Shown one piece after another: positions 1 through 64,000 of a stretch of 64,000 bases of DNA. The first letter of the stretch is position 1. Every line of letters starts with the position of its first letter. Location: positions 1 to 64,000 of the forward strand of contig JAGLPP010000070.1 of assembly GCA_023137315.1 (NCBI GenBank), in the 5' to 3' direction. The notes beneath the pieces were generated by a model, which worked only from the letters and a program-made list of their open reading frames with translations, did not search any database and had not been told where the DNA came from. Position numbers and translations under genes: made by a program. The DNA is from Bacteriovoracaceae bacterium (GTDB lineage: Bacteria > Bdellovibrionota > Bacteriovoracia > Bacteriovoracales > Bacteriovoracaceae).

Positions 1-2
1 TG

Positions 3-356
3 CACGACACAGAAGTTCCAATGCCAAGGGCTGATCTTATACACATTTTCTATAATGTGATCAAAAACTCCATTGAAAATCTGTTGGACAACAATATCAG
101 ATCCCCCAGGATATCCGTTATCAAGTCCCCTCATTCTGATAAAATCAATATCTCAATCCACGACAACGGGACCGGACTCTCCAAAGAGGATTTTAATGAA
201 ATGACGGCACAGACAAACATTCCAAGACTTCTTGCCAGAAGAGGCATGGGACTCCGTCTGACCAGACGGCTCATAGAAAGAAGTGGCGGGACAATGGCTA
301 TTAAAGAAACCGACAATGGATCCAATTTGAATATCGAGCTGAGGGCGGTAATATGA
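3..356 (+). CDS. Sensor histidine kinase, C-terminal part (gene starts before the window)
   Basis: The reading frame is open from the window edge, so the first ATG at 21 is internal and the true start lies outside. What is present is the HATPase_c domain of a histidine kinase. An N-box is visible (NVIKNSIENLL), followed by a G1 box (HDNGTGLS) and a G2 box (RRGMGLRLTRRLIERSGG), all close to consensus. The stop TGA overlaps the ATG of the next gene (ATGA), so kinase and response regulator are translationally coupled and almost certainly form one two-component system that phosphorylates the downstream regulator. The sensed signal cannot be judged because the input domain is missing. The family call is firm. 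Confidence 0.88.
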   Translation, partial: HDTEVPMPRADLIHIFYNVIKNSIENLLDNNIRSPRISVIKSPHSDKINISIHDNGTGLSKEDFNEMTAQTNIPRLLARRGMGLRLTRRLIERSGGTMAIKETDNGSNLNIELRAVI

Positions 357-1021
357 AATTTGAAAAGAAAATCTGGATACTGGAAGATGATCACGGCTGT
401 TTATTTGTTTATCAGGATATCCTGGATATACGCTATTCAACAAGATACTTTAAAACCCTGGACGAGTTCAAAACAGCACTTGAGGAAAGTGCCGAAGATT
501 TACCGGATCTTGTTATCGCAGACCTAAAGCTTCCGGATGGTAGTTTTTTGACCTTTCTTTCCAGCGATGACAATAAAAGGCTTCTTGACATGCCTTTTCT
601 CGTTATCTCTTCGGTCAACGATATCGATGCATTGAGATTCTGCTTTGAAGAGGGGGCCCTGGACTACTTCACCAAGCCCTTTAATAAAAACGAACTCGTT
701 GTCAAAATTGAAAGAATGCTTGAGAACGCCTCCAGACAGGAACATTATGATACGATAAAAATTCCTCAAAGCGTAATTCTCGAACATTTTACGGAGCTGA
801 CAAAAAAAGAACATCAGATTCTAAACCTGTTCAGCAACTCCCTCAATAACACCATGGTAAGAGAATCCCTGGTAAGGGAAATCTGGAAGGGGACAAGCGT
901 CCACAACAAAACCCTGGATGTTCATCTCTACAATTTGAAAAAAAAGCTGCCTAAATATGGATTTCAAATTGTTTCACCTGAATCAGGTGTCTGGATACTT
1001 CTAAGAAAGAAAGACGGCTAG
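353..1021 (+). CDS. OmpR/PhoB-family response regulator
   Basis: The protein has 222 residues. Residues 1-125 are a receiver domain with the acidic pair E11/D12/D13, the phospho-acceptor Asp57 in VIADLKLPDG, and the conserved Lys in YFTKPF. Residues 140-222 look like a winged-helix effector domain: LTKKEHQILNLF, then NKTLDVHLYNLKKKLP, the recognition-helix signature of OmpR-type regulators. It is coupled to the kinase fragment upstream by an ATGA overlap. Its stop codon shares the palindrome CTAG with the stop of the convergent ycaO gene, so there is no space for a terminator between them. The position beside the YcaO/radical SAM genes makes them plausible targets, but that is inference. Confidence 0.9.
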   Translation: MKFEKKIWILEDDHGCLFVYQDILDIRYSTRYFKTLDEFKTALEESAEDLPDLVIADLKLPDGSFLTFLSSDDNKRLLDMPFLVISSVNDIDALRFCFEEGALDYFTKPFNKNELVVKIERMLENASRQEHYDTIKIPQSVILEHFTELTKKEHQILNLFSNSLNNTMVRESLVREIWKGTSVHNKTLDVHLYNLKKKLPKYGFQIVSPESGVWILLRKKDG

Positions 1022-2016
1022 GCAATTGGATGAATTTGCAAATCCTCTTCAATACTTTTTCCAAGTATTTTATAGTTTTTTCCAAAAATCAGTGGAACAT
1101 GCGTATTGGACACGACCTTGTACAGATACCCCATATCGGGACTGTCAAGTAGATCAACAAACATCATATCCTGATCCTTTTTCTTAAAATAAACCCCTTG
1201 GTAATTGCCACCTTCCAACCATTTTCCAATTCTGCAAAAATTCTCCTCCAGTAGAAAATAATCCTGATGAAACATCGGGGTCGGTTCAAATGCCGGAAGA
1301 TCCGAAACATCCTCCCCATATAAAAATCCAAGTCTTTGGACGCTCTCCTTCAGGGCCCCCTCCAATGCCGTCTCAATACTGCTATCAGCGGAAAAACCCA
1401 TCATGAATGGTAGTCTCTTTTTTCTTGGATATCCGAAAATACCCACTGTCACCACATTGGTTCCAATTATCTCCTCTTCTCCAAAGATATAGGCCTTAAA
1501 ATCGTAACCGTCCCCAAGCAATTTATTCACTACTTTTATGCTTTCAGGCAGCTCCTTTATTTTCACGGGAACACATTCTCCAAACCAGGATCTCAGGATA
1601 TGATCTCTTTCCACAAGCTCAAACATCGCCCTTTGCATGGCCTGGTGCCTGTCACTATGATAGGCGACACCGTTTGACATCGACAGCTTCCAATCGGTTG
1701 AAGCACTTTTAGTAAAAATCTCATCGCCATTGGCCGTTCCGGTATCTTTTCCGTGGGAATCACAGACATTCAATGTACTTCTTTTACTTGCATTCACGGT
1801 TGCAATTCTTTCAAACAGCTCATAACGTGCCCGGTCCTTCGGGGATTTTTCCAAATCCCCCGCACTTCCGGTTACGATAACACCGTCATCATTTTGCGCG
1901 GCCATTGCTGAAAGATGAATACTCAATCCATCAATTTTTACAACTTCCTCGAAACGATCTATTATCTTCCAGCCCATCCCGGCAAATGTATCCTGATTGA
2001 TTTGTATTGCTCCCAT
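1018..2016 (-). CDS. YcaO-domain protein (azoline/thioamide-type ATP-dependent modification enzyme)
   Basis: YcaO enzymes activate backbone amides with ATP to form azolines, thioamides or amidines in RiPP peptides or ribosomal targets. The ATP-site signatures are visible: ARYELFERIA (the E-x-x-E/R helix), AMQRAMFELVERDHILRSWF, and SSIETALEGALKESVQRLGF. The protein is about 332 residues and ends in IHPIA, a short Pro-containing tail like the C-terminal P-rich tails of many YcaO proteins. I chose ATG 2016 because AGGTGG lies 8 nt upstream; GTG 2028 is the longer alternative but overlaps that ribosome site. No E1-like partner, TfuA or dehydrogenase is seen nearby. Neighbours are GNAT and radical SAM genes, which points to a peptide-modification island; the substrate is unproven. 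Confidence 0.85.
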   Translation of the reverse strand: MGAIQINQDTFAGMGWKIIDRFEEVVKIDGLSIHLSAMAAQNDDGVIVTGSAGDLEKSPKDRARYELFERIATVNASKRSTLNVCDSHGKDTGTANGDEIFTKSASTDWKLSMSNGVAYHSDRHQAMQRAMFELVERDHILRSWFGECVPVKIKELPESIKVVNKLLGDGYDFKAYIFGEEEIIGTNVVTVGIFGYPRKKRLPFMMGFSADSSIETALEGALKESVQRLGFLYGEDVSDLPAFEPTPMFHQDYFLLEENFCRIGKWLEGGNYQGVYFKKKDQDMMFVDLLDSPDMGYLYKVVSNTHVPLIFGKNYKILGKSIEEDLQIHPIA

Positions 2017-2052
2017 CCGTTTTCCCACCTGTTTTTTTTAAATTTTAAACGA

Positions 2053-2072
2053 GGGCCTTGAATGCAAGACCC
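2053..2072 (-). promoter_or_regulatory. Hairpin between mini-ORF and ycaO (possible attenuator)
   Basis: Read on the minus strand, GGGTCTTG-CATT-CAAGGCCC forms an 8-bp stem (one G-U pair) with a 4-nt loop, lying between the mini-ORF and the ycaO ribosome site. It is followed by TCGTTTAAAATTT, a poor U-tract, so it is a weak terminator at best. A leader peptide followed by a hairpin is the layout of an attenuator; a structural element or processing site is equally possible. Confidence 0.4.
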
Positions 2073-2086
2073 CCATACTCATAGAA

Positions 2087-2119
2087 CTAGAAGCTAAGTG
2101 TTGCATATCTCTTTTTCAT
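2087..2119 (-). CDS. 10-codon mini-ORF with strong ribosome site, amber-terminated (possible RiPP precursor or leader peptide)
   Basis: A perfect AGGAGG (2125-2130) lies 5 nt before ATG 2119, the best ribosome site in this part of the window. The ORF reads MKKRYATLSF and then TAG. In the same frame past the TAG it continues FYEYGGLAFKALV to TAA at 2045-2047, giving 24 sense codons in total. The composite resembles short RiPP leaders with a Lys-rich start and a Y-x-x-x-L-x-x-Y-G pattern. It sits between a GNAT gene and ycaO on the same strand. It could be a precursor gene disrupted by an amber mutation, an amber-readthrough gene, or a short attenuator leader peptide. Function is not established. 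Confidence 0.4.
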   Translation of the reverse strand: MKKRYATLSF

Positions 2120-2155
2120 ATCATCCTCCTGAGATTAAGGGTTAATATTGGCCAA

Positions 2156-2701
2156 CTAAAGACAAAACCGGCCTTCAAAAACATTCCTTGTTTTTTCCCT
2201 TTTAAATTTAAGCATCTTTATATAAGTCGACTGGTTTCTTTCACTTTGTCCCACTGGAAAAAAAGTCAAAGATGCCATCAAATCAAGTAATCTTTTATCA
2301 GTGTTTTTTACGTCAACCTCAACCCTTTCAACACCAACAGAATGCAAAAAATCCACCAACCGCGCAAAGATATCCACAATAACGTCACCACCATATATTC
2401 GACTTTCAAAAATAAAATTTTTCAACCTGTATATTCCCCAATCGTGGATTCCGCCAATAATATGCCCAACCTTTTTGTTGCCAATCTTCACAACAAAAAC
2501 GTCCTCCATCATCTCCCTGAAACGACCCCTGGAATTTTCACGACCTGATTGCCGTCGGTCCCCCAGAAAAATCTTCACAGGATCATCGTCGTGTCTGTCA
2601 ATTTTTAATGGAAAATAACCAGCCAGACTGATGTCGAAAAGAACTTCCAACACACTTTCTGTATCACTATGGTTTATTTCATCAAACTTTTTATCAGACA
2701 T
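2156..2701 (-). CDS. GNAT-like N-acetyltransferase
   Basis: The protein has 181 residues and looks like a GNAT fold: a central beta segment (DVFVVKIGNKKVGHIIGGI) and then a helix-strand pair (FLHSVGVERVEVDVKNTDKRLLDLMASLTFFPVG) typical of the C-terminal half of acetyltransferases. The acetyl-CoA loop (Q/R-x-x-G-x-G/A) is poorly conserved, so activity is uncertain. It is the first gene of a minus-strand group leading into the mini-ORF and ycaO, with the divergent radical SAM gene on the other side. A role in acylating the same peptide or small molecule is possible. The sequence alone supports only the family. Confidence 0.55.
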   Translation of the reverse strand: MSDKKFDEINHSDTESVLEVLFDISLAGYFPLKIDRHDDDPVKIFLGDRRQSGRENSRGRFREMMEDVFVVKIGNKKVGHIIGGIHDWGIYRLKNFIFESRIYGGDVIVDIFARLVDFLHSVGVERVEVDVKNTDKRLLDLMASLTFFPVGQSERNQSTYIKMLKFKREKTRNVFEGRFCL

Positions 2702-2795
2702 CCTGTCTTCCCGTGATATTTATTAAATATATTTTCACCGTCTCATGGATTTGTGTCGAGTAAAGATTGGTAAAGAATTCTTTTCTTGTGTAAGA

Positions 2796-2801
2796 TATAA
2801 T
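2796..2801 (+). promoter_or_regulatory. Possible -10 element upstream of the radical SAM gene
   Basis: A TATAAT hexamer lies 50 nt before the ATG of the radical SAM gene in the divergent intergenic region 2702-2850. No good -35 hexamer is found 16-18 nt upstream (TTGGTA is 23 nt away), so this is only a suggestion. Confidence 0.3.
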
Positions 2802-2850
2802 TCGCTCGTAACATTTACAGGTTCTTATACCCCCAACAAGTGTTGAATAT

Positions 2851-4473
2851 ATGAGACAAAAACAATCAACAAAGATCCTTTTCATCAACTACGGCGGATA
2901 TTTTCTGACGGCCAACACCTTTATCCCTGACAATTCACTGGCCGGTCTTGCCGGTGTATTTTCAAAACACGATATTCCAGTCGAAATTATTGATTTTCAA
3001 AATCCACACGACATGGGAACAATCATGGAATATTCGAAGACCGGTTTCTCACATGAGCTTGCCCGCATTATCGAAGAAAAAAAAGTTCCACAGCTTTCGC
3101 TTATTCGAAGCTACCAGCAATCACGCTTTCAGGCGGAGGAAAAATTTACCAAGGAGAAAACCAGACTACTAATGGACAAGATAGAACGCGAAAATGTCTC
3201 AGTCGTTGGTTTTAAACTATGGATTGGAAACGGGATTAAAAATGCCATGACGATGGCCGGTGAGATTCGTAAAAACTTCCCACATATTAAACTCATTGCC
3301 GGAGGTCCGGCCATTCAATATCTTGGATCGGATTTTCAGCATTACAGCAAGATCTTTGACCATATCGTTGCAGGCGACGGTGAAGAGGCCATGACTAGTT
3401 TGATAAAAGGCCATCTCGACAACAACAAACAATATCATCTTAAAGAACGCTGTGAAAATATTGACCAATTTCCATTCCCACTTTATGACCGAAAGATCTA
3501 TCCAAATATTGACAGCTTTTTCAAAATCAGGATTCTTGATGATTCAAGGGGTTGTTTCAATAAATGTGCTTTTTGCTCCCACGGTTTTATCAACGGTAGA
3601 GGAGTCAGAAAGAGATTACCTGCCTCCGTTGTGGATGAGATGGAACGCATCAAGATAAACGATGGCATCAGCTATTTTCGCTTTTCCGGTTCAAATCCAC
3701 CATGGAAATTTATCGTCGAAATCGCAAAAAAAATTATTGAAAGAAAGCTTGATGTCCGTTACTCCATCTTTTCGTCCATGAACAACTGCAATCCAAAGGA
3801 CTTGCCTCTTTTGAAAAAATCCGGACTTCGCAGCATTTTTTTCGGTCTGGAATCCGGAGACAATGATTTTCTGAAGAATGTCCACAACAAATCCAACGTC
3901 AATTCCGATCATATTATCAATGTTTGCGAATCTGCAATGAAAGAACAAATCTTTGCCGCACTGTCTTTCATCGTACCTCTTCCATTTGAAACAAGTGAAA
4001 CCAAAAAAAAGTCCCTTGATCTTGCAAAAAGGATTTTTAAAAACCATTCACTTGGCTCCATCATGGTTCTCCCCCCCATGCTCTCTCCAGGATCGGAATG
4101 GTGGATGAACATGGATCAATTTGGTTTTGAACTGGAAAACGGAATGAGTAAAACCGATTACAAGCTAAACATTCTTGAAAAAAATTATGATTTCCTTCTC
4201 CCCCGGGAATCAATGGAGGATATGGGATATAGTTTAAACGGAAAATCCATGCATCAGATTTTAAACGAATGTGAGGAATTCATTCAGGAACTTGGCAGGG
4301 AAAATATCATCACCAATTTTGACGACTCCGCATACATGCTGTCACTTATGAGTGGAACCTCTCCAGAAAAATTCAAATCCGAAATGATCAAAAATTTGAT
4401 TCTTGGTGGAAGTGACAATCTCACAAATCTTATCTCAAAGTTCAATGAGTCATCTTCAATGATTTGTCAGTGA
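2851..4473 (+). CDS. B12-binding-domain radical SAM protein
   Basis: The protein has 540 residues. Residues 1-200 resemble a cobalamin-binding domain (VVGFKLWIGNGIKNA, then LIAGGPAIQYLG and FDHIVAGDGEEAMTSLI). The radical SAM core follows with the cluster motif C235-x3-C239-x2-C242 in SRGCFNKCAFCSHG, and later FFGLESGDNDFLKNV, a typical SAM-contacting strand. The C-terminal 120 residues are not recognised. Class B radical SAM enzymes of this build methylate unactivated carbons or remodel peptides, lipids or cofactors. Lying back to back with GNAT-ycaO and convergent with another GNAT gene, it is a likely partner in the same modification pathway. No SPASM-type Cys cluster is obvious. The exact substrate cannot be read. 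Confidence 0.85.
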   Translation: MRQKQSTKILFINYGGYFLTANTFIPDNSLAGLAGVFSKHDIPVEIIDFQNPHDMGTIMEYSKTGFSHELARIIEEKKVPQLSLIRSYQQSRFQAEEKFTKEKTRLLMDKIERENVSVVGFKLWIGNGIKNAMTMAGEIRKNFPHIKLIAGGPAIQYLGSDFQHYSKIFDHIVAGDGEEAMTSLIKGHLDNNKQYHLKERCENIDQFPFPLYDRKIYPNIDSFFKIRILDDSRGCFNKCAFCSHGFINGRGVRKRLPASVVDEMERIKINDGISYFRFSGSNPPWKFIVEIAKKIIERKLDVRYSIFSSMNNCNPKDLPLLKKSGLRSIFFGLESGDNDFLKNVHNKSNVNSDHIINVCESAMKEQIFAALSFIVPLPFETSETKKKSLDLAKRIFKNHSLGSIMVLPPMLSPGSEWWMNMDQFGFELENGMSKTDYKLNILEKNYDFLLPRESMEDMGYSLNGKSMHQILNECEEFIQELGRENIITNFDDSAYMLSLMSGTSPEKFKSEMIKNLILGGSDNLTNLISKFNESSSMICQ

Positions 4474-5072
4474 TTATCCACTGTCTTGGTAAATTCAATT
4501 AGAGTGCCCCACCTGTCCGAAAGGTATTGTCCGGTGATAGAAAAATCATAACTTAAAATCTTTTTTAGCTGTACCAGATTGGATGGAACTGTGTGCACTC
4601 TGACATTTCTGATTCCTGTTTGTGACAAAATAAAATCCAAAAAGTATTTGGTTGCATCAATGGATATACCGCTTCCACGATATTCTTTCAGGATATTCAC
4701 ATATCTCAAATAATATGTATCATGCTCCTCCAGATTTCCTGAAAAGTAGCCGATCATCCTCCCATCTGTTTTTATTGAAAAATGATCGACAATCATTTCG
4801 TAGTATTTACTTTTGCTGTGACTTTTTTCAAAGGCAAGAAAACTGCTCTGTCGTTGTTTCTCCGTAAAAATTGAATTTATGTTTTTATTTAAAAATTCAT
4901 CAACCTCAGCCGTGGAACATCTGTCCATCACAAATTCCCACTCATCTTCTGCCTTCTTGAAGATGTATGGGAAATTTTTCTCCCAATCAATCTGCAAAAC
5001 ATAGTCTGTTAATTTTAAGCTTTCGTCCTTCGGCAATAATACGGCATCATTCAACGCAATATGGGTTTTCAT
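4467..5072 (-). CDS. GNAT-family N-acetyltransferase
   Basis: The protein has 201 residues from ATG 5072, chosen because GGAGG lies upstream with good spacing; an in-frame start at 5096 is possible but has no such site. The acetyl-CoA binding motif A is clear: YLRYVNILKEYRGSGIS, with R-G-S-G. The N-terminal half is unique and may bind the substrate. The gene converges with the radical SAM gene and overlaps it by 7 bp at the stop codons, so it belongs to the same compact island. It could modify the product of the YcaO/radical SAM pathway or give self-resistance. The GNAT call is good; the role is inference. Confidence 0.75.
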   Translation of the reverse strand: MKTHIALNDAVLLPKDESLKLTDYVLQIDWEKNFPYIFKKAEDEWEFVMDRCSTAEVDEFLNKNINSIFTEKQRQSSFLAFEKSHSKSKYYEMIVDHFSIKTDGRMIGYFSGNLEEHDTYYLRYVNILKEYRGSGISIDATKYFLDFILSQTGIRNVRVHTVPSNLVQLKKILSYDFSITGQYLSDRWGTLIEFTKTVDNH

Positions 5073-5137
5073 AATACACGACCTCCATGTCGACAATTAT
5101 AAATACTTCATGTGGTATGACGCAATCAAATAATTTT

Positions 5138-6652
5138 TCAATCATTGGTGTCTTTATCAGTCTTATCATCAATAAGAGCTTTTCTGATTGTTGAATAAAT
5201 GACATCCCACTCAAATGGTTTCATTATCATCCCTGATGTCTTGTTCTGTATCAGTTCAAGTTCTCTATCAGTACGGCCTGATATTATACCTCCAGTAATA
5301 ACGATCACCGGAATTTTTCTCTCATTCCAATTTTCCATGTGTTCGATAAGTTCCACTCCACTTCTTTTTGGCATCTGAAGATCTGTAATCAAAATATCCA
5401 CTTTCTGGCTTTTTAATATTTGAAGTGCCTCTTCACCATCTGCAGCCAATTGAACTTTTAGCCCCATATCCTTCAATGTCATAGCAAGCAATTCCCTTAT
5501 GGCAACTTCATCTTCAGCAATAAGAACTGTTCCTGTCAGTTTTTGATCCCTTCCATAGCTTTTTTGCACCTTTTTCACCGGAGCCACATCTTCAACATGA
5601 AGAGTTATGATAAATGTAGTCCCATCTCCTGTAACCGATTTAACATAAATATGACCTTTCATTTCACTCAAGATATTTGTAATAATACTCATTCCAAGAC
5701 CGGTTCCCCTGCCCTTCTCCTTGGTTGTATAAAATTTTTCAAAAATCCTTGAAAGAACCTCCTCGTTCATCCCGCAACCATTGTCTGAAATGCGAACTTT
5801 AAGAACTTTTCTTTTTTTGGATATCGTTATGGAAATTTTTTTCTCAGACCTGCTCTCAAGTGCGTCTTTTGCGTTCGAAAGAAGGTTGAAAATCACCTGC
5901 TGAAATTTTCCCGGATTTCCGTAAATAATTGTCCCATCATCAATATATTGAACATCAATTTTTATACCGGATCTTTGATAAATATAATCAATCAAACTTA
6001 CTGATTCCTTGATTACCGCCTGACAATCAAATTTTACAATCTCACTGGAATCATCCTCACGTGCATATGTTCTGAGTCCTTTGACAATTCTTTCAACACG
6101 AACTGTGGCACTCTGCATGATGGAAACACTTTTTTCAATACTGTCTTTGTTATCGTGAAAACTCTTTAAAAAACTCTCTACCGCACTCAGATGGCCTTTT
6201 ATAATTGTAAGTGGGTTATTTATCTCGTGAGCGACACTTGCCGTAAGTTCACCTATTGATGCCAATTTGGAAATAACATAGAACTGTTTTTTTAGTGCAG
6301 TCTGCTCCTCATGCTGCCGCAATTTTTCCCTGCCCGCCTGTGGTATAAAAAATCCAAGAATAACGATAATCGTTAGAGTACAAACTGATATTTCGACAAT
6401 ATTTTCGAAAGAAAAAAGGAAAAAATTACTGACCATGCCTGAATATATATTATTCAAAATATGGGAAAGGACAATCAGCATGATCAAAACACTAGCAACG
6501 CAAAACAGGCTTTTTTGTCCACGAAATTTTTTAAATTGTAATGCCAAAAAGATAAAAACAACTGTCCAACAAATCGCCAGAAGCCAGTGAAAATTAAAAA
6601 TTAGCTGACCCAACACAAACCTCCTGTTTATTGTGTGAACAATGGGAATCAA
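5138..6652 (-). CDS. Membrane hybrid sensor histidine kinase with C-terminal receiver
   Basis: The protein has 504 residues. Three hydrophobic segments lie in residues 20-110 and probably span the inner membrane. A HisKA H-box follows (ASIGELTASVAHEINNPLTIIKG), then an HATPase_c domain with N-box (VIFNLLSNAKDAL), G1 (SDNGCGM) and G2 (GRGTGLGMSI) motifs. The C-terminal receiver carries acidic residues (IAEDE), the phospho-acceptor Asp in ILITDLQMPKRSG and the Lys in MIMKPFEW. There is no extracytoplasmic sensor domain of any size, so the signal is probably sensed within the membrane. It may start a phosphorelay. Its closeness to the YcaO island suggests a regulatory link, not proven by sequence. 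Confidence 0.92.
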   Translation of the reverse strand: MIPIVHTINRRFVLGQLIFNFHWLLAICWTVVFIFLALQFKKFRGQKSLFCVASVLIMLIVLSHILNNIYSGMVSNFFLFSFENIVEISVCTLTIIVILGFFIPQAGREKLRQHEEQTALKKQFYVISKLASIGELTASVAHEINNPLTIIKGHLSAVESFLKSFHDNKDSIEKSVSIMQSATVRVERIVKGLRTYAREDDSSEIVKFDCQAVIKESVSLIDYIYQRSGIKIDVQYIDDGTIIYGNPGKFQQVIFNLLSNAKDALESRSEKKISITISKKRKVLKVRISDNGCGMNEEVLSRIFEKFYTTKEKGRGTGLGMSIITNILSEMKGHIYVKSVTGDGTTFIITLHVEDVAPVKKVQKSYGRDQKLTGTVLIAEDEVAIRELLAMTLKDMGLKVQLAADGEEALQILKSQKVDILITDLQMPKRSGVELIEHMENWNERKIPVIVITGGIISGRTDRELELIQNKTSGMIMKPFEWDVIYSTIRKALIDDKTDKDTND

Positions 6653-6870
6653 ATTCTATTGGGGAAAAATCAAAATAGGAATTAAAGAAAAATAAATTTT
6701 TTCCATGATAATTAAATTACCTCTCAATGCAAGTGCTGCCGCCTTCGCTATTGCGCCATGCAATAACCATGATTTTTATCACAAAAATCCGATGGACAAG
6801 ATACAAATGAATGTAATTTATGGCACAATATGGATGAACCGTGCATACGCAACGAAAAAGGTCAGGATTT
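6653..6870. other. Intergenic region between divergent genes
   Basis: About 218 bases separate the hybrid kinase start and the oxidase operon, transcribed in opposite directions, so promoters for both must lie here. I see no convincing sigma-70 pair. A 60-codon plus-strand frame at 6705-6887 overlaps the next gene, lacks a ribosome site and is not accepted as a gene. Confidence 0.4.
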
Positions 6871-8520
6871 ATGAGCAAGAACTATAAAATGAAGTGGTGG
6901 GGCTGGGGCGATGAGAATGTAACTTTCAAAATGAAAAACTATCCCGGAATCATCAAATATATAAGAGAGAAATTTAAAATCCAAAGTCTGAAAAAAAGAC
7001 CTCTTTTTGATCTTGAAAAAATTGAAATGACAAAAAAATTTCTTCCTGAAACGATTATCGGAGAATTTAAGGACAAGATCGGTGCCGAAAAATGTTTTAG
7101 CAACAAACAAGAAAGAGTTCTTCACTCTTTTGGAAAAAGTTACAAGGACGCTGTAAGAATACGATCATACAAAATCAAAAATGCCCCCGATATAATACTC
7201 TATCCTGAAAATGAGGATGATATTAAATCAATCTACGAATTGTGTTCCAAACATTCCATCGCCATTGTCCCTTTCGGTGGTGGAACGAGCGTTGTCAGCG
7301 GTGTTGAGGCTTGCAAGGGCGGTAAAAATTATTGCGCTTCGGTTGATCTTACAAGAATGGACAAAATCACAAGTATTGATTCCGTATCACTTACAGCAAA
7401 AATCCAGGCAGGCAAATTCGGCCCGGAAATTGAAAAGGAACTCGGTGAAAGAGGATTCACTTTGGGACACTTTCCACAATCCTTTGAATTTTCCACTTTA
7501 GGCGGCTGGATCGCAGCAAGATCCTCCGGACAAAACTCCATTTTATACGGTGGCATTGAAGCTCTCGTAAGCTCGCTCACAATCGTATCACCTGGCGGAA
7601 AAATTAAAACGCTTGATGTCCCACGTATGGCGTGCGGGCCTGATTTCAACGAAATTTGTCTTGGCTCCGAAGGGGCCTTGGGAATTATAACCGAGGCAGT
7701 GGTAAAAATAACACCTGCTCCAGCCAGACAACTATACACGATGTATATGTTCAAAGACTTTAAAAATTCCGCCACTGCCGCACAGATGCTGGCACAGGAA
7801 AAAATCCCCGTGGCAATGTTACGCGTTTCCGATGAAGAAGAAACAGAAGCCTTTCTGGCCATGGGAAGCGGAAAAAAGAATCCAATAACATTTATCATCG
7901 GCAAACTCATAAAAAAATACATCCACTCAAGAGGAATCGACACAAAAAAATGTTCAACCATCATGGTTGGCTTCGAAGGTGAAAATCACGAAATAAAATA
8001 TCTCAAAAAAAGAGTGGATAAAATCTTCAAATCCTTCTCGCCTGTTTGTCTTGGCAACGGCCCGGGAAAGAAATGGCTGAAAGACAGGTTTTTTCTCCCT
8101 TATCTAAGAGACGAATTCATGGATAACGGACTCATGGTTGATACGCTCGAAACATCAACCACATGGAGCAACCTTGAAAATCTCTACTCAAAAACAAAAA
8201 ATAAAATCAGGGAAGTATATAGTGACAGACCATGTGTCGTTTACACTCATATTTCTCATCTGTACCACGAAGGTGCCTCACTCTATACAACTATCATCAC
8301 AACACAGGATGAATCAGATCCAGTAGGCCAATGGCAAAAAATGAAAGATGCAGTAAACAATACCATCTGTGAATCAGGCGGTGCAATCAGCCACCATCAC
8401 GGTATAGGAATTGATCACAAAAACGGCTTACATTGGAATGATGAACAAATGAAACTTATGAAATCAATAAAAAATGAGCTTGACCCTGAAGGTCTGATGA
8501 ATCCAGGAAAACTTATATGA
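6871..8520 (+). CDS. FAD-linked oxidase, alkyldihydroxyacetonephosphate synthase-like
   Basis: About 549 residues from ATG 6871; a GTG at 6841 in frame is less likely. Residues 130-310 form a VAO-type FAD domain: VPFGGGTSVVSGVE, then the alkyl-DHAP synthase signature FPQSFEFSTLGGWIAARSSG and GSEGALGIITEAVVKI. A His cluster near the C-terminus (ISHHHGIGIDH) matches the active-site His-His of the family. Alkyl-DHAP synthase exchanges the acyl chain of acyl-DHAP for a fatty alcohol, creating the ether bond of ether lipids. The gene overlaps the next by ATGA and leads an operon with GlpD, a lipid kinase and an SDR, which supports a glycerolipid role. Other FAD-dependent hydroxy-acid dehydrogenases are the main alternative. 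Confidence 0.8.
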   Translation: MSKNYKMKWWGWGDENVTFKMKNYPGIIKYIREKFKIQSLKKRPLFDLEKIEMTKKFLPETIIGEFKDKIGAEKCFSNKQERVLHSFGKSYKDAVRIRSYKIKNAPDIILYPENEDDIKSIYELCSKHSIAIVPFGGGTSVVSGVEACKGGKNYCASVDLTRMDKITSIDSVSLTAKIQAGKFGPEIEKELGERGFTLGHFPQSFEFSTLGGWIAARSSGQNSILYGGIEALVSSLTIVSPGGKIKTLDVPRMACGPDFNEICLGSEGALGIITEAVVKITPAPARQLYTMYMFKDFKNSATAAQMLAQEKIPVAMLRVSDEEETEAFLAMGSGKKNPITFIIGKLIKKYIHSRGIDTKKCSTIMVGFEGENHEIKYLKKRVDKIFKSFSPVCLGNGPGKKWLKDRFFLPYLRDEFMDNGLMVDTLETSTTWSNLENLYSKTKNKIREVYSDRPCVVYTHISHLYHEGASLYTTIITTQDESDPVGQWQKMKDAVNNTICESGGAISHHHGIGIDHKNGLHWNDEQMKLMKSIKNELDPEGLMNPGKLI

Positions 8521-10106
8521 AAAAAAAAATTGATGTAGTTGTAATCGGAGGGGGAATCACAGGAGCAGGTATCGTTCGCGATTGTGCGATGAGGGGACTC
8601 AAAACCATGATTGTTGAAAAAAACGATTTCTCAAGCGGCACCAGTTCCAAATCAGGTAAATTGATTCACGGTGGTCTTCGCTATCTGGAATTCTTTCAGC
8701 TAAAACTTGTCTTTGAATCCTGTCTTGAAAGGCACAGATTGCTTAAAATCGTCGCTCCACACATTGTCAGGCCTGTAAATTTTGTCATTCCTTTTTATAA
8801 GACAACCAAGCATCCAAAGTGGTTTATTGCGCTTGGACTCCTTACCTATGACATACTTTCCCTTTTCAGAAATATTAAACATTTCACAAATATCGGAAGA
8901 AAGAAACTTATCGACATGGAACCTCTTTTAAAAAAAGAAACAAGCAAGGGTGCCTTGGCATATTACGATTGTGCGGCATTGGACACACGCCTCACAATTG
9001 ATTCGATTAAATCCGCCGAGGAGGCCGGGGCCACTATTTTAAATTACACCGAGGTTAAAGAAATCAACTTTAGTGACGCAGGGGTTGATCTTCGTGTTTT
9101 AAACCTCACAAATAACAACGAATATACCGTAAGTACCAAGACAGTAATTAACGCGACCGGAGTCTGGGCCGACGAGCTTATGAAACTGACATCCGCACCG
9201 GATAGTTTCAATCTGAAAATGACAAGCGGAATTCATTTAATTTTCTCGAAAGAGCGTCTTCCCATTTCAAACACGCTGGCGCTTGAATCCGTGAAAGACA
9301 AAAGACCACTTTACCTCGTACCATGGAAAAATTTTGTCCTTTTAGGAACAACAGACCGTTTTTTCAACGGAGACAAGGACAATCCTACAATTGAAGATTC
9401 CGAAATTGATTATTTGCTGGAAAGCCTTAATCATTACTTTCCGGATCAAAACCTCACTCGCAATGACATAATTTCAATAACAACAGGAATAAGGCCACTC
9501 ATTGGAAGTAACAAGGGAAAAAGCGAGGGCCAGATATCCCGGGATTATGAAATCATCACAGACTCGCGCGGTATGATTTCCATTACAGGAGGCAAACTAA
9601 CCTCCTACAGAAGCATGGCAAAAAAGACCGTCGACAGGTTGATTAAAAAGTTTTTCCAGGAAAGGGATTTCAAAAAATGCATGACCATTTCCCCAATCTC
9701 CGGCGGAGATATTGAAAAGATCAATCTTGACGATCTTTCCAAAAAACACCACGTGGAAAGAAAAAAACTTGAACTTCTCTTTGAAAGATATGGCTCCAAT
9801 ATCACCAGCATCCTTTCACATGGAAAACATGATAAATCAAAATTTGAATATATCTCGAACGATTTTCCATATTCCTGGGCCGAAATTGATTATATTGTCC
9901 GTGAGGAATTCGTGGAAAGACTCTCCGATCTTTTGGAAAGACGCACGATTATTTATCTATCCCATCCTTGCATTAACAAGGAAACGCTGATAAAAATTGC
10001 AAATTACGTCGGCAGTATAAAAGACTGGAACGAAAACAAAATCCAGGATGAAATCCAATACTATGAACAACACACCCTCAAAAATATAAAGGAAGTAAAA
10101 CAGTGA
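8517..10106 (+). CDS. glpD: FAD-dependent glycerol-3-phosphate dehydrogenase
   Basis: The protein has 529 residues, the usual length for aerobic GlpD. The N-terminal FAD dinucleotide fold (VVVIGGGITGAGIVRDCAMRG) is followed by SSGTSSKSGKLIHGGLRYLE, the classical GlpD signature. A later motif (SITGGKLTSYRSMAKKTVD) closes the FAD domain. The enzyme oxidises glycerol 3-phosphate to DHAP at the inner membrane and feeds electrons to quinone. The start ATG overlaps the stop of the upstream oxidase gene (ATGA), and the stop overlaps the GTG of the lipid-kinase gene, so the three are translationally coupled. In this operon it would supply or recycle DHAP for ether-lipid synthesis. Confidence 0.9.
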   Translation: MKKKIDVVVIGGGITGAGIVRDCAMRGLKTMIVEKNDFSSGTSSKSGKLIHGGLRYLEFFQLKLVFESCLERHRLLKIVAPHIVRPVNFVIPFYKTTKHPKWFIALGLLTYDILSLFRNIKHFTNIGRKKLIDMEPLLKKETSKGALAYYDCAALDTRLTIDSIKSAEEAGATILNYTEVKEINFSDAGVDLRVLNLTNNNEYTVSTKTVINATGVWADELMKLTSAPDSFNLKMTSGIHLIFSKERLPISNTLALESVKDKRPLYLVPWKNFVLLGTTDRFFNGDKDNPTIEDSEIDYLLESLNHYFPDQNLTRNDIISITTGIRPLIGSNKGKSEGQISRDYEIITDSRGMISITGGKLTSYRSMAKKTVDRLIKKFFQERDFKKCMTISPISGGDIEKINLDDLSKKHHVERKKLELLFERYGSNITSILSHGKHDKSKFEYISNDFPYSWAEIDYIVREEFVERLSDLLERRTIIYLSHPCINKETLIKIANYVGSIKDWNENKIQDEIQYYEQHTLKNIKEVKQ

Positions 10107-11029
10107 AAAGAAAGTGCATTATCAACCCGGCCTCGGGAAAAGGATTGGATAAAAGAACACTTTATCATTTAAAACAGTGGTTCAATAAAAACACCGGCGC
10201 ATTCGATCATGTCCTCACAAAAAATGCAGAGGACATCGCAATACAGACAAGGAAAGCATTACATGATGGTGTTGAACAGATTATTATTGTTGGAGGCGAT
10301 GGAACCAATCATCATGTGGTCAACGCTTTTTTTGAAAACGACCGCCCCATCAACCCTGATGCAAGACTTGTCATCTCACAAATGGGCTCGGGTTCCGACT
10401 ACTATAAAACAGTCGTTTTTGAAAAAAACGTACAAAACTGGATTGATCTTGTTTTGGAACACAAGGTAAAATGTGTTGACGTCGGTCATGCCTCACTCAT
10501 GGATAAAAATGGCAATGTTTTTGATAAACGATATTTCATAAATCTTGCCACTACAGGAATGAGTGCTGAAATCGTTTCTAAAAAAGAAAATATGCCAAAA
10601 TTCCTTCCTGGAAGTCTTAAATATTTCACCCCAACACTCACAAGTCTTGCCACCTACAAACCGGTTATGGCATCCATTACGCTCGAAGGAAAGACAATCG
10701 AAAATGAAATACTGGCCCTTTTCATCTCCAAGGGTTTTTTCGGCGGCGGAGGAATGAGATTCGGCAACGAAGTAAGAATTGACGACGGAAAATTCGAGAT
10801 AACGGCCGTAAGCAAAATGTCACCGGTCGATATGATATTCAAACTTCCAAAACTCTATACTGGAAAGTACAACGGAGTGAAGGAAATTGGAAAACATATG
10901 ACATCCTCAATTCTTGTCAAGGCAGATGCCAAAATGAGCATTGAACTTGATGGCGAATATATGGGAAAGTGTGACTTTGAAATTGTAAACAGACAGAAAA
11001 TTATCAACATCTGTTTTCCAAAAGGATAG
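10103..11029 (+). CDS. Diacylglycerol/sphingosine kinase-family lipid kinase
   Basis: The protein has 308 residues and starts with GTG overlapping the glpD stop (GTGA). The nucleotide-binding motif VGGDGTNHHVVNAF is the DAGK catalytic-domain signature, preceded by INPASGKG, the typical N-terminal strand-loop. A second region (FISKGFFGGGGMRFGNEVRIDDGKFEI) matches the C-terminal beta-sandwich of YegS/DgkB-like kinases. It would phosphorylate a diradylglycerol or related lipid with ATP at the cytoplasmic face of the membrane. In this operon an alkylglycerol or DAG substrate is likely. The family is clear; the exact lipid is not. Confidence 0.85.
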   Translation: MKRKCIINPASGKGLDKRTLYHLKQWFNKNTGAFDHVLTKNAEDIAIQTRKALHDGVEQIIIVGGDGTNHHVVNAFFENDRPINPDARLVISQMGSGSDYYKTVVFEKNVQNWIDLVLEHKVKCVDVGHASLMDKNGNVFDKRYFINLATTGMSAEIVSKKENMPKFLPGSLKYFTPTLTSLATYKPVMASITLEGKTIENEILALFISKGFFGGGGMRFGNEVRIDDGKFEITAVSKMSPVDMIFKLPKLYTGKYNGVKEIGKHMTSSILVKADAKMSIELDGEYMGKCDFEIVNRQKIINICFPKG

Positions 11030-11033
11030 AAGC

Positions 11034-11825
11034 ATGACAACCGTAAAAAACAAAACAATTCTTATCACCGGTGGTGCCAGCGGCATAGGAAAAAAAATGG
11101 CCCTGATGTTTCGTGATCTAGGAGCAAAGATTGTAATCTGGGATATACACCAGGAAAACATGGACAAGATGAAGCAGCAAAACATACACACATATACCTG
11201 CAATGTCGCCGACAGAAATGAGGTCTACCGGGTGGCGGATCAGGTCACAAAAGATGTAGGTCCGGTTGACATCCTGATTAACAACGCCGGAGTCGTTAAC
11301 GGTAAAAACCTGCTTGAAAGTCAGGACGAACACATAGAGCGAACATTTAACATCAATACCCTGGCCCTTTTCTGGACAACAAAGGCATTTTTACCAAAAA
11401 TGCTCGAAAGAAATTCAGGCCATATTGTTACAATTGCCTCAGCAGCAGGAATCACCGGAGTTTCCAAACTCACTGATTATTCTGCAAGCAAGTTTGCCGC
11501 ATTCAGTTTCGACGAGTCCCTTAGAATGGAACTTTCAAAAATGAAATCAAGAGTTCAAACCACGGTCATTTGTCCATGTTATATCAACACAGGCATGTTC
11601 GACGGTGTAAAAACAAAAATTCCGTTTCTTCTTCCAATTCTTGAAGAGGATTATGTCGCAGGAAAAATTGTAAACGCCGTGTTAAAAAACAAGCGCCGTG
11701 TCATAATGCCATGGATTGTTTACACGGTCTGGCCTCTACGCATCCTCCCGGTATGCCTTTTTGATTTTATTTGCAACCTATTGGGAATCAATAGTTCGAT
11801 GGATGAATTCAAGAAAGGGATGTAA
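11034..11825 (+). CDS. Short-chain dehydrogenase/reductase
   Basis: The protein has 263 residues. It has the Rossmann motif TGGASGIGKKMA, the NNAG motif (INNAGVVNG), and the catalytic Ser-Tyr-Lys set (SAAGITG, then YSASK). The C-terminal half has a hydrophobic stretch (IVYTVWPLRILPVCLFDFIC), resembling membrane-associated SDRs of the 17-beta-HSD11/retinol dehydrogenase type. It lies 4 bases after the lipid-kinase gene in the same operon. It may reduce an acyl/alkyl-DHAP intermediate or a fatty aldehyde, but the sequence shows only the SDR class. Confidence 0.85.
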   Translation: MTTVKNKTILITGGASGIGKKMALMFRDLGAKIVIWDIHQENMDKMKQQNIHTYTCNVADRNEVYRVADQVTKDVGPVDILINNAGVVNGKNLLESQDEHIERTFNINTLALFWTTKAFLPKMLERNSGHIVTIASAAGITGVSKLTDYSASKFAAFSFDESLRMELSKMKSRVQTTVICPCYINTGMFDGVKTKIPFLLPILEEDYVAGKIVNAVLKNKRRVIMPWIVYTVWPLRILPVCLFDFICNLLGINSSMDEFKKGM

Positions 11826-11882
11826 GACTTAGTAAGATAAAGAATCCTTCTAATTTCATGGAATATTAGTCAGAATTACCCT

Positions 11883-12737
11883 ATGAAAAAAGTTTTTATT
11901 GCTTGTATCCTGGCAATGATTGCCATAATTGCAAACGCACAAAACCTGGTCCTGACGACCATGAATATTCGCGTTTACGGACGTGGCGGGGTTTATGCCG
12001 GAACCCTTGAGGACGAATTCCGTGACAAATGGCTAAACGAATTTATCTCCACAAGACTTGGAGAAAGTGATGTCATCGCCTTTCAGGAGATTGTTAACAA
12101 GGAAACCCTTGAACAAAACGTCATCCCGAATGAAATGAAATGTGTTTCCTACGATTCCGATCAGGAGCTTCATATACACGTCGTACTTTGTTTTAAAAAC
12201 AAATACGACCTTTTAATTGAAAAAGGTGACGACAACTACGCTCTTGAGGAATCCGCTCTTAAAAAATACAGACCTGCCGTTTACGGCGTTTTGGCCCAAA
12301 ATGGAAAAAAACTTGCTCATATCATGGCAGTCCATCTTAAAGCACACCCAAAGGGACATGAAACCAGAACCAAACAGATGAAACTCATCGAAGCAAGAAT
12401 CGATGAGTTTAACGATGATCTACCTGTTATCATTCTGGGAGACTTCAACTCCTATAAGGATGCCGGCGACTTCGAGATGATCAACAACCTGCTGACTGGC
12501 CACAACATCATACACGCGGAGATGGGTGAACTTATGACATACAAGACCTTCCTTTACTCCGGGGTTTTTGATCACTTTTGGATTTCAAACAAACTTGAAA
12601 TTGAACAAACACCACGCGTGGACGGCCCGTGCAATTCCAAGAAAAGAGGCGGAGAGCGTTTTGATAATCTGTTTTTCTATAACCAGTTTGTCTCCGACCA
12701 CTGTCCGGTTACACTCAATATAAAACTACCAAATTAG
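11883..12737 (+). CDS. Exported endonuclease/exonuclease/phosphatase-family protein
   Basis: The protein has 284 residues with an N-terminal signal peptide (MKKVFIACILAMIAIIANA, cleavage near residue 19-20). The mature part has the EEP/DNase I fold signatures: TTMNIRVYG at the start, AFQEI for the metal-binding Glu, LGDFNSYKDAGD for the catalytic Asp-Asn, and SDHCPVTL at the end with the catalytic Asp-His. It is predicted to be a secreted or periplasmic nuclease or phosphodiesterase. It is followed 23 bases later by alkaline phosphatase, so the two could work in sequence to release phosphate from DNA. A sphingomyelinase-type activity is the alternative. Confidence 0.82.
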   Translation: MKKVFIACILAMIAIIANAQNLVLTTMNIRVYGRGGVYAGTLEDEFRDKWLNEFISTRLGESDVIAFQEIVNKETLEQNVIPNEMKCVSYDSDQELHIHVVLCFKNKYDLLIEKGDDNYALEESALKKYRPAVYGVLAQNGKKLAHIMAVHLKAHPKGHETRTKQMKLIEARIDEFNDDLPVIILGDFNSYKDAGDFEMINNLLTGHNIIHAEMGELMTYKTFLYSGVFDHFWISNKLEIEQTPRVDGPCNSKKRGGERFDNLFFYNQFVSDHCPVTLNIKLPN

Positions 12738-12760
12738 TACAATTTACAAATAGAAAATAA

Positions 12761-14209
12761 ATGAAAACATTATTCATTCTCATTATTTTTCTTATCTGTG
12801 GCACCACACTTGCGAAATCACCCAAATATGTTTTTTTCTTCATTGGCGACGGAATGGGGGTTAGTCACAGCGAGATTGCTGAATATTTTGTCAAAAAAAC
12901 GCAAACAAAAGATAATTCCTCTTTTGCAATCAACCACTTTCCAGTCGTGTCCATCGTAAAAACTTATGCAACGAATGTGGATATAACAGATTCAGGAGCT
13001 GCTGGAACAGCTTTGGCAACTGGACACAGAACAAATTACAAACATCTTTCCGTCACTCCAAATGGTGAAAGAGTGAAGACAATCGTCGAAGAGGCAATAA
13101 AAAAAGGATGGTCCACTGGAATCATCACAAGCACAAAAATTACAGATGCCACTCCGGCCGCATATATGGGACATCATGCAAACAGAAAAAAAGAAAATAA
13201 TCTTGCAGAACAAATTACAGAAAGTGGTGTTAACTTTATTGCGGGTGGAGGTCTTGGACATTTCATTCCACGAAGTATGAATGGATCACTGAGAGAGGAT
13301 GAAAAAAATCTTTTGGAACTCATGAGCATAAAAGGTTACACGCTTTTTACCGGTATGCGCGGTTGGGAGGATTTTAAGACACTTTCTTTCCTGGAAAAAC
13401 AAAATATTTTTGCTCTTTTCAGTTACAAGAAACTTCCTTTCGTAATCAACCAGAACGAATCAGGTCCATCTCTTGAAACCATTGTTGACAAGGCCATAAC
13501 ATGCCTTTCAAAACACAAAAAACCTTTTTTCATCATGGTTGAAGGTGCAAAAATTGATACGGCCGCACACAAAAACGATTTACCGACAACCATACATGAA
13601 ACAATTGCCTTCAATAAGGCCATCCAGAGGGCCGTTGAATTCTATCAGGAACATAAAAATGAGACATTAATCATCGTGACCACAGACCACGAAACCGGTG
13701 GGCTCGGTCTCGGACATATTAAAGATGAGAAAAATTTCAACATCTCCCCCATTCTCAAGGCCAAAACAACCATGGTGGACAGCGAACACAACGAACACAT
13801 GGAATACAAGGGCAATAAAAAAGAGTGGTTCGAAAAAATCGACAAGTATCTTGGACTTCTTCCATTCTCCAAAACTGAAATGAAAATCATTAAAAATGCA
13901 ATGTCTTATGACGATGTATATCGAACAAAATCACCTCTGCTGAAAACATGGTTCCAATTTACCGGCGCCCTGAATGCATCTTCCAGGGAACTTGGAGCGG
14001 ATGCCCCGTATCCAAGAACTTCCATCGCCATCAATCGAATTCTTTCTGCAAGGGCCAATGTCTACTGGACAACCTACGGCCACACTGCCTCCCCTGTCCC
14101 GCTTTATGCTATCGGAGTTGGTGCCCGTCTATTCAGTGGAGTGATGGCCAATTATGAAGTTGGCAGAAAGCTGGCCAAAATCATGGGCCTTGATCTATCC
14201 CAATTGTAA
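12761..14209 (+). CDS. Exported alkaline phosphatase
   Basis: The protein has 482 residues with a signal peptide (MKTLFILIIFLICGTTLA). The alkaline phosphatase core is clear: FFFIGDGMGVSHSE (first metal-binding Asp), DSGAAGTALATG with the nucleophile Ser, MVEGAKIDTAAH, TTDHETGG (metal-binding Asp-His), and YGHTASPVPLYAIG near the end. The order and spacing are those of the PhoA superfamily. It would hydrolyse phosphomonoesters in the periplasm or outside the cell. Gene order nuclease, alkaline phosphatase, then a phosphate transporter supports phosphate scavenging. I see no clear Pho box. Confidence in the family is high. Confidence 0.92.
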   Translation: MKTLFILIIFLICGTTLAKSPKYVFFFIGDGMGVSHSEIAEYFVKKTQTKDNSSFAINHFPVVSIVKTYATNVDITDSGAAGTALATGHRTNYKHLSVTPNGERVKTIVEEAIKKGWSTGIITSTKITDATPAAYMGHHANRKKENNLAEQITESGVNFIAGGGLGHFIPRSMNGSLREDEKNLLELMSIKGYTLFTGMRGWEDFKTLSFLEKQNIFALFSYKKLPFVINQNESGPSLETIVDKAITCLSKHKKPFFIMVEGAKIDTAAHKNDLPTTIHETIAFNKAIQRAVEFYQEHKNETLIIVTTDHETGGLGLGHIKDEKNFNISPILKAKTTMVDSEHNEHMEYKGNKKEWFEKIDKYLGLLPFSKTEMKIIKNAMSYDDVYRTKSPLLKTWFQFTGALNASSRELGADAPYPRTSIAINRILSARANVYWTTYGHTASPVPLYAIGVGARLFSGVMANYEVGRKLAKIMGLDLSQL

Positions 14210-14299
14210 AAATATAAAAGGGAATGTTTCATTCGTATCACGCACAGGGCACACTCAATGCAAAACTTCCATAGTGTATGCAATATGATGATTTTACCG

Positions 14300-15355
14300 T
14301 TAGAGAAAAACCTTATTCATAAAAACATTTTGAACAAAAAACAACATAACAAAAGAAAGTATTGCGGCAATAATTGGTGTGGCCACCCAGCCAATACTTA
14401 TTCTTCCTAAAATCTGATAGTTTACATTTCTTGCTTTTTTTATAATACCTATTCCAATAACAGCTCCAATGACAGCTTGAGAGCTGGAAACCGGAACAAG
14501 AGGGATCGGTGGCAGGTTAAGACTAATTAATATTTGCTGTAGATCGCTTGAAGCGAAAATAAAAAGCACCATCGAGCTGGATAATACAACTATTAGTGCT
14601 GTTATTGGAGATAATTTGAAAATATCCTTACCCACAGTGGTCATTACTTTTTTCGAATAAGTAAACACACCTGCTGAAATAGCAAGACTGCCTATAAGAA
14701 AAAGAATTTGAGTGTTTGAAAATATAACATGACCATTATGTGTAATATTTTTAAATGGAGATGATGCTATGAAAACTCCCATGACGTTGGCAATATTATT
14801 TGCGCCCAAACTGTAAGCACCAAAAGCTCCTGTAATAATTAGTGCCCTGCGGGTATACAAATCCAACCTAAAAAGATGCATTTTTGTTTTTTGCAAAATG
14901 AACTTGACACAAATAAACAAAATAATTGAAAAAAGCATTGATAAAAACGGACAAATAATCCATGTGCCCGCAATTTTCATTAAAACTTGTGGGTTTGTAT
15001 GGGTTCCTGAAAAGAAGTTCCAACCTATAATAGCTCCGACAATTGCCTGCGATGTGGATACAGGGATTTTTGCCTTGGTCATAAAAAAAACAGACCATGC
15101 AGCGGAAAATGCAACTGTGAATGAACCTGCCAACGTATTAACTTCTCCCAATTTTCCAAGCGTATGACTCCCACCTGCTCCACCCAGAACAGAACCAATT
15201 ATTACAAAAACACTACAAATCCATGCAGCAGTCGTAAATTTTATCATTTTAGAACTGACTGCTGTCCCAAATACATTTGCGGCATCGTTTGCGCCTAGAG
15301 ACCATCCCAGAAACAGCCCGCTTGATAAAAAGAAAATTATTGTTACCATTGGCAT
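14300..15355 (-). CDS. Inorganic phosphate transporter, PiT family
   Basis: The protein has 351 residues and about ten hydrophobic segments. Both inverted PiT signatures are present: GANDAANVFGTAVSS near the N-terminus and GANNIANVMGVF in the second half, each followed by a Ser-Gln-A-(I/V)-x-G motif (STSQAIVGAIIG, SSSQAVIGAVIG). It carries out low-affinity phosphate import driven by protons or sodium across the inner membrane. It is the second gene of a minus-strand operon behind the DUF47 gene, with 10 bases between them, which is the common arrangement for Pit transporters. Confidence 0.92.
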   Translation of the reverse strand: MPMVTIIFFLSSGLFLGWSLGANDAANVFGTAVSSKMIKFTTAAWICSVFVIIGSVLGGAGGSHTLGKLGEVNTLAGSFTVAFSAAWSVFFMTKAKIPVSTSQAIVGAIIGWNFFSGTHTNPQVLMKIAGTWIICPFLSMLFSIILFICVKFILQKTKMHLFRLDLYTRRALIITGAFGAYSLGANNIANVMGVFIASSPFKNITHNGHVIFSNTQILFLIGSLAISAGVFTYSKKVMTTVGKDIFKLSPITALIVVLSSSMVLFIFASSDLQQILISLNLPPIPLVPVSSSQAVIGAVIGIGIIKKARNVNYQILGRISIGWVATPIIAAILSFVMLFFVQNVFMNKVFL

Positions 15356-15365
15356 AATTAATCTT

Positions 15366-16010
15366 TTAAATTGAACGTTTGATTATTGAAATTGCCAACC
15401 TTTGGCATACGTCTTCGGCAAGATCACTCAAATCCGCCAATTCATCAATAAAATACCTTAAATGCATTTTCTTGCTGAAATCAGTAATTTCCACACTTGA
15501 AAATATGGCCCTTTTTAAACGTTCAACAACCTTGTCCACTTCTCCTTCAAAAAAATAAACCCGATTGATAAAACCGTTACATGTTTTTATATCAACAAAA
15601 AATGTCATCACTGCTTTCGCCAGTTCATCAACCGCATTTTCAGAATATTCTGCTAATTTCAAAAAATCTTCTTTTAAAGATTCCGGGATATAAGGTCTTT
15701 CAATATCAATAATTAAGATTAGTCTTTGAGCTTCATCAGCGACATCATCCATGGTTTCGAGAATACCTAAAACATCTCCCCGGGAATCAGGAATTAACAT
15801 ATCAGTATAGAGCTTATGCTCAATCTGTGTTCTAAGTTTATCAGCTTTTCCTTCCAAATTCTTGATTTTAGTGACTCGTTCGGAAAACAGGTCGAGTGAT
15901 CCAGACAAATATTCTTTCATTGCTTCACGAAAAATCATTCCACATTTTTGAATAGTAAGAACATAGTTTTCGATTTGTTTTTCCAGAATCTTCGCTCTAT
16001 TTAATACCAT
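15366..16010 (-). CDS. DUF47/PhoU-like Pit accessory protein
   Basis: The protein has 214 residues, is all-helical in appearance and soluble. It matches the DUF47 (TIGR00153-type) PhoU-like family in size and in the pattern NLEGKADKLRTQIEHKLY, then LETMDDVADEAQRLIL and a C-terminal DELADLSDLAEDVCQRLAI. Members are encoded next to Pit phosphate transporters and are thought to regulate them, as here. It is first in the operon, so transcription of pit should start upstream of 16010. The family call is good; the biochemical role of the family is not well known. Confidence 0.88.
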   Translation of the reverse strand: MVLNRAKILEKQIENYVLTIQKCGMIFREAMKEYLSGSLDLFSERVTKIKNLEGKADKLRTQIEHKLYTDMLIPDSRGDVLGILETMDDVADEAQRLILIIDIERPYIPESLKEDFLKLAEYSENAVDELAKAVMTFFVDIKTCNGFINRVYFFEGEVDKVVERLKRAIFSSVEITDFSKKMHLRYFIDELADLSDLAEDVCQRLAISIIKRSI

Positions 16011-16077
16011 CGCGTGTTATCCTTTAAAAATGATTATATCTAATAAAAAGTATACATCTAAAATGCCCACTTTGAAT

Positions 16078-16091
16078 ATTGAATATTCAAT
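16078..16091. repeat. Perfect 14-bp palindrome in the DUF47/PhnA divergent region
   Basis: ATTGAATATTCAAT is a perfect inverted repeat about 70 bases upstream of the DUF47-pit operon and 138 bases before the PhnA-like gene. The location fits an operator for a dimeric regulator, but AT-rich palindromes arise by chance and no second copy was noticed in this window. Confidence 0.3.
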
Positions 16092-16228
16092 AACAAACTA
16101 TTCACAAGCAACAAAATGATTCAAATAGTAATGTTAGTATCGTTGCCACCTGGAGTATTTAGTGGATTCAGAATTTTAATTGTCAAAAGAAATGATTAGA
16201 ACTATTGTGGCAATGGGAGAAGATTATT

Positions 16229-16585
16229 ATGACTGATGAAAGTTCCCATTGCCCTAAATGTGATTCACCATACCCTTATCAAGATGGCCAACTATGGATC
16301 TGTCCCATATGTGCCCATGAATGGGGCCTTCACGAAAAATCAAGCGTTCAAGAGAAGGAGGATCAAACGATTCTAGATGCCAATGGAAGCGAACTACAGG
16401 ATGGAGATACGGTAACTATCATCAAAGATCTCAAGGTAAAAGGATCTTCTTCATCCATTAAGGTTGGAACAAAAGTAAAAAATATTCGCCTGATTCCAGA
16501 CAGTCTGGATGGTCACAACATAAGTTGCAAGATAGTTGGTTTCGGAGCGATGAATCTTAAATCAGAGTTTGTAAAAAAAGTTTAA
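16229..16585 (+). CDS. PhnA/YjdM-like zinc-ribbon protein
   Basis: The protein has 118 residues from ATG 16229, chosen because GGGAGAAG lies upstream; ATG 16205 has no such site. The N-terminus is a zinc ribbon ([26 protein letters not shown], two CxxC knuckles). The rest ([26 protein letters not shown]) is the typical PhnA domain. Despite the historic name, the family is not shown to be part of phosphonate breakdown, and its role is unclear. It neighbours the phosphate transporter operon in divergent orientation. Confidence 0.9.
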
Positions 16586-16695
16586 TAGCGGAAAAAGACT
16601 TCTTTTACTGGATTACATGTTAAATATCATCCTTTCCAAGGATTTACTCGAACGAACATACCAAAACAAGTTGATCCTGGGTTTTTAAATAATAC

Positions 16696-18135
16696 TTACT
16701 CTTTTATTCTTTTACTCTTGGCCAACAGATGTTTAAAAACAGCCTCTGCGATTTTTTTGGCGTATTTTCCAACAAAAACCGGATATGTATCTTCAAGCGC
16801 ATTCCATTTTCCCGTGATTTCCCCGGCGCCGGCTTCTATGACCAATCCCGGTAATATGGTAATTGAATCTGGAATTTCTTCCGTCGTTATTTTTGAAAAA
16901 CCACCACGTTTAATGGATTCCTTTATAGCGAGTGCTGCCGCTTTTGACTTTACGTTCCCGAAATACTTTATATTAAAAACCGGTATCCTGGAATTTTTGT
17001 ACACAACCTTTAAATAAAAGGTCGAATTAAACTGTTTCAATATACTTGTTCTCTTTTTATCATCAATATTTTCAGCTATGTATTTCAATGAACGCATTGT
17101 TTTTATTCCATATTTTTCCAAAAGAAATGTCTCCACTTCAGTATACAGCTTCCATGCCAGAAATCTTTCCGACATTGGCCACGTACCCGGGATTTCCGTA
17201 TCCAAAAAAATGTTGGAGAAATGAATGGCATCCTTTCTTTTCTCGTCAAGCATCCTGGAAATCTTTATTCTGTTCATTTGATATTCAACAAGATGAATAT
17301 TTGAAAGCTCAATCTCTGTCGGAAGAACTTTTACTATTCTTCCATTTTCTCTTTTGAAAAATATCCCGCCACGATTTTGAATTTGTTTTTTTATACTTTC
17401 CAATTGCTTGAGACTCATACTTTCCAGCAATCTTTCATCAATAATTTTTGTCTTTGCCAAACTGTTAAAATCAATCTCTTTAAAAGAAATATCCCGGCGT
17501 TTTGGCATAGGCGGTGGTATGTCATTCTCCTGTTTTATTGTCGTATAAACATCTTTAATAAAATAATTTTTCCACACGGCCCTGAATCTGAATGTCGTGT
17601 ACATAATACCAAGCAAAAATGCCATGATGAAAAACATGGGATAATTATTCCTGCGTTTTTTTCTTCTGAGGTATCTTCTCCCCTGCCTGTGTATCGGTTC
17701 TTTTTTTTCTTCAGTCCTTTTCATTTTTCCGAGAAAAATCAATTCTTCAGAACAAATCTTGTACAATCTACTGTAATACTGTTCAATCATTCCCAACGAA
17801 GCATCCATCCATGTCACATTACAAAGATAATATTCCAAAGCCGTGGTTGGTTTTGTTTCATCTATGCGAAAAGAAATAATCTTCTTCTTAAAATGAACAG
17901 CACGGTCTATCTCCCTCAACACCTGATCAGATTCATTGGCCTTGGATGAAAACACCACAATAAAAATATCCGCGGCCCTTATTGCCTCAACAATTGCCTT
18001 TGCAAAGTTTTCCCCAATAGCTATATCTCTTGGGGCCATCCAGCAGCCAATATTATTTGCCTCAAAATAATTACAAAGATTTTTGACCTTTTGTGCATCG
18101 CTGGAGGAGTGACTCAGAAAAACATTATAACCCAT
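16696..18135 (-). CDS. TIR-domain protein with membrane anchor (putative effector of the cyclase operon)
   Basis: The protein has 479 residues. Residues 1-130 are a TIR domain: strand A VFLSHSSSDA, then GCWMAPRDI, the D strand ADIFIVVFSS, and the helix SDQVLREIDRAV, whose Glu75 is in the place of the catalytic Glu of NAD-cleaving TIRs. A basic stretch (RRYLRRKKRR, 153-162) precedes one transmembrane helix at about 165-184, so the TIR domain faces the cytoplasm. The C-terminal 295 residues are predicted outside the cytoplasm and match nothing I know. It starts 4 bases after the cyclase gene stop, with AGGAGA inside that gene's end as ribosome site. Operon and domains suggest a nucleotide-triggered effector, as in Pycsar, but no cyclic-nucleotide-binding domain is recognised. 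Confidence 0.85.
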   Translation of the reverse strand: MGYNVFLSHSSSDAQKVKNLCNYFEANNIGCWMAPRDIAIGENFAKAIVEAIRAADIFIVVFSSKANESDQVLREIDRAVHFKKKIISFRIDETKPTTALEYYLCNVTWMDASLGMIEQYYSRLYKICSEELIFLGKMKRTEEKKEPIHRQGRRYLRRKKRRNNYPMFFIMAFLLGIMYTTFRFRAVWKNYFIKDVYTTIKQENDIPPPMPKRRDISFKEIDFNSLAKTKIIDERLLESMSLKQLESIKKQIQNRGGIFFKRENGRIVKVLPTEIELSNIHLVEYQMNRIKISRMLDEKRKDAIHFSNIFLDTEIPGTWPMSERFLAWKLYTEVETFLLEKYGIKTMRSLKYIAENIDDKKRTSILKQFNSTFYLKVVYKNSRIPVFNIKYFGNVKSKAAALAIKESIKRGGFSKITTEEIPDSITILPGLVIEAGAGEITGKWNALEDTYPVFVGKYAKKIAEAVFKHLLAKSKRIKE

Positions 18136-18139
18136 CCGT

Positions 18140-20311
18140 TTAATTTCTCCTTACATGATAAGTAGGAAATATTCCGAATTCCTTTGGCATGGATATTTGT
18201 CCAACATAGTTACAAATAAAATCACCAATATGATATGCCTCTGCCAAGGAAGCAAATTCAAGACTGCAAAACACCTGTCCAGGAGGTGTTATGGATTCCA
18301 TCCTGGCAACACGGCATATATTTGTCCCACTATAGACAATATCTCTGGTTATTGGACTTTTATAATTATAGACCATTCCTGCATGAAGAGCGGTTCTTAA
18401 TTTTATCTGTTTTGAAATTCCCTCACTGGCCCAGTCAATATTTGCAATCCTCTCCACAAATTCCAAAGCAAAAAGACCTGCATGTTCAATCCTTGGAAAA
18501 ACAAGAAAAAGAGCATCTCCCCACGAGTTTCTAGCAGCCACCTTGAACCTTTCATCTTTTAATATCTCTCCAACCAAACCCAGGAGCTTTTCTCCAAAAA
18601 TAATCATTTCATCGTCAGACAACCTGCTGTAATTAACCGTGTCAGCAAAAAGAAGGCCCATCACTTCACTTTTATATTTTTTTGTGGAAGTGGTTTCAGG
18701 AATATCTGTTTTTGTTCTCAAAACCTGTTTTGTTTTCAAGGTCACGTTTTTTCTCAGGATATCGGCTAAATCTATAATTTCCACCTGATGTCCCCTATTT
18801 TGCCAGTTATCCACAACCGTTGCCGTTCCCCCTTCTTTCCTTTCCGAATTTTTGTCACAGACTGCCATTGGAATGAGTTCCGTTTGCATATGGCGCGCGT
18901 GAATCAGGGCAAAACCGTAGAGTACATGATTGGCGTAATCGTAGGGAATATCCATAAACTCCGAAGTGTGTTTGGTTATCTCGAACGTCTTCACTGAAGA
19001 GCGTAAAATTTTTCCAAAACGTGCCTCCCAATTGGATTGCTTCAAATATCCCACGCTGCTTTCAATGAATTTTTGTATCTCACATGGAAGAACCACATTA
19101 ACCTTGGCATTTCTTTGAATAACCGTTTCAAGAAAAAGAATGTCTGCACCACAGGCTGCAGATGAATATGTAATACAATTTCCAATTTCATCCATTTTTT
19201 TTTCAATCTCACTCTTGACGGCCTTTTCAATTTCCTGTGGAAAACGAATTCTATCATCTTCAAGCCTGTCAACCATATGCCCGGTAAAAACAACAACTTT
19301 TGGAATGTTGAACAACAGGTCCAATTCCTCCTTTATCTTATCCGGTATTGAAAAAGTCGAAAACAACAGACGAAGATTCTTTCTTGTGGAAATCAAATCA
19401 CCCAATCTTTGCTCACCCAATTCACAGGCCTTTTTGTACCATTTCAAGGCCTCTGAAAAATCCTGTAAAATAATGGACGCTTCCCCAATTGTTGCGTATG
19501 ACCAATATGAATCCCCCTCTTGTCCACACAACTCATCCAAAACTTTTCTTTTAATTTCGCCTGCTGCATCCTTGGCCGATGCCATATCCCCTGATATGGC
19601 CTGCGTGGTTGCGAGATTGATTCCACTCCAGATACTGCCTGAATTTTCATAAGCCTCACGATAATACCTTATGGCCAATTCCATTTCCCGTATTTTTTCT
19701 TTTTCATCCTTTGCAAGAATTGACATTTCCTTGTGTGTACTTGCCAAAAGTCCAAGTGTCTCATCATTTTTTTCCCCCTCATTGTAAAGCTCCAACAAAA
19801 TATTGTTTGCCCTTTTACCGAGTCCAATCCTGATCAGAGACAGGGCATGAAGTTGCCTTAGCTTTACATCATCTGGAAAATGCGTGAGTCCCTCCTGTGT
19901 AACGTCGTATGCCAACAGTGGCTCGGCATAACTTAAAACCTTCTTGGCAAATATCTGATATAGATTGGATTTTAACGACCATGTTCCACTATCGTGCCTG
20001 CTCCAAACAGATCGCAATTCATCCAGGGAAACTGAACTCTTTGAGAGATACGAAAGGAGAAAATCATCGGCACAGACACCATCTCTGTCCAATTTTTCGC
20101 TGGACAGGGAAACATCATATCCAATTTCAAGAACATTTTTTAAAATATTTCTTGTGGTATTTCGACAATAATTCTTTTCATATTCCGAAAGTTTTTCAAA
20201 TTCCACGATCTGTGGATTCTGATCACTCCAATTATCATGAGCAGTTTTTGCCAAAAATTCAATTAGTTCTGAATATTCCCCGTTTGGAAAATCTTCACCT
20301 GTCTTTTTCAT
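18140..20311 (-). CDS. Multidomain class III nucleotide cyclase (RyR-like, TPR, SLOG-like, cyclase)
   Basis: The protein has 723 residues. The N-terminus (about 10-75) resembles a RyR-type helical domain (AHDNWSDQNPQIVEFEKLSE). Residues 130-330 are TPR-like helical repeats (ALKWYKKACELGEQRLGDL). Residues 340-525 look like a SLOG/Rossmann domain (VVVFTGHMVDR, then SSAACGADILFLE). The C-terminal 180 residues are a class III cyclase: metal Asp residues in LLFADTVNYSRLS and NSWGDALFLVF, and SGTNICRVARMESITPPGQVF. The usual transition-state Asn is Cys, while the Arg four residues later is kept; the Lys used for adenine choice is Asn. The product nucleotide is therefore unclear. It is the first gene of a two-gene operon with the TIR protein. 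Confidence 0.82.
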   Translation of the reverse strand: MKKTGEDFPNGEYSELIEFLAKTAHDNWSDQNPQIVEFEKLSEYEKNYCRNTTRNILKNVLEIGYDVSLSSEKLDRDGVCADDFLLSYLSKSSVSLDELRSVWSRHDSGTWSLKSNLYQIFAKKVLSYAEPLLAYDVTQEGLTHFPDDVKLRQLHALSLIRIGLGKRANNILLELYNEGEKNDETLGLLASTHKEMSILAKDEKEKIREMELAIRYYREAYENSGSIWSGINLATTQAISGDMASAKDAAGEIKRKVLDELCGQEGDSYWSYATIGEASIILQDFSEALKWYKKACELGEQRLGDLISTRKNLRLLFSTFSIPDKIKEELDLLFNIPKVVVFTGHMVDRLEDDRIRFPQEIEKAVKSEIEKKMDEIGNCITYSSAACGADILFLETVIQRNAKVNVVLPCEIQKFIESSVGYLKQSNWEARFGKILRSSVKTFEITKHTSEFMDIPYDYANHVLYGFALIHARHMQTELIPMAVCDKNSERKEGGTATVVDNWQNRGHQVEIIDLADILRKNVTLKTKQVLRTKTDIPETTSTKKYKSEVMGLLFADTVNYSRLSDDEMIIFGEKLLGLVGEILKDERFKVAARNSWGDALFLVFPRIEHAGLFALEFVERIANIDWASEGISKQIKLRTALHAGMVYNYKSPITRDIVYSGTNICRVARMESITPPGQVFCSLEFASLAEAYHIGDFICNYVGQISMPKEFGIFPTYHVRRN

Positions 20312-20441
20312 ATTAGGTAACAGTATATCAAAATCAGGATACCGTGCCTCTAATTTTAAATTTCTTCAAAAAACAGCTCAAGTTTTTCAATATCCGACCG
20401 AAAAGATCAACAATGCATCTCGTTTAACCAAGGGGGAGAAC

Positions 20442-20765
20442 ATGAAGAAATACGTCCTGACCTTATTTTCACTAATGTTGATACTGCCATTTTTCGCTTT
20501 TGCCGCTGATAAACACGAAGATCCTCATGTTTACGGCAAATACGAAAAATTTGACCGCATGGATAATTACAAAAAATACGAGCATGACAAGGAAAAATAT
20601 CCCGTATCATTGGATGATAAGGATAAAGAGAAAAAATACAAACATGACGAGGGAAAATATCCAGCATCGTGGGACGATAAGGAAGAATACGAGCGCGTCC
20701 CTGGAAGCGAGTTTGAGAACCACGAAAATCCATATTACCAGTGGGATCTTGGAACAGGAATGTAA
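20442..20765 (+). CDS. Small exported, highly charged repeat protein
   Basis: The protein has 107 residues with a clear signal peptide (MKKYVLTLFSLMLILPFFAFA). The mature part is very rich in Lys, Asp, Glu and Tyr and contains an imperfect tandem repeat: KKYEHDKEKYPVSLDDKDKE followed by KKYKHDEGKYPASWDDKEE. Such a composition suggests a disordered, possibly metal-binding secreted protein. The ribosome site GGGGGAG lies 6-7 nt upstream of the ATG. A frame on the opposite strand is a shadow caused by the repeats. No family is recognised. It lies divergently from the cyclase-TIR operon. Confidence 0.7.
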   Translation: MKKYVLTLFSLMLILPFFAFAADKHEDPHVYGKYEKFDRMDNYKKYEHDKEKYPVSLDDKDKEKKYKHDEGKYPASWDDKEEYERVPGSEFENHENPYYQWDLGTGM

Positions 20766-20818
20766 AAGTCCTTTGTCACTTTTTTTAAAAAGAGAATGTG
20801 TTCCCTCTGGACTGTATA

Positions 20819-22060
20819 ATGTTTAAAAAAAGTTTTTTTTTAATAACCTGTGTAGTACTTGTAATTGTCGGTTTTTTAAACGCCGTATATATGATCCATA
20901 AAACAGGTTCATTTCCGTATCCGAGCGGTTTTCTCACTATCGACAGCAAGTACTATCTGGCAGGGATGATCTCAATTTTAAAAAACGGTGATTTTCTTGC
21001 CTTGAAGGATCTTTATCACTCTCCAGGATATCAACTGTATCTCGCACTTCTAGCCTCCATTATCGGCATCAAGGCAAACTTCATTATTACCGTTAAAATC
21101 ATCTCACTGATCCTATTTGCAATAACAAGTTCCATGTTGTTTTTAACAGTTAGAAGAATGACCTGTTTGAATGTGGCGTTGCTGACAACGGCTTTCTTCT
21201 CCATGTCCGTCAAATGGCACACCTACATAAGCATCATACAACCTGAAGTCCTTCTTGGATTTCTTGGTATGTCCATTATTTTTCTTTCACCTTCCTGCTC
21301 CATCGACAGATCAATCAAATCATCCCTCCACTTGCTATTGCTGGGACTTCTGTCTGCCACTATTTGCATGATCCAGGTTCGTTTTCTTCTAATCATTCCA
21401 TGTATGATGATGATCATCATTATAAAAAAGCCTCTCGTAAAAAATTTCAAAAACAAAATAATTGCCGTACTCACTTTCCTCATTCCGGTACTGGCCATCA
21501 TAGGCGGATGGTCCGTCTATCAATCAGAAAGACTTAAAAAACCAGTACTCATCCAGACAAATTCCAAATTTCGCCTGGAACTTGCGTACAACCTCAATTC
21601 CACAGGAAAGGCCTTCCCATACCCCGAAATAAAAAAACCCGTTGGATTTAACCTTATTCGGGAAAGACCGGACAAATTCATATGGCTTTTAAAGGAGAGG
21701 TTTTTGTATCTATGGGATTTAAAAAAAGATCGTTGGTATCTTGGTAATCCCTTTTCGCTATATTTTCAAACAAGCTTCAAACCAGGGAACTATGACCGAT
21801 CTCTTTACACTATTTTATTTTTCCTGTTTCTAATTGGAATCATTTTCAGAACTCTGGCCGACCTCAATACCAGAACCTGGACCAATTTCATCCCATTTTT
21901 GATTCTTATGGTGCATTTTTCAGGCCCTCTTCTTGTTTTTTCAAGTTCCCGATTCATAATACCCGCGCTCCCGCTTGTTTCCTTCTACCAGGCCTTTGCT
22001 CTTTGGCAGATATTGCAATATATGAAAAAACTTCTAAATAAGACCATTCCTGACTTGTAG
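20819..22060 (+). CDS. Polytopic membrane protein, GT-C (ArnT/PMT-like) glycosyltransferase candidate
   Basis: About 413 residues from ATG 20819 (MFKKSFFLIT); ATG 20798 is also in frame but gives a poorer N-terminus. There are about nine to ten hydrophobic segments. After the first membrane helix comes a loop with SKYYLAGMISILKNGDFLALKDLYHSPGYQLYLALLA, which resembles the first periplasmic loop of GT-C glycosyltransferases (acidic residue in DSKYY, then the HSPGYQ segment). Such enzymes transfer sugars from polyprenyl phosphates in the periplasm. The C-terminal half has SSSRFIIPALPLVSFY, also seen in the family. The family assignment is moderate. Confidence 0.6.
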   Translation: MFKKSFFLITCVVLVIVGFLNAVYMIHKTGSFPYPSGFLTIDSKYYLAGMISILKNGDFLALKDLYHSPGYQLYLALLASIIGIKANFIITVKIISLILFAITSSMLFLTVRRMTCLNVALLTTAFFSMSVKWHTYISIIQPEVLLGFLGMSIIFLSPSCSIDRSIKSSLHLLLLGLLSATICMIQVRFLLIIPCMMMIIIIKKPLVKNFKNKIIAVLTFLIPVLAIIGGWSVYQSERLKKPVLIQTNSKFRLELAYNLNSTGKAFPYPEIKKPVGFNLIRERPDKFIWLLKERFLYLWDLKKDRWYLGNPFSLYFQTSFKPGNYDRSLYTILFFLFLIGIIFRTLADLNTRTWTNFIPFLILMVHFSGPLLVFSSSRFIIPALPLVSFYQAFALWQILQYMKKLLNKTIPDL

Positions 22061-22096
22061 TTTGATTTTCATACATTTTTCGCCTATAAGTTACTC

Positions 22097-22498
22097 ATGT
22101 ACACTACAAGATTGAATTTAAAAATTCTTACTACACTCATTTTATTTACAGTATCAATAAATGTCCTCGCAAGCGATGAGCTGCCACAAGATTGCTATCA
22201 GGAAAGCTGGTGTCTTGTTAACATTTCCCGGTGTGCAGTCACCCACTACTCACGAATGCCACACGGTCATCTTGTAGGTCACTCCATATTCTCACACGTA
22301 AAAAAAATAACCGCCCAATGCAAGACTGGTTGGGGAAGCTCGGATGAATGGCGTCAAATGCAATTCATGACTCCTGTCAAAACCTCCAATTTTCGTGGAG
22401 AGGATTTTCTCGACAGGGAAGACGCAAGAAAGTCCGCAATTGATATCTGCAATATCTATCGTAACAACTGGCTTGAGGCCTCGATTATTTGCCAATAA
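22097..22498 (+). CDS. Small exported Cys-containing protein of unknown function
   Basis: The protein has 133 residues with a signal peptide ending near NVLASD. The mature part has six Cys residues spread along its length (DCYQESWCLVNISRC, then ITAQC, DIC and IIC at the C-terminus), so it probably forms disulfides in the periplasm or outside. No motif is recognised. It follows the membrane protein gene by 36 bases on the same strand. A minus-strand frame over the same bases is not favoured because the plus-strand protein has a clear signal peptide. Confidence 0.6.
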   Translation: MYTTRLNLKILTTLILFTVSINVLASDELPQDCYQESWCLVNISRCAVTHYSRMPHGHLVGHSIFSHVKKITAQCKTGWGSSDEWRQMQFMTPVKTSNFRGEDFLDREDARKSAIDICNIYRNNWLEASIICQ

Positions 22499-22621
22499 AT
22501 CCGTACAAGTTAAACAAAACACTGAATCTCCGTGTAAAAGCGTCAGGTTTGTTTTGAAGTATCTAAAATAATTCATTCTAAAAGCCGAATAATATGCATA
22601 GACACATTAGATGGATGGATT

Positions 22622-24400
22622 ATGAAAACGCATATTATTTTAATTGTTTGGCTGTTTATTTTTGTGATTACAAGTGGATTTTGCGGTGATGATTATCATT
22701 GGCAAAGTCCAAATACCTATCTTCAGTCAGCAATTCTGGAGGGTGATTATTACGATATTGGTTACAGGGCGGCCATGCTTTCCGGCATTACCTACGATCA
22801 ATCAATGGTGAAACATTTCAATAAATACTATGATGATTATTTCAAAAAGCTTTCACCAAATAAAAGTCTTCGAAAGATTTTAAAAACGTATTTTCATTAT
22901 AAGCTGATTTACAGGATGAGAAAACGGATTTCAAACAAGGACAAGGAGTATATAAAGGGTGTGGCCGATGCCTTCAACGTTTCTCCAAAACTTCTTGAAA
23001 AGGCGTTTATTTTACCTGATGGATTGCACGCCGTCGTAACAGATGGTCTTAAAGTTATACGATCCTTTGATGGAATTAAAGCTGATGATAAAAAACTTCA
23101 TCGCTCGCTTTTAAGTCGACTTATTTCCTGTTCTTCGTTCTCAGCTCATTCAAACAAATCTAAAAAAAATAATCGGATATTGGCCCGCAATCTCGATTAT
23201 ATTGGGCAAAACATTTTGGACAAGGGGACTGGTGTATATTTGATAAAACCAAAAGGTAAATACAAGCACATTGTTGTTTCTCCTCAAGGATTTCCAATTG
23301 CCGGAATAACGACCATGAATGAAAAAGGGTTGGTCCTTGTTACTCATTCAACATTTACAAAGTCATATAAGATTTGGGGTTCAAAACCCCTCCTTAGCGT
23401 AAATAGAATGGTAATCGAAAATGCAAAGTCCATTGAAGAGGCCTGGAAAATATATAAAAAATATCCCGTATTTACAGGTTGGCTGATTCATCTTAGTGAC
23501 AGGGACGAAACTACGAACGTCGCAAGAAGTGCAGTAATTGAACTAAATCCAAAAGGTAATGCCATTAGTTGGGGCAAAAATGATTATCATGTCCTCTCAA
23601 ATCACTATACAACGTCAAAGGCAAAAAAGAATCAACTGGAAACTTATACAGGTGCCGAATATCATAATCTGACAAGATATTTCAGACTAAAACAATTGGT
23701 TGAAAAATCTTCGATTGATCTGGAAAAAGCGATCGAAATTCTTCAGGACTCCTATTCCCCCTACTCCAAAACCGAAGTTGATTTTTCTCCAAGTTCAATC
23801 AGGGTCCCTGACCAATTAAATAGTGTTGTTTTCATGCCGGATGAGTTGGCCGTATATGTCGCTGAAGGTCCTGCTCCAACAAGCTTTAGTAACTTTTACA
23901 AGTTCAGCTTTGATCAAATGGAAAACGGAAGAGAACCTGAATTATTTGAACCAAAAAATAAAAAAGTCACCGAAGCTTTCAAGTCTTATCTTAAGGCCTA
24001 CGCTGCAATCGTAACTGATAAAAATGAATTGAAAGGAGAAAAATATTTAGAAGAGGCATATGAAAAATCAGGTGATTGTAGCTATGACTTGATTTATGGT
24101 GCAATATTAATGGGAAATTCCAAGATTGATAAATCACATGACATCTTGTTAATGGCGACAGAATGCAAGATGCACAATCCACAGCAAAGTGCGATAAATC
24201 AATTTCTCCTTGGACTTTATTACCATTATATTGATGAACATGAGACTGCTTTTTTCTATTATGAAAATGCGTTAAACATCACAGAATCAATCTATCTCAA
24301 AAATGCAATTTTAAAGGTTTCAAAGAAAGAAAAAATCGATAAGGATGTACTTTTGGACTACTCGAGTATTGATATAAAATACATGGATACAATATGGTAG
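22622..24400 (+). CDS. Exported C45-like N-terminal nucleophile hydrolase with C-terminal helical repeats
   Basis: The protein has 592 residues with a signal peptide (MKTHIILIVWLFIFVITSGFCG). The region around SCSSFSAHSN, then RILARNLDY and GFPIAGITTMNEKGLVL, is typical of the C45/acyl-CoA:6-aminopenicillanate acyltransferase and linear-amide hydrolase group of Ntn hydrolases. Cys170 is the probable nucleophile, exposed after self-cleavage. Residues from about 460 look like TPR-type helices (AYEKSGDCSYDLIYGAILMG). The enzyme is predicted to cut a non-peptide C-N amide bond outside the cytoplasm. Substrate is unknown; an acyl-amide or a prey-derived compound is possible but speculative. Confidence 0.7.
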   Translation: MKTHIILIVWLFIFVITSGFCGDDYHWQSPNTYLQSAILEGDYYDIGYRAAMLSGITYDQSMVKHFNKYYDDYFKKLSPNKSLRKILKTYFHYKLIYRMRKRISNKDKEYIKGVADAFNVSPKLLEKAFILPDGLHAVVTDGLKVIRSFDGIKADDKKLHRSLLSRLISCSSFSAHSNKSKKNNRILARNLDYIGQNILDKGTGVYLIKPKGKYKHIVVSPQGFPIAGITTMNEKGLVLVTHSTFTKSYKIWGSKPLLSVNRMVIENAKSIEEAWKIYKKYPVFTGWLIHLSDRDETTNVARSAVIELNPKGNAISWGKNDYHVLSNHYTTSKAKKNQLETYTGAEYHNLTRYFRLKQLVEKSSIDLEKAIEILQDSYSPYSKTEVDFSPSSIRVPDQLNSVVFMPDELAVYVAEGPAPTSFSNFYKFSFDQMENGREPELFEPKNKKVTEAFKSYLKAYAAIVTDKNELKGEKYLEEAYEKSGDCSYDLIYGAILMGNSKIDKSHDILLMATECKMHNPQQSAINQFLLGLYYHYIDEHETAFFYYENALNITESIYLKNAILKVSKKEKIDKDVLLDYSSIDIKYMDTIW

Positions 24401-24401
24401 A

Positions 24402-25043
24402 TTAGATAATCATGGAGACGAATTCCTCAACCTTTCCGTCGAGTTCGTCCAGATGATTCGAATTATCAATGATAATGTCAGTTCTTCTTTTTTTTTCTTC
24501 AATGTCCATTTGCTTTGCAATCATTTCACGTGCCAGATGTTCGGTTATATTGTCACGATTAAGGAGTCTGTCAATCTGTGTTTCAACCGGCGAATAAACG
24601 CAAACAACAAGATCAACGAGTTTTTCCATATTCTTTTCAAACAGGAGTGGTACATCATAAACAACAAAATCCGATGATGGATGTTGATTAATAGTCTTGT
24701 AAAATTCCTCCGGCAAAAGATTGTAAATAAAGTTTTCGATTTTGTTTTGAATGACCGTGTTTGAAAAAAATTCCCGCCTCAAAACAGCAAAATCAATCTG
24801 TCCGTTTTTAATGGCATCCGGTAATAATGTTTTAACGAAATCTCCAGCATCATTCCTTGCATATATTTTTTTTACAAGCTCATCAGCACAAATTACTTCA
24901 ATACCAAGATTTTTAAGTTTTTTTGAGACCTCACTTTTTCCTGTGGCAATCCCTCCTGTCAGACCAATAACCGGCACATCAACACCATAGAGTCTTTGTT
25001 CCGGCGTTAATTTGATATATTTACAATCAAGCTTCATCATCAA
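24402..25043 (-). CDS. coaE: Dephospho-CoA kinase
   Basis: The protein has 213 residues. The P-loop VIGLTGGIATGKSEV and the following ADELVKKIY (CoaE Asp) are diagnostic. YDVPLLFE and the C-terminal NRDNITEHLAREMIAKQ (lid and Arg region) also match. It phosphorylates dephospho-CoA at the ribose 3'-OH, the last step of CoA synthesis. The start overlaps the end of mazG by 17 bp, so the N-terminal extension of about 22 residues before the P-loop strand may be partly untranslated. It converges with the Ntn hydrolase gene with one base between the stops. Confidence 0.92.
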   Translation of the reverse strand: MMMKLDCKYIKLTPEQRLYGVDVPVIGLTGGIATGKSEVSKKLKNLGIEVICADELVKKIYARNDAGDFVKTLLPDAIKNGQIDFAVLRREFFSNTVIQNKIENFIYNLLPEEFYKTINQHPSSDFVVYDVPLLFEKNMEKLVDLVVCVYSPVETQIDRLLNRDNITEHLAREMIAKQMDIEEKKRRTDIIIDNSNHLDELDGKVEEFVSMII

Positions 25044-25845
25044 ACGTCTTATCCTTCTCCTCTTCCTTTATCCTATCCCAATAATCATCCATTTCAGCCT
25101 GGTTCATGGAGTGAATATCCATATTTTCCTTTTTTATCAGATCCTCCATTTTCTGAAAGCGTTTAATGAATTTCCGATTCGCCTTTCTAAGTGCCTCTTC
25201 CGGATGAATTTTAAGATGTCTTGCAAGCTGTGCCACGGAAAAAAGAAGATCCCCGATTTCCTCTTCAATCCTCGAATGAACATGCCCGGAAGAAGATTCA
25301 AGTTCCTCCTTGAGTTCACTCCACTCACCTTCAACGACATCCTGAACCTCCCTCCATCCTGGCCAGTCAAAACGTACAGAGTGTGTTTTTTCTCCAATAC
25401 GATTGGCAGAAAAAAGTGCAGGAAATGAAAGATACCCTTCATCAATCAAATGCTCATGTTCATTTGTTTTTTCACGATTTTTAATTATATCCCAATTGGC
25501 CTTGACCTGTTCAGAAGTTATGTTTTTTCCAGATTTCTCAAAAACATGTGGATGTCGTCTTATGAGTTTTTCAGACAAATTTTTTGAGATATCCTCAAGA
25601 TTAAATTTTTTATTTTGTTCGGCGATAACCGAATGCAACAGAACCTGGAGAAGAACATCTCCCAATTCATCCTTCATCTTTTCAGCATCCCCGTTTTCGG
25701 TGGCATCTATAAATTCATAGCTTTCTTCCAGAAGATACTTCAAAAGCGATTCGTGTGTTTGTTTGAGATCCCACGGACATCCCTTGCCGGGATTTCTGAG
25801 TTCTCTTACAACTTCGATAAGCTTGTCCAGTTCAGGGTGTTTCAT
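25027..25845 (-). CDS. mazG: Nucleoside triphosphate pyrophosphohydrolase
   Basis: The protein has 272 residues, about the length of two-domain MazG proteins. The N-terminal half has the diagnostic LRNPGKGCPWDLKQTHESLLKYLLEESYEFIDA with the metal-binding E-x-x-E and later ELGDVLLQVLLH (E-x-x-D). The second half repeats the pattern (EIGDLLFSVAQLARH). MazG hydrolyses nucleoside triphosphates to monophosphates and pyrophosphate, cleaning the pool of abnormal nucleotides. It precedes and overlaps coaE and is divergent from ybeY. Confidence 0.93.
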   Translation of the reverse strand: MKHPELDKLIEVVRELRNPGKGCPWDLKQTHESLLKYLLEESYEFIDATENGDAEKMKDELGDVLLQVLLHSVIAEQNKKFNLEDISKNLSEKLIRRHPHVFEKSGKNITSEQVKANWDIIKNREKTNEHEHLIDEGYLSFPALFSANRIGEKTHSVRFDWPGWREVQDVVEGEWSELKEELESSSGHVHSRIEEEIGDLLFSVAQLARHLKIHPEEALRKANRKFIKRFQKMEDLIKKENMDIHSMNQAEMDDYWDRIKEEEKDKTFDDEA

Positions 25846-25905
25846 TTTGCAATATCCATATGTTACTGTTGTCTAAAACCGTATTCTCCTATAAAACAGA
25901 ATATA

Positions 25906-26436
25906 ATGAAAGTACATAAACTGGAAGGACATAAACTTAAAATATTTTTGGTTGATACGGGCAAAGCAAAACCATTTTGGGGCCGCAAATCTAACAAGGA
26001 ATTGCTTGTAAAAAGTCTTGATGTTCTCGATAGATGGATCACACAGTCAAAAATTTTTGAAAAATTAAAAAAGCGCAAAAAAGATTTTGATTTCACTGTG
26101 ACGCTTTGCGGTAAACAAAGAATACAGACATTAAACAGAAGATTCCGGAAAAAAAACGCCCCTACGGATGTACTTTCGTTTCCCATGTATGAAAATTTAG
26201 TTGAAGATAGTGACTTGTTTGAAAACATAAATTTAGGTGACATCGTAATTTGCAAGGATATTGCTCAAAAACAGGCACGTGCATACGAAGTGACGGAGAA
26301 AGAGGAGTTTGTTCGATTATTGGTTCACGGCTTTTTACACCTTTTTGGATATGATCACGAACTCTCAAGGAAACACGAAATAAAAATGTTCAAGGAACAG
26401 GAAATAATTCTGGGAAAAATTTTAGGCGGGTTGTAA
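25906..26436 (+). CDS. ybeY: Endoribonuclease YbeY (rRNA maturation factor)
   Basis: About 176 residues from ATG 25906; the open frame extends upstream to 25615 but that part lies antisense within mazG and has no ribosome site. The zinc-binding motif HGFLHLFGYDH (H-x3-H-x5-H) is exact for YbeY, as are RFRKKNAPTDVLSFP and NLGDIVICKDIA. YbeY takes part in 16S rRNA 3'-end maturation and ribosome quality control. The TAA stop overlaps the ATG of prfB by one base (TAATG), indicating coupled translation with release factor 2. Confidence 0.93.
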   Translation: MKVHKLEGHKLKIFLVDTGKAKPFWGRKSNKELLVKSLDVLDRWITQSKIFEKLKKRKKDFDFTVTLCGKQRIQTLNRRFRKKNAPTDVLSFPMYENLVEDSDLFENINLGDIVICKDIAQKQARAYEVTEKEEFVRLLVHGFLHLFGYDHELSRKHEIKMFKEQEIILGKILGGL

Positions 26437-27573
26437 TGGAAGAAATATTAAAAATCAAATTGAATGAATGCAAAATCAGCATGCAAGGTTACGACAAGAA
26501 ACTTGAAAGTCTTCGGAGGTCTCTTTGACCTAACTTCCAAAGTAATTCGTCTTGAACAAATAGAAAAACTGGAATTGGAACAAGGATTCTGGGACGACAG
26601 TCAAAAAGCTGGAAAAATTCAAAAAGAAAAATCTGTCGCAAAGGAAATCGTCGACACTTATGATGGTCTGCAAGAGCTTTATGATGAATTTGAAATCCTG
26701 TTGGAGTATGCCGAAGAGGATAACGATGAAGATTCCGCCTCGGAAGGAATAAAGATTTATGATCGTTTCACGGGTAAATTTGATGAAGTCGAAAGACAGG
26801 CATTGTTATCCGAAGAGGCTGATCCAAATAATGCAATTGTTTCCATTAATGCCGGTGCAGGTGGAACAGAGTCCTGTGATTGGGCACAAATGCTTTTTAG
26901 AATGATTACCAGATGGGCAGAAAGAAGAAACTTCAAACACAAGGTTTTAGATTTACAATCCGGCGATTCGGCGGGAATAAAATCCGCCACGGTACTTGTT
27001 GAGGGTAATTTTTCCTACGGATTACTAAAATCAGAGGCTGGAGTTCACCGCTTGGTGCGAATCTCACCATTTGATTCCCAGGGGAGAAGGCATACGTCCT
27101 TTGCCTCAATATTTGTAAGTCCGGAAGTTGACGATGATATTGAGATTGAAATTGAGGAGAAGGATCTTCGGATTGATGTTTATCGTTCCGGCGGAGCCGG
27201 CGGGCAGTCGGTTAATACCACGGATTCTGCAGTGAGAATAACACATTTTCCCAGTAAAATTGTGGTTACATGTCAGAACGAAAGATCGCAATATCAAAAC
27301 CGTGTCCAGGCAATGAAAGTTCTTCGTTCGCGTTTATATGAAATGGAAATTGAAAAAAGGAAGGAGGAACAAGCACAATTTGAGTCCGGAAAAAAGGAGA
27401 TTGCATGGGGGTCACAGATCAGATCCTACGTACTGCACCCGTACAAGATGGTGAAGGATCATCGTACAGATTGTGAAGTTGGATCAGCAGAAAGAGTACT
27501 TGATGGCGATTTGGATGCCTTTATAAATTCATTTTTAAGATGGAATGTGCAAAAAACCGACAGGAGCAAATAG
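26436..27573 (+). CDS. prfB: Peptide chain release factor 2, with programmed +1 frameshift
   Basis: Zero-frame translation starts at ATG 26436, overlaps the ybeY stop and runs 30 codons to an in-frame TGA at 26526-26528. Skipping T26526 continues in the +1 frame to 27573, giving about 378 residues. The release-factor motifs are in the second part: RLVRISPFDSQGRRHTSFAS with the SPF tripeptide specific to RF2 (UGA/UAA), and SGGAGGQSVNTTDSAVRI with the catalytic GGQ. An annotation starting at 26464 in the second frame alone would miss the true N-terminus. The protein terminates translation; the frameshift makes its synthesis depend on its own level. Confidence 0.93.
26514..26529 (+). promoter_or_regulatory. 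RF2 programmed +1 frameshift site
   Basis: The sequence CGG AGG TCT CTT TGA C contains an internal Shine-Dalgarno-like GGAGG, a 3-nt spacer, the slippery CTT and the TGA stop followed by C. This is the same arrangement as the Escherichia coli prfB site. When RF2 is scarce the ribosome slips forward one base instead of stopping, so RF2 controls its own production. Confidence 0.93.
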
Positions 27574-27576
27574 AGA

Positions 27577-28785
27577 ATGTGGACATCATTCAAGGTTATA
27601 TTGGGCCTGATATTCAACGAAAAATCCTCGATAAAATTTGCCATCGGTGTGTTTTTGGGCCTTGGTTTTTCCATTTCGGTTATTTTGTCCACAATCGGCA
27701 TAATGGATGGTTTTGAACTTTCCCTGAGACAGGCACTTAAAAAATCCACAGGGGATTTACAATTTTATTCACGAAAGGGATTTTTTAATGTTGAGGGTGA
27801 AATTTCCAGTTTGCTGGCCGAATTGGGAATTAATGAATATACCGCGGTTATACAATCTCAAGGCTTTGCCATACGCGGAAAAATTTCAAAGGGAGTGCTG
27901 GTCAGAGGAGTTGAACCGGAAAGCTACGCAAAAGTTACCGGGGTATACATTAAAATCAATGAAGGACAGGTCGCACTTGGGGCCGAGCTGGCCAAAAGAC
28001 TGAAAGTAAAAAACGGAGAGGATGTTGTTCTGGCACTCGCCAACGGAAATACTGAAATTTCGGCACTACCACAGCTCACACGATTCAAAGTGGGACAGAT
28101 AATTAAACATGAAATTTACCAAAAAGACTCCAGAATGTTTTATCTTGCCAAAAAAAGATTGAAACAGATGATGCAGCTTCGCTATTCCACTAATAATGTT
28201 CTTGTAAATCTGGCGTCTGCCAAAGATCATGCCATCAACAAAAAACACACCGAGAAAATTCTTGTACTGAGAAAAACATTGAAAAATGCACTTGGAAGCA
28301 AGTTTGCTGTTTTTCCCTACTGGCATGAATTCTCGTCATTAATCCAGGCCGTGGAGGTTGAAAAATTTGTCATCGGTATAATTCTTCAACTGGTTGTTAT
28401 TATCTCGGTTTTTAATGTACTTGCGTTTATTATTTTTTTGAATGAAGGCAGATCACGCGAACTTTTTTTGATCCGGGCACTTGGAATTGGAAGAAAGAGG
28501 TTTACCAGGGTCTGGTTGTTGTTAATTGCACTTTTATGGAGTGTTTCATGTTTCATATCAATATTCATGGTGAAAATTTTCGATATTTTTCTAAGGAATT
28601 TCAGCTTTTTTGAATCCTTGAGTGACATATACAATATCGGAACACTCTCTTTGTCTCTTGATCTGTTTGATTATATACTTGTCTTTGTACTTGCATTAGC
28701 ATGGCTTTTTTTAATCTCATGGTTTGGACTTGCAAGATTGAAAAAAATATCAATCCTGAAAGGTTTGAGAAAGGAATTTGCGTAA
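27577..28785 (+). CDS. LolC/LolE-family lipoprotein-releasing permease
   Basis: The protein has 402 residues. It begins with a membrane helix (IKFAIGVFLGLGFSISVILSTIGIMDGFE), the start pattern of LolC/E proteins, then a periplasmic domain of about 200 residues, and three more helices in the C-terminal third (the FtsX/MacB permease core, VVIISVFNVLAFIIFLNEGRSRELFLIRALG). With the LolD ATPase encoded 18 bases downstream it would extract lipoproteins from the inner membrane and hand them to the periplasmic carrier. Only one permease gene is present here, so the complex may be a homodimer, or the partner lies elsewhere. prfB ends 3 bases upstream. Confidence 0.87.
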   Translation: MWTSFKVILGLIFNEKSSIKFAIGVFLGLGFSISVILSTIGIMDGFELSLRQALKKSTGDLQFYSRKGFFNVEGEISSLLAELGINEYTAVIQSQGFAIRGKISKGVLVRGVEPESYAKVTGVYIKINEGQVALGAELAKRLKVKNGEDVVLALANGNTEISALPQLTRFKVGQIIKHEIYQKDSRMFYLAKKRLKQMMQLRYSTNNVLVNLASAKDHAINKKHTEKILVLRKTLKNALGSKFAVFPYWHEFSSLIQAVEVEKFVIGIILQLVVIISVFNVLAFIIFLNEGRSRELFLIRALGIGRKRFTRVWLLLIALLWSVSCFISIFMVKIFDIFLRNFSFFESLSDIYNIGTLSLSLDLFDYILVFVLALAWLFLISWFGLARLKKISILKGLRKEFA

Positions 28786-28803
28786 ATTAAAAAGGGGATA
28801 CAA

Positions 28804-29493
28804 TTGGTGGCCGGTGATACACTTGTTACAGTGGATAATGTTGAAAAAAAATTTGGCAAAATGATAGCCTTGGGAGGAGTAACTCTTTCCCTGGCAAAAA
28901 ATTCCCAATATGTCATTACCGGAGCCTCTGGTTCCGGCAAATCAACCTTGCTTTATCTTCTTGGAGGATTGGACATTCCTTCAAAAGGTGATATTTTCAT
29001 TGAAGGGAGAAATCTCACAAGTCTTGGTGACGAATTACTCGCAACTTTCAGAAATAAATTTGTTGGTTTTGTTTTTCAGTTTCATTTTTTGTTACCAACA
29101 ATGGATTGTATGAATAATATTCTTTTACCGGCCCGGATTGGTGGTTTTGATATCAGCAAAATAAAAGAGGAGACGACAGAACTTGCAGGGATATTGGGCA
29201 TAACTCATTGTCTTTCCAAATATCCATTTGAACTTTCAGGAGGAGAGCAACAACGCGTTAATATCGTCAGATCATTATCTTTAAAACCAAAACTTCTTCT
29301 TTGCGACGAACCTACTGGAAATCTTGATTCTCAAAATTCCGATATTGTAATCACTCTTCTTATGGAATTAACACAGAAATATGGATCAACGCTAGTTGTC
29401 GTAACTCATGATAGAAGCGTCGCAGCACGTTTTAAAAACCGTTTTACGTTGCGCGACGGCAAGGTGGATAGTCTGTCCGTGTCAGGTGTTTAA
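28804..29493 (+). CDS. lolD: ABC transporter ATPase, LolD-like
   Basis: The protein has 229 residues. All ABC motifs are present: Walker A GASGSGKST, Q-loop VFQFHFLLP, signature LSGGEQQRVNIVRSL, Walker B LLLCDEPTGNLD and H-loop VVTHDRS. The MacB/LolD-type form (GEQQR, EPTGNLD) and its place right after a LolC/E permease identify it as LolD. It powers lipoprotein release at the inner membrane. The start is TTG 28804 or GTG 28807 after AAGGGG; both give nearly the same protein. Confidence 0.9.
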   Translation: MVAGDTLVTVDNVEKKFGKMIALGGVTLSLAKNSQYVITGASGSGKSTLLYLLGGLDIPSKGDIFIEGRNLTSLGDELLATFRNKFVGFVFQFHFLLPTMDCMNNILLPARIGGFDISKIKEETTELAGILGITHCLSKYPFELSGGEQQRVNIVRSLSLKPKLLLCDEPTGNLDSQNSDIVITLLMELTQKYGSTLVVVTHDRSVAARFKNRFTLRDGKVDSLSVSGV

Positions 29494-29669
29494 ATCCAAA
29501 TCCATTGAAAAGAATTGAAATATGTGCATTTTCTCTTTGTAAGATGAAGGGATTATTGATATTTTCTTAATTCTTGAATATATTGCTTGGACAATATGAC
29601 TTACTGCACTTATCGGTCTAATTGTCGGGCATATGTAATAGGGATGTTATAAAAATAATTGGAGATCGA

Positions 29670-31976
29670 ATGTCTCTTGCTCGTTTGATATTCATAAGGT
29701 TAATAATAGTAATGGTCTTCGTTTGCGGCGTTGCTGATGCCAGCACTGTTGTTGGCAACGATTTGGGCCCACGGAAAAATCTCTTTGTAATCAAGTCAAT
29801 TACATTTAAAGGACTGAAAAAAGTTGAGAAGGAAGCGGTTCTGGAAAAGATATCATCAAAGGTTGGAATGACTCTTGATAACTATCTTCTTCGCAAGGAT
29901 TTAAGAAAAATCTACGACATGAAATATTTTGATTTTGTCGAAGCTCATACAAACAATAAAGGACGACTTACATTCATAGTGAGGGAGAAACCGATAATAA
30001 CCAATATCGTCCTCAAGGGTAACGACGACATCGGAGAAGATGATCTTCTTCAACAGGTTAAAAGCAGAAAGTTTTCAATTCTCGATGTTAATACAGTTAA
30101 AAATGACATTAAATCACTACAGAAATATTATGAAGAGAAGGGTTATTACCTAGCCTCTGTCGACTATACGATAAAGCTTGTAAACAAGGAAAATATTGAA
30201 CTTGTTTTCAATATCAAGGAATTTGACAAGGTAAGAGTCAAAAAGATCATTTTTCTTGGGAACGGTGCCTTTTCCGATCAACAACTCAAAGGCATAATGG
30301 AAACCAGGGAAGAGGGACTTTTTTCCTTCATGAGCGGGGCTGGAAATTTCAAGGAATTCAATTTTCAAACAGACATTGAAAGAATCAAATATTTTTACAA
30401 GACGAAGGGATATCTTCAAGTGAATGTGGGGACCCCGGATATTACTGTTTCAGAGGATAAAAAGTGGGTATTCGTCACCATCAAGCTGACAGAAGGACCG
30501 CAATTTTCCGTTAATGAGATATCTTTTCAGGGTGAGGTTCTTTTTTCGGAAGAAGAAATAAGAGAGAAAATCAATCTAAAAAGTGACAGTATTTACTCCG
30601 AGGAGACACTGAGAAAAGACATACAGAAACTTACAGAGATGTATCAAGACAAAGGGTACGCCTTCGCCAACGTTCTACGGACTCTTAATGTTGTTCCCGG
30701 TGAAAACAAGGTTGATGTGGAGTTCTCATTTGAAAAGGGAAAAATGGCCTACTTCGGAAAAATAACCGTCAAGGGAAATCACAAAACACGGGACAAGGTT
30801 GTCAGAAGAGAACTTCTTATCAGAGAGGGACGAAAATTTTCCGGAACTGATATGCGAAAATCCAAGGAAAATGTTGAACGCCTCGGATTTTTTGAACCAA
30901 ATAGTATCGTTTTCAATACAAATACACCGAAAGGCAAGGACGATGTTCTGGATGTGGAAATATCGGTCAAGGAGCGTAATACAGGACAGATTTCCCTGGG
31001 GGCAGGATACTCCACGGCTTCCGGTGGATTCATGCAGGCGTCTATTGCACAGACAAACCTGATGGGACGCGGACAAAATCTGTCATTCAGTTTGTCTCTT
31101 GCGAAAACCAGCAAGACGTTCAACGTTGGTTTTACCGAGCCATATCTCTTTGACACAAAATGGACCGCCGGAGGTGACATATTCCGCATTCATAATTCAG
31201 CAAGTGACTCCTACAGCTACAAACGTACTGGTTTCGATACAAGAATAGGTTATCCGATTTTTGATTATACAAGACTTTTCATGACATATAAATTTGAAGA
31301 TACAACGATTAGTTCATTAGATAATCCTTCCATTGATACAGAAACCGAAAACGGTATTGCCTCATCGGTAAAAACAACATTGGTTCATGACAAGAGAAAT
31401 AATCGTTTTGAACCAACAAGTGGACATTACGTCAGTACATCCGCCGAATATGCAGGAATTGGTGGAGATAAAAGATGGTTGCGATATGATTTCGACACCA
31501 GGTATTTTAAAAGTGTCTGGGAAGATCTTATTCTACGATCACGAGTGTACGCGGCAAAGATGAACAAGGTGGGAGGACAAAAAATACCAAGAACAGAAAA
31601 ATATACGCTGGGTGGTGCAAGAAACATGAGAGGTTTCGAACCTGAAGCAATAGGTCCAAAAAGGACCATCACTTACGCCAATGGTCTCAAAAGAATTTAT
31701 AATGATGGCGGACTTTTTTCTATTTTGGGAACCGTTGAATTGGAACATCCCCTGGCAAGAGAAGCCGGTCTCAAGTGGGTCCTGTTTTTTGACGCCGGTA
31801 ACATTTACAGAAAGCATATTGGAGAGAGAAAAAATTATACGTTTAAAATGGATTACGGTATCGGTATCAGATGGTTCTCTCCTATCGGAGTATTACGTTT
31901 TGAATATGGAGTACCAATCAATCCTGACGCTGCTGCAGGCAGCCAGTTCCATTTTGACATAGGACAATTATTCTGA
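29670..31976 (+). CDS. bamA: Outer-membrane protein assembly factor BamA
   Basis: About 768 residues from ATG 29670, which has GGAGA 4-5 nt upstream and directly precedes the signal peptide (LIFIRLIIVMVFVCGVADA); ATG 29622 would add residues before it. Residues 40-430 contain five POTRA-like repeats, seen as recurrent I-x-F-x-G/GN segments (IVLKGND, IIFLGNG, ISFQGE, ITVKGN). The C-terminal 340 residues are a beta-barrel with the loop motif NMRGFEPEAIGP (the conserved RGF of Omp85 proteins) and a final Phe. BamA inserts beta-barrel proteins in the outer membrane. Neighbours skp and the lpx genes give the classical order. Confidence 0.95.
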   Translation: MSLARLIFIRLIIVMVFVCGVADASTVVGNDLGPRKNLFVIKSITFKGLKKVEKEAVLEKISSKVGMTLDNYLLRKDLRKIYDMKYFDFVEAHTNNKGRLTFIVREKPIITNIVLKGNDDIGEDDLLQQVKSRKFSILDVNTVKNDIKSLQKYYEEKGYYLASVDYTIKLVNKENIELVFNIKEFDKVRVKKIIFLGNGAFSDQQLKGIMETREEGLFSFMSGAGNFKEFNFQTDIERIKYFYKTKGYLQVNVGTPDITVSEDKKWVFVTIKLTEGPQFSVNEISFQGEVLFSEEEIREKINLKSDSIYSEETLRKDIQKLTEMYQDKGYAFANVLRTLNVVPGENKVDVEFSFEKGKMAYFGKITVKGNHKTRDKVVRRELLIREGRKFSGTDMRKSKENVERLGFFEPNSIVFNTNTPKGKDDVLDVEISVKERNTGQISLGAGYSTASGGFMQASIAQTNLMGRGQNLSFSLSLAKTSKTFNVGFTEPYLFDTKWTAGGDIFRIHNSASDSYSYKRTGFDTRIGYPIFDYTRLFMTYKFEDTTISSLDNPSIDTETENGIASSVKTTLVHDKRNNRFEPTSGHYVSTSAEYAGIGGDKRWLRYDFDTRYFKSVWEDLILRSRVYAAKMNKVGGQKIPRTEKYTLGGARNMRGFEPEAIGPKRTITYANGLKRIYNDGGLFSILGTVELEHPLAREAGLKWVLFFDAGNIYRKHIGERKNYTFKMDYGIGIRWFSPIGVLRFEYGVPINPDAAAGSQFHFDIGQLF

Positions 31977-32005
31977 TTTTTTAGGATTTAAAAAGGAGAA
32001 ATATA

Positions 32006-32518
32006 ATGAAGAAAATTTTTGTGTGCCTCATGCTGTTTAGTCTGGCCATGCCTGTTTTTGCAAAATTTGTTATCGGACAGGTTGATGTCCAAAAAGTCCT
32101 GGTAAGCGTCAATATGGGAAAGAAAATCCAAAAGAAGCTTCAGAAAGAATTCAAAAAAAAGGAAAAAGAACTTAAAGGGAAAGAAAGCAACTTGCGAAAG
32201 ATTCAAGAGGACTTTGAAAAACAAAGATTGGTAATGAATAACGATGCCAAACGCAAAAAAGAAGTTGAAATGCAAAAAAAGTTGTTAAAACTTCGCGAGC
32301 TGTCCATGAAATACCAAAATGAAATGCAAAGCATGGAACAAAAAGAAAAAATGCCCATTTTAAAGAAAATCAAGGAAATTATTCAGACTGTTTCCAAAAA
32401 AAATGCAGTTGAATTTACCTTTGAAACAAGCACTACACCCATTGTTTACGCTAAAAATGTCAAGGATTTAACTGCTGAAATTATTAAAGAATTTAATAAA
32501 AAACATCCAGCAAAATAA
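32006..32518 (+). CDS. skp: Periplasmic chaperone Skp/OmpH
   Basis: The protein has 170 residues with a signal peptide (MKKIFVCLMLFSLAMPVFA). The mature protein starts KFVIGQVDVQKVL, the first strand of OmpH proteins, followed by a long Lys/Glu-rich coiled coil (about residues 40-115) and a returning C-terminal strand (VEFTFETSTTPIVYA). Skp trimers hold unfolded outer-membrane proteins in the periplasm and pass them to BamA, encoded 29 bases upstream. AAGGAG lies before the ATG. Confidence 0.92.
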   Translation: MKKIFVCLMLFSLAMPVFAKFVIGQVDVQKVLVSVNMGKKIQKKLQKEFKKKEKELKGKESNLRKIQEDFEKQRLVMNNDAKRKKEVEMQKKLLKLRELSMKYQNEMQSMEQKEKMPILKKIKEIIQTVSKKNAVEFTFETSTTPIVYAKNVKDLTAEIIKEFNKKHPAK

Positions 32519-32546
32519 TTCCTGCACTTTTTGAAGGATTTGTTTT

Positions 32547-33611
32547 TTGAAACTAAATGAACTTAAAAAATATGACTCCTCGATCAATTTGGTCTATCCG
32601 GATTTCTGGGATAGTAAGATCTCAGGAATTTCCACAACAGAATCGCCGATGGCAAACCACATCGTCTTTATCCGCGAAAAAAAATTTCTTGAGAATTTTC
32701 TGGAAAAGTTGCGAAGTGGAAACATTAACTCTTCCAATATTGTGCTGATAGAGGAGAAATTCTGGAATTGTTTACAGGAAGACAATGGAACCTTGCTCAA
32801 AGATATGAAACGTGTTCTATCGATGATCGCCACTGTCAAGGATGTCAACCTCTCAATGTCACGACTGTCCAGGCCTTATTACGAAAAGATGGTTGATGAT
32901 TTTGATGATATTGTGGACGGCCGCAAAACCGAAACAGCAAGAATACATCCTGAAACAAAGATCGCACCCAACGTTTTTATTGGAAAAAATGTCGTTATTG
33001 AAAGAGGCGCAATAATCAACTCAGGATGTGTCATTCTTTCAAACTCTAAAATTGGTGAGGATACAATCCTTTATCCCAATGTCTCAATTTATCAAAATGT
33101 AAAAATTGGCAAAAATTGCAGACTACATTCAGGTGTCGTCATCGGTTCTGACGGATTTGGATATAACTTTGACGGAACCAAACATGTGAAAGTCTGGCAT
33201 ATGGGTGGGGCCATTCTTGAGAACAATGTGGAGATCGGGTCATGTTCCTGTATCGATGGAGGAACTTTTTCTCCAACGATTATTGGAAACGGTAGCAAAA
33301 TTGATAATGGAGTCCAGATCGGCCATAATTGCTTCATTGGAAAAGGGGTGATTCTCTGCGGACATGTAGGTCTATCCGGCAGTTGTACCGTAGGCCATTA
33401 TACCGTTATGGGTGGAAAATCAGGAATGGGACCGGGTGTAACAATTGGGGATTCCTGTCAGGTGGCCGGAGGGGCATTGGTTTCCAAGGACTGGCCTTCT
33501 AAAAGCGTTGTCGCAGGACATCCAGCAAGATCTATTAATGACTGGTTCAGGGCAAATGCGTTTATTCAGAATCAAATAAAGAAAAAAAAGAAAACAATAA
33601 AAGGATCATAA
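32547..33611 (+). CDS. lpxD: UDP-3-O-(3-hydroxyacyl)glucosamine N-acyltransferase
   Basis: The protein has 354 residues. The start is TTG, 8 nt after GAAGGA, since no ATG is suitably placed. An N-terminal uridine-binding domain (about 1-100) is followed by a left-handed beta-helix of hexapeptide repeats (IGKNVVIERGAIINSG, VQIGHNCFIGKGV) with the active-site His in IGHN, and a C-terminal helix. It adds the N-linked acyl chain in the third step of lipid A synthesis. The stop overlaps the fabZ start (TAATG). Order skp-lpxD-fabZ-lpxA is conserved among Gram-negatives. Confidence 0.95.
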   Translation: MKLNELKKYDSSINLVYPDFWDSKISGISTTESPMANHIVFIREKKFLENFLEKLRSGNINSSNIVLIEEKFWNCLQEDNGTLLKDMKRVLSMIATVKDVNLSMSRLSRPYYEKMVDDFDDIVDGRKTETARIHPETKIAPNVFIGKNVVIERGAIINSGCVILSNSKIGEDTILYPNVSIYQNVKIGKNCRLHSGVVIGSDGFGYNFDGTKHVKVWHMGGAILENNVEIGSCSCIDGGTFSPTIIGNGSKIDNGVQIGHNCFIGKGVILCGHVGLSGSCTVGHYTVMGGKSGMGPGVTIGDSCQVAGGALVSKDWPSKSVVAGHPARSINDWFRANAFIQNQIKKKKKTIKGS

Positions 33612-34111
33612 TGTATCTTGATAAGGAAAAAATAATATCATTTCTACCTCACAGGGATCCATTTCTTTTTTTGGATTCAATTGAATCGATAAAAAAGAAC
33701 GATAAGGAGCTTAAGGCAGGTGATATCACAACCAATAATGATACGCTGGGAGTTGAAATTGAGGCCAATTTTCATGTCCGCGATGATTTACAAATTTTAA
33801 GAGGACATTTTCCCGGCAACCCTATTCTCCCTGGAGTTGTCCAGGTTGAAATGATGGCACAGGCTTCATGTTTTGCCATAACTGTTCGCGCTGCTGATCC
33901 ATTTAATATTAATCTTGATGTTGCTTTTATGGGTATTAATAACAGCAAATTCAGAAAACCTGTTGTTCCCGGAATGAATCTTAAAATCAAATGTATTTGT
34001 ACAAAATGCAGGGGTGCATTTAACAATCCCATTATGAGCTACGATTGCAAAATATTTCATGAAGATATCTTGATGAGCGAAACAACCATTTTGGCAATGG
34101 TTAAATATTAA
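33611..34111 (+). CDS. fabZ: 3-hydroxyacyl-ACP dehydratase
   Basis: The protein has 166 residues. The hot-dog fold signature is exact: HRDPFLFLDSI near the start, and HFPGNPILPGVVQVEMMAQA with the catalytic His and Glu. It dehydrates 3-hydroxyacyl-ACP in fatty-acid elongation and competes with LpxA/LpxD for 3-hydroxyacyl chains, which explains its place between their genes. Its ATG overlaps the lpxD stop by one base. Confidence 0.95.
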   Translation: MYLDKEKIISFLPHRDPFLFLDSIESIKKNDKELKAGDITTNNDTLGVEIEANFHVRDDLQILRGHFPGNPILPGVVQVEMMAQASCFAITVRAADPFNINLDVAFMGINNSKFRKPVVPGMNLKIKCICTKCRGAFNNPIMSYDCKIFHEDILMSETTILAMVKY

Positions 34112-34123
34112 AAGAGGATAGAC

Positions 34124-34921
34124 ATGAGTGTAAAAATCCATCCTACAGCGATTATTTCAGATGGAGCAACCTTTGATGAAAATGTATCTGTCGGGCCATA
34201 TTCCATTATCGGACCAAACGTTAAAATTGGAAGCGGAACAATAGTTAAGTCACATGTGGTAATTGAGGGAGATGTTGAAATTGGAAAAAATAATACATTT
34301 TTTCAATTTTGCTCCATCGGTGCACCACCACAGGATACTTCATACAAGAATGAACCAACGAAAGTAAAAATTGGTGATAATAATACTTTCCGTGAAAGTT
34401 GCACCGTTCATCGTGCCACCACAAAGGAAAACATGATGACTATAGTTGGATCAGGCGGACTCTTTATGGCCTATTCCCATATAGCTCATGACTGCGTTGT
34501 TGGTGATGGTTGTATTGTAGTTAACTCGGTCAACCTTGCAGGGCATGTGAAACTTGGAAACAGGGTTATTCTTGGAGGTGGAACGAATGTTTCCCAATTT
34601 GTAACAATAGGAACTGCCGGCTATCTTGGTGGTGCAAGTGCCGTGGATCGTGATATTCCTCCATATTGTACTGCTATCGGAAACCGAGTCAGACTTAAGG
34701 GAATAAATATCATTGGTCTTCGAAGAATGGGACATGACAGACAGGTAATCAGTGAAGTTGTTGAATTTTATCGCTCAATGGAATCATCAGCTTTTTCACC
34801 GAAATCATTCATTGACAACGATAAATGTATGAAAGATTACAAGAAGAACCCTGTCGTCATGGAAATTGTAGAGTCTATAAATGTCTCAAAGGTTGGAATT
34901 GCACCATTTTTTATGTCTTAG
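34124..34921 (+). CDS. lpxA: UDP-N-acetylglucosamine acyltransferase
   Basis: The protein has 265 residues, the normal length. A left-handed beta-helix of hexapeptide repeats (VSVGPYSIIGPNVKIGSG) is followed by FRESCTVHRATTKEN and MAYSHIAHDCVVGDGC, which holds the catalytic His (His125 region). The C-terminal helical domain includes LKGINIIGLRRMG. It performs the first committed step of lipid A synthesis, O-acylation of UDP-GlcNAc or its 3-amino analogue. AGAGGA lies upstream of the ATG. Confidence 0.95.
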   Translation: MSVKIHPTAIISDGATFDENVSVGPYSIIGPNVKIGSGTIVKSHVVIEGDVEIGKNNTFFQFCSIGAPPQDTSYKNEPTKVKIGDNNTFRESCTVHRATTKENMMTIVGSGGLFMAYSHIAHDCVVGDGCIVVNSVNLAGHVKLGNRVILGGGTNVSQFVTIGTAGYLGGASAVDRDIPPYCTAIGNRVRLKGINIIGLRRMGHDRQVISEVVEFYRSMESSAFSPKSFIDNDKCMKDYKKNPVVMEIVESINVSKVGIAPFFMS

Positions 34922-34940
34922 TAAAACGAGGGGATTAAAA

Positions 34941-35897
34941 TTGTACACAAAAGTAAAAGTTGCAGTTATTGGTTATGGTCACCTGGGAAAGTGGCATGCA
35001 CAAAAAGTCGAGATACTTAAAAATTCCGAACTTGTTGCCATTGTAGATACGAGTTCAGAATCGAGACAACGGGCAAAAGAGGCACATCCGGGAATAATTA
35101 TTACCGACGATCTTTCCTCGATAATGGATAAAATTAATGCAGCAATAATTGTCACCCCCACATCGTCACATTTTGATCTCGTCAAATACCTTTTGACCAA
35201 TTCCAAACACGTTTTTTGCGAAAAACCGCTTACCGAAACATTTGCCCAGGCTGGAGAAATAGTCCAGATGCTTTACAAGCACGAAGTAGTGCTCCAGGTT
35301 GGTCACAGTGAAAGATTTCATGAAATATTTGAACGTTTGGACGATTATTCAGCCTTTTTCAATCATAGCGGTATGATTGTTATGAATCGTATTGCGCCTT
35401 TCAAGGGACGTGCCACAGACGTTGATGTTGTACAGGATTTGATGATCCACGACCTTGATCTTTTAATGCATCTTTTTAAAGAAGTTCCGAACAGAGTCTC
35501 ATCTATTGGATTCAAGATCAGGACTCAAAAATGGGATCATGTTACTTCAACCTTCGAGTTTTCTTCAGGCCGAAAGGCCTTCCTTACGGTCGGCAGGAAT
35601 TATGTAAAGGAAGTGAGAAGTCTGGAGGTTACCAACAAATTTGGAACGCTTTATATTGATCTTATGAATAACGAAATCCTGCTTGCCTCTGAAAACACCA
35701 CCAATACGAAAGACTACGTAAAAAAGAATTCTTATGAAAAAAGAGACCACCTTTTGATCGAACAACAGCATTTCTATCGTTCCATTATTGATATGAAACA
35801 TCCTATTGTAGATGCGCGTGCTGGAAGAAATGTTATAAAGTTATTGGACAAGGTTACTCAAAGTCTTGAAACAGGTGATGCCATCCGGATAGATTGA
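34941..35897 (+). CDS. Gfo/Idh/MocA-family oxidoreductase in the lipid A operon (GnnA candidate)
   Basis: About 318 residues from TTG 34941, preceded by GAGGGG; the longer frame from 34881 lies inside lpxA. The Rossmann motif VAVIGYGHLGKWHAQ, the catalytic Lys in FCEKPLTE and the later MIHDLDLLMHLF (His-Asp) are typical of the family. The location between lpxA and lpxB recalls GnnA, which oxidises UDP-GlcNAc at C3 as the first step to a 3-amino lipid A. The partner aminotransferase GnnB is not in this window, so this function is a hypothesis. Other NAD-dependent sugar dehydrogenases are possible. Confidence 0.85.
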   Translation: MYTKVKVAVIGYGHLGKWHAQKVEILKNSELVAIVDTSSESRQRAKEAHPGIIITDDLSSIMDKINAAIIVTPTSSHFDLVKYLLTNSKHVFCEKPLTETFAQAGEIVQMLYKHEVVLQVGHSERFHEIFERLDDYSAFFNHSGMIVMNRIAPFKGRATDVDVVQDLMIHDLDLLMHLFKEVPNRVSSIGFKIRTQKWDHVTSTFEFSSGRKAFLTVGRNYVKEVRSLEVTNKFGTLYIDLMNNEILLASENTTNTKDYVKKNSYEKRDHLLIEQQHFYRSIIDMKHPIVDARAGRNVIKLLDKVTQSLETGDAIRID

Positions 35898-35899
35898 TA

Positions 35900-37072
35900 A
35901 TGGATAAATCAAGACAAAATTGCTTAATAATTGCCGGCGAAAAATCGGGAGAGGATCATTGTTTGAGTTTCTTTGACGAACTCAGACACAGGTTGCCGAA
36001 TACACACTTTTGGGGTGTCGGAGGAGACTCTCTTGAAAAAAAAGGCATGGAATTGGTATTTCACTTAAAGGATTTTTCCAGCTTTGGATTCAGTGAAGTG
36101 TTTTTCAAAATTCCCTTTTATATAAAGGCATATTTAAAAATACTGAAAGAAGTTGAAAAGAGAAACTGCAAGGTGGCCATCCTTATTGATTTCCAAACCT
36201 TTAATTTGAAACTTGCAAAAAGATTCAAAAAGAAGGGTATAACTGTCTTATACTATGTTGCCCCCCAGGCATGGGCATGGAAGGCATGGCGAGCAGAAAT
36301 CCTTGAGAAGACAGTTCATACGCTTTTTACGATTATTCCCTTTGAAAAAAACTGGTTTATGAAAAGAGGAGTACGAAGAGTTCAAGGGGTACCACACCCG
36401 TTGTGGATTACCTACAAAGAACAAATTGAAAATAAAAAATTGGATATTTCTGCAAAGCCATTTTCAAAAGTTGAAAAGTGTATCCAATTGCTGCTTCTTC
36501 CAGGTAGTAGAAATTTTGAAGTCAAGCTTCAGCTTCCAATTTTTTGGGAAGCTGTGGAAAAACTGCGAAATTATGTTGACGTCAAGACTTCAATCGTATG
36601 TTGTTCAAACATAAAAAAAGAAAATTATCTACCATACATTGATAAAATTGACAGAATATATGATAACACTGAATTGCCTGATGCCCTTACTGAAGCTGAT
36701 TTTGCACTTGCGACCAGTGGTACGATAACACTTGCAACAGCACTATTTGAGGTCCCCACACTGGTCTGTTACAAAGGTTCCATGCTAAACGAAGTGATTT
36801 TTAATATTTTCGTACGTTACAAGGGTTTTATTTCCCTTGCAAATATTGTACACGAGAAAATGGTTTTCCCTGAATTTATTCAGCGAAATGTAAATATTGA
36901 AAACCTGAACATAGCACTTTTGAACTGGATAAATAACAAGGATGAATACGAAAAAATAAAGAAATCATTAAGTGAAACAAAAAACATGCTTAAGGGGGAG
37001 ACATTTAAACTCCCTGATTATATGAGCAGAGTGATTAGTGAATCATATTATGTTAACGAAACAAATAGCTAA
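35900..37072 (+). CDS. lpxB: Lipid-A-disaccharide synthase
   Basis: The protein has 390 residues from ATG 35900 (a TTG at 35894 overlaps the previous stop). It shows the GT19 pattern: IAGEKSGEDH at the start, FWGVGGDSLEKKGMELVF, YYVAPQAWAWKAWRAE, LLPGSRNFEVK and the C-terminal TSGTITLATALFEVPTLVCYK. It joins UDP-diacylglucosamine and lipid X to the disaccharide. Its end overlaps the start of lpxK by about 23 bases. Confidence 0.94.
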   Translation: MDKSRQNCLIIAGEKSGEDHCLSFFDELRHRLPNTHFWGVGGDSLEKKGMELVFHLKDFSSFGFSEVFFKIPFYIKAYLKILKEVEKRNCKVAILIDFQTFNLKLAKRFKKKGITVLYYVAPQAWAWKAWRAEILEKTVHTLFTIIPFEKNWFMKRGVRRVQGVPHPLWITYKEQIENKKLDISAKPFSKVEKCIQLLLLPGSRNFEVKLQLPIFWEAVEKLRNYVDVKTSIVCCSNIKKENYLPYIDKIDRIYDNTELPDALTEADFALATSGTITLATALFEVPTLVCYKGSMLNEVIFNIFVRYKGFISLANIVHEKMVFPEFIQRNVNIENLNIALLNWINNKDEYEKIKKSLSETKNMLKGETFKLPDYMSRVISESYYVNETNS

Positions 37073-38120
37073 GTATCTTCTTACAATTTTTCTGATTCCA
37101 ATGTCCTTTATTTGGGATTATGTATATCGTATAAGACGTTTTTTATACAACTATGGACTTTTAAAAAGAAATTCCTACAAAGTTCCCATAATCTCTGTTG
37201 GAAATTTGACCTTTGGAGGAACAGGGAAAACTCCTTTTGTTATCTGGCTTTCAAAATATCTTGATACAATGGAACAGAAAGTCATGATACTTATGCGCGG
37301 ATACAAGGGAAAGCTTGAATCAAGCAGTGGAATACTCCGTAGCAGTAGCAGATTGGGGCACAGCCCACTGGAATTTGGAGATGAGGCCCTACTGTTGTCG
37401 AGAAAACTCAAAAAAGCAGCTATCGTTGTTGGCAAAAAACGGAGTCAAAATCTTGAAAAATTTTTTCATGACGAAAAACCTGATGTAATTGTGTTGGATG
37501 ACGGGCATCAACATCTGAAGCTCTCCAGAAACTTGAATATTGTTTTATTTGATGCCCTGATGCCTGTTGGAAAATATCATGTGGCACCATGGGGTTATCT
37601 GCGAGAAGGTTTTTCAGCACTGGCAGATGCTGATATTGTTCTTATAGGAAGAACTGATCAGACGACAAGAATGCAGGTAAATTCGCTGAAAACACTCATT
37701 AAGTCCAACATGTATAAAAAAGTTCCATTTGGCGAGATCGGTTACAAACCAACTGGGATTTATAATTCAAATTTTGAAAAGAATATCGAATTGAATGAAC
37801 TCAAAAACAGGAAAGTGATTTGTGTGACAGGTATCGCCTCACCGGTATCTTTTTTTAAATTGGTTCAAGGTTTTGAAGTACAAATGGTTGATAAATTGAT
37901 TTTTCCAGATCATCATGATTACAATTCAAATGAAATCAGATCAATTGTGGAAAAAGCTAAAAAAGAGGATTGCTTGATTCTTACGACAGAGAAGGATATG
38001 GTAAAAATAAAAAGATTGAAATTATCGGAAAATTTTTTCTTTTTGGAGATTCAGATGTATTTTATTAGTGGAGAACAGGAAGTTAAGGATAAAATCAACA
38101 ACGTCTTGTTGGTAAATTAG
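37050..38120 (+). CDS. lpxK: Tetraacyldisaccharide 4'-kinase
   Basis: The protein has 356 residues from ATG 37050; GTG 37038 is possible. An N-terminal hydrophobic helix (LLTIFLIPMSFIWDYVY) anchors it to the inner membrane. The Walker A motif is VGNLTFGGTGKTP, then LDDGHQHLKLSRN (the catalytic Asp-His region) and VTGIASPVSFFKLV are characteristic. It phosphorylates the 4'-position of the lipid A disaccharide. It overlaps lpxB and abuts the DUF3108 gene, so the three are one operon. Confidence 0.94.
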   Translation: MLTKQIAKYLLTIFLIPMSFIWDYVYRIRRFLYNYGLLKRNSYKVPIISVGNLTFGGTGKTPFVIWLSKYLDTMEQKVMILMRGYKGKLESSSGILRSSSRLGHSPLEFGDEALLLSRKLKKAAIVVGKKRSQNLEKFFHDEKPDVIVLDDGHQHLKLSRNLNIVLFDALMPVGKYHVAPWGYLREGFSALADADIVLIGRTDQTTRMQVNSLKTLIKSNMYKKVPFGEIGYKPTGIYNSNFEKNIELNELKNRKVICVTGIASPVSFFKLVQGFEVQMVDKLIFPDHHDYNSNEIRSIVEKAKKEDCLILTTEKDMVKIKRLKLSENFFFLEIQMYFISGEQEVKDKINNVLLVN

Positions 38121-39188
38121 ATGATAAAAAAATTGAACGGATTTTTAATTTTGTTTGTTATTTTCTTTTTTGTGTCATGTGCTGCACACATATCGACTGA
38201 TAAAAAGGAGAAGGATCTTGTTGAAACTTTTAATCTGAAAAATGGTGATTTCAGCAAATTCAAGTCCGAGGAGGCATTATCGGCAAAACCAGAACAAAAG
38301 AAGACTGAACCCAAAAAGATTGAACGAAAAAAAGAGGGAGGAATACAAAAGGTTTCCACAAAATCCGTATCTGCCATCACTCCACAGAAATCAACAGACA
38401 CTACACTGCCTTTGAATTATCCAGAGAATTTTCCTGAAAAATACAAGGCTTACGATGCCACATATGCAGATACATGGAAGATCTTTAATCCTGTAATCTT
38501 TCCCGGAGAAGAATATGTATTGGTCGTAAAATATATTGGGATTACGGCCGGATATGTTACCATGAAAACCATGCAACCCGTACAAATTGCCGGCGGATAT
38601 GCGTGGCATATGAAAGCACGATTGCAGTCTGCGAATTTTTACAAGTATATTTACATGCTTGATGATTCCATTGAATCATTTGTTAACAAGGACACTTTTC
38701 TTCCAGTTAAATTCCAACTGATTCAAAAAGAATCAATCCAGGAGGTTAATGATCTCCAACTTTTTGATGATTCAAAGCTTAAAACATTTTTTTGGTATAA
38801 ACGGATCAAAAGGGGAAAATTGAGAAAACATGAACGTTCCGAATTTATACCAAGGTTTTTCCAGGATTCCTTTTCGGCATTGTTTTTTGCACGCGGACTC
38901 CCCTTGAAAAAGAATGTTATTTATGAGTTCCCAATTGTCACAAGGGCCAAAGTCTGGATACTTAAGTTGGAGGTCGTTGGTGAAGACATCATTGAAATCG
39001 GTAGCGAGAAAATTCCAGCAATAAGAATCAAGGCAGAGACGCGTTTTCCCGGAGTTTTAAAGAAAAAAGGGGATATTCTTTTTTGGTTCTCCAAGGATAA
39101 AACCAGAAAATTTCTTCAATTCAGGGCAAAGGTTAAGATTGGTTCATTAAGCGGAAAACTGGTCAAGTATAAAATACCAAAAAAATAA
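38121..39188 (+). CDS. DUF3108-type lipoprotein
   Basis: The protein has 355 residues. The N-terminal signal ends in a lipobox-like FFFVSC (Cys at about residue 20), then a Lys/Glu-rich low-complexity linker to about residue 100. The C-terminal 220 residues resemble DUF3108: GEEYVLVVKYIGITAGYVTMKTM, MLDDSIESFVNKDTFLPVKFQLIQKE and a final IKAETRFPGVLKKKGDILFWFSKDKTR. Members are extracytoplasmic and of unknown function. It starts one base after the lpxK stop, which suggests a link to envelope biogenesis. Confidence 0.8.
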   Translation: MIKKLNGFLILFVIFFFVSCAAHISTDKKEKDLVETFNLKNGDFSKFKSEEALSAKPEQKKTEPKKIERKKEGGIQKVSTKSVSAITPQKSTDTTLPLNYPENFPEKYKAYDATYADTWKIFNPVIFPGEEYVLVVKYIGITAGYVTMKTMQPVQIAGGYAWHMKARLQSANFYKYIYMLDDSIESFVNKDTFLPVKFQLIQKESIQEVNDLQLFDDSKLKTFFWYKRIKRGKLRKHERSEFIPRFFQDSFSALFFARGLPLKKNVIYEFPIVTRAKVWILKLEVVGEDIIEIGSEKIPAIRIKAETRFPGVLKKKGDILFWFSKDKTRKFLQFRAKVKIGSLSGKLVKYKIPKK

Positions 39189-39195
39189 TCCGGAA

Positions 39196-42100
39196 TTACA
39201 TACCAACCCATGCGTATGGATGGTTTCGCAGGATCTCGTCGAAATCATCAACATAATCAAGCACAGGCGTTACAACCGTTTCATTCAAATCGCGCAGAAC
39301 ATTGTCCTTTACCCATTCATGATCCATGTTGACATCAGGAGAGTATGAGACTGCCTTCAGAAATACCTCAGGTGATCTGTTTTTCCCGTAAGGCACATCT
39401 GGTGGAGTCAACTGATTCTTTTTGAATACCTCTTTTATAAATGACTCCTCTGTCTTTATAATCTGTTTTTTAATTTTTTCCGTGATTTTTTTAATGATTT
39501 TCATCTTGGTGCCAATTGTCTCCATAGCATCAATTGAGCTTGAAGTCATTCCATGTGAAATACAGCCATTAAATAGTGTGAGATACACTTCAAAATCCTC
39601 TTCCCTGGAAATGGTCTTGGTACATACCTTTATGTTATTTGCCAGATTCTTACTGATAATTCTGTTTACAGGTTCCAAAAACCGGGAAGGAAGTTTATCG
39701 GCCAGGGGAACATTTTCCTCCAGAGATGACAGGATCGGAAGTAATTTTTCAAGTCCAAAATTTGCAATTTTTATCTTGCATTCATTGAGGCGTTTATCCA
39801 CAACGTCCTGGTTCAAATGCTCCAGATTATTTTCAATATCATTAATGCATGTTTTGAATTCACCAGTCAATCTGGCAGTCATGTCATTTTTGTGCTCACT
39901 TGAAAAATCCAGTTTTTTGATGAAAGAAGCTATTGCATATGGTGCTATTTGGGAGGTAGCCTTGAGTGATATTTTCTTTGCACAGTAATCGTAATCATCT
40001 GTGTTTTTAAGGCACAGTTTCAGGCCTGGATCATCGACATTATCCCCGTCCAAAAGTCTGGTTAATATTTTATCCCTATGTTTGCAGTTAAACACCCTTT
40101 TGTAATATTCCCTTTGTCCCTTTTCTTTTTTGATTTTAGCAAGCGCCTTGGTTCTTTCGTCACCAGTAAGACTACATTCATGATAAAAATATTCCCTGCT
40201 CTCCTCGTCTAAAAGTTTTTCTCCCACTATCAAGACAGATTTTTTTGTGAAGTTGCTTACAATATTATCAAATTCGTGGTCTGCTTTTTTTAGTATTTCA
40301 GCCTTTTCAGCATCGGTGGAAGCCTTTTCGTATGGGGCATATAATGTCAATATTCGTTCTTTCAGTTTTTTTATGGAATGGTCACCAGAGAAGATCTTTT
40401 GCATTAATTTTTTGTTTGTCTCCGCATTATCCTTTAATTGTTCTTCTGTTAGCATGAATTTTGATCTTTGGTCTATATTTATGACAGGAAATGAATCCAG
40501 AAGCTCCCGGCTGATTTTTTCCTGCATAAGAACAGCCGTGGCCTCAGCGATAATTTTTCCCCTGCACTTGTCTGGATCAACTGGAACATCGGGATATTTT
40601 TCCTTCAGTGTCTGGACACATGGATCATACGAATTTTTAAGTATGTCCTCAATTATCCTGTTTCTAACCGTTTCCTCTTTCGGAAGAATTCCGTCAATAT
40701 TTTCGTAGGATTCCATATATAACCGGACAATATCCCTACCGGCAAAAATAGTCGTAAAATCCTCGCAGGCGGACTGCCATGTTTCAGTACTGTAATCACT
40801 GCGTGCCTTTCTGATATCCGTAAGATTTTTCCAAATATCCTGTCCAACATCATAATGATTTTTCTCATCATCAACAAACATCCTCAGACACGCTTTTGTG
40901 ACAGTTCCGGTTTTATCAATAATTTGCTGTATTTTCTTTTCATCCATATTCCCCATGTCGGAAACCAACAATCTAATCTCGTGGTCCACTATATGAGGCG
41001 CAATATATTCACCAAGTCCAATAACATATTCATCAATAAATCGGTCCAATTTCCTTTCATCACGGGATTCAATAACAGGCCCTATGACAAGTGTCAGTAC
41101 TTCTTCAAGATCGTATGGATTTTGGGCACCAAGATTCCTCCTCTTATCAAGATCTTTTGCATAAAGTTGTAACACCTCTTTCGCTTTGGCATCACTAACA
41201 CTCCCCTCCTTGATGAATTGATTAATGGTGCTATTGGTGCCGGCAACCACAATTATTGGAGTAATCACTTTTTCTCCAACCAGCGTACATTTTTCTTTTA
41301 ATTTTTCAAGAAATTCATCATCTGTTAGCTTGTCTATTGATTTTACCGGTGTAATTTCCCTTGAAAAACAATTTTTTACTGACTTGCCAAGTATTTCCTT
41401 CATTCTCGGAGTCACCGAAATATTCATGTCCCTCAATCTCTGGTCTGACGAAACCATGTCGCTCAAAGTACTTTGTGAAATATATTCACTTGAATCGGAA
41501 ATTGAATTTTTTATACAGTTTAATGAATTTTCGAGATAGAGATTTTCTTCGTTAACTGTAACCTCTTCTGCTACAACAGAGGAAAGGATTGAGTCATCAA
41601 GTTTTTTTGTACAGTTTTTCAAATTCACGAAAACCTTTGAAGCATCACGGCCAGAAACATTTGCATCATCAAGTTCATTTTTAAGTGAGACCATTGCTCC
41701 AAAACGCATCCCTGTTTGTTCGATAAAAAAACGACATGCTTCAGGCTTCAACTCTTTTTGCGCTTTTATGCATGGATCATACCCCTCCTTGAGAACATTG
41801 TTTGTAAAACTGTCAAGTTTATCCCTGTCAATTTCTCCATTTACATCCTCAAACAAAGACATAATTCGCGGGTCTTTTTTTATCGTTATAGAGGTCAAAT
41901 CACGACCGGCATTTTTAGTCAGCTCATCCACACAAACCATAAGGGTGTCTCTGAACATATCAGGTTCCATTACCGCCAGTGTCTTGTGATTGTACTCATA
42001 ATACCCACCAGTTCTGGAAACAATTGAGTTTTGTCCGAGACACGAGTAGAAGTACTCTTTTAATGATTTTATCTGTTTTTCAATTTCTGTGTTATCTGTG

Positions 42101-43728
42101 TCATTACCGGCAACCTGCAAAGATACAATATTTTCAAAAAGTTGTTCATTAATGACATTATCCGTTCCTGCAAGAAATCCACTGAAAACACATGACTGAA
42201 CTATTTCGCGCGTTTGTTTATCTTCTTCGGTTTCCTCACAGCCCTCTCTTTTCCCGGTTTTTTTTGTACCAGGTTGGATAACAAAGAAGCGTTCTGTCAT
42301 ACATTCGTTGTAAGCCGCCTGCGCTTTGCTTTCAGTTAAACGAATGTCCTGGGTCATTTCACCCAGATTTTGAGGCAGTTGTATTCTTAAAACCTCAAGT
42401 CCAATACGATAATGTGCTGATGCGGAAAAATGTTTTATACATTGATCAAGGTGTTTTTGTTTTACTGAATTGTTAAAGCAGGTTTTTAAATCCTTGACAA
42501 CCCTTTTGGAGGCTTCAATCACCACACCAGAGTCCACACTCATTTCGTTCAGTTTAGCCAGCTGATGTTGTGCAATTGCCTCGACAATGGACAGAGAGGC
42601 CACTTTGTTGATGTTAAACGATTTTTTCAGAGGCTGAAATTTAACCGAATGCTCCTCTGAGATTTTTTTGGCAATCTCCTCCACCACACTTTTGGAAATG
42701 AGTCCATTTTCCGGATTTTTTTCATTGAAAATACAGGCATTCCGGGCCCCATCAATAATTTTTTGTCTTACAAGTTTTTTTGGATTTTTAAGATTAACGT
42801 AGATTGTTGCCAGCGTTGAGTCAATAAAACCACCTACAAGTTTTATTGGAATAAACCCGAACACCTGCTCAAGGACAAGAAAATTCAAATTAGGATTGGA
42901 ATCAGAACTCAGATCAATCACTCCTAAATTTGAACTTCTAACAGTCATTTTCCAGTTTTTGTTCTTTCTGGTAAGGTTGTACAGGCGTTTTTTTAGTTTT
43001 CCTGAGTCGGAAATGGTTGATAATGAAATAATGCCTCCACTATCTTTTTTGAAGTCATCTCCAGTACCGAGGATAAAAACGATCTCTCCATTTTTATCCT
43101 TGATAATGATGGAATTATTTTTTTCGATAACGGTATAGTCTTCAGATGTTTCGTCCAGACCAACAACTGAAAACCTGCTGATAACACCGTTGTTATCAGT
43201 CTCCAATCTTAATTCAAGGATGTTACCATTAAAACGCATTTGTAAAATACCAGTACTTTGATGGTCTTTTTTAATTCTGCTTAATATCTCCCGCGTTTCG
43301 TTATTGAATGAATCAAATTTTGTTCCACTGGTTGGAAGTACAAAATTGAGCATACAGCAATCTGACTGCTGATAGAGATAGTTCGACAGAATATCAGAAA
43401 TTTGCAACAGTTCTTCCTTTTCTTTTATGAACTTTAAAAGTTCCTGTGTAATTTTATTGATATCCTGTATCGTTTTTATCTCAAATGTTTTATTGTAATT
43501 ATTTTTTGAGTTGAATACTTTAAATTTTTGTTTTGTTGAATTGTATTTAATTTCAAAATTGTTGAAATAACTTATATTTTGATAGATTATTTCAAAATTG
43601 TCTTCAGGTGGTGTCTGGACATCAGACGCAAAAAGCTGAATTAAAAAGATTTGGACAACAATAGACAGGAACACTCCGAATAAAATCCGGTAGACAATCC
43701 CAAAAATATCCACTGAGCGATAAATCAT
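39196..43728 (-). CDS. Giant secreted protein (1510 residues) with repeated paired-cysteine modules
   Basis: An N-terminal hydrophobic segment (IVYRILFGVFLSIVVQIFLIQLFA) acts as signal peptide or anchor. After about 330 residues of mixed beta character comes a long helical region with roughly a dozen modules, each with a Cys at the start and another 12-45 residues later. Examples are KTCFNNSVKQKHLDQCIKHF, YDPCIKAQKELKPEACRFF, YDPCVQTLKEKY (followed by DPDKCRGKI) and LCLKNTDDYDYCAKKISL. Two modules share YDPC, supporting repeat expansion. The Cys pairs probably form disulfides outside the cytoplasm. No known family is recognised. The gene converges with the DUF3108 lipoprotein gene, 7 bases apart. 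Confidence 0.8.
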   Translation of the reverse strand: MIYRSVDIFGIVYRILFGVFLSIVVQIFLIQLFASDVQTPPEDNFEIIYQNISYFNNFEIKYNSTKQKFKVFNSKNNYNKTFEIKTIQDINKITQELLKFIKEKEELLQISDILSNYLYQQSDCCMLNFVLPTSGTKFDSFNNETREILSRIKKDHQSTGILQMRFNGNILELRLETDNNGVISRFSVVGLDETSEDYTVIEKNNSIIIKDKNGEIVFILGTGDDFKKDSGGIISLSTISDSGKLKKRLYNLTRKNKNWKMTVRSSNLGVIDLSSDSNPNLNFLVLEQVFGFIPIKLVGGFIDSTLATIYVNLKNPKKLVRQKIIDGARNACIFNEKNPENGLISKSVVEEIAKKISEEHSVKFQPLKKSFNINKVASLSIVEAIAQHQLAKLNEMSVDSGVVIEASKRVVKDLKTCFNNSVKQKHLDQCIKHFSASAHYRIGLEVLRIQLPQNLGEMTQDIRLTESKAQAAYNECMTERFFVIQPGTKKTGKREGCEETEEDKQTREIVQSCVFSGFLAGTDNVINEQLFENIVSLQVAGNDTDNTEIEKQIKSLKEYFYSCLGQNSIVSRTGGYYEYNHKTLAVMEPDMFRDTLMVCVDELTKNAGRDLTSITIKKDPRIMSLFEDVNGEIDRDKLDSFTNNVLKEGYDPCIKAQKELKPEACRFFIEQTGMRFGAMVSLKNELDDANVSGRDASKVFVNLKNCTKKLDDSILSSVVAEEVTVNEENLYLENSLNCIKNSISDSSEYISQSTLSDMVSSDQRLRDMNISVTPRMKEILGKSVKNCFSREITPVKSIDKLTDDEFLEKLKEKCTLVGEKVITPIIVVAGTNSTINQFIKEGSVSDAKAKEVLQLYAKDLDKRRNLGAQNPYDLEEVLTLVIGPVIESRDERKLDRFIDEYVIGLGEYIAPHIVDHEIRLLVSDMGNMDEKKIQQIIDKTGTVTKACLRMFVDDEKNHYDVGQDIWKNLTDIRKARSDYSTETWQSACEDFTTIFAGRDIVRLYMESYENIDGILPKEETVRNRIIEDILKNSYDPCVQTLKEKYPDVPVDPDKCRGKIIAEATAVLMQEKISRELLDSFPVINIDQRSKFMLTEEQLKDNAETNKKLMQKIFSGDHSIKKLKERILTLYAPYEKASTDAEKAEILKKADHEFDNIVSNFTKKSVLIVGEKLLDEESREYFYHECSLTGDERTKALAKIKKEKGQREYYKRVFNCKHRDKILTRLLDGDNVDDPGLKLCLKNTDDYDYCAKKISLKATSQIAPYAIASFIKKLDFSSEHKNDMTARLTGEFKTCINDIENNLEHLNQDVVDKRLNECKIKIANFGLEKLLPILSSLEENVPLADKLPSRFLEPVNRIISKNLANNIKVCTKTISREEDFEVYLTLFNGCISHGMTSSSIDAMETIGTKMKIIKKITEKIKKQIIKTEESFIKEVFKKNQLTPPDVPYGKNRSPEVFLKAVSYSPDVNMDHEWVKDNVLRDLNETVVTPVLDYVDDFDEILRNHPYAWVGM

Positions 43729-43978
43729 AATACATTATTTTTTAAGAGAAATTATCTCTCAAACACCCTATGGAAACTTATCGGAAAAAATATGTCCGGC
43801 CTGAGTAACTATTATCATTATTTCCGATGTTAACATATTGAAAATACACGCTAAAGCAGGTAAGCTGATTTTAATTGGTTGTACCATATTCGATCTTAAT
43901 CCCTATGCAGAGGAACATGATCGGCATATAATGATGGCGTTTATTTTATGACTATAAGGATTCGTAGCAGGTGAAAAT
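43729..43978. other. Intergenic region between divergent genes
   Basis: About 250 bases separate the giant secreted protein and iorA-like gene starts. It must hold both promoters. I see no reliable promoter pair, hairpin or small gene in it. Confidence 0.4.
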
Positions 43979-45610
43979 ATGAAGATCAGTGAAAGAGAGA
44001 TAATGGTACTTGGAGATGAGGCCGTTAGCTGGGGTGCTATCGATTCCGGCATGAAGTCGGTTTACGCATACCCTGGGACACCATCAACAGAAATTTTTGA
44101 GGGCATTGAACACATTGTAAGCAGTCTTGATGATGGACGCATTGCCAAGTGGACGGCAAATGAAAAGGTAGCCTACGAGATGGCCCTGGGAACAAGCTAT
44201 ACAGGACATCGTGCCCTTGTTTGCATGAAGCATGTCGGTCTAAACGTGGCAATGGATGCCTTTATGAATTCTGCGCTGACAGGAATTCGTGGTGGATTTG
44301 TAGTTGCAGTTGCTGACGATCCAAGTATGCATTCGAGTCAAAATGAACAAGATAGCAGATACCTTGCGGATTTTGCTCATCTTCCTTGTTTGGAACCTTC
44401 CACTCCACAGGAGGCATACGATTATACTTGCCAGGCCTTTGAAATATCGGAAATTCTTGGTGTCCCTGTAATGGTCAGGCTGGTCACGAGACTCTCCCAC
44501 TCCAGAGGAGTAATTACCAGAAAAGAAAATATGAATTTACCCGAATGTCTGGGAATCCCACCGGAAGATACCAAAAATGATTGGGTTTTAATTCCTTCTA
44601 TTGCAAAAAGGAGATACAGACAGCTCAGAGAAAAACTGCCAAAAATGTTAACCGTATCCGCACAATATAATAAAACCTCAATATCAGGCCACCGTCTCGG
44701 TGTAGTTACTTGTGGCATGGGACGCGCGTATTTCAATCAGCTATGTCGCGAATATCCTGCATTAAAAGAATATAACAGATTGGACGTATGCTCCTACCCA
44801 TTAAGTCTTACGGATATCAGAAAGTTTATTAAAAGCTGCGAAGAGATTTATGTTTTCGAGGAGAATTACCCGTATCTAGAGGACAAGATTCGCGACATGG
44901 GACAAGGCAAAAGGGTTTACGGACGTCGTGACAAATCTCTTCCAATGGACGGAGAATTAAATCCAATTATTTTGAAAAAATGTATGGAGTTACCACTTGC
45001 TGAATCCAAGAAGGAATCAGAGGTAGTGGTTCCAGCAAGACCTCCGCGTCTTTGTGATGGTTGTGGACATCGTGATGCCTTTAATTCAATGAAAGATGCC
45101 TTGAAAAATATTGGTGTGGATGAACCGAGAATTTTTGGAGATATTGGATGCTACACTTTGGGTGTAATGCCACCGTTTGATATGATTAATACCTGTGTTG
45201 AAATGGGAGCTTCGGTTGGAATGACTCTCGGAGCAGCAGAGGCCGGTCTCGAACCTTCAATAGGCGTTATTGGAGATTCCACTTTTTTTCATTCAGGTCT
45301 TCCAACGTTGATAAGCATGGCAAAGAGCAAGACGGCAAATGCAAATCTTGTTATTGTCGATAATAAAATTACAGGAATGACCGGTCAGCAACCAACAGTG
45401 GCAATTGATATTTTTGAAGATATTGCCAGGAGCTTTGGATTCTCTGAAGAACAAATCCATGTGTTAAAACCACTTCCACAAAAGCATGAAGAAAATGTAA
45501 AATATCTTGAGAATGTGTTTTCACAAAAAAGACCAGATATCATCATTTTCAGAAGAGAATGTGTTCAGGCACTGAGAAAAAAATTATACCAAAAGTATTA
45601 TCAAAAGTAG
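43979..45610 (+). CDS. iorA: Indolepyruvate ferredoxin oxidoreductase alpha-like subunit, without C-terminal ferredoxin domain
   Basis: The protein has 543 residues. The N-terminal half is the pyrimidine-binding domain (MVLGDEAVSWGAIDSGMKSVYAYPGTPSTEIFE, then MKHVGLNVAMDAFM). The C-terminal half binds thiamine pyrophosphate: RPPRLCDGCGHRDAF, GDIGCYTLG and GDSTFFHSGLPTL, with IVDNKITGMTGQQ. The pattern is that of IorA, which oxidatively decarboxylates aryl pyruvates to acyl-CoA. The family usually ends in a [4Fe-4S] ferredoxin domain; here the chain stops after FRRECVQALRKK with no Cys cluster. iorB-like follows after 19 bases. Confidence 0.85.
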   Translation: MKISEREIMVLGDEAVSWGAIDSGMKSVYAYPGTPSTEIFEGIEHIVSSLDDGRIAKWTANEKVAYEMALGTSYTGHRALVCMKHVGLNVAMDAFMNSALTGIRGGFVVAVADDPSMHSSQNEQDSRYLADFAHLPCLEPSTPQEAYDYTCQAFEISEILGVPVMVRLVTRLSHSRGVITRKENMNLPECLGIPPEDTKNDWVLIPSIAKRRYRQLREKLPKMLTVSAQYNKTSISGHRLGVVTCGMGRAYFNQLCREYPALKEYNRLDVCSYPLSLTDIRKFIKSCEEIYVFEENYPYLEDKIRDMGQGKRVYGRRDKSLPMDGELNPIILKKCMELPLAESKKESEVVVPARPPRLCDGCGHRDAFNSMKDALKNIGVDEPRIFGDIGCYTLGVMPPFDMINTCVEMGASVGMTLGAAEAGLEPSIGVIGDSTFFHSGLPTLISMAKSKTANANLVIVDNKITGMTGQQPTVAIDIFEDIARSFGFSEEQIHVLKPLPQKHEENVKYLENVFSQKRPDIIIFRRECVQALRKKLYQKYYQK

Positions 45611-45629
45611 AGTTCGAGGCAGGTGTAAA

Positions 45630-46220
45630 ATGAATGATTTTAATAAGCCGTTTGGAGTAATTGTTGCAGGTGTTGGAGGACAAGGCGCCATAACGGTTGC
45701 TCAATTGATCCTTGGAGCTTGCTGGCGTTCCGGGTTTTATGCACTTCAGTCCGAGATACACGGAATGAGCCAACGTGGCGGAGCAGTCAGCGCAAATATT
45801 GTCTTTGATCAGGTGCCTGTGACAAGTCCAGTTGTTACTTCGGGAGAGGCAAATCTTCTTATAAGCATGGAACCTCTGGAAGCCCTTCGCTATCTACCAC
45901 TTATGGCCATGGATGCAAAAATTATTTCAGCCACGGTTCCTGTTGTTAATATAGATAACTACCCGGAGCTGTCTTCCATTTTTGATAATCTTAAAAAGAT
46001 TACAGGCGTAACCATTGTTGATACAGATGATTGTGCCAAAAAATTGAATTACAAACATGCTGGCAATATGTGTCTTTTGGGAGCATCTTCAAAATTTCTT
46101 CCTATTTCAGACGAAGTTTGGAAAAGAGTGATAGAGGAAAGATTCAAATCAAAGGGAGACCAGATTATTGAACAAAACTGGTCTGCATTTGAATTCGGTA
46201 AAAAATTACTGGAGAAGTAG
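45630..46220 (+). CDS. iorB: Indolepyruvate ferredoxin oxidoreductase beta-like subunit
   Basis: The protein has 196 residues. It matches the gamma/beta domain of 2-oxoacid oxidoreductases: IVAGVGGQGAITVAQLI at the start, then QSEIHGMSQRGGAVSANI (typical E-x-H-G-M-(S/A)-Q-R-G-G) and LLISMEPLEALRYLP. It binds the nucleotide part of CoA in the alpha-beta complex. It follows the iorA-like gene and shares its operon. Cytoplasmic amino-acid-derived aryl pyruvate breakdown is the expected role. Confidence 0.9.
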   Translation: MNDFNKPFGVIVAGVGGQGAITVAQLILGACWRSGFYALQSEIHGMSQRGGAVSANIVFDQVPVTSPVVTSGEANLLISMEPLEALRYLPLMAMDAKIISATVPVVNIDNYPELSSIFDNLKKITGVTIVDTDDCAKKLNYKHAGNMCLLGASSKFLPISDEVWKRVIEERFKSKGDQIIEQNWSAFEFGKKLLEK

Positions 46221-46226
46221 ACGGAC

Positions 46227-47141
46227 TTAAAATTTGTCTTGAAGAATGTTTTCTGTTTCGAGATTTTTAGAAGACTCAATCCCCAAAGAACTGCAGATTT
46301 TTGTAACAGAGTCGGATTTATTCAGAGTGTAGAAATGAATCCCCTTTACATTGTTGTCAATAAGATCACGAACTTGTTCCGTTGCCCAATGAATACCAAC
46401 AGCTTTAATGGCATCATTATTATCAGCACGAAGAATTGATTTTAATAATCTTGCCGGGAATCGCGCACCCATGGCAAGTCCTGCCATTTTCTTGGCCCCT
46501 TCAATGGAATTTACCGGCATGATTCCTGCAATGATTGGTATATTGATTCCTGTAAGAACACATCTTTCCTGAAAGTCATAAAAATCACGATTATCAAAGA
46601 AAAACTGAGTACAGATATAATCAGCTCCTGCATCGACCTTCCTTTTAAGATATTCAAGTTCAAGCAGGCGATTTGGACATTCCTGATGGCCTTCAGGAAA
46701 ACCTGCGACACCTATTCCCATATGAGGGAAATGTTTTTTTATGAAAGCTACAAGTTCACTGGCGTATCTAAAACCATTTTTGGGTGGCGTAAAGGTCGCT
46801 TGACCTCCCGGAGGGTCACCTCTAAGTGCCATGATATTTGTAATTCCCTTTTCATCATACATTTCAAGAATTTTTCTTATTTCATCTTGCGTCGAAGCAA
46901 CACACGTTAGATGGGCGACAATAGTCAAATTGGTTTCCTTGTGGAGTTTGACTACTAAATTATGTGTTAATTCCCTGGTTGAACCTCCAGCTCCGTAGGT
47001 AACGCTGACATATGCAGGTTCAAGAGGTGTGAAATTTTTAATATTTTTAAATAGATTTTCCGATGATTTCTCCGTTTTAGGAGGAAACAATTCGAAACTC
47101 AGTGAAATTCTGTTTTGTGTCAATATTTCTCGAACTAACAT
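46227..47141 (-). CDS. metF: 5,10-methylenetetrahydrofolate reductase
   Basis: The protein has 304 residues. It has the MetF TIM-barrel signatures: SFELFPPKTE (catalytic Glu), YVSVTYGAGGSTRE, HLTCVASTQDEI, ALRGDPPGG, VAGFPEGHQECPN, GADYICTQFFFD and PIIAGIMPV. It reduces methylene-THF to methyl-THF with FAD and NADH for methionine synthesis. It converges with the iorB-like gene, 6 bases apart. Confidence is high. Confidence 0.95.
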   Translation of the reverse strand: MLVREILTQNRISLSFELFPPKTEKSSENLFKNIKNFTPLEPAYVSVTYGAGGSTRELTHNLVVKLHKETNLTIVAHLTCVASTQDEIRKILEMYDEKGITNIMALRGDPPGGQATFTPPKNGFRYASELVAFIKKHFPHMGIGVAGFPEGHQECPNRLLELEYLKRKVDAGADYICTQFFFDNRDFYDFQERCVLTGINIPIIAGIMPVNSIEGAKKMAGLAMGARFPARLLKSILRADNNDAIKAVGIHWATEQVRDLIDNNVKGIHFYTLNKSDSVTKICSSLGIESSKNLETENILQDKF

Positions 47142-47284
47142 AATTAGATTTAATAAATATCATGTCATCCACCATGCCACAACTATAATTACTTTTGTAT
47201 TTTCAAGAATTGGTTATGATACGTTTTGAGTATTGCTTTTCGATAATTGCTACACTAGAGTTATCCAATACGGGAGGAATATAT

Positions 47285-47569
47285 ATGGCAAAGAAAAAGA
47301 CAACCAGTAAAGCCACCAAGGCAAGTACAACCAATAAAACAACTAAAAAATCAACAACACGCAAGGCAAGTGCCCAGTCAAAAGCAAAAGCTAAACCAAC
47401 TGTGAAAAAAACCATCACTAAAAAGAATATCATCTGCCACGTGGAAAGACTCAAAATGGTGAAAGAAGTGGCATTTTTGAATGCATGCAAACGAAATTTT
47501 AGTAATGGTGACGAGCTTGGAGATTGGCTTTCTGCTGAAAAGGAAGTAAGTAGCAGGCTTTCTATCTGA
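47285..47569 (+). CDS. Small Lys/Thr/Ala-rich protein with a DUF2934-like C-terminus
   Basis: The protein has 94 residues from ATG 47285, which has GGGAGGAAT upstream; the longer frame from 47195 is not translated as judged by the ribosome site. Residues 2-55 are almost entirely Lys, Thr, Ala and Ser, like histone H1-type tails, and should bind DNA or be disordered. Residues 60-94 (VAFLNACKRNFSNGDELGDWLSAEKEV) match the DUF2934 pattern of G-x-x-x-x-x-W-x-x-A-E-x-E. A nucleoid-associated role is likely but unproven. It converges with the PilZ gene. Confidence 0.75.
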   Translation: MAKKKTTSKATKASTTNKTTKKSTTRKASAQSKAKAKPTVKKTITKKNIICHVERLKMVKEVAFLNACKRNFSNGDELGDWLSAEKEVSSRLSI

Positions 47570-47571
47570 TA

Positions 47572-48231
47572 CTACTGTTTTTTTGAATTTCTGCTTTTAA
47601 TCATTGCAATGTATTTATTCACGAAATTGTTTATTTCAAATTCGATTTTTTTATCAAGTTCCAGGAATTGAATTCCAATACCTCGCACATTATCTTCATT
47701 AATTGAGGTTATTTTTCCGTGAACTTTAATATCAATCCTGATCATATCTGAATTGATATGAATGAATAGTTTGTCACCAATTTTGAAGGGATCTGTTCGT
47801 ATTTCAATAAAACAACCCCCTGTCGCAAGGGTTGTACAGACTCCAGCGAAGGATTTATTACCTATTTCAACAGTGCTATTTGCAGAGTATGGAGCGCGCG
47901 GATATTTTCGAATAATTTCCGGGGTTAGTTCCAATCCACCATGGCGTTTTTCCAAAATAATAGTGTTTGAAGTTTCTTCCGAGCTTTCAGAATAAAAATC
48001 CGGTGGAATCGGAATATTTCTCTCAAAATAAGGAATTTTCTTTATCATAACCCAACTACTGGAACCCCAAACGGCCACATAATCAAAGATAGTCAAAGAA
48101 CCATCTTGAATCATGGCCATAATACCCTCTTTGGGATACGGCCCGTTGATTTTCCCTTCTTTGCAGATGAGGTAATCGCCAGTACCTATCGTGGACGGTT
48201 TTGAAGGTCGAAATTGACGAAATTGTTCCAT
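47572..48231 (-). CDS. GYF_2/PilZ-domain protein
   Basis: From ATG 48231 it has 219 residues. Residues 15-75 are a GYF_2-like domain (YLICKEGKINGPYPKEGIMAMIQ, then WVMIKKIPYF). Residues 105-205 are a PilZ-like domain with R-x-x-x-R in RKYPR and a degenerate second motif TTLATGG instead of N/D-x-S-x-x-G, so c-di-GMP binding is possible but uncertain. The ATG at 48231 has GGAG only 2 nt before it, too close for a ribosome site, and the frame stays open upstream for another 51 codons with a second GYF_2-like domain (see next entry). The true start is therefore probably further upstream. Confidence 0.75.
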   Translation of the reverse strand: MEQFRQFRPSKPSTIGTGDYLICKEGKINGPYPKEGIMAMIQDGSLTIFDYVAVWGSSSWVMIKKIPYFERNIPIPPDFYSESSEETSNTIILEKRHGGLELTPEIIRKYPRAPYSANSTVEIGNKSFAGVCTTLATGGCFIEIRTDPFKIGDKLFIHINSDMIRIDIKVHGKITSINEDNVRGIGIQFLELDKKIEFEINNFVNKYIAMIKSRNSKKQ

Positions 48232-48404
48232 ATCTCCAATTTGAAACAGACATTTGAATTGATTATCAAAAACAAAATGTTGAATGGTTATCTTTCGCTG
48301 TCTAAGAAGTGATGCCAGTTCTTCATCGTCAACCGGCCCGTGATATTTATTACAGTAATGAACAAAATAAGTAGCTGGTATAATCCTACCCCCGTTTTTT
48401 CCAT
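48232..48404 (-). other. In-frame upstream coding extension of the GYF/PilZ gene, start unclear or frameshifted
   Basis: The minus-strand frame of the PilZ gene stays open to 48384 and encodes IIPATYFVHYCNKYHGPVDD and then EELASLLRQRKITIQHFVFD, a second GYF_2-like domain matching the pattern of the one downstream. It has no ATG, GTG or TTG, only ATT 48384 directly after GGGGGTAGG. An ATG at 48404 lies in another frame separated by an A6 run (48395-48400); one extra A would give MEKNGGRIIPATYFV in frame. A deletion, a sequencing error, a slippage site or a rare ATT start can all explain this. Confidence 0.55.
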
Positions 48405-48567
48405 TATATTTACTCTTTTTTGATCATTCAATGTGGTGCTTTTTTCTCGATATCAAACTAAAATTGTCAACCATGCCCAAAAAGAGGGAGAACTGCTATA
48501 TTTCTTCAAAAGCAATCAATCATGTGACAATATTAACGAAACAACATTACAAATAGCGAGAGCTGGT

Positions 48568-49743
48568 ATGAATAAAAAGCTGATTGATGTTCTTGAGCAA
48601 TTAATTGCAATCCCCACTGTTTCCGATATGTCGAATCTTGAGTTGATTGATTTTATCGAAAATTTTATTGATGGCCTTGGTGGAGAAATTCACAGGGTCT
48701 ACAATGAGCAAAAAGATAAGGCAAATCTGGTATGTTATTTTGGCCCTGATGAAGAAGGGGGACTGATTCTTTCCGGGCATACAGATACGGTTCCGGCTGA
48801 AAAAGATAAGTGGATTCATTCACCATTCAAACTTTCTTCGGGGAAAGATGATCGTGGACGAAATGTCTATTTTGGTCGCGGTGTTGCTGATATGAAAACA
48901 TTTTTGGCGCAGGTTCTTGTTGTTGTAAAAAACTTTGATTTATCCAGACTTAAAAAACCACTCGTTTTGGTATTCACTTACGATGAGGAGGTTGGTTGTA
49001 TTGGTATCAGAACAGCACTTGAATATATGAAAAATCTGGACAGGAAACGTCCTGCACATGCATTGATCGGAGAACCTACAAATTTCGAGGTTCTTGTAGC
49101 ACACAAGGGACATTCTCAAATGAAGGTAAGAATCAAGGGAGTAAAAGGACATTCTTCAAGAGTCGATGAGGGTGTTAATGCTATTGCCTGGGGTGGACGT
49201 GTAATGTCATTGATTAATAATCTGCAGGAAAAACATCGAAAGAATATCCGCCATGAGGATACTTTTACAGGTTATCCATTTAATACAATCAATATTGGTA
49301 CGATTAATGGTGGAAAATCCATCAATATTATTCCGGATGAGTGTAGTATCGAAATAGGCTACAGGACTTTACCAGGAGACGACACGGATTTTATTTTCAA
49401 AGAAATTAAAAATGAAATCGATTCAAAACTTCTTGACGATATCAAAAAAGAAAATCCCTCCGCTGATATCGTTTGCGAATTACATGAACAGGTACCTCCA
49501 ATGTTCACAGAGGATGGAAGTGAGTTTGAAAAAAATCTCAGAGAAATTACTGGTGAAAATAAAAGACTTGCTGCACATTATACGACTGAAGCTGGATTTA
49601 TTTGCCAAAACAAAATCAATTGTCTGATTAGCGGCCCTGGTTCAATTATGAATGCCCATAAGGCTGACGAATACATATCTGAAGATGATGTGATCAAGGG
49701 GATTGATATTATCAATAAACTTGTTTCAAGAATGTGTACATAG
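48568..49743 (+). CDS. argE: M20-family deacylase, ArgE-like
   Basis: About 391 residues from ATG 48568; the frame extends to 48433 but the added residues do not fit the family. The M20 metal-binding motifs are present: LILSGHTDTVP (His-x-Asp), RGVADMKTFLA (Asp-Met-Lys), FTYDEEVGCIGI (Glu-Glu) and LIGEPTNFEVLVAHKGH. The C-terminal His lies in GPGSIMNAHKADEYI. ArgE removes acetyl from N-acetylornithine in arginine synthesis; related M20 enzymes (DapE, carboxypeptidases) differ in detail, so the substrate is likely but not certain. A 2H phosphoesterase-like gene follows after 11 bases. Confidence 0.85.
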   Translation: MNKKLIDVLEQLIAIPTVSDMSNLELIDFIENFIDGLGGEIHRVYNEQKDKANLVCYFGPDEEGGLILSGHTDTVPAEKDKWIHSPFKLSSGKDDRGRNVYFGRGVADMKTFLAQVLVVVKNFDLSRLKKPLVLVFTYDEEVGCIGIRTALEYMKNLDRKRPAHALIGEPTNFEVLVAHKGHSQMKVRIKGVKGHSSRVDEGVNAIAWGGRVMSLINNLQEKHRKNIRHEDTFTGYPFNTINIGTINGGKSINIIPDECSIEIGYRTLPGDDTDFIFKEIKNEIDSKLLDDIKKENPSADIVCELHEQVPPMFTEDGSEFEKNLREITGENKRLAAHYTTEAGFICQNKINCLISGPGSIMNAHKADEYISEDDVIKGIDIINKLVSRMCT

Positions 49744-49754
49744 GTGGGTGAAAA

Positions 49755-50522
49755 TTGACAGTGAACCTTTTAAAAAACGTGGAACTGAAGAAAAAAAAGA
49801 CAAGCTATAGTGAATTTGTCACACAAGTGGAAGACGAACAAAATAGAATGTGTGATCAAATTGCAAATATCAAAAATTTCTGGGAAGTCCCCAGGCAGTT
49901 GAAACAAAAAGTTGGACAGGATCGACAGTTCAGGGATTTTTTTGGAGACACTGTAATCTCCCCAATTGAAAAAGACGAAATATCCGTACTGGAGAACATA
50001 AGGGATAAATTCAGGGGACTTGATATTTTTGCGGAAGAAATCATTTCCAAAACTTTTCATATAACCATCCATGATTTAAGTAGTGGCAAAAGAAACGTGA
50101 AGCTTGAAGAAAAGGTTAAATCAAACGAGGAAAAATGCAGGGAGATTATTGACGAGCTAAAGAATTACTTTGAAAAAAAACCAGATGAGGCAATAGTAAA
50201 ACTCAGATCAACACGCATTTATCCTGTCTCGAATATCGCCCTTTTGGTTGGTTTTAATCCTGTTACAGACAGGGATTATAAAATTATGCTTAACCTTTAT
50301 CAGCTCTTTGAAAACGTCCAGTTTTTAAGATATGCCCCAAGGTTTCATGTCACTTTGAATTATTTTCAATCCCGTTCACTTAAGCACATGGAGATAGAGG
50401 ATTTTGAAAAAGTTCTGCTGGCCACGAGGGATTTTTCAATGGAACTGACTCTTGATCTTAAAAGAATCGAATACCAGCATTTTTTGAATATGAACCACTA
50501 CGAATGTAAATACAAAATATAA
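49755..50522 (+). CDS. 2H phosphoesterase-like protein
   Basis: The protein has 255 residues, starting at TTG 49755 after GGTGGG (or GTG 49761). Two H-x-T-x motifs, FHITIHDL at about residue 98 and FHVTLNYF near residue 198, are the signature of 2H phosphodiesterases such as LigT and AKAP7-type proteins, which act on cyclic phosphates of RNA or nucleotides. The spacing of about 100 residues is plausible. The rest is not recognised. It follows argE in one operon. A role in cleaving 2',3'-cyclic or 2'-5' bonds is inference. Confidence 0.6.
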   Translation: MTVNLLKNVELKKKKTSYSEFVTQVEDEQNRMCDQIANIKNFWEVPRQLKQKVGQDRQFRDFFGDTVISPIEKDEISVLENIRDKFRGLDIFAEEIISKTFHITIHDLSSGKRNVKLEEKVKSNEEKCREIIDELKNYFEKKPDEAIVKLRSTRIYPVSNIALLVGFNPVTDRDYKIMLNLYQLFENVQFLRYAPRFHVTLNYFQSRSLKHMEIEDFEKVLLATRDFSMELTLDLKRIEYQHFLNMNHYECKYKI

Positions 50523-50591
50523 TTAAATAGAAAGACATCTCACAGATTACATCTTTGCGCTATGCATTAACAGTAATATTTACTGTGGGTA

Positions 50592-50638
50592 TTGACGCTC
50601 CGTATTGATCTTTATAGAAATCTGTTAACCAATATAAT
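50592..50638 (+). promoter_or_regulatory. Possible promoter for the SelO-NadD fusion gene
   Basis: The intergenic region 50523-50685 has TTGACG at 50592-50597 and TATAAT at 50633-50638 with poor spacing between them; a TATAGA at 50613-50618 is 15 nt from TTGACG. One of these may serve as a sigma-70 promoter. Weak evidence. Confidence 0.3.
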
Positions 50639-50685
50639 CATGTCTGCAAAATACAGACACGGATTGCAACAGAGAGTGTCACTAT

Positions 50686-53031
50686 ATGAATAAAAAAAGA
50701 TTCATCAATTTTACCTGTATCGCTTTATTTGTTTTACTTGTTTCAAATCTATCCTTTGCAAAGAACACGTGGGACAAGGCATTCGACTCAACACAACACT
50801 CATTTCGGGATCTCGGTAATGATTATTATGTACCTTTAAAGATGAGGAGACTTTCCGGAGCAAAACTTGTTCTTTTCAATTACGAGGCGGCACAAAAACT
50901 TGGACTTTCAGTACCTGAAGATCCAAAAGAGCTTGAAAAAATAATTCTCGATCGCTTTAGTGTTTTTGTCGACAACAAAAACCCGGCCTCCGATGTGGAA
51001 ATGTTTGCAACAAGATACCAGGATAGTGGCTCCAAAAAGGCTGGAGAGGCCCTTGGTGATGGCCGTGCGGCATGGGCCGGGGAACTGTCAGTCTTAAGTG
51101 AAAGAGGCACAAAAAGAAATGTGGATGTTGTGTTAAAAGGAATTGGACAGACCCCTCTTGCGTGGACTAACCATTCAGATCCCGGACACAGTGATGGACT
51201 TCAAAGCATGAATGAAGCCGTTCACAGTTTTATAATGAGCGAAATCAATGCAAAAAACCAGCTTGATACAAGTATCGATCTTGCGGTTATAGAAATTCCC
51301 CTGACAAAGGAAGACAAGCATACAGGAAAAACATCAAAGGCGGCAATTACAGTAAGAGTTGGTGGGCAAACAAGAATTGCACATTACAGATATTTTTCAG
51401 ACAACCAGTCACAATTCGAAAGAATTTTTGAATACATAATTAAAAGAGATCTCGGACTTCCACAAAATACAAAGGTGGACAAAAAACTTGTAGATGATTA
51501 TCTCACCATGTTTGTAAAAAACATTTCGGAAGAAGCTGCCAGATATTATGACCTACACGCAGTACACGCCTCCCCCACTCCCGGCAACAGAACCACTCTC
51601 GGAAGTACAATTGATATGGGAACTTTTCGCTATCTCGACGGACACCATCAAAACTACAGATACCTTTTTGACAAGCTCAAGCTTGAAGGACAAACCAATC
51701 AACTTCGCTCCTATATCCACCAGATTTTTAAATACATGGAAAATGCCCAATATCGCCTTACCCCAGGTAAAGAAGAACGTGAAAGTTTTTTTTCCATGTA
51801 TAACAAGACTTTTGAGTCCACAGTTGAAAAAATATGGCTTTTAAGACTTGGTCTTTCAGATAACGAAATCGAAAAACTTTCTTCGATATCAAAAAAGAAT
51901 TTCACCACCCTTGTTAGAGAACTTTACGAACTTTCAGGAAGTCAGGAAAGCTCCTTTGGAAGAAGAAAATTTGTTCCAGCAGGTCTTGATGTGAGAAAGA
52001 TTCTGGGTTCCACCATGGAAGTGATATCAGGACAGGACTCCTCGAAAGATCTTGCCTGGTTGTTTAAAAATGAAAGAGGCTGGGCCACTTTGGGAAGCAA
52101 TGAAACCACTGATCTCGCAAAGCGCTATCGCAATTCTGTACAAAATATTCTTTACGAACTTCCAGGAAATAAAATCAAAAAACGCTGGATAAAAAATGCC
52201 TCTCTCATGACAAAACAAAACCGTTTTGAAAACGGCCGTGGTTTTTTTGACAGCTACGAGAAGCCTATTCTAAAAATGCTGGAGGACAACAAGTCCACTT
52301 TCGTTGATATGACATCAAAAAGCCATGAAGGGATAGAATCTCTCGTGGATATGGGACTTCCAACAAGAGAGATAAACAACGTTGGCAGAAAACCAAGAAT
52401 AGGGGTTTTTTCAGGAACATTTGATCCTCCGCATATTACGCATGTAAATCTGGTTAAGGCCATAAAGAAGGCACATAATCTTGATATCGTTTATATTGTT
52501 CCAAATCTAACATCTGATCACAAACAAAATATCACCCCCTATAAACATAGAAAGGCAATGACCAAAATCGCCTTTGGTGGAATTGACGGTGTAAAACTAT
52601 CCGATAGTGAACTCGAATTTGCATTCAAATCAGGTGACATGACCGGCGTTGTGGAAACCCTGAACGATCGCCACCAGAATTCCACACTTTTTCAGATCAT
52701 GGGCAATGACAGCTATATTCGCTACAAGAAGGCCGCTGAAAAAGATCTTATCTCCAAACTGAATAATATTTCCCTTATTGTTTCCGGTCGTGAATCCCAA
52801 ATGCCGGCCGACAAGCTTCTTGGAAACAAACCTGTTATTCCATTTAATGGTGATCTTGGTGCTGATTCTTCATCCAAAGTGAGGCAGATGCTCAAGGAAA
52901 ACAAAAAATCCCCTTCCATCAGTAACGATGTGTGGAAATATATTAACACAAATGGACTATACAATGTTGCTGGAAACGACAATACAAATTGCGCTAATAT
53001 CGTCAGAGGTTTTTTAGCTGTTGGTCAATAA
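50686..53031 (+). CDS. Exported SelO-like pseudokinase fused to a NadD-like nucleotidyltransferase
   Basis: The protein has 781 residues with a signal peptide (FINFTCIALFVLLVSNLSFA). Residues 30-450 follow the SelO (YdiU) pattern: FATRYQDSG, GEALGDGRAAWAGE, VDVVLKGIGQTPLA with the ATP-binding Lys151, and TIDMGTFRYLD with Asp310. The H-G-V-x-N-T-D-N-M segment of SelO is replaced by HAVHASPTPGNRTT, so metal binding may be altered. Residues 570-770 are a HIGH-type nucleotidyltransferase like NadD: GVFSGTFDPPHITH, then YIVPNLTSDHK, QIMGNDSY and DSSSKVRQML (S-S-x-x-x-R). SelO adenylylates proteins; NadD makes NAD precursor dinucleotides. The combination with export is unusual. Confidence 0.8.
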   Translation: MNKKRFINFTCIALFVLLVSNLSFAKNTWDKAFDSTQHSFRDLGNDYYVPLKMRRLSGAKLVLFNYEAAQKLGLSVPEDPKELEKIILDRFSVFVDNKNPASDVEMFATRYQDSGSKKAGEALGDGRAAWAGELSVLSERGTKRNVDVVLKGIGQTPLAWTNHSDPGHSDGLQSMNEAVHSFIMSEINAKNQLDTSIDLAVIEIPLTKEDKHTGKTSKAAITVRVGGQTRIAHYRYFSDNQSQFERIFEYIIKRDLGLPQNTKVDKKLVDDYLTMFVKNISEEAARYYDLHAVHASPTPGNRTTLGSTIDMGTFRYLDGHHQNYRYLFDKLKLEGQTNQLRSYIHQIFKYMENAQYRLTPGKEERESFFSMYNKTFESTVEKIWLLRLGLSDNEIEKLSSISKKNFTTLVRELYELSGSQESSFGRRKFVPAGLDVRKILGSTMEVISGQDSSKDLAWLFKNERGWATLGSNETTDLAKRYRNSVQNILYELPGNKIKKRWIKNASLMTKQNRFENGRGFFDSYEKPILKMLEDNKSTFVDMTSKSHEGIESLVDMGLPTREINNVGRKPRIGVFSGTFDPPHITHVNLVKAIKKAHNLDIVYIVPNLTSDHKQNITPYKHRKAMTKIAFGGIDGVKLSDSELEFAFKSGDMTGVVETLNDRHQNSTLFQIMGNDSYIRYKKAAEKDLISKLNNISLIVSGRESQMPADKLLGNKPVIPFNGDLGADSSSKVRQMLKENKKSPSISNDVWKYINTNGLYNVAGNDNTNCANIVRGFLAVGQ

Positions 53032-53052
53032 TTTTTTACAAGGAATATAGTC

Positions 53053-54615
53053 ATGAGTAAATGCTTTCTTCTTGCTCTTATAATTTCAATTCTTCCTCTG
53101 AACCGGGTCTACTGTTCATGGCAAAAAGATCTTGGTCTTTTACTTGCGAGCAACAATCAGGAGGAGATAAACATACTTATTACGAAAGTACTGAAAGAAA
53201 AGCCTAATTGGCGTGACGTAATATCCTTTATAAAAAATTCAACCTGGCAAAAACCTGACAAGACAGGCATAGTCATCGAAAAAAAAATTATGTGTTCTGA
53301 TGGTATTACCAGACCATATATTACATTCATTCCTTCAAGCTATGATCCTGCAACTCCAACTCCACTTGTTGTTTATCTCCACGGAGGTGTGAGCAGAACA
53401 GAAATCAGGGATGATCGGATTGAATATGCAGAAAGAAAGGAATACATGAGGCTTGCCAAAAAAAATGGATGGATGATGGTGTTTCCATTCGGACAAAAGG
53501 GGGCAACATGGTGGGACAGTGTTGGAATGAAAAACATACTAAACATTGTTCGCAAAACCAAAAGGGATTATAATATTGATGATGACAGAGTCTGGATGAC
53601 AGGATTTTCCGACGGAGCTTCCGCCTCATTTCTTTTTTCAATGATATATCCCACGGACTTCGCTGCATTTGTTCCACTCAGTGGACACATGGGAGTTGGA
53701 GGCTTGAGTGGAAAGCTTCCACTTTATCCGGCCAATATGTCTATGTCACCTCTCCACGCTATAAATACAGATATAGACAATCTTTATCCTGCGGCAAAGA
53801 TGAGAAAAATGATTGATATGGCACGCGATGCCGGTGCAAACATTCATTATCGCGAATACAACGGTATTGGGCATGATTTTGGATATGCAGACGAGGAGCT
53901 TCCACGGATTGAAAGTTTTCTGGACAGAAATCCTCGAAATTCACTTCCACACCATATAGAATGGAAAACGGGAAAATCCGAGTTTGGAAAAAGCTATTGG
54001 CTTAAAATCAATGGTATATCCATTGGTGAACCACCTGCCCCCTGGCACATTGATTCAAATCTTTCACTTATTGATGACAGGGTTTCATTTGGTTTTTTTC
54101 CTGATTATGAATATGAAGGAAGTGGAGTGAAAGTTGACGGTTTGAGTGATGGTGATACCGTTTCAAGAAGAATGGGTCTGAAACCGGCCGATATCATAAT
54201 TAAATGCAATGAAATGAATATTCTCACCATTGATGATCTGGACGCCTTCAAGGTCTCGGTTAAACGAGGTGAACACATCAATGTGGTTGTAAAAAGAAGT
54301 AATCAGGATGTCCTTCTTGAAGGTAAAATACCTAATTCTGAGACCTATCTTCTTTTTCCAAGGGAAACACCATCTGCTGCGGTAATTGCCGATTTTATGG
54401 CGAATACTTTTTCCCTTGAAACCTCAAGGTATGGACATGGTTCAATATTAATTCATCCTGACATGGTTCAACTCGACCAGGATGTTGTAGTAAAACTTGA
54501 TGGTAATACTGTTTTCAATGGAAGGATTGAACCTGATATAAAATTTATCCTGAAACACTATCTTGAAAACCGCGACAGAAAACTTCTTTATGTGAAAGAA
54601 ATCATGATCCAGTAA
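53053..54615 (+). CDS. Exported alpha/beta-hydrolase (esterase-type) with C-terminal PDZ domain
   Basis: The protein has 520 residues with a signal peptide (CFLLALIISILPLNRVYCS). Residues 75-300 are an alpha/beta-hydrolase of the esterase/PHB-depolymerase-like group: PLVVYLHGGVSRTE, MVFPFGQKGATWWDS, and the nucleophile elbow GFSDGASASFLFS (G-x-S-x-G). His is likely in NGIGHDFGYAD. Residues 360-440 are a PDZ domain (SDGDTVSRRMGLKPADIIIKC), as in HtrA-type proteins, which would bind peptide C-termini. It follows the SelO-NadD gene by 21 bases, so the two are probably cotranscribed and both act outside the cytoplasm. Confidence 0.8.
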   Translation: MSKCFLLALIISILPLNRVYCSWQKDLGLLLASNNQEEINILITKVLKEKPNWRDVISFIKNSTWQKPDKTGIVIEKKIMCSDGITRPYITFIPSSYDPATPTPLVVYLHGGVSRTEIRDDRIEYAERKEYMRLAKKNGWMMVFPFGQKGATWWDSVGMKNILNIVRKTKRDYNIDDDRVWMTGFSDGASASFLFSMIYPTDFAAFVPLSGHMGVGGLSGKLPLYPANMSMSPLHAINTDIDNLYPAAKMRKMIDMARDAGANIHYREYNGIGHDFGYADEELPRIESFLDRNPRNSLPHHIEWKTGKSEFGKSYWLKINGISIGEPPAPWHIDSNLSLIDDRVSFGFFPDYEYEGSGVKVDGLSDGDTVSRRMGLKPADIIIKCNEMNILTIDDLDAFKVSVKRGEHINVVVKRSNQDVLLEGKIPNSETYLLFPRETPSAAVIADFMANTFSLETSRYGHGSILIHPDMVQLDQDVVVKLDGNTVFNGRIEPDIKFILKHYLENRDRKLLYVKEIMIQ

Positions 54616-54631
54616 AAAAACAAACAGGAGA

Positions 54632-55519
54632 CTATCTGACTGGTTTTAATAAACTCAGAAGAGTTACACAAAAAAGAAGTATTACCGCTGCAATTATTTG
54701 TACTACAGTCATCTTCACTCCAAGAAAAAACCAGACTATTAGTGCAGATGACAAGGGAAAAAGGAGCTCAAGCAGGGAGGATAATGTAGCTGAGATATGA
54801 GAAAGTCCTTTGTAGTAGAAGACAAGCGCCAGAAGTCCTGGAACCAATGCCATATAGATGATTGGTAAATAATTTTTCAAAGGTGCAACAACAAACCGAT
54901 TATCAAGTACAAACAACAAAATCAAAGTAAACAGAAAGCCACCAATATAACGAACAGTTACCAAATCAAGATAATTTATTTTTTGCAAAAGCTTTTTTCC
55001 AAAAACTGCTCCAGCACCCCAGAATAATACCGAAAGGAGTGAGAACAAAACCCCATAAAATTCAATTGTACCCCGCAGGTTCAGTGGAGATTTAAGGCCA
55101 AAACTCAAAACATATCCTGATATAATTATAACAGGCGCAAGCGGCCAGAAAAATCTTCGAGGTCTTTCCCCTAGGATAAAAAAAGAAAGTAAAATTGTCA
55201 CAACTGGTTGAAGTTTTTGCAGTAGAATAACAATTGCAGGATTCATGTAATTAAAAGCATGCGTAAAACACAGAACACCTCCGACGGATGTTCCACAGGC
55301 AACAAAAGCCAGTGATATTTTTTCAGAAAATGATAATTTAAAAACGCTCCTGATCTTTTTGATTCTTGGCAGAAGAAACAGTGAGCCAATCAAGTGCTCC
55401 ATCATCACCAGAACTAATGGTGGAAATATGAGCAACGAAGTCTTTCTAAAAAAAACATCTGTTGACCGTAAAAACATGCACAATGAGACTAAAAAAGCGC
55501 CTTTGGTATTTGATTTCAT
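54632..55519 (-). CDS. EamA/DMT-family transporter
   Basis: The protein has 295 residues with ten hydrophobic segments in two repeated halves, the typical EamA (drug/metabolite transporter) layout. Motifs include FTHAFNYMNPAIVILLQKLQPVVTILLSFFILGERP in the first half and a matching YYKGLSHISATLSSLLELLFPLSSALIVWFFLG in the second. It exports or imports small metabolites across the inner membrane; substrate unknown. It converges with the esterase-PDZ gene. Confidence 0.88.
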   Translation of the reverse strand: MKSNTKGAFLVSLCMFLRSTDVFFRKTSLLIFPPLVLVMMEHLIGSLFLLPRIKKIRSVFKLSFSEKISLAFVACGTSVGGVLCFTHAFNYMNPAIVILLQKLQPVVTILLSFFILGERPRRFFWPLAPVIIISGYVLSFGLKSPLNLRGTIEFYGVLFSLLSVLFWGAGAVFGKKLLQKINYLDLVTVRYIGGFLFTLILLFVLDNRFVVAPLKNYLPIIYMALVPGLLALVFYYKGLSHISATLSSLLELLFPLSSALIVWFFLGVKMTVVQIIAAVILLFCVTLLSLLKPVR

Positions 55520-55648
55520 TGAATTAGACTTACATGACTGGCAACAAATGATAAACCTAAATTTTTCAAAAAAAGTAAATTATTCGACAATACCTGGAAT
55601 CAGTGTAAAAATGGATCTATTGAACATCCCTTTTCATTGGCAATTACC

Positions 55649-56620
55649 ATGGCAGTTAAAACAAACCTTTGCAAAGATGATTTAATCCAAATTCTTTCAA
55701 AATATAATTTAGGAAAATTTAGAAGATCAAAACTCTTTGACGAAGGGACTGTACAAACAAACATATTGCTTAAGACAACAAACGGTCGATTTGTTTTGAG
55801 ATATTATGAGAACCGTTCAAAAGATTCTGTTTTGTTTGAAAGCAATTTGATTAAATATTTAAAAGATAAGAATTATCCATGCCCAACCACATATAAAAAC
55901 AAAAATGGTGATTTTGTCGGTGTTTACAATCAAAAACCATATATGATTTTTGAATTCATTGAAGGTATTCACTTGAAAAACCCAAACAGAACTCAAAAAA
56001 ATCAGTTAATCCAAAAAGTGGCCCAATTACAAAATATTACAAAAAACTATAAACCGGCCAATAACAACTACAGATGGAATTATGATATTAAACTTTGCAG
56101 AGCACTGGCAAAAAAAGAAGCTGATAAAATCAATTCAGGGAATTCCAGAAAGAAGTTGAAATGGCATACAAGAGAATTGGCAAAGCTAAAACTGCCAATC
56201 ACCCTGCCGAAGGGTATTTGCCACTGTGATTTTCATTTTTCAAACGTACTTTTCAAAGATGGGAAATTTAATGCCCTGATAGATTTTGATGATGCCAATT
56301 ATACATTTCTTATGTTCGACCTTGTATGCTTGATTAATCCATTCATTCCTTCATTCCTCTGGAATAATTGGTCAACACACACAGCAAACGATAATGTCTT
56401 GGATTTCAGGGAAGCAAAAAAAACAGTATCAGAATATATGAAACACAGGATTTTGAATAGCAATGAAAAAAGACATATATTTGATTTATATAAATTAGGT
56501 GTTTTATTTGACTGTGTTTGGTATTTCGAAAGAGGGGATGTGAAGGATTTTTATGAAAAAAGAAAAATTGACCATCTAAACAAGCTGGGCAGAGAAGAGT
56601 TTTACAATAAAATATTTTGA
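55649..56620 (+). CDS. thrB: Homoserine kinase, APH-fold (type II)
   Basis: The protein has 323 residues from ATG 55649 (MAVKTNLCKDDLIQIL), the start seen in type II homoserine kinases; TTG 55637 is in frame but less likely. The phosphotransferase fold is clear: GRFVLRYYENRSK with the ATP Lys/Arg strand, YMIFEFIEGIHLK, ICHCDFHFSNVLF (catalytic H-x-D-x-x-x-x-N) and LIDFDDANYTFLMFDL (metal Asp). It phosphorylates homoserine for threonine synthesis. It stands alone between opposing genes. Confidence 0.88.
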   Translation: MAVKTNLCKDDLIQILSKYNLGKFRRSKLFDEGTVQTNILLKTTNGRFVLRYYENRSKDSVLFESNLIKYLKDKNYPCPTTYKNKNGDFVGVYNQKPYMIFEFIEGIHLKNPNRTQKNQLIQKVAQLQNITKNYKPANNNYRWNYDIKLCRALAKKEADKINSGNSRKKLKWHTRELAKLKLPITLPKGICHCDFHFSNVLFKDGKFNALIDFDDANYTFLMFDLVCLINPFIPSFLWNNWSTHTANDNVLDFREAKKTVSEYMKHRILNSNEKRHIFDLYKLGVLFDCVWYFERGDVKDFYEKRKIDHLNKLGREEFYNKIF

Positions 56621-56666
56621 ATAAAAATGACACAGATTTTTTTTTAATTCCCTATTATTGTTTTCA

Positions 56667-57248
56667 TTAATAAATATTCTCAAATGATTTTAAAATTTTT
56701 TCGCTTATGTTTTCAGTAAGTGGTGGTCCGTGTCCGGGATAAACAGTTTGAATTTTTTTGCTAATCAATTTTCTATAAGCATTTATAAATGGTGGCTCAT
56801 AACTGGAAGGGTTTGTAATAATTATGGGTGTATCGCCTACAAAAATACTTCTACTGTATGGACAATAAATACAAATTGAATCATTTGTATGCCCTGGAGT
56901 ATGTATTATTTCAATCTTTTCATCTCCTGCCTTCAATATATCGCCATCTTTGATTAGCTGATCTATTCCCTTTACAAAGGGAGAAAAAGCATAAACCTTG
57001 GGATTGAACCTCTTTTTTATTTCTAGCAGCAAGCTACTGTGATCATAATGTTCATGTGTTAATATGACTTGATCAACCTTGTGTTTACCAACTCCACTGT
57101 TAAAATTTTGAATGACATCCAATATGGCAGGGTCTCTACCAACATCTATTAATGTATTTTTATCTTCAAGTGCATTTTTTGATCCTAATATATAATAAAC
57201 ATTTGATGTATATATTTCGCTTTGTTTCGTGAGGTTGAAAACTTTCAT
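56667..57248 (-). CDS. MBL-fold metallohydrolase
   Basis: The protein has 193 residues. Zinc ligands are in THEHYDHSSLL (H-x-H-x-D-H), IIHTPGHTNDSICIY and YPGHGPP, the glyoxalase II-like subgroup. It probably hydrolyses a thioester or other small substrate in the cytoplasm. It is the last gene of a minus-strand run after the CheR-like and GNAT genes. The substrate cannot be read. Confidence 0.9.
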   Translation of the reverse strand: MKVFNLTKQSEIYTSNVYYILGSKNALEDKNTLIDVGRDPAILDVIQNFNSGVGKHKVDQVILTHEHYDHSSLLLEIKKRFNPKVYAFSPFVKGIDQLIKDGDILKAGDEKIEIIHTPGHTNDSICIYCPYSRSIFVGDTPIIITNPSSYEPPFINAYRKLISKKIQTVYPGHGPPLTENISEKILKSFENIY

Positions 57249-57260
57249 TTTATTCTTATT

Positions 57261-57857
57261 TTATTTCTTTTGAAAAATTTGGGTTTGTGCAGTTATTTTC
57301 ATAAATAAATGCGCCAACAATGAAGGTATACTTTGGGTCTGCTCTATGGCAAAGAGGCCTTTATCTAAAAGACTTTCATGGAACATTGTAAGAACGTCCC
57401 TCCTTTGAGAGGCATTAAAATGTAATAACACATTTTTACAAAGTACTAAATTAAATCCAGTTTTTATTGGTTTCAATGTTAATAAATTGTGTCGTTTAAA
57501 TGTAATAGACTCTTTTATTTCATCACATATTAAGTAAGTGCTTCCTTGATCTTCGAAATATTTTTTTTGTATATCAACTGGAACTCTTTGAATTTCTTCA
57601 GCCGGATAAATACCATTGGAAATAATAGACTCAAATTCTCCGGTTGGATCAAGATCTGTGGCATGAATTTTGACATTTCCAAAGGCAGTTTTTCCAAGCT
57701 TTTCACGTAAGATTATCGCAAGTGTATATGGTTCAGCACCACGAGAACATCCGGCATCCCAGATATTTATACTTCCGCTATCATTATAGTGCTGTATGGT
57801 TTTATCAACCACAAGCTTAAGCGTACTCAAATCCCTGTAAAAATAAGTTAAACCCAT
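57261..57857 (-). CDS. CheR-type methyltransferase domain protein (no N-terminal CheR domain)
   Basis: The protein has 198 residues. It begins GLTYFYRDLSTL, equal to the T-x-F-F-R-D segment of CheR, then SAM motif WDAGCSRGAEPYTLAIIL and IHATDLDP, and later VLCKNVLLHFNASQRR (CheR C-terminal NVLIYF pattern). The usual N-terminal helical domain of CheR is missing. AAGGAAT lies before the ATG, so the start is real. It may methylate glutamates of a chemoreceptor or another target; receptor binding could differ from classic CheR. Neighbours are MBL hydrolase and GNAT genes. Confidence 0.85.
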   Translation of the reverse strand: MGLTYFYRDLSTLKLVVDKTIQHYNDSGSINIWDAGCSRGAEPYTLAIILREKLGKTAFGNVKIHATDLDPTGEFESIISNGIYPAEEIQRVPVDIQKKYFEDQGSTYLICDEIKESITFKRHNLLTLKPIKTGFNLVLCKNVLLHFNASQRRDVLTMFHESLLDKGLFAIEQTQSIPSLLAHLFMKITAQTQIFQKK

Positions 57858-57869
57858 AAATTTTATTCC

Positions 57870-58196
57870 TTAATGTCCGTTTCTTTTCCAGATGTATTGT
57901 CCATTATCATCAACCTGAAATCCCATCTTCTCCCAAAAACCAATTGCCTTATGTCGCACTCTGTCGGCAATAATCGTATCGAAGGATTTCATAAACATCT
58001 TAATGGTCTTTCGAGCAAAACCCCGACCTTCAAACTCGGGAAAAATCATTATCGAGCAAATGGTCAAGGTTTCATCCCTTATCATACCCCTGACCTTTCC
58101 AATGCGAATATCATCGAAACCAATATTCATCCAGTCGTAGTCGCTACGCTGTTGATCAGGTGTCAACATGGAAAATGTCAATTTTTCGGTCATCAT
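57870..58196 (-). CDS. Small GNAT-like acetyltransferase
   Basis: The protein has 108 residues. Motif A is CSIMIFPEFEGRGFARKTI with G-R-G-F-A, followed by a helix and IGFWEKMGFQVDDNG, the typical GNAT ending. It is short for the family, and the N-terminal strand may be reduced. The start is ATG 58196 or 58193 after GGAGAA. It precedes the CheR-like gene by 12 bases. Confidence 0.7.
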   Translation of the reverse strand: MMTEKLTFSMLTPDQQRSDYDWMNIGFDDIRIGKVRGMIRDETLTICSIMIFPEFEGRGFARKTIKMFMKSFDTIIADRVRHKAIGFWEKMGFQVDDNGQYIWKRNGH

Positions 58197-58239
58197 TTCT
58201 CCAATAACGAAAATGTATCATTTCACAAAGAGCGATTAT

Positions 58240-59019
58240 TCATTTTTTCTTGTTCAAGGAAAGCATGGAGATATCCTTCACGTATTTTTCCTCATGATAA
58301 TCATCCTTTTCTCCAATTTTATTAATTAAATCCAAAAGTCTCTCTACCGAAACATAGAAAAGAGGAAGCATTTCTTTAGGTAATTCATGTTTTTTTTTAT
58401 CCACTTCTTTTATTCCTGCAATAACGGCCCCTACGTTATTAAATTCATGTTTTAAAGTAATCACCGTTGCTTTGAATGCTTCAAGCTTTTTAAGTTCAAA
58501 AAGATTAAGCTTTAACCTGACATTAAAATATATATTAACATATTTCCAAAACATAAGTGCAATCCACGTAACAACAAATCCTGTCGACATTTTATCACCA
58601 AGTGCAACGTATACAACACTTGACAACATACAAACCAAAACTATCGAGGCAACCGCCAGGAACTTCTCTGACAGAATCCATATTACATCCAGAACGGCAA
58701 CTAGAATCATTAATGACCAAATTACACCAATGATTTGAAAATCGAATTTCACACAAACACCAATAACACTGATCGGAGTAAACAATGTCAACGATATGGC
58801 CACTATATTCAACCAAATCTTGGAATTTCTTGCATTTTTAGAAGTCAGGATCAAAGAGATTAAAAGGTATATCACCATGGAAATGATTCCGCTTTTCACC
58901 ACAAATGGATGCTTGTCCAACGCAAGATATAACCCGGTAAGCAGTGAGCCGTAACAGGGAATTCCAAAAAGAGCAACTCTTGTCACTGTTTCCCTAAAGT
59001 AAGCAATTTCAGTTTTCAA
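58240..59019 (-). CDS. Membrane protein with a histidine-kinase-like H-box and no ATPase domain
   Basis: The protein has 259 residues. Six hydrophobic segments occupy residues 15-175, then a cytoplasmic tail with KLEAFKATVITLKHEFNNVGAVIAGIKEV. The H-E-F-N-N-x-x-x-x-I-x-G pattern is that of the histidine-kinase dimerisation domain. The chain ends about 50 residues later (SLNKKK), leaving no room for the ATPase domain. It may be a phosphotransfer or dimerisation partner of another kinase, or a degenerate kinase. It is followed by the GNAT gene. Confidence 0.65.
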   Translation of the reverse strand: MKTEIAYFRETVTRVALFGIPCYGSLLTGLYLALDKHPFVVKSGIISMVIYLLISLILTSKNARNSKIWLNIVAISLTLFTPISVIGVCVKFDFQIIGVIWSLMILVAVLDVIWILSEKFLAVASIVLVCMLSSVVYVALGDKMSTGFVVTWIALMFWKYVNIYFNVRLKLNLFELKKLEAFKATVITLKHEFNNVGAVIAGIKEVDKKKHELPKEMLPLFYVSVERLLDLINKIGEKDDYHEEKYVKDISMLSLNKKK

Positions 59020-59072
59020 ATTTTACTCCAAATACCATTGTCGACGTTCTGCCAATTTATAATTCATCCATA

Positions 59073-59918
59073 CTACGATATTTTATACCCATCACCACTC
59101 TTAAAACCAGAGACAAACTCAATATTATCAACAATTGCCTCTTTTAAAGATCTTTTCAGATCTGAGACAATTCTAGGGTGGATCTCTCCTGATAATTCAT
59201 TACAATAAACTTTTTTAATCTCCGTTGCCAAAACCAAAGTCCCATTAAATTCGTCGGTCAAATGTTTTAAAAGGAATCCTCTTCCTTTAAATACCGAATT
59301 TTCCTTGACACTGTTTTCTATATTTTTTATGGAAATTTCAAAAAGACACTTCATCCAGTTTTCAACAACTGCAGAATATTTTCTATCCACATTTTTTGTG
59401 CCGATATTAAAAAGAGGTGTGAGCGCATCTTCAATTCCATTGTAATTATAGGAATGAATGTCATATACAACACAATATTCAAATTTTTTTTCAATTTTTG
59501 CAACGATAGCATCAATAATCTGGTAAAAATTATTATGTTTTCGAACGCTCTCGGCTATCTCATTCTTGTTCAGCTTTTCCTTCCAAACCTTTTTGCCCCA
59601 AGCTACATCATAAACACACTTATTCGTTTGACGATTCAGATCGTATTCATAACGTGAATCAAGAGCAACAATCCTGATCGGCAACGATGAGATCAACTTT
59701 CCGGTTATTGCGTCCTCCTCATGCCAACGCTCTTCTTTTGATAGATTAATTTTATCTCTCAAACCATCTCGGAGTTTATCACCGTTATGAATTGCCACAC
59801 ATACATGTGGAACATACTCCTCAATGGTAATTTTAAAAGATTCATCTTCCGAAACGCATGAAAATGCGTTCTCTTTCTCGATATTATTTAAAATTTCCTC
59901 TATTGAATATTTGTGCAT
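59073..59918 (-). CDS. N-formylglutamate amidohydrolase-like protein
   Basis: The protein has 281 residues. The family signatures are recognisable: VPHVCVAIHNGDKLRDGLRD near the N-terminus, ALDSRYEYDLNRQTNKCVY (the D-x-R-Y-x-x-D-x-N-R region) and VYDIHSYNYNG (metal-binding Asp-His). These enzymes hydrolyse N-formylglutamate in histidine breakdown, but many family members have unknown substrates, and no hut genes are here. The exact function is therefore open. Confidence 0.8.
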   Translation of the reverse strand: MHKYSIEEILNNIEKENAFSCVSEDESFKITIEEYVPHVCVAIHNGDKLRDGLRDKINLSKEERWHEEDAITGKLISSLPIRIVALDSRYEYDLNRQTNKCVYDVAWGKKVWKEKLNKNEIAESVRKHNNFYQIIDAIVAKIEKKFEYCVVYDIHSYNYNGIEDALTPLFNIGTKNVDRKYSAVVENWMKCLFEISIKNIENSVKENSVFKGRGFLLKHLTDEFNGTLVLATEIKKVYCNELSGEIHPRIVSDLKRSLKEAIVDNIEFVSGFKSGDGYKIS

Positions 59919-59947
59919 CTAAAAAATAATATACAGGAAATCAAACC

Positions 59948-59978
59948 AAAAAAAAACTCCACCCGGCAAAAGGTGGAG
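59948..59978 (-). terminator. Rho-independent terminator after the small secreted protein gene
   Basis: On the minus strand, CTCCACC pairs with GGTGGAG around an 8-nt loop, followed by nine T residues. This is a textbook intrinsic terminator, 30 bases after the stop of the 145-residue gene. It may also slow transcription from the other side. Confidence 0.9.
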
Positions 59979-60007
59979 CTTCATTATTTTCTTGATTTTT
60001 TGTTTTT

Positions 60008-60445
60008 CTAGTTACAACCGCGTATCGCAATCTGAGCATACTGCTGTGATGCAACCTTTATCAATTTATTAATCTCAGAATGATTTTTTTCATTTCGTTG
60101 TTCTTCCTTTGTACCTACATATTCCATGTTATCTGAACCAAAAGATTCTACGCCATCAATTCCCGCTTGAGCAAACAGGGATGTAGGCAAACTGTCTTTC
60201 CAGTTACCCAAAACAAGAATAAATTCTCCGAGAGTTTTTTCCGCCTCGTCTTCGTTGGCAACTTTATTCGTCTCTAGAAATTTTTCCTTTACATATTTCG
60301 GAACAATAACGTTACCATTTTTCATCATGCCTTCTATCTTTTCAAGAGTTTCTGAATATCCTCCACATACATTTTCCCCTCGATCGGCAAAAGCAACTAT
60401 TGAAAACATTGACATCATCATTATTGTTATTAATAATTTTTTCAC
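60008..60445 (-). CDS. Small exported protein of unknown function
   Basis: The protein has 145 residues with a signal peptide (LLITIMMMSMFSIVAFA). The mature protein is acidic and helical in appearance, with two Cys (VCGGY near the start and the last-but-one residue) that may form a disulfide. No family is recognised. It has its own intrinsic terminator downstream, so it is transcribed as a single gene. Confidence 0.72.
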   Translation of the reverse strand: MKKLLITIMMMSMFSIVAFADRGENVCGGYSETLEKIEGMMKNGNVIVPKYVKEKFLETNKVANEDEAEKTLGEFILVLGNWKDSLPTSLFAQAGIDGVESFGSDNMEYVGTKEEQRNEKNHSEINKLIKVASQQYAQIAIRGCN

Positions 60446-60589
60446 GCAAAAACCTCCGTTTATTATTCAACCTTTATTCGGGTTGAGATATTTTGTATTA
60501 ATCCATTTTTACTTGAAATTTGAATTATATTCGATATAAAAACGTAAAATTGTAATTTTTACCACAATGCGTCAAAACTGACTCCATTT

Positions 60590-60620
60590 TTGACACTCGA
60601 CTATCGTATCCCATTGTAAA
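60590..60620 (+). promoter_or_regulatory. Possible promoter of the LamG/TSP3 protein gene
   Basis: A consensus -35 TTGACA at 60590-60595 and a fair -10 TGTAAA at 60615-60620 (19-nt spacing) lie about 90 bases before the ATG at 60710. The rest of the region 60446-60709 shows no gene. Confidence 0.38.
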
Positions 60621-60709
60621 TAGGTTAAAAGTCTAAGAATTTCATTCTTTCTACTGGCATTTATATTGCACTGTAATTACCAAGTTAAAAAAACACATGG
60701 GAGGGATAC

Positions 60710-61681
60710 ATGAAATTCAAGTTTTTTTATTTTTTTCTAATTGCGACACTTTTCACACTAACACTAAGTGCCCATAGCATTACCTTCACTGATGACTTTA
60801 ACGACGGAGATATGGAAGGATGGACGATGAAATCCGGTTATTGGAGCAATCCTGGCGATAATCTCCTTAGCTCCTACTATAATTATGGCATTCTCTGGAA
60901 GGATGATAGTTTTGGCATGGATCAACAGGCCAGTGTTGACGCTTATTTTGTTGATGGCCGTATCTCCAAAAGTGCAGTAATTCGCTTACGCAGTGGAAAC
61001 TCCGGTTACGGACCAAATCCGTATTTTGATCACGGCTATGTTGCATTAGTAATGACCAACTACGTGGCTATTCAAAATTGTGTTCGACCTTATTTCCAAC
61101 TACATTTGGCAAACATGAACGTTGATTTGCCGACCAATACATGGCACAACGTCGAATTTTCGGTTGAGGGAACCGGCACCAATACCCGTTTGATTTTAAA
61201 GGTCAACGGTGAGGTTTATCTTGATGTTTATGATACCTCGGCTTATTCACATGACGATGGTGGAGTTATCGCTCTTGGCGCAAGCAATCACATCAACCGA
61301 CAAATTGTTTATGATAACTTTGTAGGGGAAATTACAGGCCCGGATAGCGATGGTGACGGCATTGAAGATGCTGATGATCTTTGTGTTGATGAAGATGCCA
61401 CAGGACTGGATGCCAACAAGGATGGATGTATCGACACTACAGAAAATATGTCCGAAATAATTTTTGAAATGGACATCCCCGAGCAAATTGCCAGCACTCT
61501 TGATAAATCACTTGATGGTATTCAGACTGCCATTGATGAACTTCCTGAAGAAGTTCTGGAAAACAGAATAAACGCTCTTATCAACAAAATTAATGCCCAA
61601 AGTGACAAGAAAATCAGTATAGAGGACGCTCAATTTCTTATTGAATTCGCTGAAAATATTTTGAAAAGTGCTTCAGAATAA
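60710..61681 (+). CDS. Exported LamG/concanavalin-like protein with thrombospondin type 3 calcium repeats
   Basis: The protein has 323 residues with a signal peptide (FFYFFLIATLFTLTLSAHS). Residues 25-205 resemble a jelly-roll lectin-type domain (FTDDFNDGDMEGWTMKSGYW, then WHNVEFSVEGTGTNTRLILKVNGEVYLDVYD). Residues 215-245 have Asp-rich calcium-binding repeats (DSDGDGIEDADDLC, LDANKDGCIDTTE). The C-terminal 75 residues are helical. It is predicted to bind carbohydrate or a surface outside the cell. GGGAGGG precedes the ATG, and an intrinsic terminator follows the stop. Confidence 0.82.
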   Translation: MKFKFFYFFLIATLFTLTLSAHSITFTDDFNDGDMEGWTMKSGYWSNPGDNLLSSYYNYGILWKDDSFGMDQQASVDAYFVDGRISKSAVIRLRSGNSGYGPNPYFDHGYVALVMTNYVAIQNCVRPYFQLHLANMNVDLPTNTWHNVEFSVEGTGTNTRLILKVNGEVYLDVYDTSAYSHDDGGVIALGASNHINRQIVYDNFVGEITGPDSDGDGIEDADDLCVDEDATGLDANKDGCIDTTENMSEIIFEMDIPEQIASTLDKSLDGIQTAIDELPEEVLENRINALINKINAQSDKKISIEDAQFLIEFAENILKSASE

Positions 61682-61703
61682 TATCACAAATTATTTATCC
61701 GGG

Positions 61704-61732
61704 CCCCCCTGGTTTAAAGGCCGGGGGGTTTT
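61704..61732 (+). terminator. Intrinsic terminator after the LamG/TSP3 gene
   Basis: CCCCCC and GGGGGG (61704-61709 and 61723-61728) form a strong stem, followed by TTTTA. It lies 23 bases after the stop codon. Confidence 0.88.
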
Positions 61733-61766
61733 ATAGATCACTGTCGTTAAAAGTAATTGCCTCCGC

Positions 61767-62057
61767 TTACCTGTCTCCATCAAATTCATTTCCACAATCA
61801 CCGGTGTTTTTCACTTCAAATAATCTTTCACCTGCGTGCTTTATTTCGTAGTAACAACTTTCATCCAATCCATCAATTCCTGTAAGCACGCTGGAAAAAT
61901 ATAAAATTTTTCCAACTTCATTTTCCGCATCAACAAAAGCAATTACATATTGAGAAGAAATATGTCCCGTAAAAATTCTAGCAATGGTTGTCTCCACTTG
62001 AGAAAACACAGTTACCGAACTAATCATAAACAATAATCCTAAAATAATTTTTTTCAT
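61767..62057 (-). CDS. Small exported protein of unknown function
   Basis: About 96 residues from ATG 62057, preceded by GGAGAAAC; ATG 62087 would place extra residues before the signal peptide (KKIILGLLFMISSVTVFS). The mature part has two Cys (ESCYYEIK and NTGDCGNEF) and is otherwise not recognised. Extracytoplasmic location is predicted. Confidence 0.65.
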   Translation of the reverse strand: MKKIILGLLFMISSVTVFSQVETTIARIFTGHISSQYVIAFVDAENEVGKILYFSSVLTGIDGLDESCYYEIKHAGERLFEVKNTGDCGNEFDGDR

Positions 62058-62248
62058 AACCGTTTCTCCAATTAATGTTTCAGGCACCTGCCGCTTATAT
62101 CAAATTTCGAGGAAAACAATCAATCGAAATGACTCGTTTGTAATCAATCGTATAAATTCTACATGGAGAACATGTTCAAAAAGTTCCTAAAATCAGTTAG
62201 TTACCATATACGGGATTTATAACCCATTATCTCTAGTAAATGTGAATT

Positions 62249-62620
62249 ATGATAAAATCAAATGGTCGATATGAAAAAAAACGATTATATCAACCAATAT
62301 ACACTGCTTTTATACTGATACTCACCATCTCATGTGCCGGTGATCCCACTACTGCACTGATCGAATCTTTAAACAATTCACCGATTGTTTTTATCGAAGC
62401 GAGTGATGGAAATATTATTGCCGCCGGATATACCAGAAATTCCGTAATTGCGGCACCTGCTGCCTACATAGCACGAATGAATTCCACAGGAACGGTCGTG
62501 TTTTGGGATAGAGCTTACGGAGGTGCCAGCAACGATATTATACGTTCCATAATACAACTTACCGATGAAAGTCTTGTAGCCGTTGGAATAAATGGATACT
62601 TCTATCAATACTTTTTTTAA
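62249..62620 (+). pseudogene. Truncated lipoprotein with delta-60/beta-propeller-like repeat
   Basis: The open frame has 123 residues. It begins with a hydrophobic segment and a lipobox-like LTISC, then a repeat of the type EASDGNIIAAGYTRN, AYIARMNSTGTVVFWDRAYGG and LTDESLVAVG, which in larger proteins is repeated many times in a beta-propeller. The frame ends after about one and a half repeats (GYFYQYFF) at a TAA inside a T-rich run, and no other frame continues the repeat. It is probably the 5' remnant of a larger gene. Confidence 0.5.
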
Positions 62621-62895
62621 ATTTCATGCCATCAGTAGTTGTCCAGGCAAAATACGTTCTTGAACCATATGGTGGAGTAAATATTTTTTCCACCATGAAA
62701 AAGGAAGTGGATATGGAGTGGCAATGAGTTATTTGCCACGCTCATATTTCAGTATCAATTTTTAATATCGAAATTTTGTACTTAATGAACACTGGGATTT
62801 TAGCACCCAGAAAAAGAGCAGCTTATCATCCGCCTACAAGGTAAATGAGTATCTGATTACCGTAAGTATACCACTTTCGTTTTTTTAAATAATTT
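62621..62895. other. Non-coding or decayed stretch
   Basis: About 275 bases without a convincing gene. It holds a hairpin (ATGGTGGA pairing with TCCACCAT, 62669-62696) without a T-tract, and a second short stem (CTGGG/CCCAG near 62790-62810). It may be the decayed remainder of the truncated lipoprotein gene and the end region of the helicase gene. Confidence 0.4.
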
Positions 62896-63999
62896 TTAGC
62901 GTGACCGCGATGAACGGCTAAAACCTTTCCCATTGTGCCTGCGTCCCCTATTACTGCGCGGTGATATCTGGCGGTCTTTTGGTCTGGCTTCAAGATGAGC
63001 AGAATCATCAATTTGACGAATTTCCTTGTTGAAACGATAAGAAAACAAAAGCTTCAAAATTTGATCCTTGGACAAATCCTGGAAGTAGCCTTGAAAATAT
63101 TCGAATGTCTGATCGATTTTAAATGCCTCATCCTTATCAACAACTGCGACTTTGAGAGCATTCATTTTATTCAACTCATTGAAGACTTTTATTTTTTTCA
63201 GATCTGTCGAATTGGGCAACTTGAGTTTCTCAATTTTTTGACCAATCATGTACTCGATTTGCTTCAGTTTTCTTATATCTCCGGGGGTAGTAAAACTGAT
63301 GGCCGTTCCTTTCGTTCCCGCCCGACCGGTTCTGCCTATACGATGTACATAGGATTCATTTTGCCTTGGCAACCCCATATTGAATACATGGGTGATATTG
63401 GAAACGTCAATCCCCCTTCCAGCAACATCCGTACAGACCAAAAAATCTGCCCTCTTCTCTTTAAACTTCCTCATGGCAAAATCCCTTTGCGCCTGACCAA
63501 GTTCCCCATGCAAGGCCACCACGGAAATTCCCTTGGTCAACATAAACTCAGCCAATTCCTTGGTTTCCTGCCTGGTCTCGCAAAAAATCATGCCATAGCA
63601 TTCTTCTGTGCTATCGATAAAGCGTTGCAGGGCTTCGACAAAATACTTCTTTCTCACAACACAATAATATTGCTTGATGTCCTCATTACTCAGCGTTTTT
63701 TTCTCCACCTTCATAATTTTGGGTTTTGAAAATTTCTTTTCAATAAGCCTTATGACCTGAGCATGCATTGTGGCCGAAAACATCCACATCCTTTTATTTT
63801 TGTTAAGAGAATCTATGATGGTTTGCACATCTTCAACAAATCCCATATTCAACATTTCGTCAGCTTCATCAATTATCAAATGATGACAGTCATTTAGCTT
63901 GAGAATTTTTTGTTTGATGAGATCGATAATCCTTCCAGGGGTCCCCACAACAATCTGCGGACGATCTTTTTTAAGAGCGTTTATTTGCCTGGTATATGG
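62896..63999 (-). CDS. DEAD-box RNA helicase, C-terminal part (gene continues past the window end)
   Basis: The frame is open through the window edge, so GTG 63948 is an internal Val codon and not the start. Present motifs are TPGRIIDL (Ib), IIDEADEMLNMGF (II, DEAD), FSATMHAQV (III), IFCETRQETKELAEF (IV), CTDVAGRGIDV (V) and YVHRIGRTGRAGTKG (VI). The C-terminus is Arg/Lys/Ser-rich (SNRGRRHNGKGFSRSSRSR), an RNA-binding tail typical of CsdA/RhlE-type proteins. It unwinds RNA in ribosome assembly or mRNA turnover. The subgroup is not decided. Confidence 0.93.
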   Translation of the reverse strand, partial: PYTRQINALKKDRPQIVVGTPGRIIDLIKQKILKLNDCHHLIIDEADEMLNMGFVEDVQTIIDSLNKNKRMWMFSATMHAQVIRLIEKKFSKPKIMKVEKKTLSNEDIKQYYCVVRKKYFVEALQRFIDSTEECYGMIFCETRQETKELAEFMLTKGISVVALHGELGQAQRDFAMRKFKEKRADFLVCTDVAGRGIDVSNITHVFNMGLPRQNESYVHRIGRTGRAGTKGTAISFTTPGDIRKLKQIEYMIGQKIEKLKLPNSTDLKKIKVFNELNKMNALKVAVVDKDEAFKIDQTFEYFQGYFQDLSKDQILKLLFSYRFNKEIRQIDDSAHLEARPKDRQISPRSNRGRRHNGKGFSRSSRSR

Positions 64000-64000
64000 A

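What the first reader, a model, noticed from the sequence alone, without database searches (positions are those of the whole stretch)
16696..20311. Two-gene operon: multidomain nucleotide cyclase plus TIR-membrane protein, a Pycsar-like candidate system
A class III cyclase with RyR-like, TPR and SLOG-like sensor domains is encoded 4 bases before a TIR protein with a transmembrane anchor. Pycsar defence pairs a class III-type pyrimidine cyclase with a TIR or TM effector (established knowledge). Here the sensor part is much larger and the effector combines TIR and TM in one chain. No cyclic-nucleotide-binding domain is visible, and the 295-residue C-terminus after the membrane helix is unknown. 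Whether it is antiphage, stress or developmental signalling is inference.
Basis: partly seen in the sequence, partly recalled or inferred. Interest (0 to 1): 0.85.

Follow-up and report, generated by a model that had tools for sequence, protein, structure and literature searches.

The report
TIR receptor gene paired with cyclase
A bacterium related to predatory Bdellovibrio-like species carries a tightly coupled two-gene signalling unit, a membrane-anchored TIR protein and a large enzyme predicted to make a cyclic nucleotide; the pairing is real and recurs across distant bacteria, but it does not meet the definition of the Pycsar anti-phage system and more likely works as a receptor-to-second-messenger relay.

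Summary
Two minus-strand genes 4 bp apart encode a RyR-remnant/TPR-S/Rossmann/class III cyclase protein (723 aa, 18140-20311) and a TIR-TM protein (479 aa, 16696-18135). The pairing is not chance: it is kept in 8 of 9 cyclase-carrying genomes of the host family, and the TIR protein's C-terminal domain occurs in the order only at those 8 loci, apart from one marginal match. Elsewhere TIR genes sit beside this cyclase family in several phyla, with at least 5 gains or losses on the tree. The cyclase keeps both metal aspartates (76/76 relatives) and the catalytic Arg (75/76), but never the adenylate-cyclase Lys.

Pycsar membership is not supported: the TIR protein has no cyclic-nucleotide-binding domain, the cyclase matches no Pycsar model, and no defence island is seen. 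In three Desulfobulbaceae-type loci the cyclase adjoins a cyclic-nucleotide-binding Ser/Thr kinase, a dedicated reader that is not the TIR. The unknown C-terminus is predicted periplasmic and models as a peptidoglycan-amidase fold whose zinc histidines appear lost. Best reading: the TIR is a membrane receptor/NADase on the input side, sensed by TPR-S, with the cyclase as output. Direction, substrate and biological role are untested.

The parts
18140..20311 (-). cyclase-protein gene, 723 aa: RyR remnant - TPR-S/TPR - Rossmann-type domain - class III nucleotide cyclase
   Evidence: ORF; Pfam; AF2 model pLDDT 87.4
20108..20239 (-). RyR domain remnant (aa 25-68; core deleted relative to relatives)
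   Evidence: Pfam RyR 3.4e-6, profile 47-90 only; comparison
19607..19885 (-). TPR-S (tetratricopeptide repeats-sensor) domain (aa 143-235); TPR-type helices continue to about aa 316
   Evidence: Pfam PF20308 3.4e-17; only TPR-S in the genome
18746..19306 (-).
   Evidence: secondary structure of model; conserved GHMID...RFP...SAACGxDILFLE motif; no profile match
18143..18670 (-). class III nucleotide cyclase domain (aa 548-723)
   Evidence: PDB profile hits; Foldseek TMt about 0.7-0.8 to class III cyclases; D557 and D599 76/76, R670 75/76 in the family
18515..18517 (-). metal-binding Asp 599 (NSWGD motif); base-specifying position D-4 is Asn 595
18147..18152 (-). Shine-Dalgarno AAGGAG for the TIR gene, inside the end of the cyclase gene
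   Evidence: sequence
16696..18135 (-). TIR-TM protein gene, 479 aa
   Evidence: ORF; Pfam TIR_2 7e-19
17800..18123 (-). TIR domain (aa 5-112) with F6 and E75, the Phe/Glu pair of the TIR NADase site, invariant in the family
   Evidence: site definition from PMC11312562
17584..17640 (-). single transmembrane helix (aa 166-184), positive-inside, placing TIR in the cytoplasm
   Evidence: a TM segment follows the TIR in all 13 partners examined
16702..17211 (-). predicted periplasmic domain (about aa 309-478), amidase-3-like fold with zinc histidines apparently lost
   Evidence: AF2 model pLDDT 67; Foldseek PDB E 2e-6, top 19 hits all N-acetylmuramoyl-L-alanine amidases; weak profile alignment in the expected register

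Best explanation
A two-gene membrane signalling relay. The TIR protein is a single-pass receptor-like protein: an extracytoplasmic domain (here amidase-fold-like, probably catalytically dead) senses an envelope or peptidoglycan state, and its cytoplasmic TIR domain is activated and makes an NAD-derived nucleotide. The TPR-S (and possibly the Rossmann-type) domain of the neighbouring protein senses that nucleotide, or the TIR assembly itself, and switches on the class III cyclase domain. The cyclic mononucleotide made is then read by CNBD proteins: a co-encoded CNBD-Ser/Thr kinase in Desulfobulbaceae-type operons, unlinked CNBD proteins in this genome. Shown: the genes, domains, conserved catalytic residues, topology signal, recurrent linkage with TIR, and linkage with CNBD-kinase and HD domains elsewhere. 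Inferred: enzymatic activities, the base used, the direction TIR to cyclase, and the biological trigger.
For: Pair kept in 8/9 family genomes, and the ectodomain is found in 129 genomes of the order only at those 8 loci plus one marginal hit. TIR beside the cyclase in several phyla, at least 5 independent changes of state on the tree. TIR F6/E75 and cyclase D557/D599/R670 conserved. A TM segment follows the TIR in every partner examined, while the extracytoplasmic part varies: amidase-like, TPR, multi-TM BioY-like, or a short tail; that fits an input module better than a shared effector. In L100, L103 and L091 the cyclase adjoins a CNBD-Ser/Thr kinase and, in L103 and L091, a PP2C phosphatase. 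HD-domain genes adjoin or are fused in L100, L103, L077 and L102. Nine CNBD matches in this genome. TPR-S was predicted by its describers to read NAD-derived signals (Burroughs and Aravind 2020, recalled; paper not held).
Against: No direct evidence for signal direction. No CNBD-kinase adjoins the window pair. The Asn of the cyclase active site is Cys here and Ser in most relatives, which could lower activity, although active cyclases lacking it are known (PMC4886424, PMC3770947). The amidase-fold call rests on a pLDDT 67 model from 7 sequences, with only weak sequence support. 50 of 77 surveyed cyclases have no TIR nearby, though some contigs are cut short.
Confidence: 0.42

Rival explanations
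1. Pycsar-like order: the sensor part of the cyclase detects infection, the cyclase makes a cyclic (possibly pyrimidine) nucleotide, and this activates the TIR-TM protein, which depletes NAD or damages the membrane and aborts infection.
For: Cyclase plus TIR in one operon, TIR downstream in the window lineage. TIR catalytic residues kept. Base-specifying Lys absent in all 76 relatives, so not a canonical adenylate cyclase. Patchy distribution in the family, 9 of 95 genomes, with different flanking genes in different genera.
Against: No CNBD in the TIR protein and the only unknown domain is predicted periplasmic. No Pycsar model match. Specificity residues match no published PycC set. Related operons carry a separate CNBD reader. 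No defence genes nearby. No viral-contig relatives; only partial, distant plasmid matches.
Confidence: 0.2
2. TIR as a non-enzymatic adaptor: TIR domains and TPR repeats assemble by protein contact and bring cyclase domains together to dimerise and fire, with no NAD-derived signal.
For: Class III cyclases need dimers and TPRs are protein-binding scaffolds (established knowledge). Tight gene coupling favours a complex.
Against: The NADase-site Phe/Glu pair is invariant in the family, which an adaptor would not need.
Confidence: 0.2
3. Envelope or developmental regulator unrelated to phages, for example sensing peptidoglycan turnover during growth or predation, with cyclic-nucleotide output to CNBD regulators; mechanism as in the best explanation but not immunity (this rival concerns role, so it overlaps with the mechanism readings).
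For: Single chromosomal copy among household genes such as alkaline phosphatase, phosphate transport and coaE; periplasmic amidase-like domain.
Against: Patchy distribution and repeated turnover of the TIR partner resemble conflict systems; no phenotype data.
Confidence: 0.3
4. The cyclase domain is catalytically dead and only binds nucleotides; the pair is a pseudo-enzyme sensor for the TIR.
For: Transition-state Asn replaced by Cys/Ser in most members.
Against: Metal Asp 76/76 and Arg 75/76 retained; CNBD-kinase and HD neighbours in relatives.
Confidence: 0.08

Closest known systems
Pycsar (PycC + PycTIR/PycTM)
   Same: class III-fold cyclase and a TIR protein in a two-gene operon
   Different: PycTIR is CNBD-TIR (PMC11224242); here TIR-TM-periplasmic domain without CNBD; cyclase has a large TPR-S/Rossmann sensor half; closer by sequence and fold to canonical cyclases; different base-pocket residues
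Thoeris (ThsB TIR + ThsA)
   Same: TIR protein next to a protein predicted to sense NAD-derived nucleotides; ThsB_TIR Pfam hit 1.5e-5
   Different: output domain is a class III cyclase, not SIR2 or another ThsA effector; TIR is membrane-anchored; SLOG identity of the Rossmann domain not confirmed
TPR-S / TIR conflict systems of Burroughs and Aravind 2020 (JB 202:e00365-20; recalled, paper not held)
   Same: TPR-S domain next to TIR genes in an operon; nucleotide-signal logic
   Different: I could not check whether this exact TPR-S-cyclase plus TIR-TM pairing is listed there; the periplasmic amidase-like domain and the CNBD-kinase link were found here
Animal Toll-like and peptidoglycan-recognition receptors (analogy only)
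   Same: single-pass membrane protein with cytoplasmic TIR; amidase-type fold used as a receptor domain in PGRPs
   Different: no homology claimed for the ectodomain; amidase-3-type, not the amidase-2 (PGRP) fold; bacterial inner membrane

Membership tests
Pycsar | cyclase of the PycC family | tested here: not met
   no PADLOC or NCBIfam Pycsar match; family profile finds canonical adenylate/guanylate cyclases in the PDB, no PycC entry listed
Pycsar | effector carries a cyclic-nucleotide-binding domain | tested here: not met
   no cNMP_binding hit in the TIR protein at E up to 1; C-terminal domain models as amidase fold
Pycsar | known pyrimidine-specifying residues | tested here: inconclusive
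   positions here F555, N595, W597 do not equal the published sets, but PycC clades themselves vary
Pycsar | makes cUMP or cCMP and protects from phage | not testable with these tools
   needs biochemistry and phage challenge
Class III nucleotide cyclase | fold plus two metal aspartates | tested here: met
Class III nucleotide cyclase | transition-state Asn and Arg | tested here: inconclusive
   Arg kept 75/76; Asn is Cys here, Ser/Asn/Cys/Val in family; Rv1900c lacks Asn and XC_0250 lacks both, each active
TIR NADase | TIR domain with catalytic Glu and facing aromatic residue | tested here: met
   F6 and E75 invariant, site definition; activity untested
TPR-S proteins | Pfam TPR-S above gathering score | tested here: met
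   63.3 bits against 27.6
Thoeris | SLOG or other ThsA-type partner | tested here: not met
   no Thoeris effector match for the partner; SLOG not confirmed
Amidase-3 enzymes | zinc-binding His-Glu-His site | tested here: not met
   DPGHGG and SIHxN histidines have no counterpart in the aligned regions; by-eye reading of a weak alignment

The most novel reading that the evidence does not exclude
A bacterial transmembrane receptor built like a Toll-type receptor (periplasmic pseudo-amidase ectodomain, one TM helix, cytoplasmic TIR NADase) that senses peptidoglycan state and relays it through an NAD-derived nucleotide to a TPR-S-controlled cyclase, so that two second messengers are chained in series. 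Exchangeable ectodomains in other phyla would make it a modular receptor family.
Probability: 0.2. Interest if true: 0.85.

Novelty: new variant of a known kind. Interest (0 to 1): 0.6.

Why it matters
If the relay is right, it links two signalling chemistries, TIR/NAD and cyclic mononucleotides, in series, and gives bacterial TIR domains a membrane-receptor role like that of animal Toll receptors. The cyclase family is widespread: 415 matching stretches in one genome collection, from Cyanobacteria to Planctomycetota. The CNBD-kinase operons give a directly testable reader for the cyclase product.

Tried and rejected
Viral contigs with the TIR protein and with the cyclase alignment: no relatives. 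Plasmids: nine records, only partial, distant matches. PADLOC scan of 48 window proteins for a defence island: only single matches per family, read as generic helicase and radical-SAM similarity. SLOG identity by Pfam, PDB profile and comparison with E. coli Smf: none significant. A LpoB/TolB/CsgG-like guess for the C-terminal domain was dropped after the fold search pointed to amidases. A profile-profile test of the amidase idea gave score 18.2 against a maximum of 17.0 in 30 column shuffles, suggestive only (global mode gave nothing). Literature for this exact pair: nothing found; the 2020 paper that named TPR-S is not held. Promoter and terminator scans of the region are no better than shuffles.

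Full report
What is there. Two minus-strand genes lie 4 bp apart: a 723-aa protein (18140-20311) and, downstream, a 479-aa protein (16696-18135). A Shine-Dalgarno for the second gene sits inside the end of the first. The genes on either side point the other way, so this is an isolated two-gene unit. Pfam finds TPR-S, MAP3K-TRAF-binding TPRs and a partial RyR in the first, and TIR in the second; neither has a cyclic-nucleotide-binding domain. The RyR core present in relatives is missing here.

The cyclase domain. It escapes Pfam in the window protein, but relatives L100 and L044 hit Guanylate_cyc. A 76-member family profile finds class III cyclases in the PDB, and the full-length model (pLDDT 87) matches them with target TM-scores of about 0.7-0.8. 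Both metal aspartates are invariant (76/76) and the catalytic Arg is kept in 75/76. The base-specifying Lys of adenylate cyclases is never present (Asn 61, Glu 9, Arg 5, Gln 1), and the transition-state Asn is Cys here and mostly Ser elsewhere. Active cyclases lacking that Asn are known. The family is therefore probably active, but its base cannot be read from sequence. The published PycC residue sets are not matched.

Is the pair more than chance? In the host family, 9 of 95 genomes carry the cyclase, and 8 of those 9 have the TIR gene directly beside it; the ninth (L023) is a very divergent, long-branch member. The C-terminal domain of the TIR protein, searched as a profile in 129 genomes of the order, is found at those 8 loci and otherwise only in one marginal match. 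The genome has only two TIR genes and one TPR-S gene. Across the 80 best genome-collection loci of 415 matching stretches, spread over many phyla, 16 of 77 tree rows have a same-strand TIR within about 300 bp and 11 more have one nearby; 50 have none, some on short contigs. The tree needs 8 changes of the TIR-operon state, at least 5 forced by well-supported branches. This sample is biased to close relatives, the tree is a quick one, and a few rows have long branches.

What the neighbours say about direction. In L100 and L103 (Desulfobulbaceae-type) the operon runs TIR-TM, HD domain (separate or fused), TPR-S cyclase, then a CNBD-Ser/Thr kinase; L103 adds a PP2C phosphatase, and L091 shows cyclase, CNBD-kinase, PP2C at a contig edge. 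The L103 cyclase is split into two ORFs in that record. HD genes also adjoin the cyclase in L077 and L102. A cyclic-nucleotide reader is thus present that is not the TIR. A TM segment follows the TIR in all 13 partners examined, but the part beyond differs: amidase-like, TPR, multi-TM, or almost nothing. I read this as an exchangeable input module. The inference would be weakened if a TIR partner with a cytoplasmic CNBD were found.

The unknown C-terminus. The positive charge before the TM helix (+8) predicts a periplasmic C-terminus. The model (pLDDT 67, 7 sequences) matches N-acetylmuramoyl-L-alanine amidases (E 2e-6 at best, probability 1.0, target TM about 0.5-0.65; the top 19 hits are all of this group). 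A profile alignment lands in the expected register and slightly above 30 shuffles, while Pfam and PDB sequence searches find nothing. Both zinc histidines seem absent. I hold the fold at moderate confidence and the loss of catalysis at somewhat less.

Defence or not. No defence island in 64 kb. No viral-contig relatives. Plasmid matches are partial and distant. The patchy distribution and partner turnover are compatible with a conflict role but do not show one. Some relatives lie beside nSTAND-type NTPase genes (L039, L064; read from their start sequences), which keeps the question open.

Verdict. A real, conserved TIR-TM/TPR-S-cyclase pair, a new variant within the known world of TIR and cyclic-nucleotide signalling, not a Pycsar member by the features tested. 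The most likely mechanism is receptor TIR to sensor-cyclase relay (0.42), with Pycsar-like order (0.2) and an adaptor model (0.2) as main rivals on mechanism. Confidences of the rivals overlap because one of them concerns role rather than mechanism.

Noticed in passing
L002 1474-3018 (own genome contig C153): A second TIR-TM protein (514 aa) in the same genome, without a cyclase neighbour in the short contig piece seen, and with a divergent BB-loop region.
   Followed up: partly
L100 1968-6785, L103 4664-10365, L091 5-4208: TIR-TM / HD / TPR-S-cyclase / CNBD-Ser-Thr-kinase / PP2C operons in Desulfobulbaceae-type bacteria: an apparently undescribed complete signalling cassette.
   Followed up: partly
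L033 8260-9459: TIR fused to a BioY-like multi-TM region (Pfam BioY 4e-12) next to the cyclase.
   Followed up: no
L094, L095, L096, L104: In Verrucomicrobia the cyclase follows a CobW_C-type gene and, in three of them, faces a small FGVSGHRDL-type gene that may be a SLOG-like protein.
   Followed up: no
L048 2123-4657, L054: DUF4062 (TIR-like) gene directly downstream of the cyclase in Verrucomicrobia; in L048 it is a DUF4062-TPR fusion.
   Followed up: no
window 12761-16585: Alkaline phosphatase, PiT-type phosphate transporter with its accessory protein, and a PhnA-like zinc-ribbon gene: a phosphate cluster beside the pair, judged by eye.
   Followed up: no
L020 11243-12232 and L089 (338 aa, upstream of cyclase): Deoxyhypusine-synthase-like genes near the cyclase in two distant loci; possibly coincidence, read by eye only.
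   Followed up: no

What the first reader, a model, noticed from the sequence alone, without database searches (positions are those of the whole stretch)
50686..53031. Exported SelO AMPylator fused to a NadD-like nucleotidyltransferase
SelO pseudokinases transfer AMP to proteins and NadD transfers AMP to nicotinate mononucleotide; both normally lie inside the cell. Here they are joined in one chain with a signal peptide. The SelO catalytic N-T-D-N segment is changed, while Lys and the second Asp are kept, and the NadD-like HxxH and SSxxxR motifs look intact. An exported double AMP-transfer protein could be an effector that acts in prey or host cells.
Basis: partly seen in the sequence, partly recalled or inferred. 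Interest (0 to 1): 0.78.

Follow-up and report, generated by a model that had tools for sequence, protein, structure and literature searches.

The report
Exported SelO-like protein fused to NadD-like enzyme
A bacterium related to the predatory Bdellovibrio group makes an exported protein that joins two enzymes of AMP and NAD chemistry, normally found inside cells, into one chain; the same fusion occurs in relatives, so it is real, but what it acts on is still unknown.

Summary
Window 50686-53031 (+) encodes 781 aa: a signal peptide, a SelO-fold domain (Pfam 1.4e-12; Foldseek against the PDB finds SelO/YdiU and nothing else for this half) and a NadD-fold domain (NCBIfam 1e-22; Foldseek 3e-9). 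It is not an assembly accident. Nine Bdellovibrionota members of this exported SelO-like clade were found: three intact fusions, one with a decayed NadD half, five without NadD. All nine keep the SelO Lys, both Arg, Asn and metal Asp. All nine lack the Asp of NTDN and move the helix-C Glu, and all carry a Cys 5-19 residues from the C-terminus, usually the only Cys of the mature protein. The NadD half belongs to a monophyletic clade of mostly signal-peptide-bearing NadD-like proteins (23 rows, 100/98) fused to several unrelated domains; these generally lack the nicotinate-loop Trp of canonical NadD. The core is the SelO-like half; NadD is an add-on. Best reading: an exported adenylate/NAD-handling enzyme, perhaps pairing NAD cleavage with the reverse chemistry, since SelO is now reported to split NAD into NMN + AMP through its C-terminal Cys. 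Protein AMPylation and a prey-effector role are possible but not shown.

The parts
50686..53031 (+). Whole gene: exported SelO-like/NadD-like fusion, 781 aa
   Evidence: same fusion in L048 (G338) and L092 (G350)
50686..50760 (+). Signal peptide, residues 1-25 (n-region KKR, hydrophobic core, S-F-A cleavage-like site)
   Evidence: Read from sequence; hydrophobic N-terminus in 9 of 9 clade members. No SignalP available
50797..51957 (+). SelO-like kinase-fold domain, residues 38-424
   Evidence: Pfam PF02696 E 1.4e-12; Foldseek 6eac/9jyn E about 1e-9
51136..51138 (+). K151 (= Lys113 of P. syringae SelO), conserved 9 of 9
51214..51216 (+). E177, conserved 9 of 9, one helical turn before the place of Glu136 (here S181)
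51355..51375 (+). R224 ... R230 (= Arg176, Arg183), conserved 9 of 9
51571..51615 (+). Changed NTDN segment SPTPGNRTTLGSTID: Asp252 absent, N301 (= Asn253) and D310 (= Asp262) kept
51958..52386 (+). Helical C-terminal part of the SelO-like half up to the NNVG junction, residues 425-567
   Evidence: Conserved in NadD-less relatives; model helices
52387..52965 (+). NadD-like HxGH nucleotidyltransferase domain, residues 568-760
   Evidence: Foldseek 3dv2 E 2.6e-9, TMt 0.79
52432..52443 (+). HxxH motif H583-I-T-H586
52864..52884 (+). SSSxxR motif (SSSKVR)
52990..52992 (+). C769, only Cys of the mature protein, in C-terminal tail NCANIVRGFLAVGQ; Cys in the tail of 9 of 9 members

Best explanation
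It is an exported member of a SelO-like subfamily of Bdellovibrionota that handles adenine dinucleotides or ATP outside the cell. SHOWN by sequence: export signal, SelO fold with the phosphate- and metal-binding residues kept, a lone Cys on the C-terminal tail, and an intact HxGH adenylyltransferase core fused before that tail. INFERRED: the SelO-like half binds NAD or ATP in the flipped SelO manner and attacks the alpha-phosphate (cleaving NAD to NMN + AMP with help of the tail Cys, or transferring AMP). The NadD-like half works on the same kind of bond, joining AMP to a phosphorylated acceptor or, in reverse with pyrophosphate, releasing ATP. The two halves would thus process cofactors in the periplasm, in the medium or in a prey cell. 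The SelO-like half is the conserved function and the NadD half is an accessory that several lineages lack.
For: Both folds by profile and structure. Solved YdiU structures with NAD bound (9jyn, 9jym, 9l29) are among the best matches of the SelO half. SelO reported as NADase giving NMN + AMP, with the C-terminal Cys essential (PMC13391479). Tail Cys kept in 9 of 9 and usually the only one. K, R, R, N, D kept 9 of 9. NadD catalyses formation of the bond that this SelO activity breaks (established). Own genome has another, cytoplasmic Nudix-NadD-type protein (L056), so this copy need not be the housekeeping enzyme. NadD half decayed or missing in 6 of 9 while the SelO half is kept.
Against: Asp252 of canonical SelO missing in all nine and helix-C Glu moved, so catalysis is unproven. 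Nicotinate-loop Trp absent in the NadD half, which argues against NaMN/NMN as acceptor. No ATP or NAD is expected in the organism's own periplasm. The NADase claim for SelO is recent and was read here only through a commentary. A tail Cys also occurs in some exported NadD-like proteins without SelO (L004, L081, L084, L086), so it may have another role.
Confidence: 0.4

Rival explanations
1. Protein AMPylating effector: the SelO-like half transfers AMP from ATP to proteins of a prey or host cell, the NadD half being a second AMP transferase.
For: SelO fold, Lys, Arg pair, metal Asn and Asp kept; a review assigns the deprotonating role to Asp262, which is kept; signal peptide; predatory lineage.
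Against: Asp252 lost in 9 of 9; no secretion-system partner, immunity gene or conserved neighbour; NadD half dispensable.
Confidence: 0.2
2. Two-step small-molecule modifier: kinase-like domain phosphorylates a small molecule and the HxGH domain adenylylates that phosphate, as in NadR, RibF and HldE kinase-NTase fusions, but outside the cell.
For: The same exported NadD-like clade is also found with other kinase-like candidate domains: Fam20C-like C-terminus (L079, weak, E 0.16) and IucA/IucC-like N-terminus (L074, 2.3e-5); nicotinate Trp lost, so another acceptor is plausible.
Against: SelO lacks the kinase HRD Asp and binds ATP flipped; five of nine relatives have no NTase; no substrate pathway found; the partner calls are weak.
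Confidence: 0.2
3. Non-catalytic pseudoenzyme: an exported nucleotide-binding or sensing SelO-like domain, with a NadD half on the way to loss.
For: Asp252 and Glu136 lost; NadD decayed in L047 and absent in five.
Against: Metal and phosphate residues kept in 9 of 9 at 34-52% identity; HxxH and SSxxxR kept in three divergent fusions; a new invariant Glu (E177) arises where the old one was lost.
Confidence: 0.2

Closest known systems
SelO / YdiU (selenoprotein O, protein adenylyltransferase; PF02696)
   Same: Same fold by Foldseek; Lys113, Arg176, Arg183, Asn253, Asp262 equivalents kept; Cys on the C-terminal tail as in CSS/CGT tails
   Different: Signal peptide; Asp252 absent; helix-C Glu moved one turn; 19% identity to E. 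coli SelO; extra helical C-terminal part; NadD domain before the tail
NadD nicotinate-mononucleotide adenylyltransferase (TIGR00482)
   Same: Same fold (TMt about 0.8); HxxH and SSxxxR motifs; best profile hits are NadD
   Different: Exported; fused; below equivalog cut-offs; nicotinate-loop Trp missing; own monophyletic clade
Kinase-HxGH NTase fusions (NadR, RibF, HldE)
   Same: Kinase-type domain and HxGH NTase in one chain (from established knowledge, not tested here)
   Different: Those are cytoplasmic and have unrelated kinase folds; SelO lacks the kinase HRD Asp
Cytoplasmic SelO-like proteins of about 613 aa in Bdellovibrionota (L008, L011, L025 and others)
   Same: Distant SelO relatives in the same families
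   Different: No signal peptide; keep DGDN but lose the Lys; separate clade, 100/100

Membership tests
SelO (PF02696) | Profile match above gathering score | tested here: met
   47.6 bits against 22.8; the NCBIfam YdiU subfamily cut-off 431 is not reached (81 bits)
SelO (PF02696) | SelO fold | tested here: met
   Only SelO/YdiU structures significant for this half
SelO AMPylase | Lys113, Arg176, Arg183, Asn253, Asp262 | tested here: met
   All present, 9 of 9 members
SelO AMPylase | Glu136 and Asp252 (NTDN) | tested here: not met
   Ser and Gly/gap in all nine
SelO AMPylase | AMP transfer to protein | not testable with these tools
   Needs an assay
SelO NADase | Cys near the C-terminal end | tested here: met
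   C769; Cys in 9 of 9 tails, though 5-19 residues from the end rather than 3
SelO NADase | Hydrolysis of NAD to NMN + AMP | not testable with these tools
   Needs an assay
NadD | HxGH NTase fold with HxxH and SSxxxR | tested here: met
NadD | Score above NadD equivalog cut-off | tested here: not met
   73 bits against 112 for TIGR00482
NadD | Aromatic nicotinate-pocket Trp after GxD | tested here: not met
   Absent here; present in 10 canonical NadD-type rows including E. coli
Exported effector | Export signal | tested here: met
   Signal-peptide-type N-terminus in all nine
Exported effector | Delivery into or action on another cell | not testable with these tools
   No localisation data; no conserved partner gene found

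The most novel reading that the evidence does not exclude
An exported NAD-cycling enzyme: the SelO-like half cleaves NAD to NMN + AMP through its tail Cys and the NadD-like half acts on the same phosphoanhydride bond. This would be a natural Rosetta-stone fusion tying SelO to NAD chemistry, used by predatory bacteria on prey or environmental cofactors, within a larger unrecognised clade of exported NadD-like modules.
Probability: 0.27. Interest if true: 0.82.

Novelty: new variant of a known kind. Interest (0 to 1): 0.63.

Why it matters
SelO is a highly conserved pseudokinase whose main substrate (protein, ATP or NAD) is still being worked out; a 2012 survey found no credible SelO domain fusion (PMC3281104). 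A repeated natural fusion to a NAD-synthesis-type domain is independent evidence bearing on that question and gives a directly testable protein. It also reveals a clade of mostly exported NadD-like proteins fused to diverse domains in Bdellovibrionota, where NAD or adenylate chemistry outside the cytoplasm was not expected and may relate to predation.

Tried and rejected
Chance or mis-assembly of the fusion: rejected by intact copies in two more genomes. Phage or plasmid origin: viral-contig scan found none; plasmids and phages hold only ordinary SelO or NadD matches, none covering 80%. Operon partner: neighbours differ in every relative looked at, so no conserved partner. Defence system: no PADLOC match. 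C-terminal Cys tail as a general export tag: tested on about 400 kb of a relative plus the window and about 180 kb more of the own genome; not enriched in exported proteins (Fisher p 0.46 and 0.69), rejected. Partner domain of the L012-type proteins as ParB/sulfiredoxin: motif resemblance from memory only; no Pfam or PDB match, left unnamed. Single origin of the NadD fusion: the trees do not settle gains versus losses.

Full report
WHAT IS THERE. The gene at 50686-53031 (+) encodes 781 aa. Residues 1-25 form a signal-peptide-type segment. Residues 38-424 match SelO (Pfam 1.4e-12) and residues 574-734 match the cytidylyltransferase-like family (1.7e-12); NCBIfam's best matches are YdiU/SelO and NadD models at about 1e-22, all below their equivalog or subfamily cut-offs. 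It is the only SelO of its genome.

FOLDS. AlphaFold2 models from four-row alignments are of moderate confidence (pLDDT 63 and 66; the active-site loops are poor). Foldseek is nevertheless clear: the whole protein hits NadD structures (3dv2, E 2.6e-9, TMt 0.79) and SelO structures (6eac, 9e-9). The SelO half alone hits the nine SelO/YdiU chains at 1e-8 or better and nothing else below E 0.2; the top hit is YdiU complexed with NAD (9jyn).

RELATIVES. Nine distinct members of the exported SelO-like clade were found, all in Bdellovibrionota, with 369 genomes of the phylum searched. Intact fusions: the window; L048 = G338 (Oligoflexia bacterium Kiruna3 bin, 785 aa); L092 = G350 (792 aa, SelO 4.2e-16 and NTase 4.2e-14). 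Fusion with decayed NadD (motifs lost, 25% identity): L047 = G028, Bdellovibrionales RIFOXYD12. Without NadD: L049 = G007 (uncultured Halobacteriovorax), L093, L094, L095, L096. SelO-half identity to the window is 34-52%. A tree places the four members known at that stage as one clade (100/100), apart from canonical SelO and from a cytoplasmic group of about 613 aa. The NadD-less L049 lies inside the fused ones (97/94), consistent with loss, but gains versus losses are not settled. The genome-contig scan uses two short patterns and is not exhaustive.

ACTIVE SITE, SelO HALF. In P. syringae SelO, Lys113 and Glu136, Arg176 and Arg183 hold the gamma-phosphate, and Asn253 and Asp262 the metal (PMC8097203). 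The equivalents K151, R224, R230, N301, D310 are present in 9 of 9. Glu136 is Ser in 9 of 9, but a Glu one helical turn earlier (E177) is invariant. The Asp of NTDN is absent in 9 of 9 (motif [SN]PTxGN[RK]T). This is a conserved alteration, not random decay. Whether that Asp is essential in SelO is from memory and not settled by the papers read.

C-TERMINAL CYS. Every member has a Cys 5-19 residues from its end, in seven of nine the only Cys after the signal peptide. Canonical SelO ends in CSS (E. coli) or FCGT (Bdellovibrionota). A commentary on Jia et al. (Cell) reports that SelO hydrolyses NAD to NMN + AMP and that the C-terminal Cys is essential for this but not for AMPylation (PMC13391479). 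In the fusions the NadD domain sits between the SelO body and this tail. The tail Cys is not a general export tag. It does also occur in exported NadD-like proteins without SelO (L004, L081, L084, L086), so its role is open.

NadD HALF. HxxH and SSxxxR are intact in the three good fusions. The Trp that follows GxD in canonical NadD (10 of 10 canonical rows, E. coli included by reading the alignment) is missing at that place in the window protein and in the other signal-peptide-bearing rows; L092 has a Trp shifted by about three residues and L005 (export not established) by about four in the other direction. The acceptor may therefore not be NaMN. A tree of 33 NadD-type domains separates 23 exported-group rows from 10 canonical ones with 100/98 support and in all bootstrap trees. 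This group occurs alone (L004, L084, L086, L081), with an unnamed N-terminal domain (L006, L007, L009, L012, L017, L072, L073, L076, L078), with an added kinase-like C-terminus (L079, L080), with an IucA/IucC-like domain (L074), with an alpha/beta hydrolase (L087), with a weak SLOG match (L005), and with SelO. For some rows (L005, L074, L075, L076, L078) the 5' end is cut or the crude signal-peptide score was not met.

CONTEXT. The own genome has a separate cytoplasmic Nudix-NadD-type protein and CoaD, so the exported copy need not be the housekeeping NadD. Neighbouring genes are not conserved among relatives. The 2012 SelO survey judged all fusions then known to be likely annotation artefacts (PMC3281104); no paper on SelO-NadD or exported NadD was found.

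MECHANISM. Shown: export signal, both folds, conserved nucleotide/metal residues, tail Cys, optional NadD. Inferred: adenylate or NAD chemistry outside the cytoplasm. The reading that unites the parts is NAD cleavage by the SelO-like half with the NadD half acting on the same bond, but the lost Asp252 and the lost nicotinate Trp weaken it. AMPylating effector, two-step small-molecule modification and a binding pseudoenzyme remain rivals. Confidence in the leading reading is 0.4.

VERDICT. Observation confirmed and extended; interpretation partly supported. New variant of a known kind; interest 0.63.

Noticed in passing
L006, L007, L009, L012, L017, L069, L072, L073, L076, L078 (full-length ORFs): Proteins, mostly with a signal peptide, that have a conserved N-terminal domain (motif APGHRxLR ... 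VDLWNAHHRLxAY) of no Pfam or PDB match, followed by the exported-type NadD-like domain.
   Followed up: partly
L079:808-2856, L080:253-2790, L087:649-3582, L074:1-2091, L005:629-1957: Exported-group NadD-like domains in other multidomain proteins: with kinase-like C-termini, with an alpha/beta hydrolase, with an IucA/IucC-like domain, with a SLOG-like domain.
   Followed up: partly
L008, L010, L011, L025-L046: A large Bdellovibrionota family of about 613-aa cytoplasmic SelO relatives that keep DGDN but have lost the catalytic Lys (SCGTGAT); in L008, L011 and L025 a peptidase-S51-like gene lies just downstream.
   Followed up: partly
window 49755-50522: Gene just upstream has two HxT-type motifs (FHITIH, FHVTLN) suggesting a 2H phosphoesterase; no Pfam support and not seen next to the fusion elsewhere.
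   Followed up: no
window 53053-54615: Exported PHB-depolymerase-type esterase with a C-terminal PDZ-like stretch, 21 bases downstream of the fusion gene; neighbour not conserved in relatives.
   Followed up: no
L056:1534-2538 (own genome contig C211): Nudix-nucleotidyltransferase fusion that is probably the cytoplasmic NaMN/NMN adenylyltransferase of this genome.
   Followed up: no
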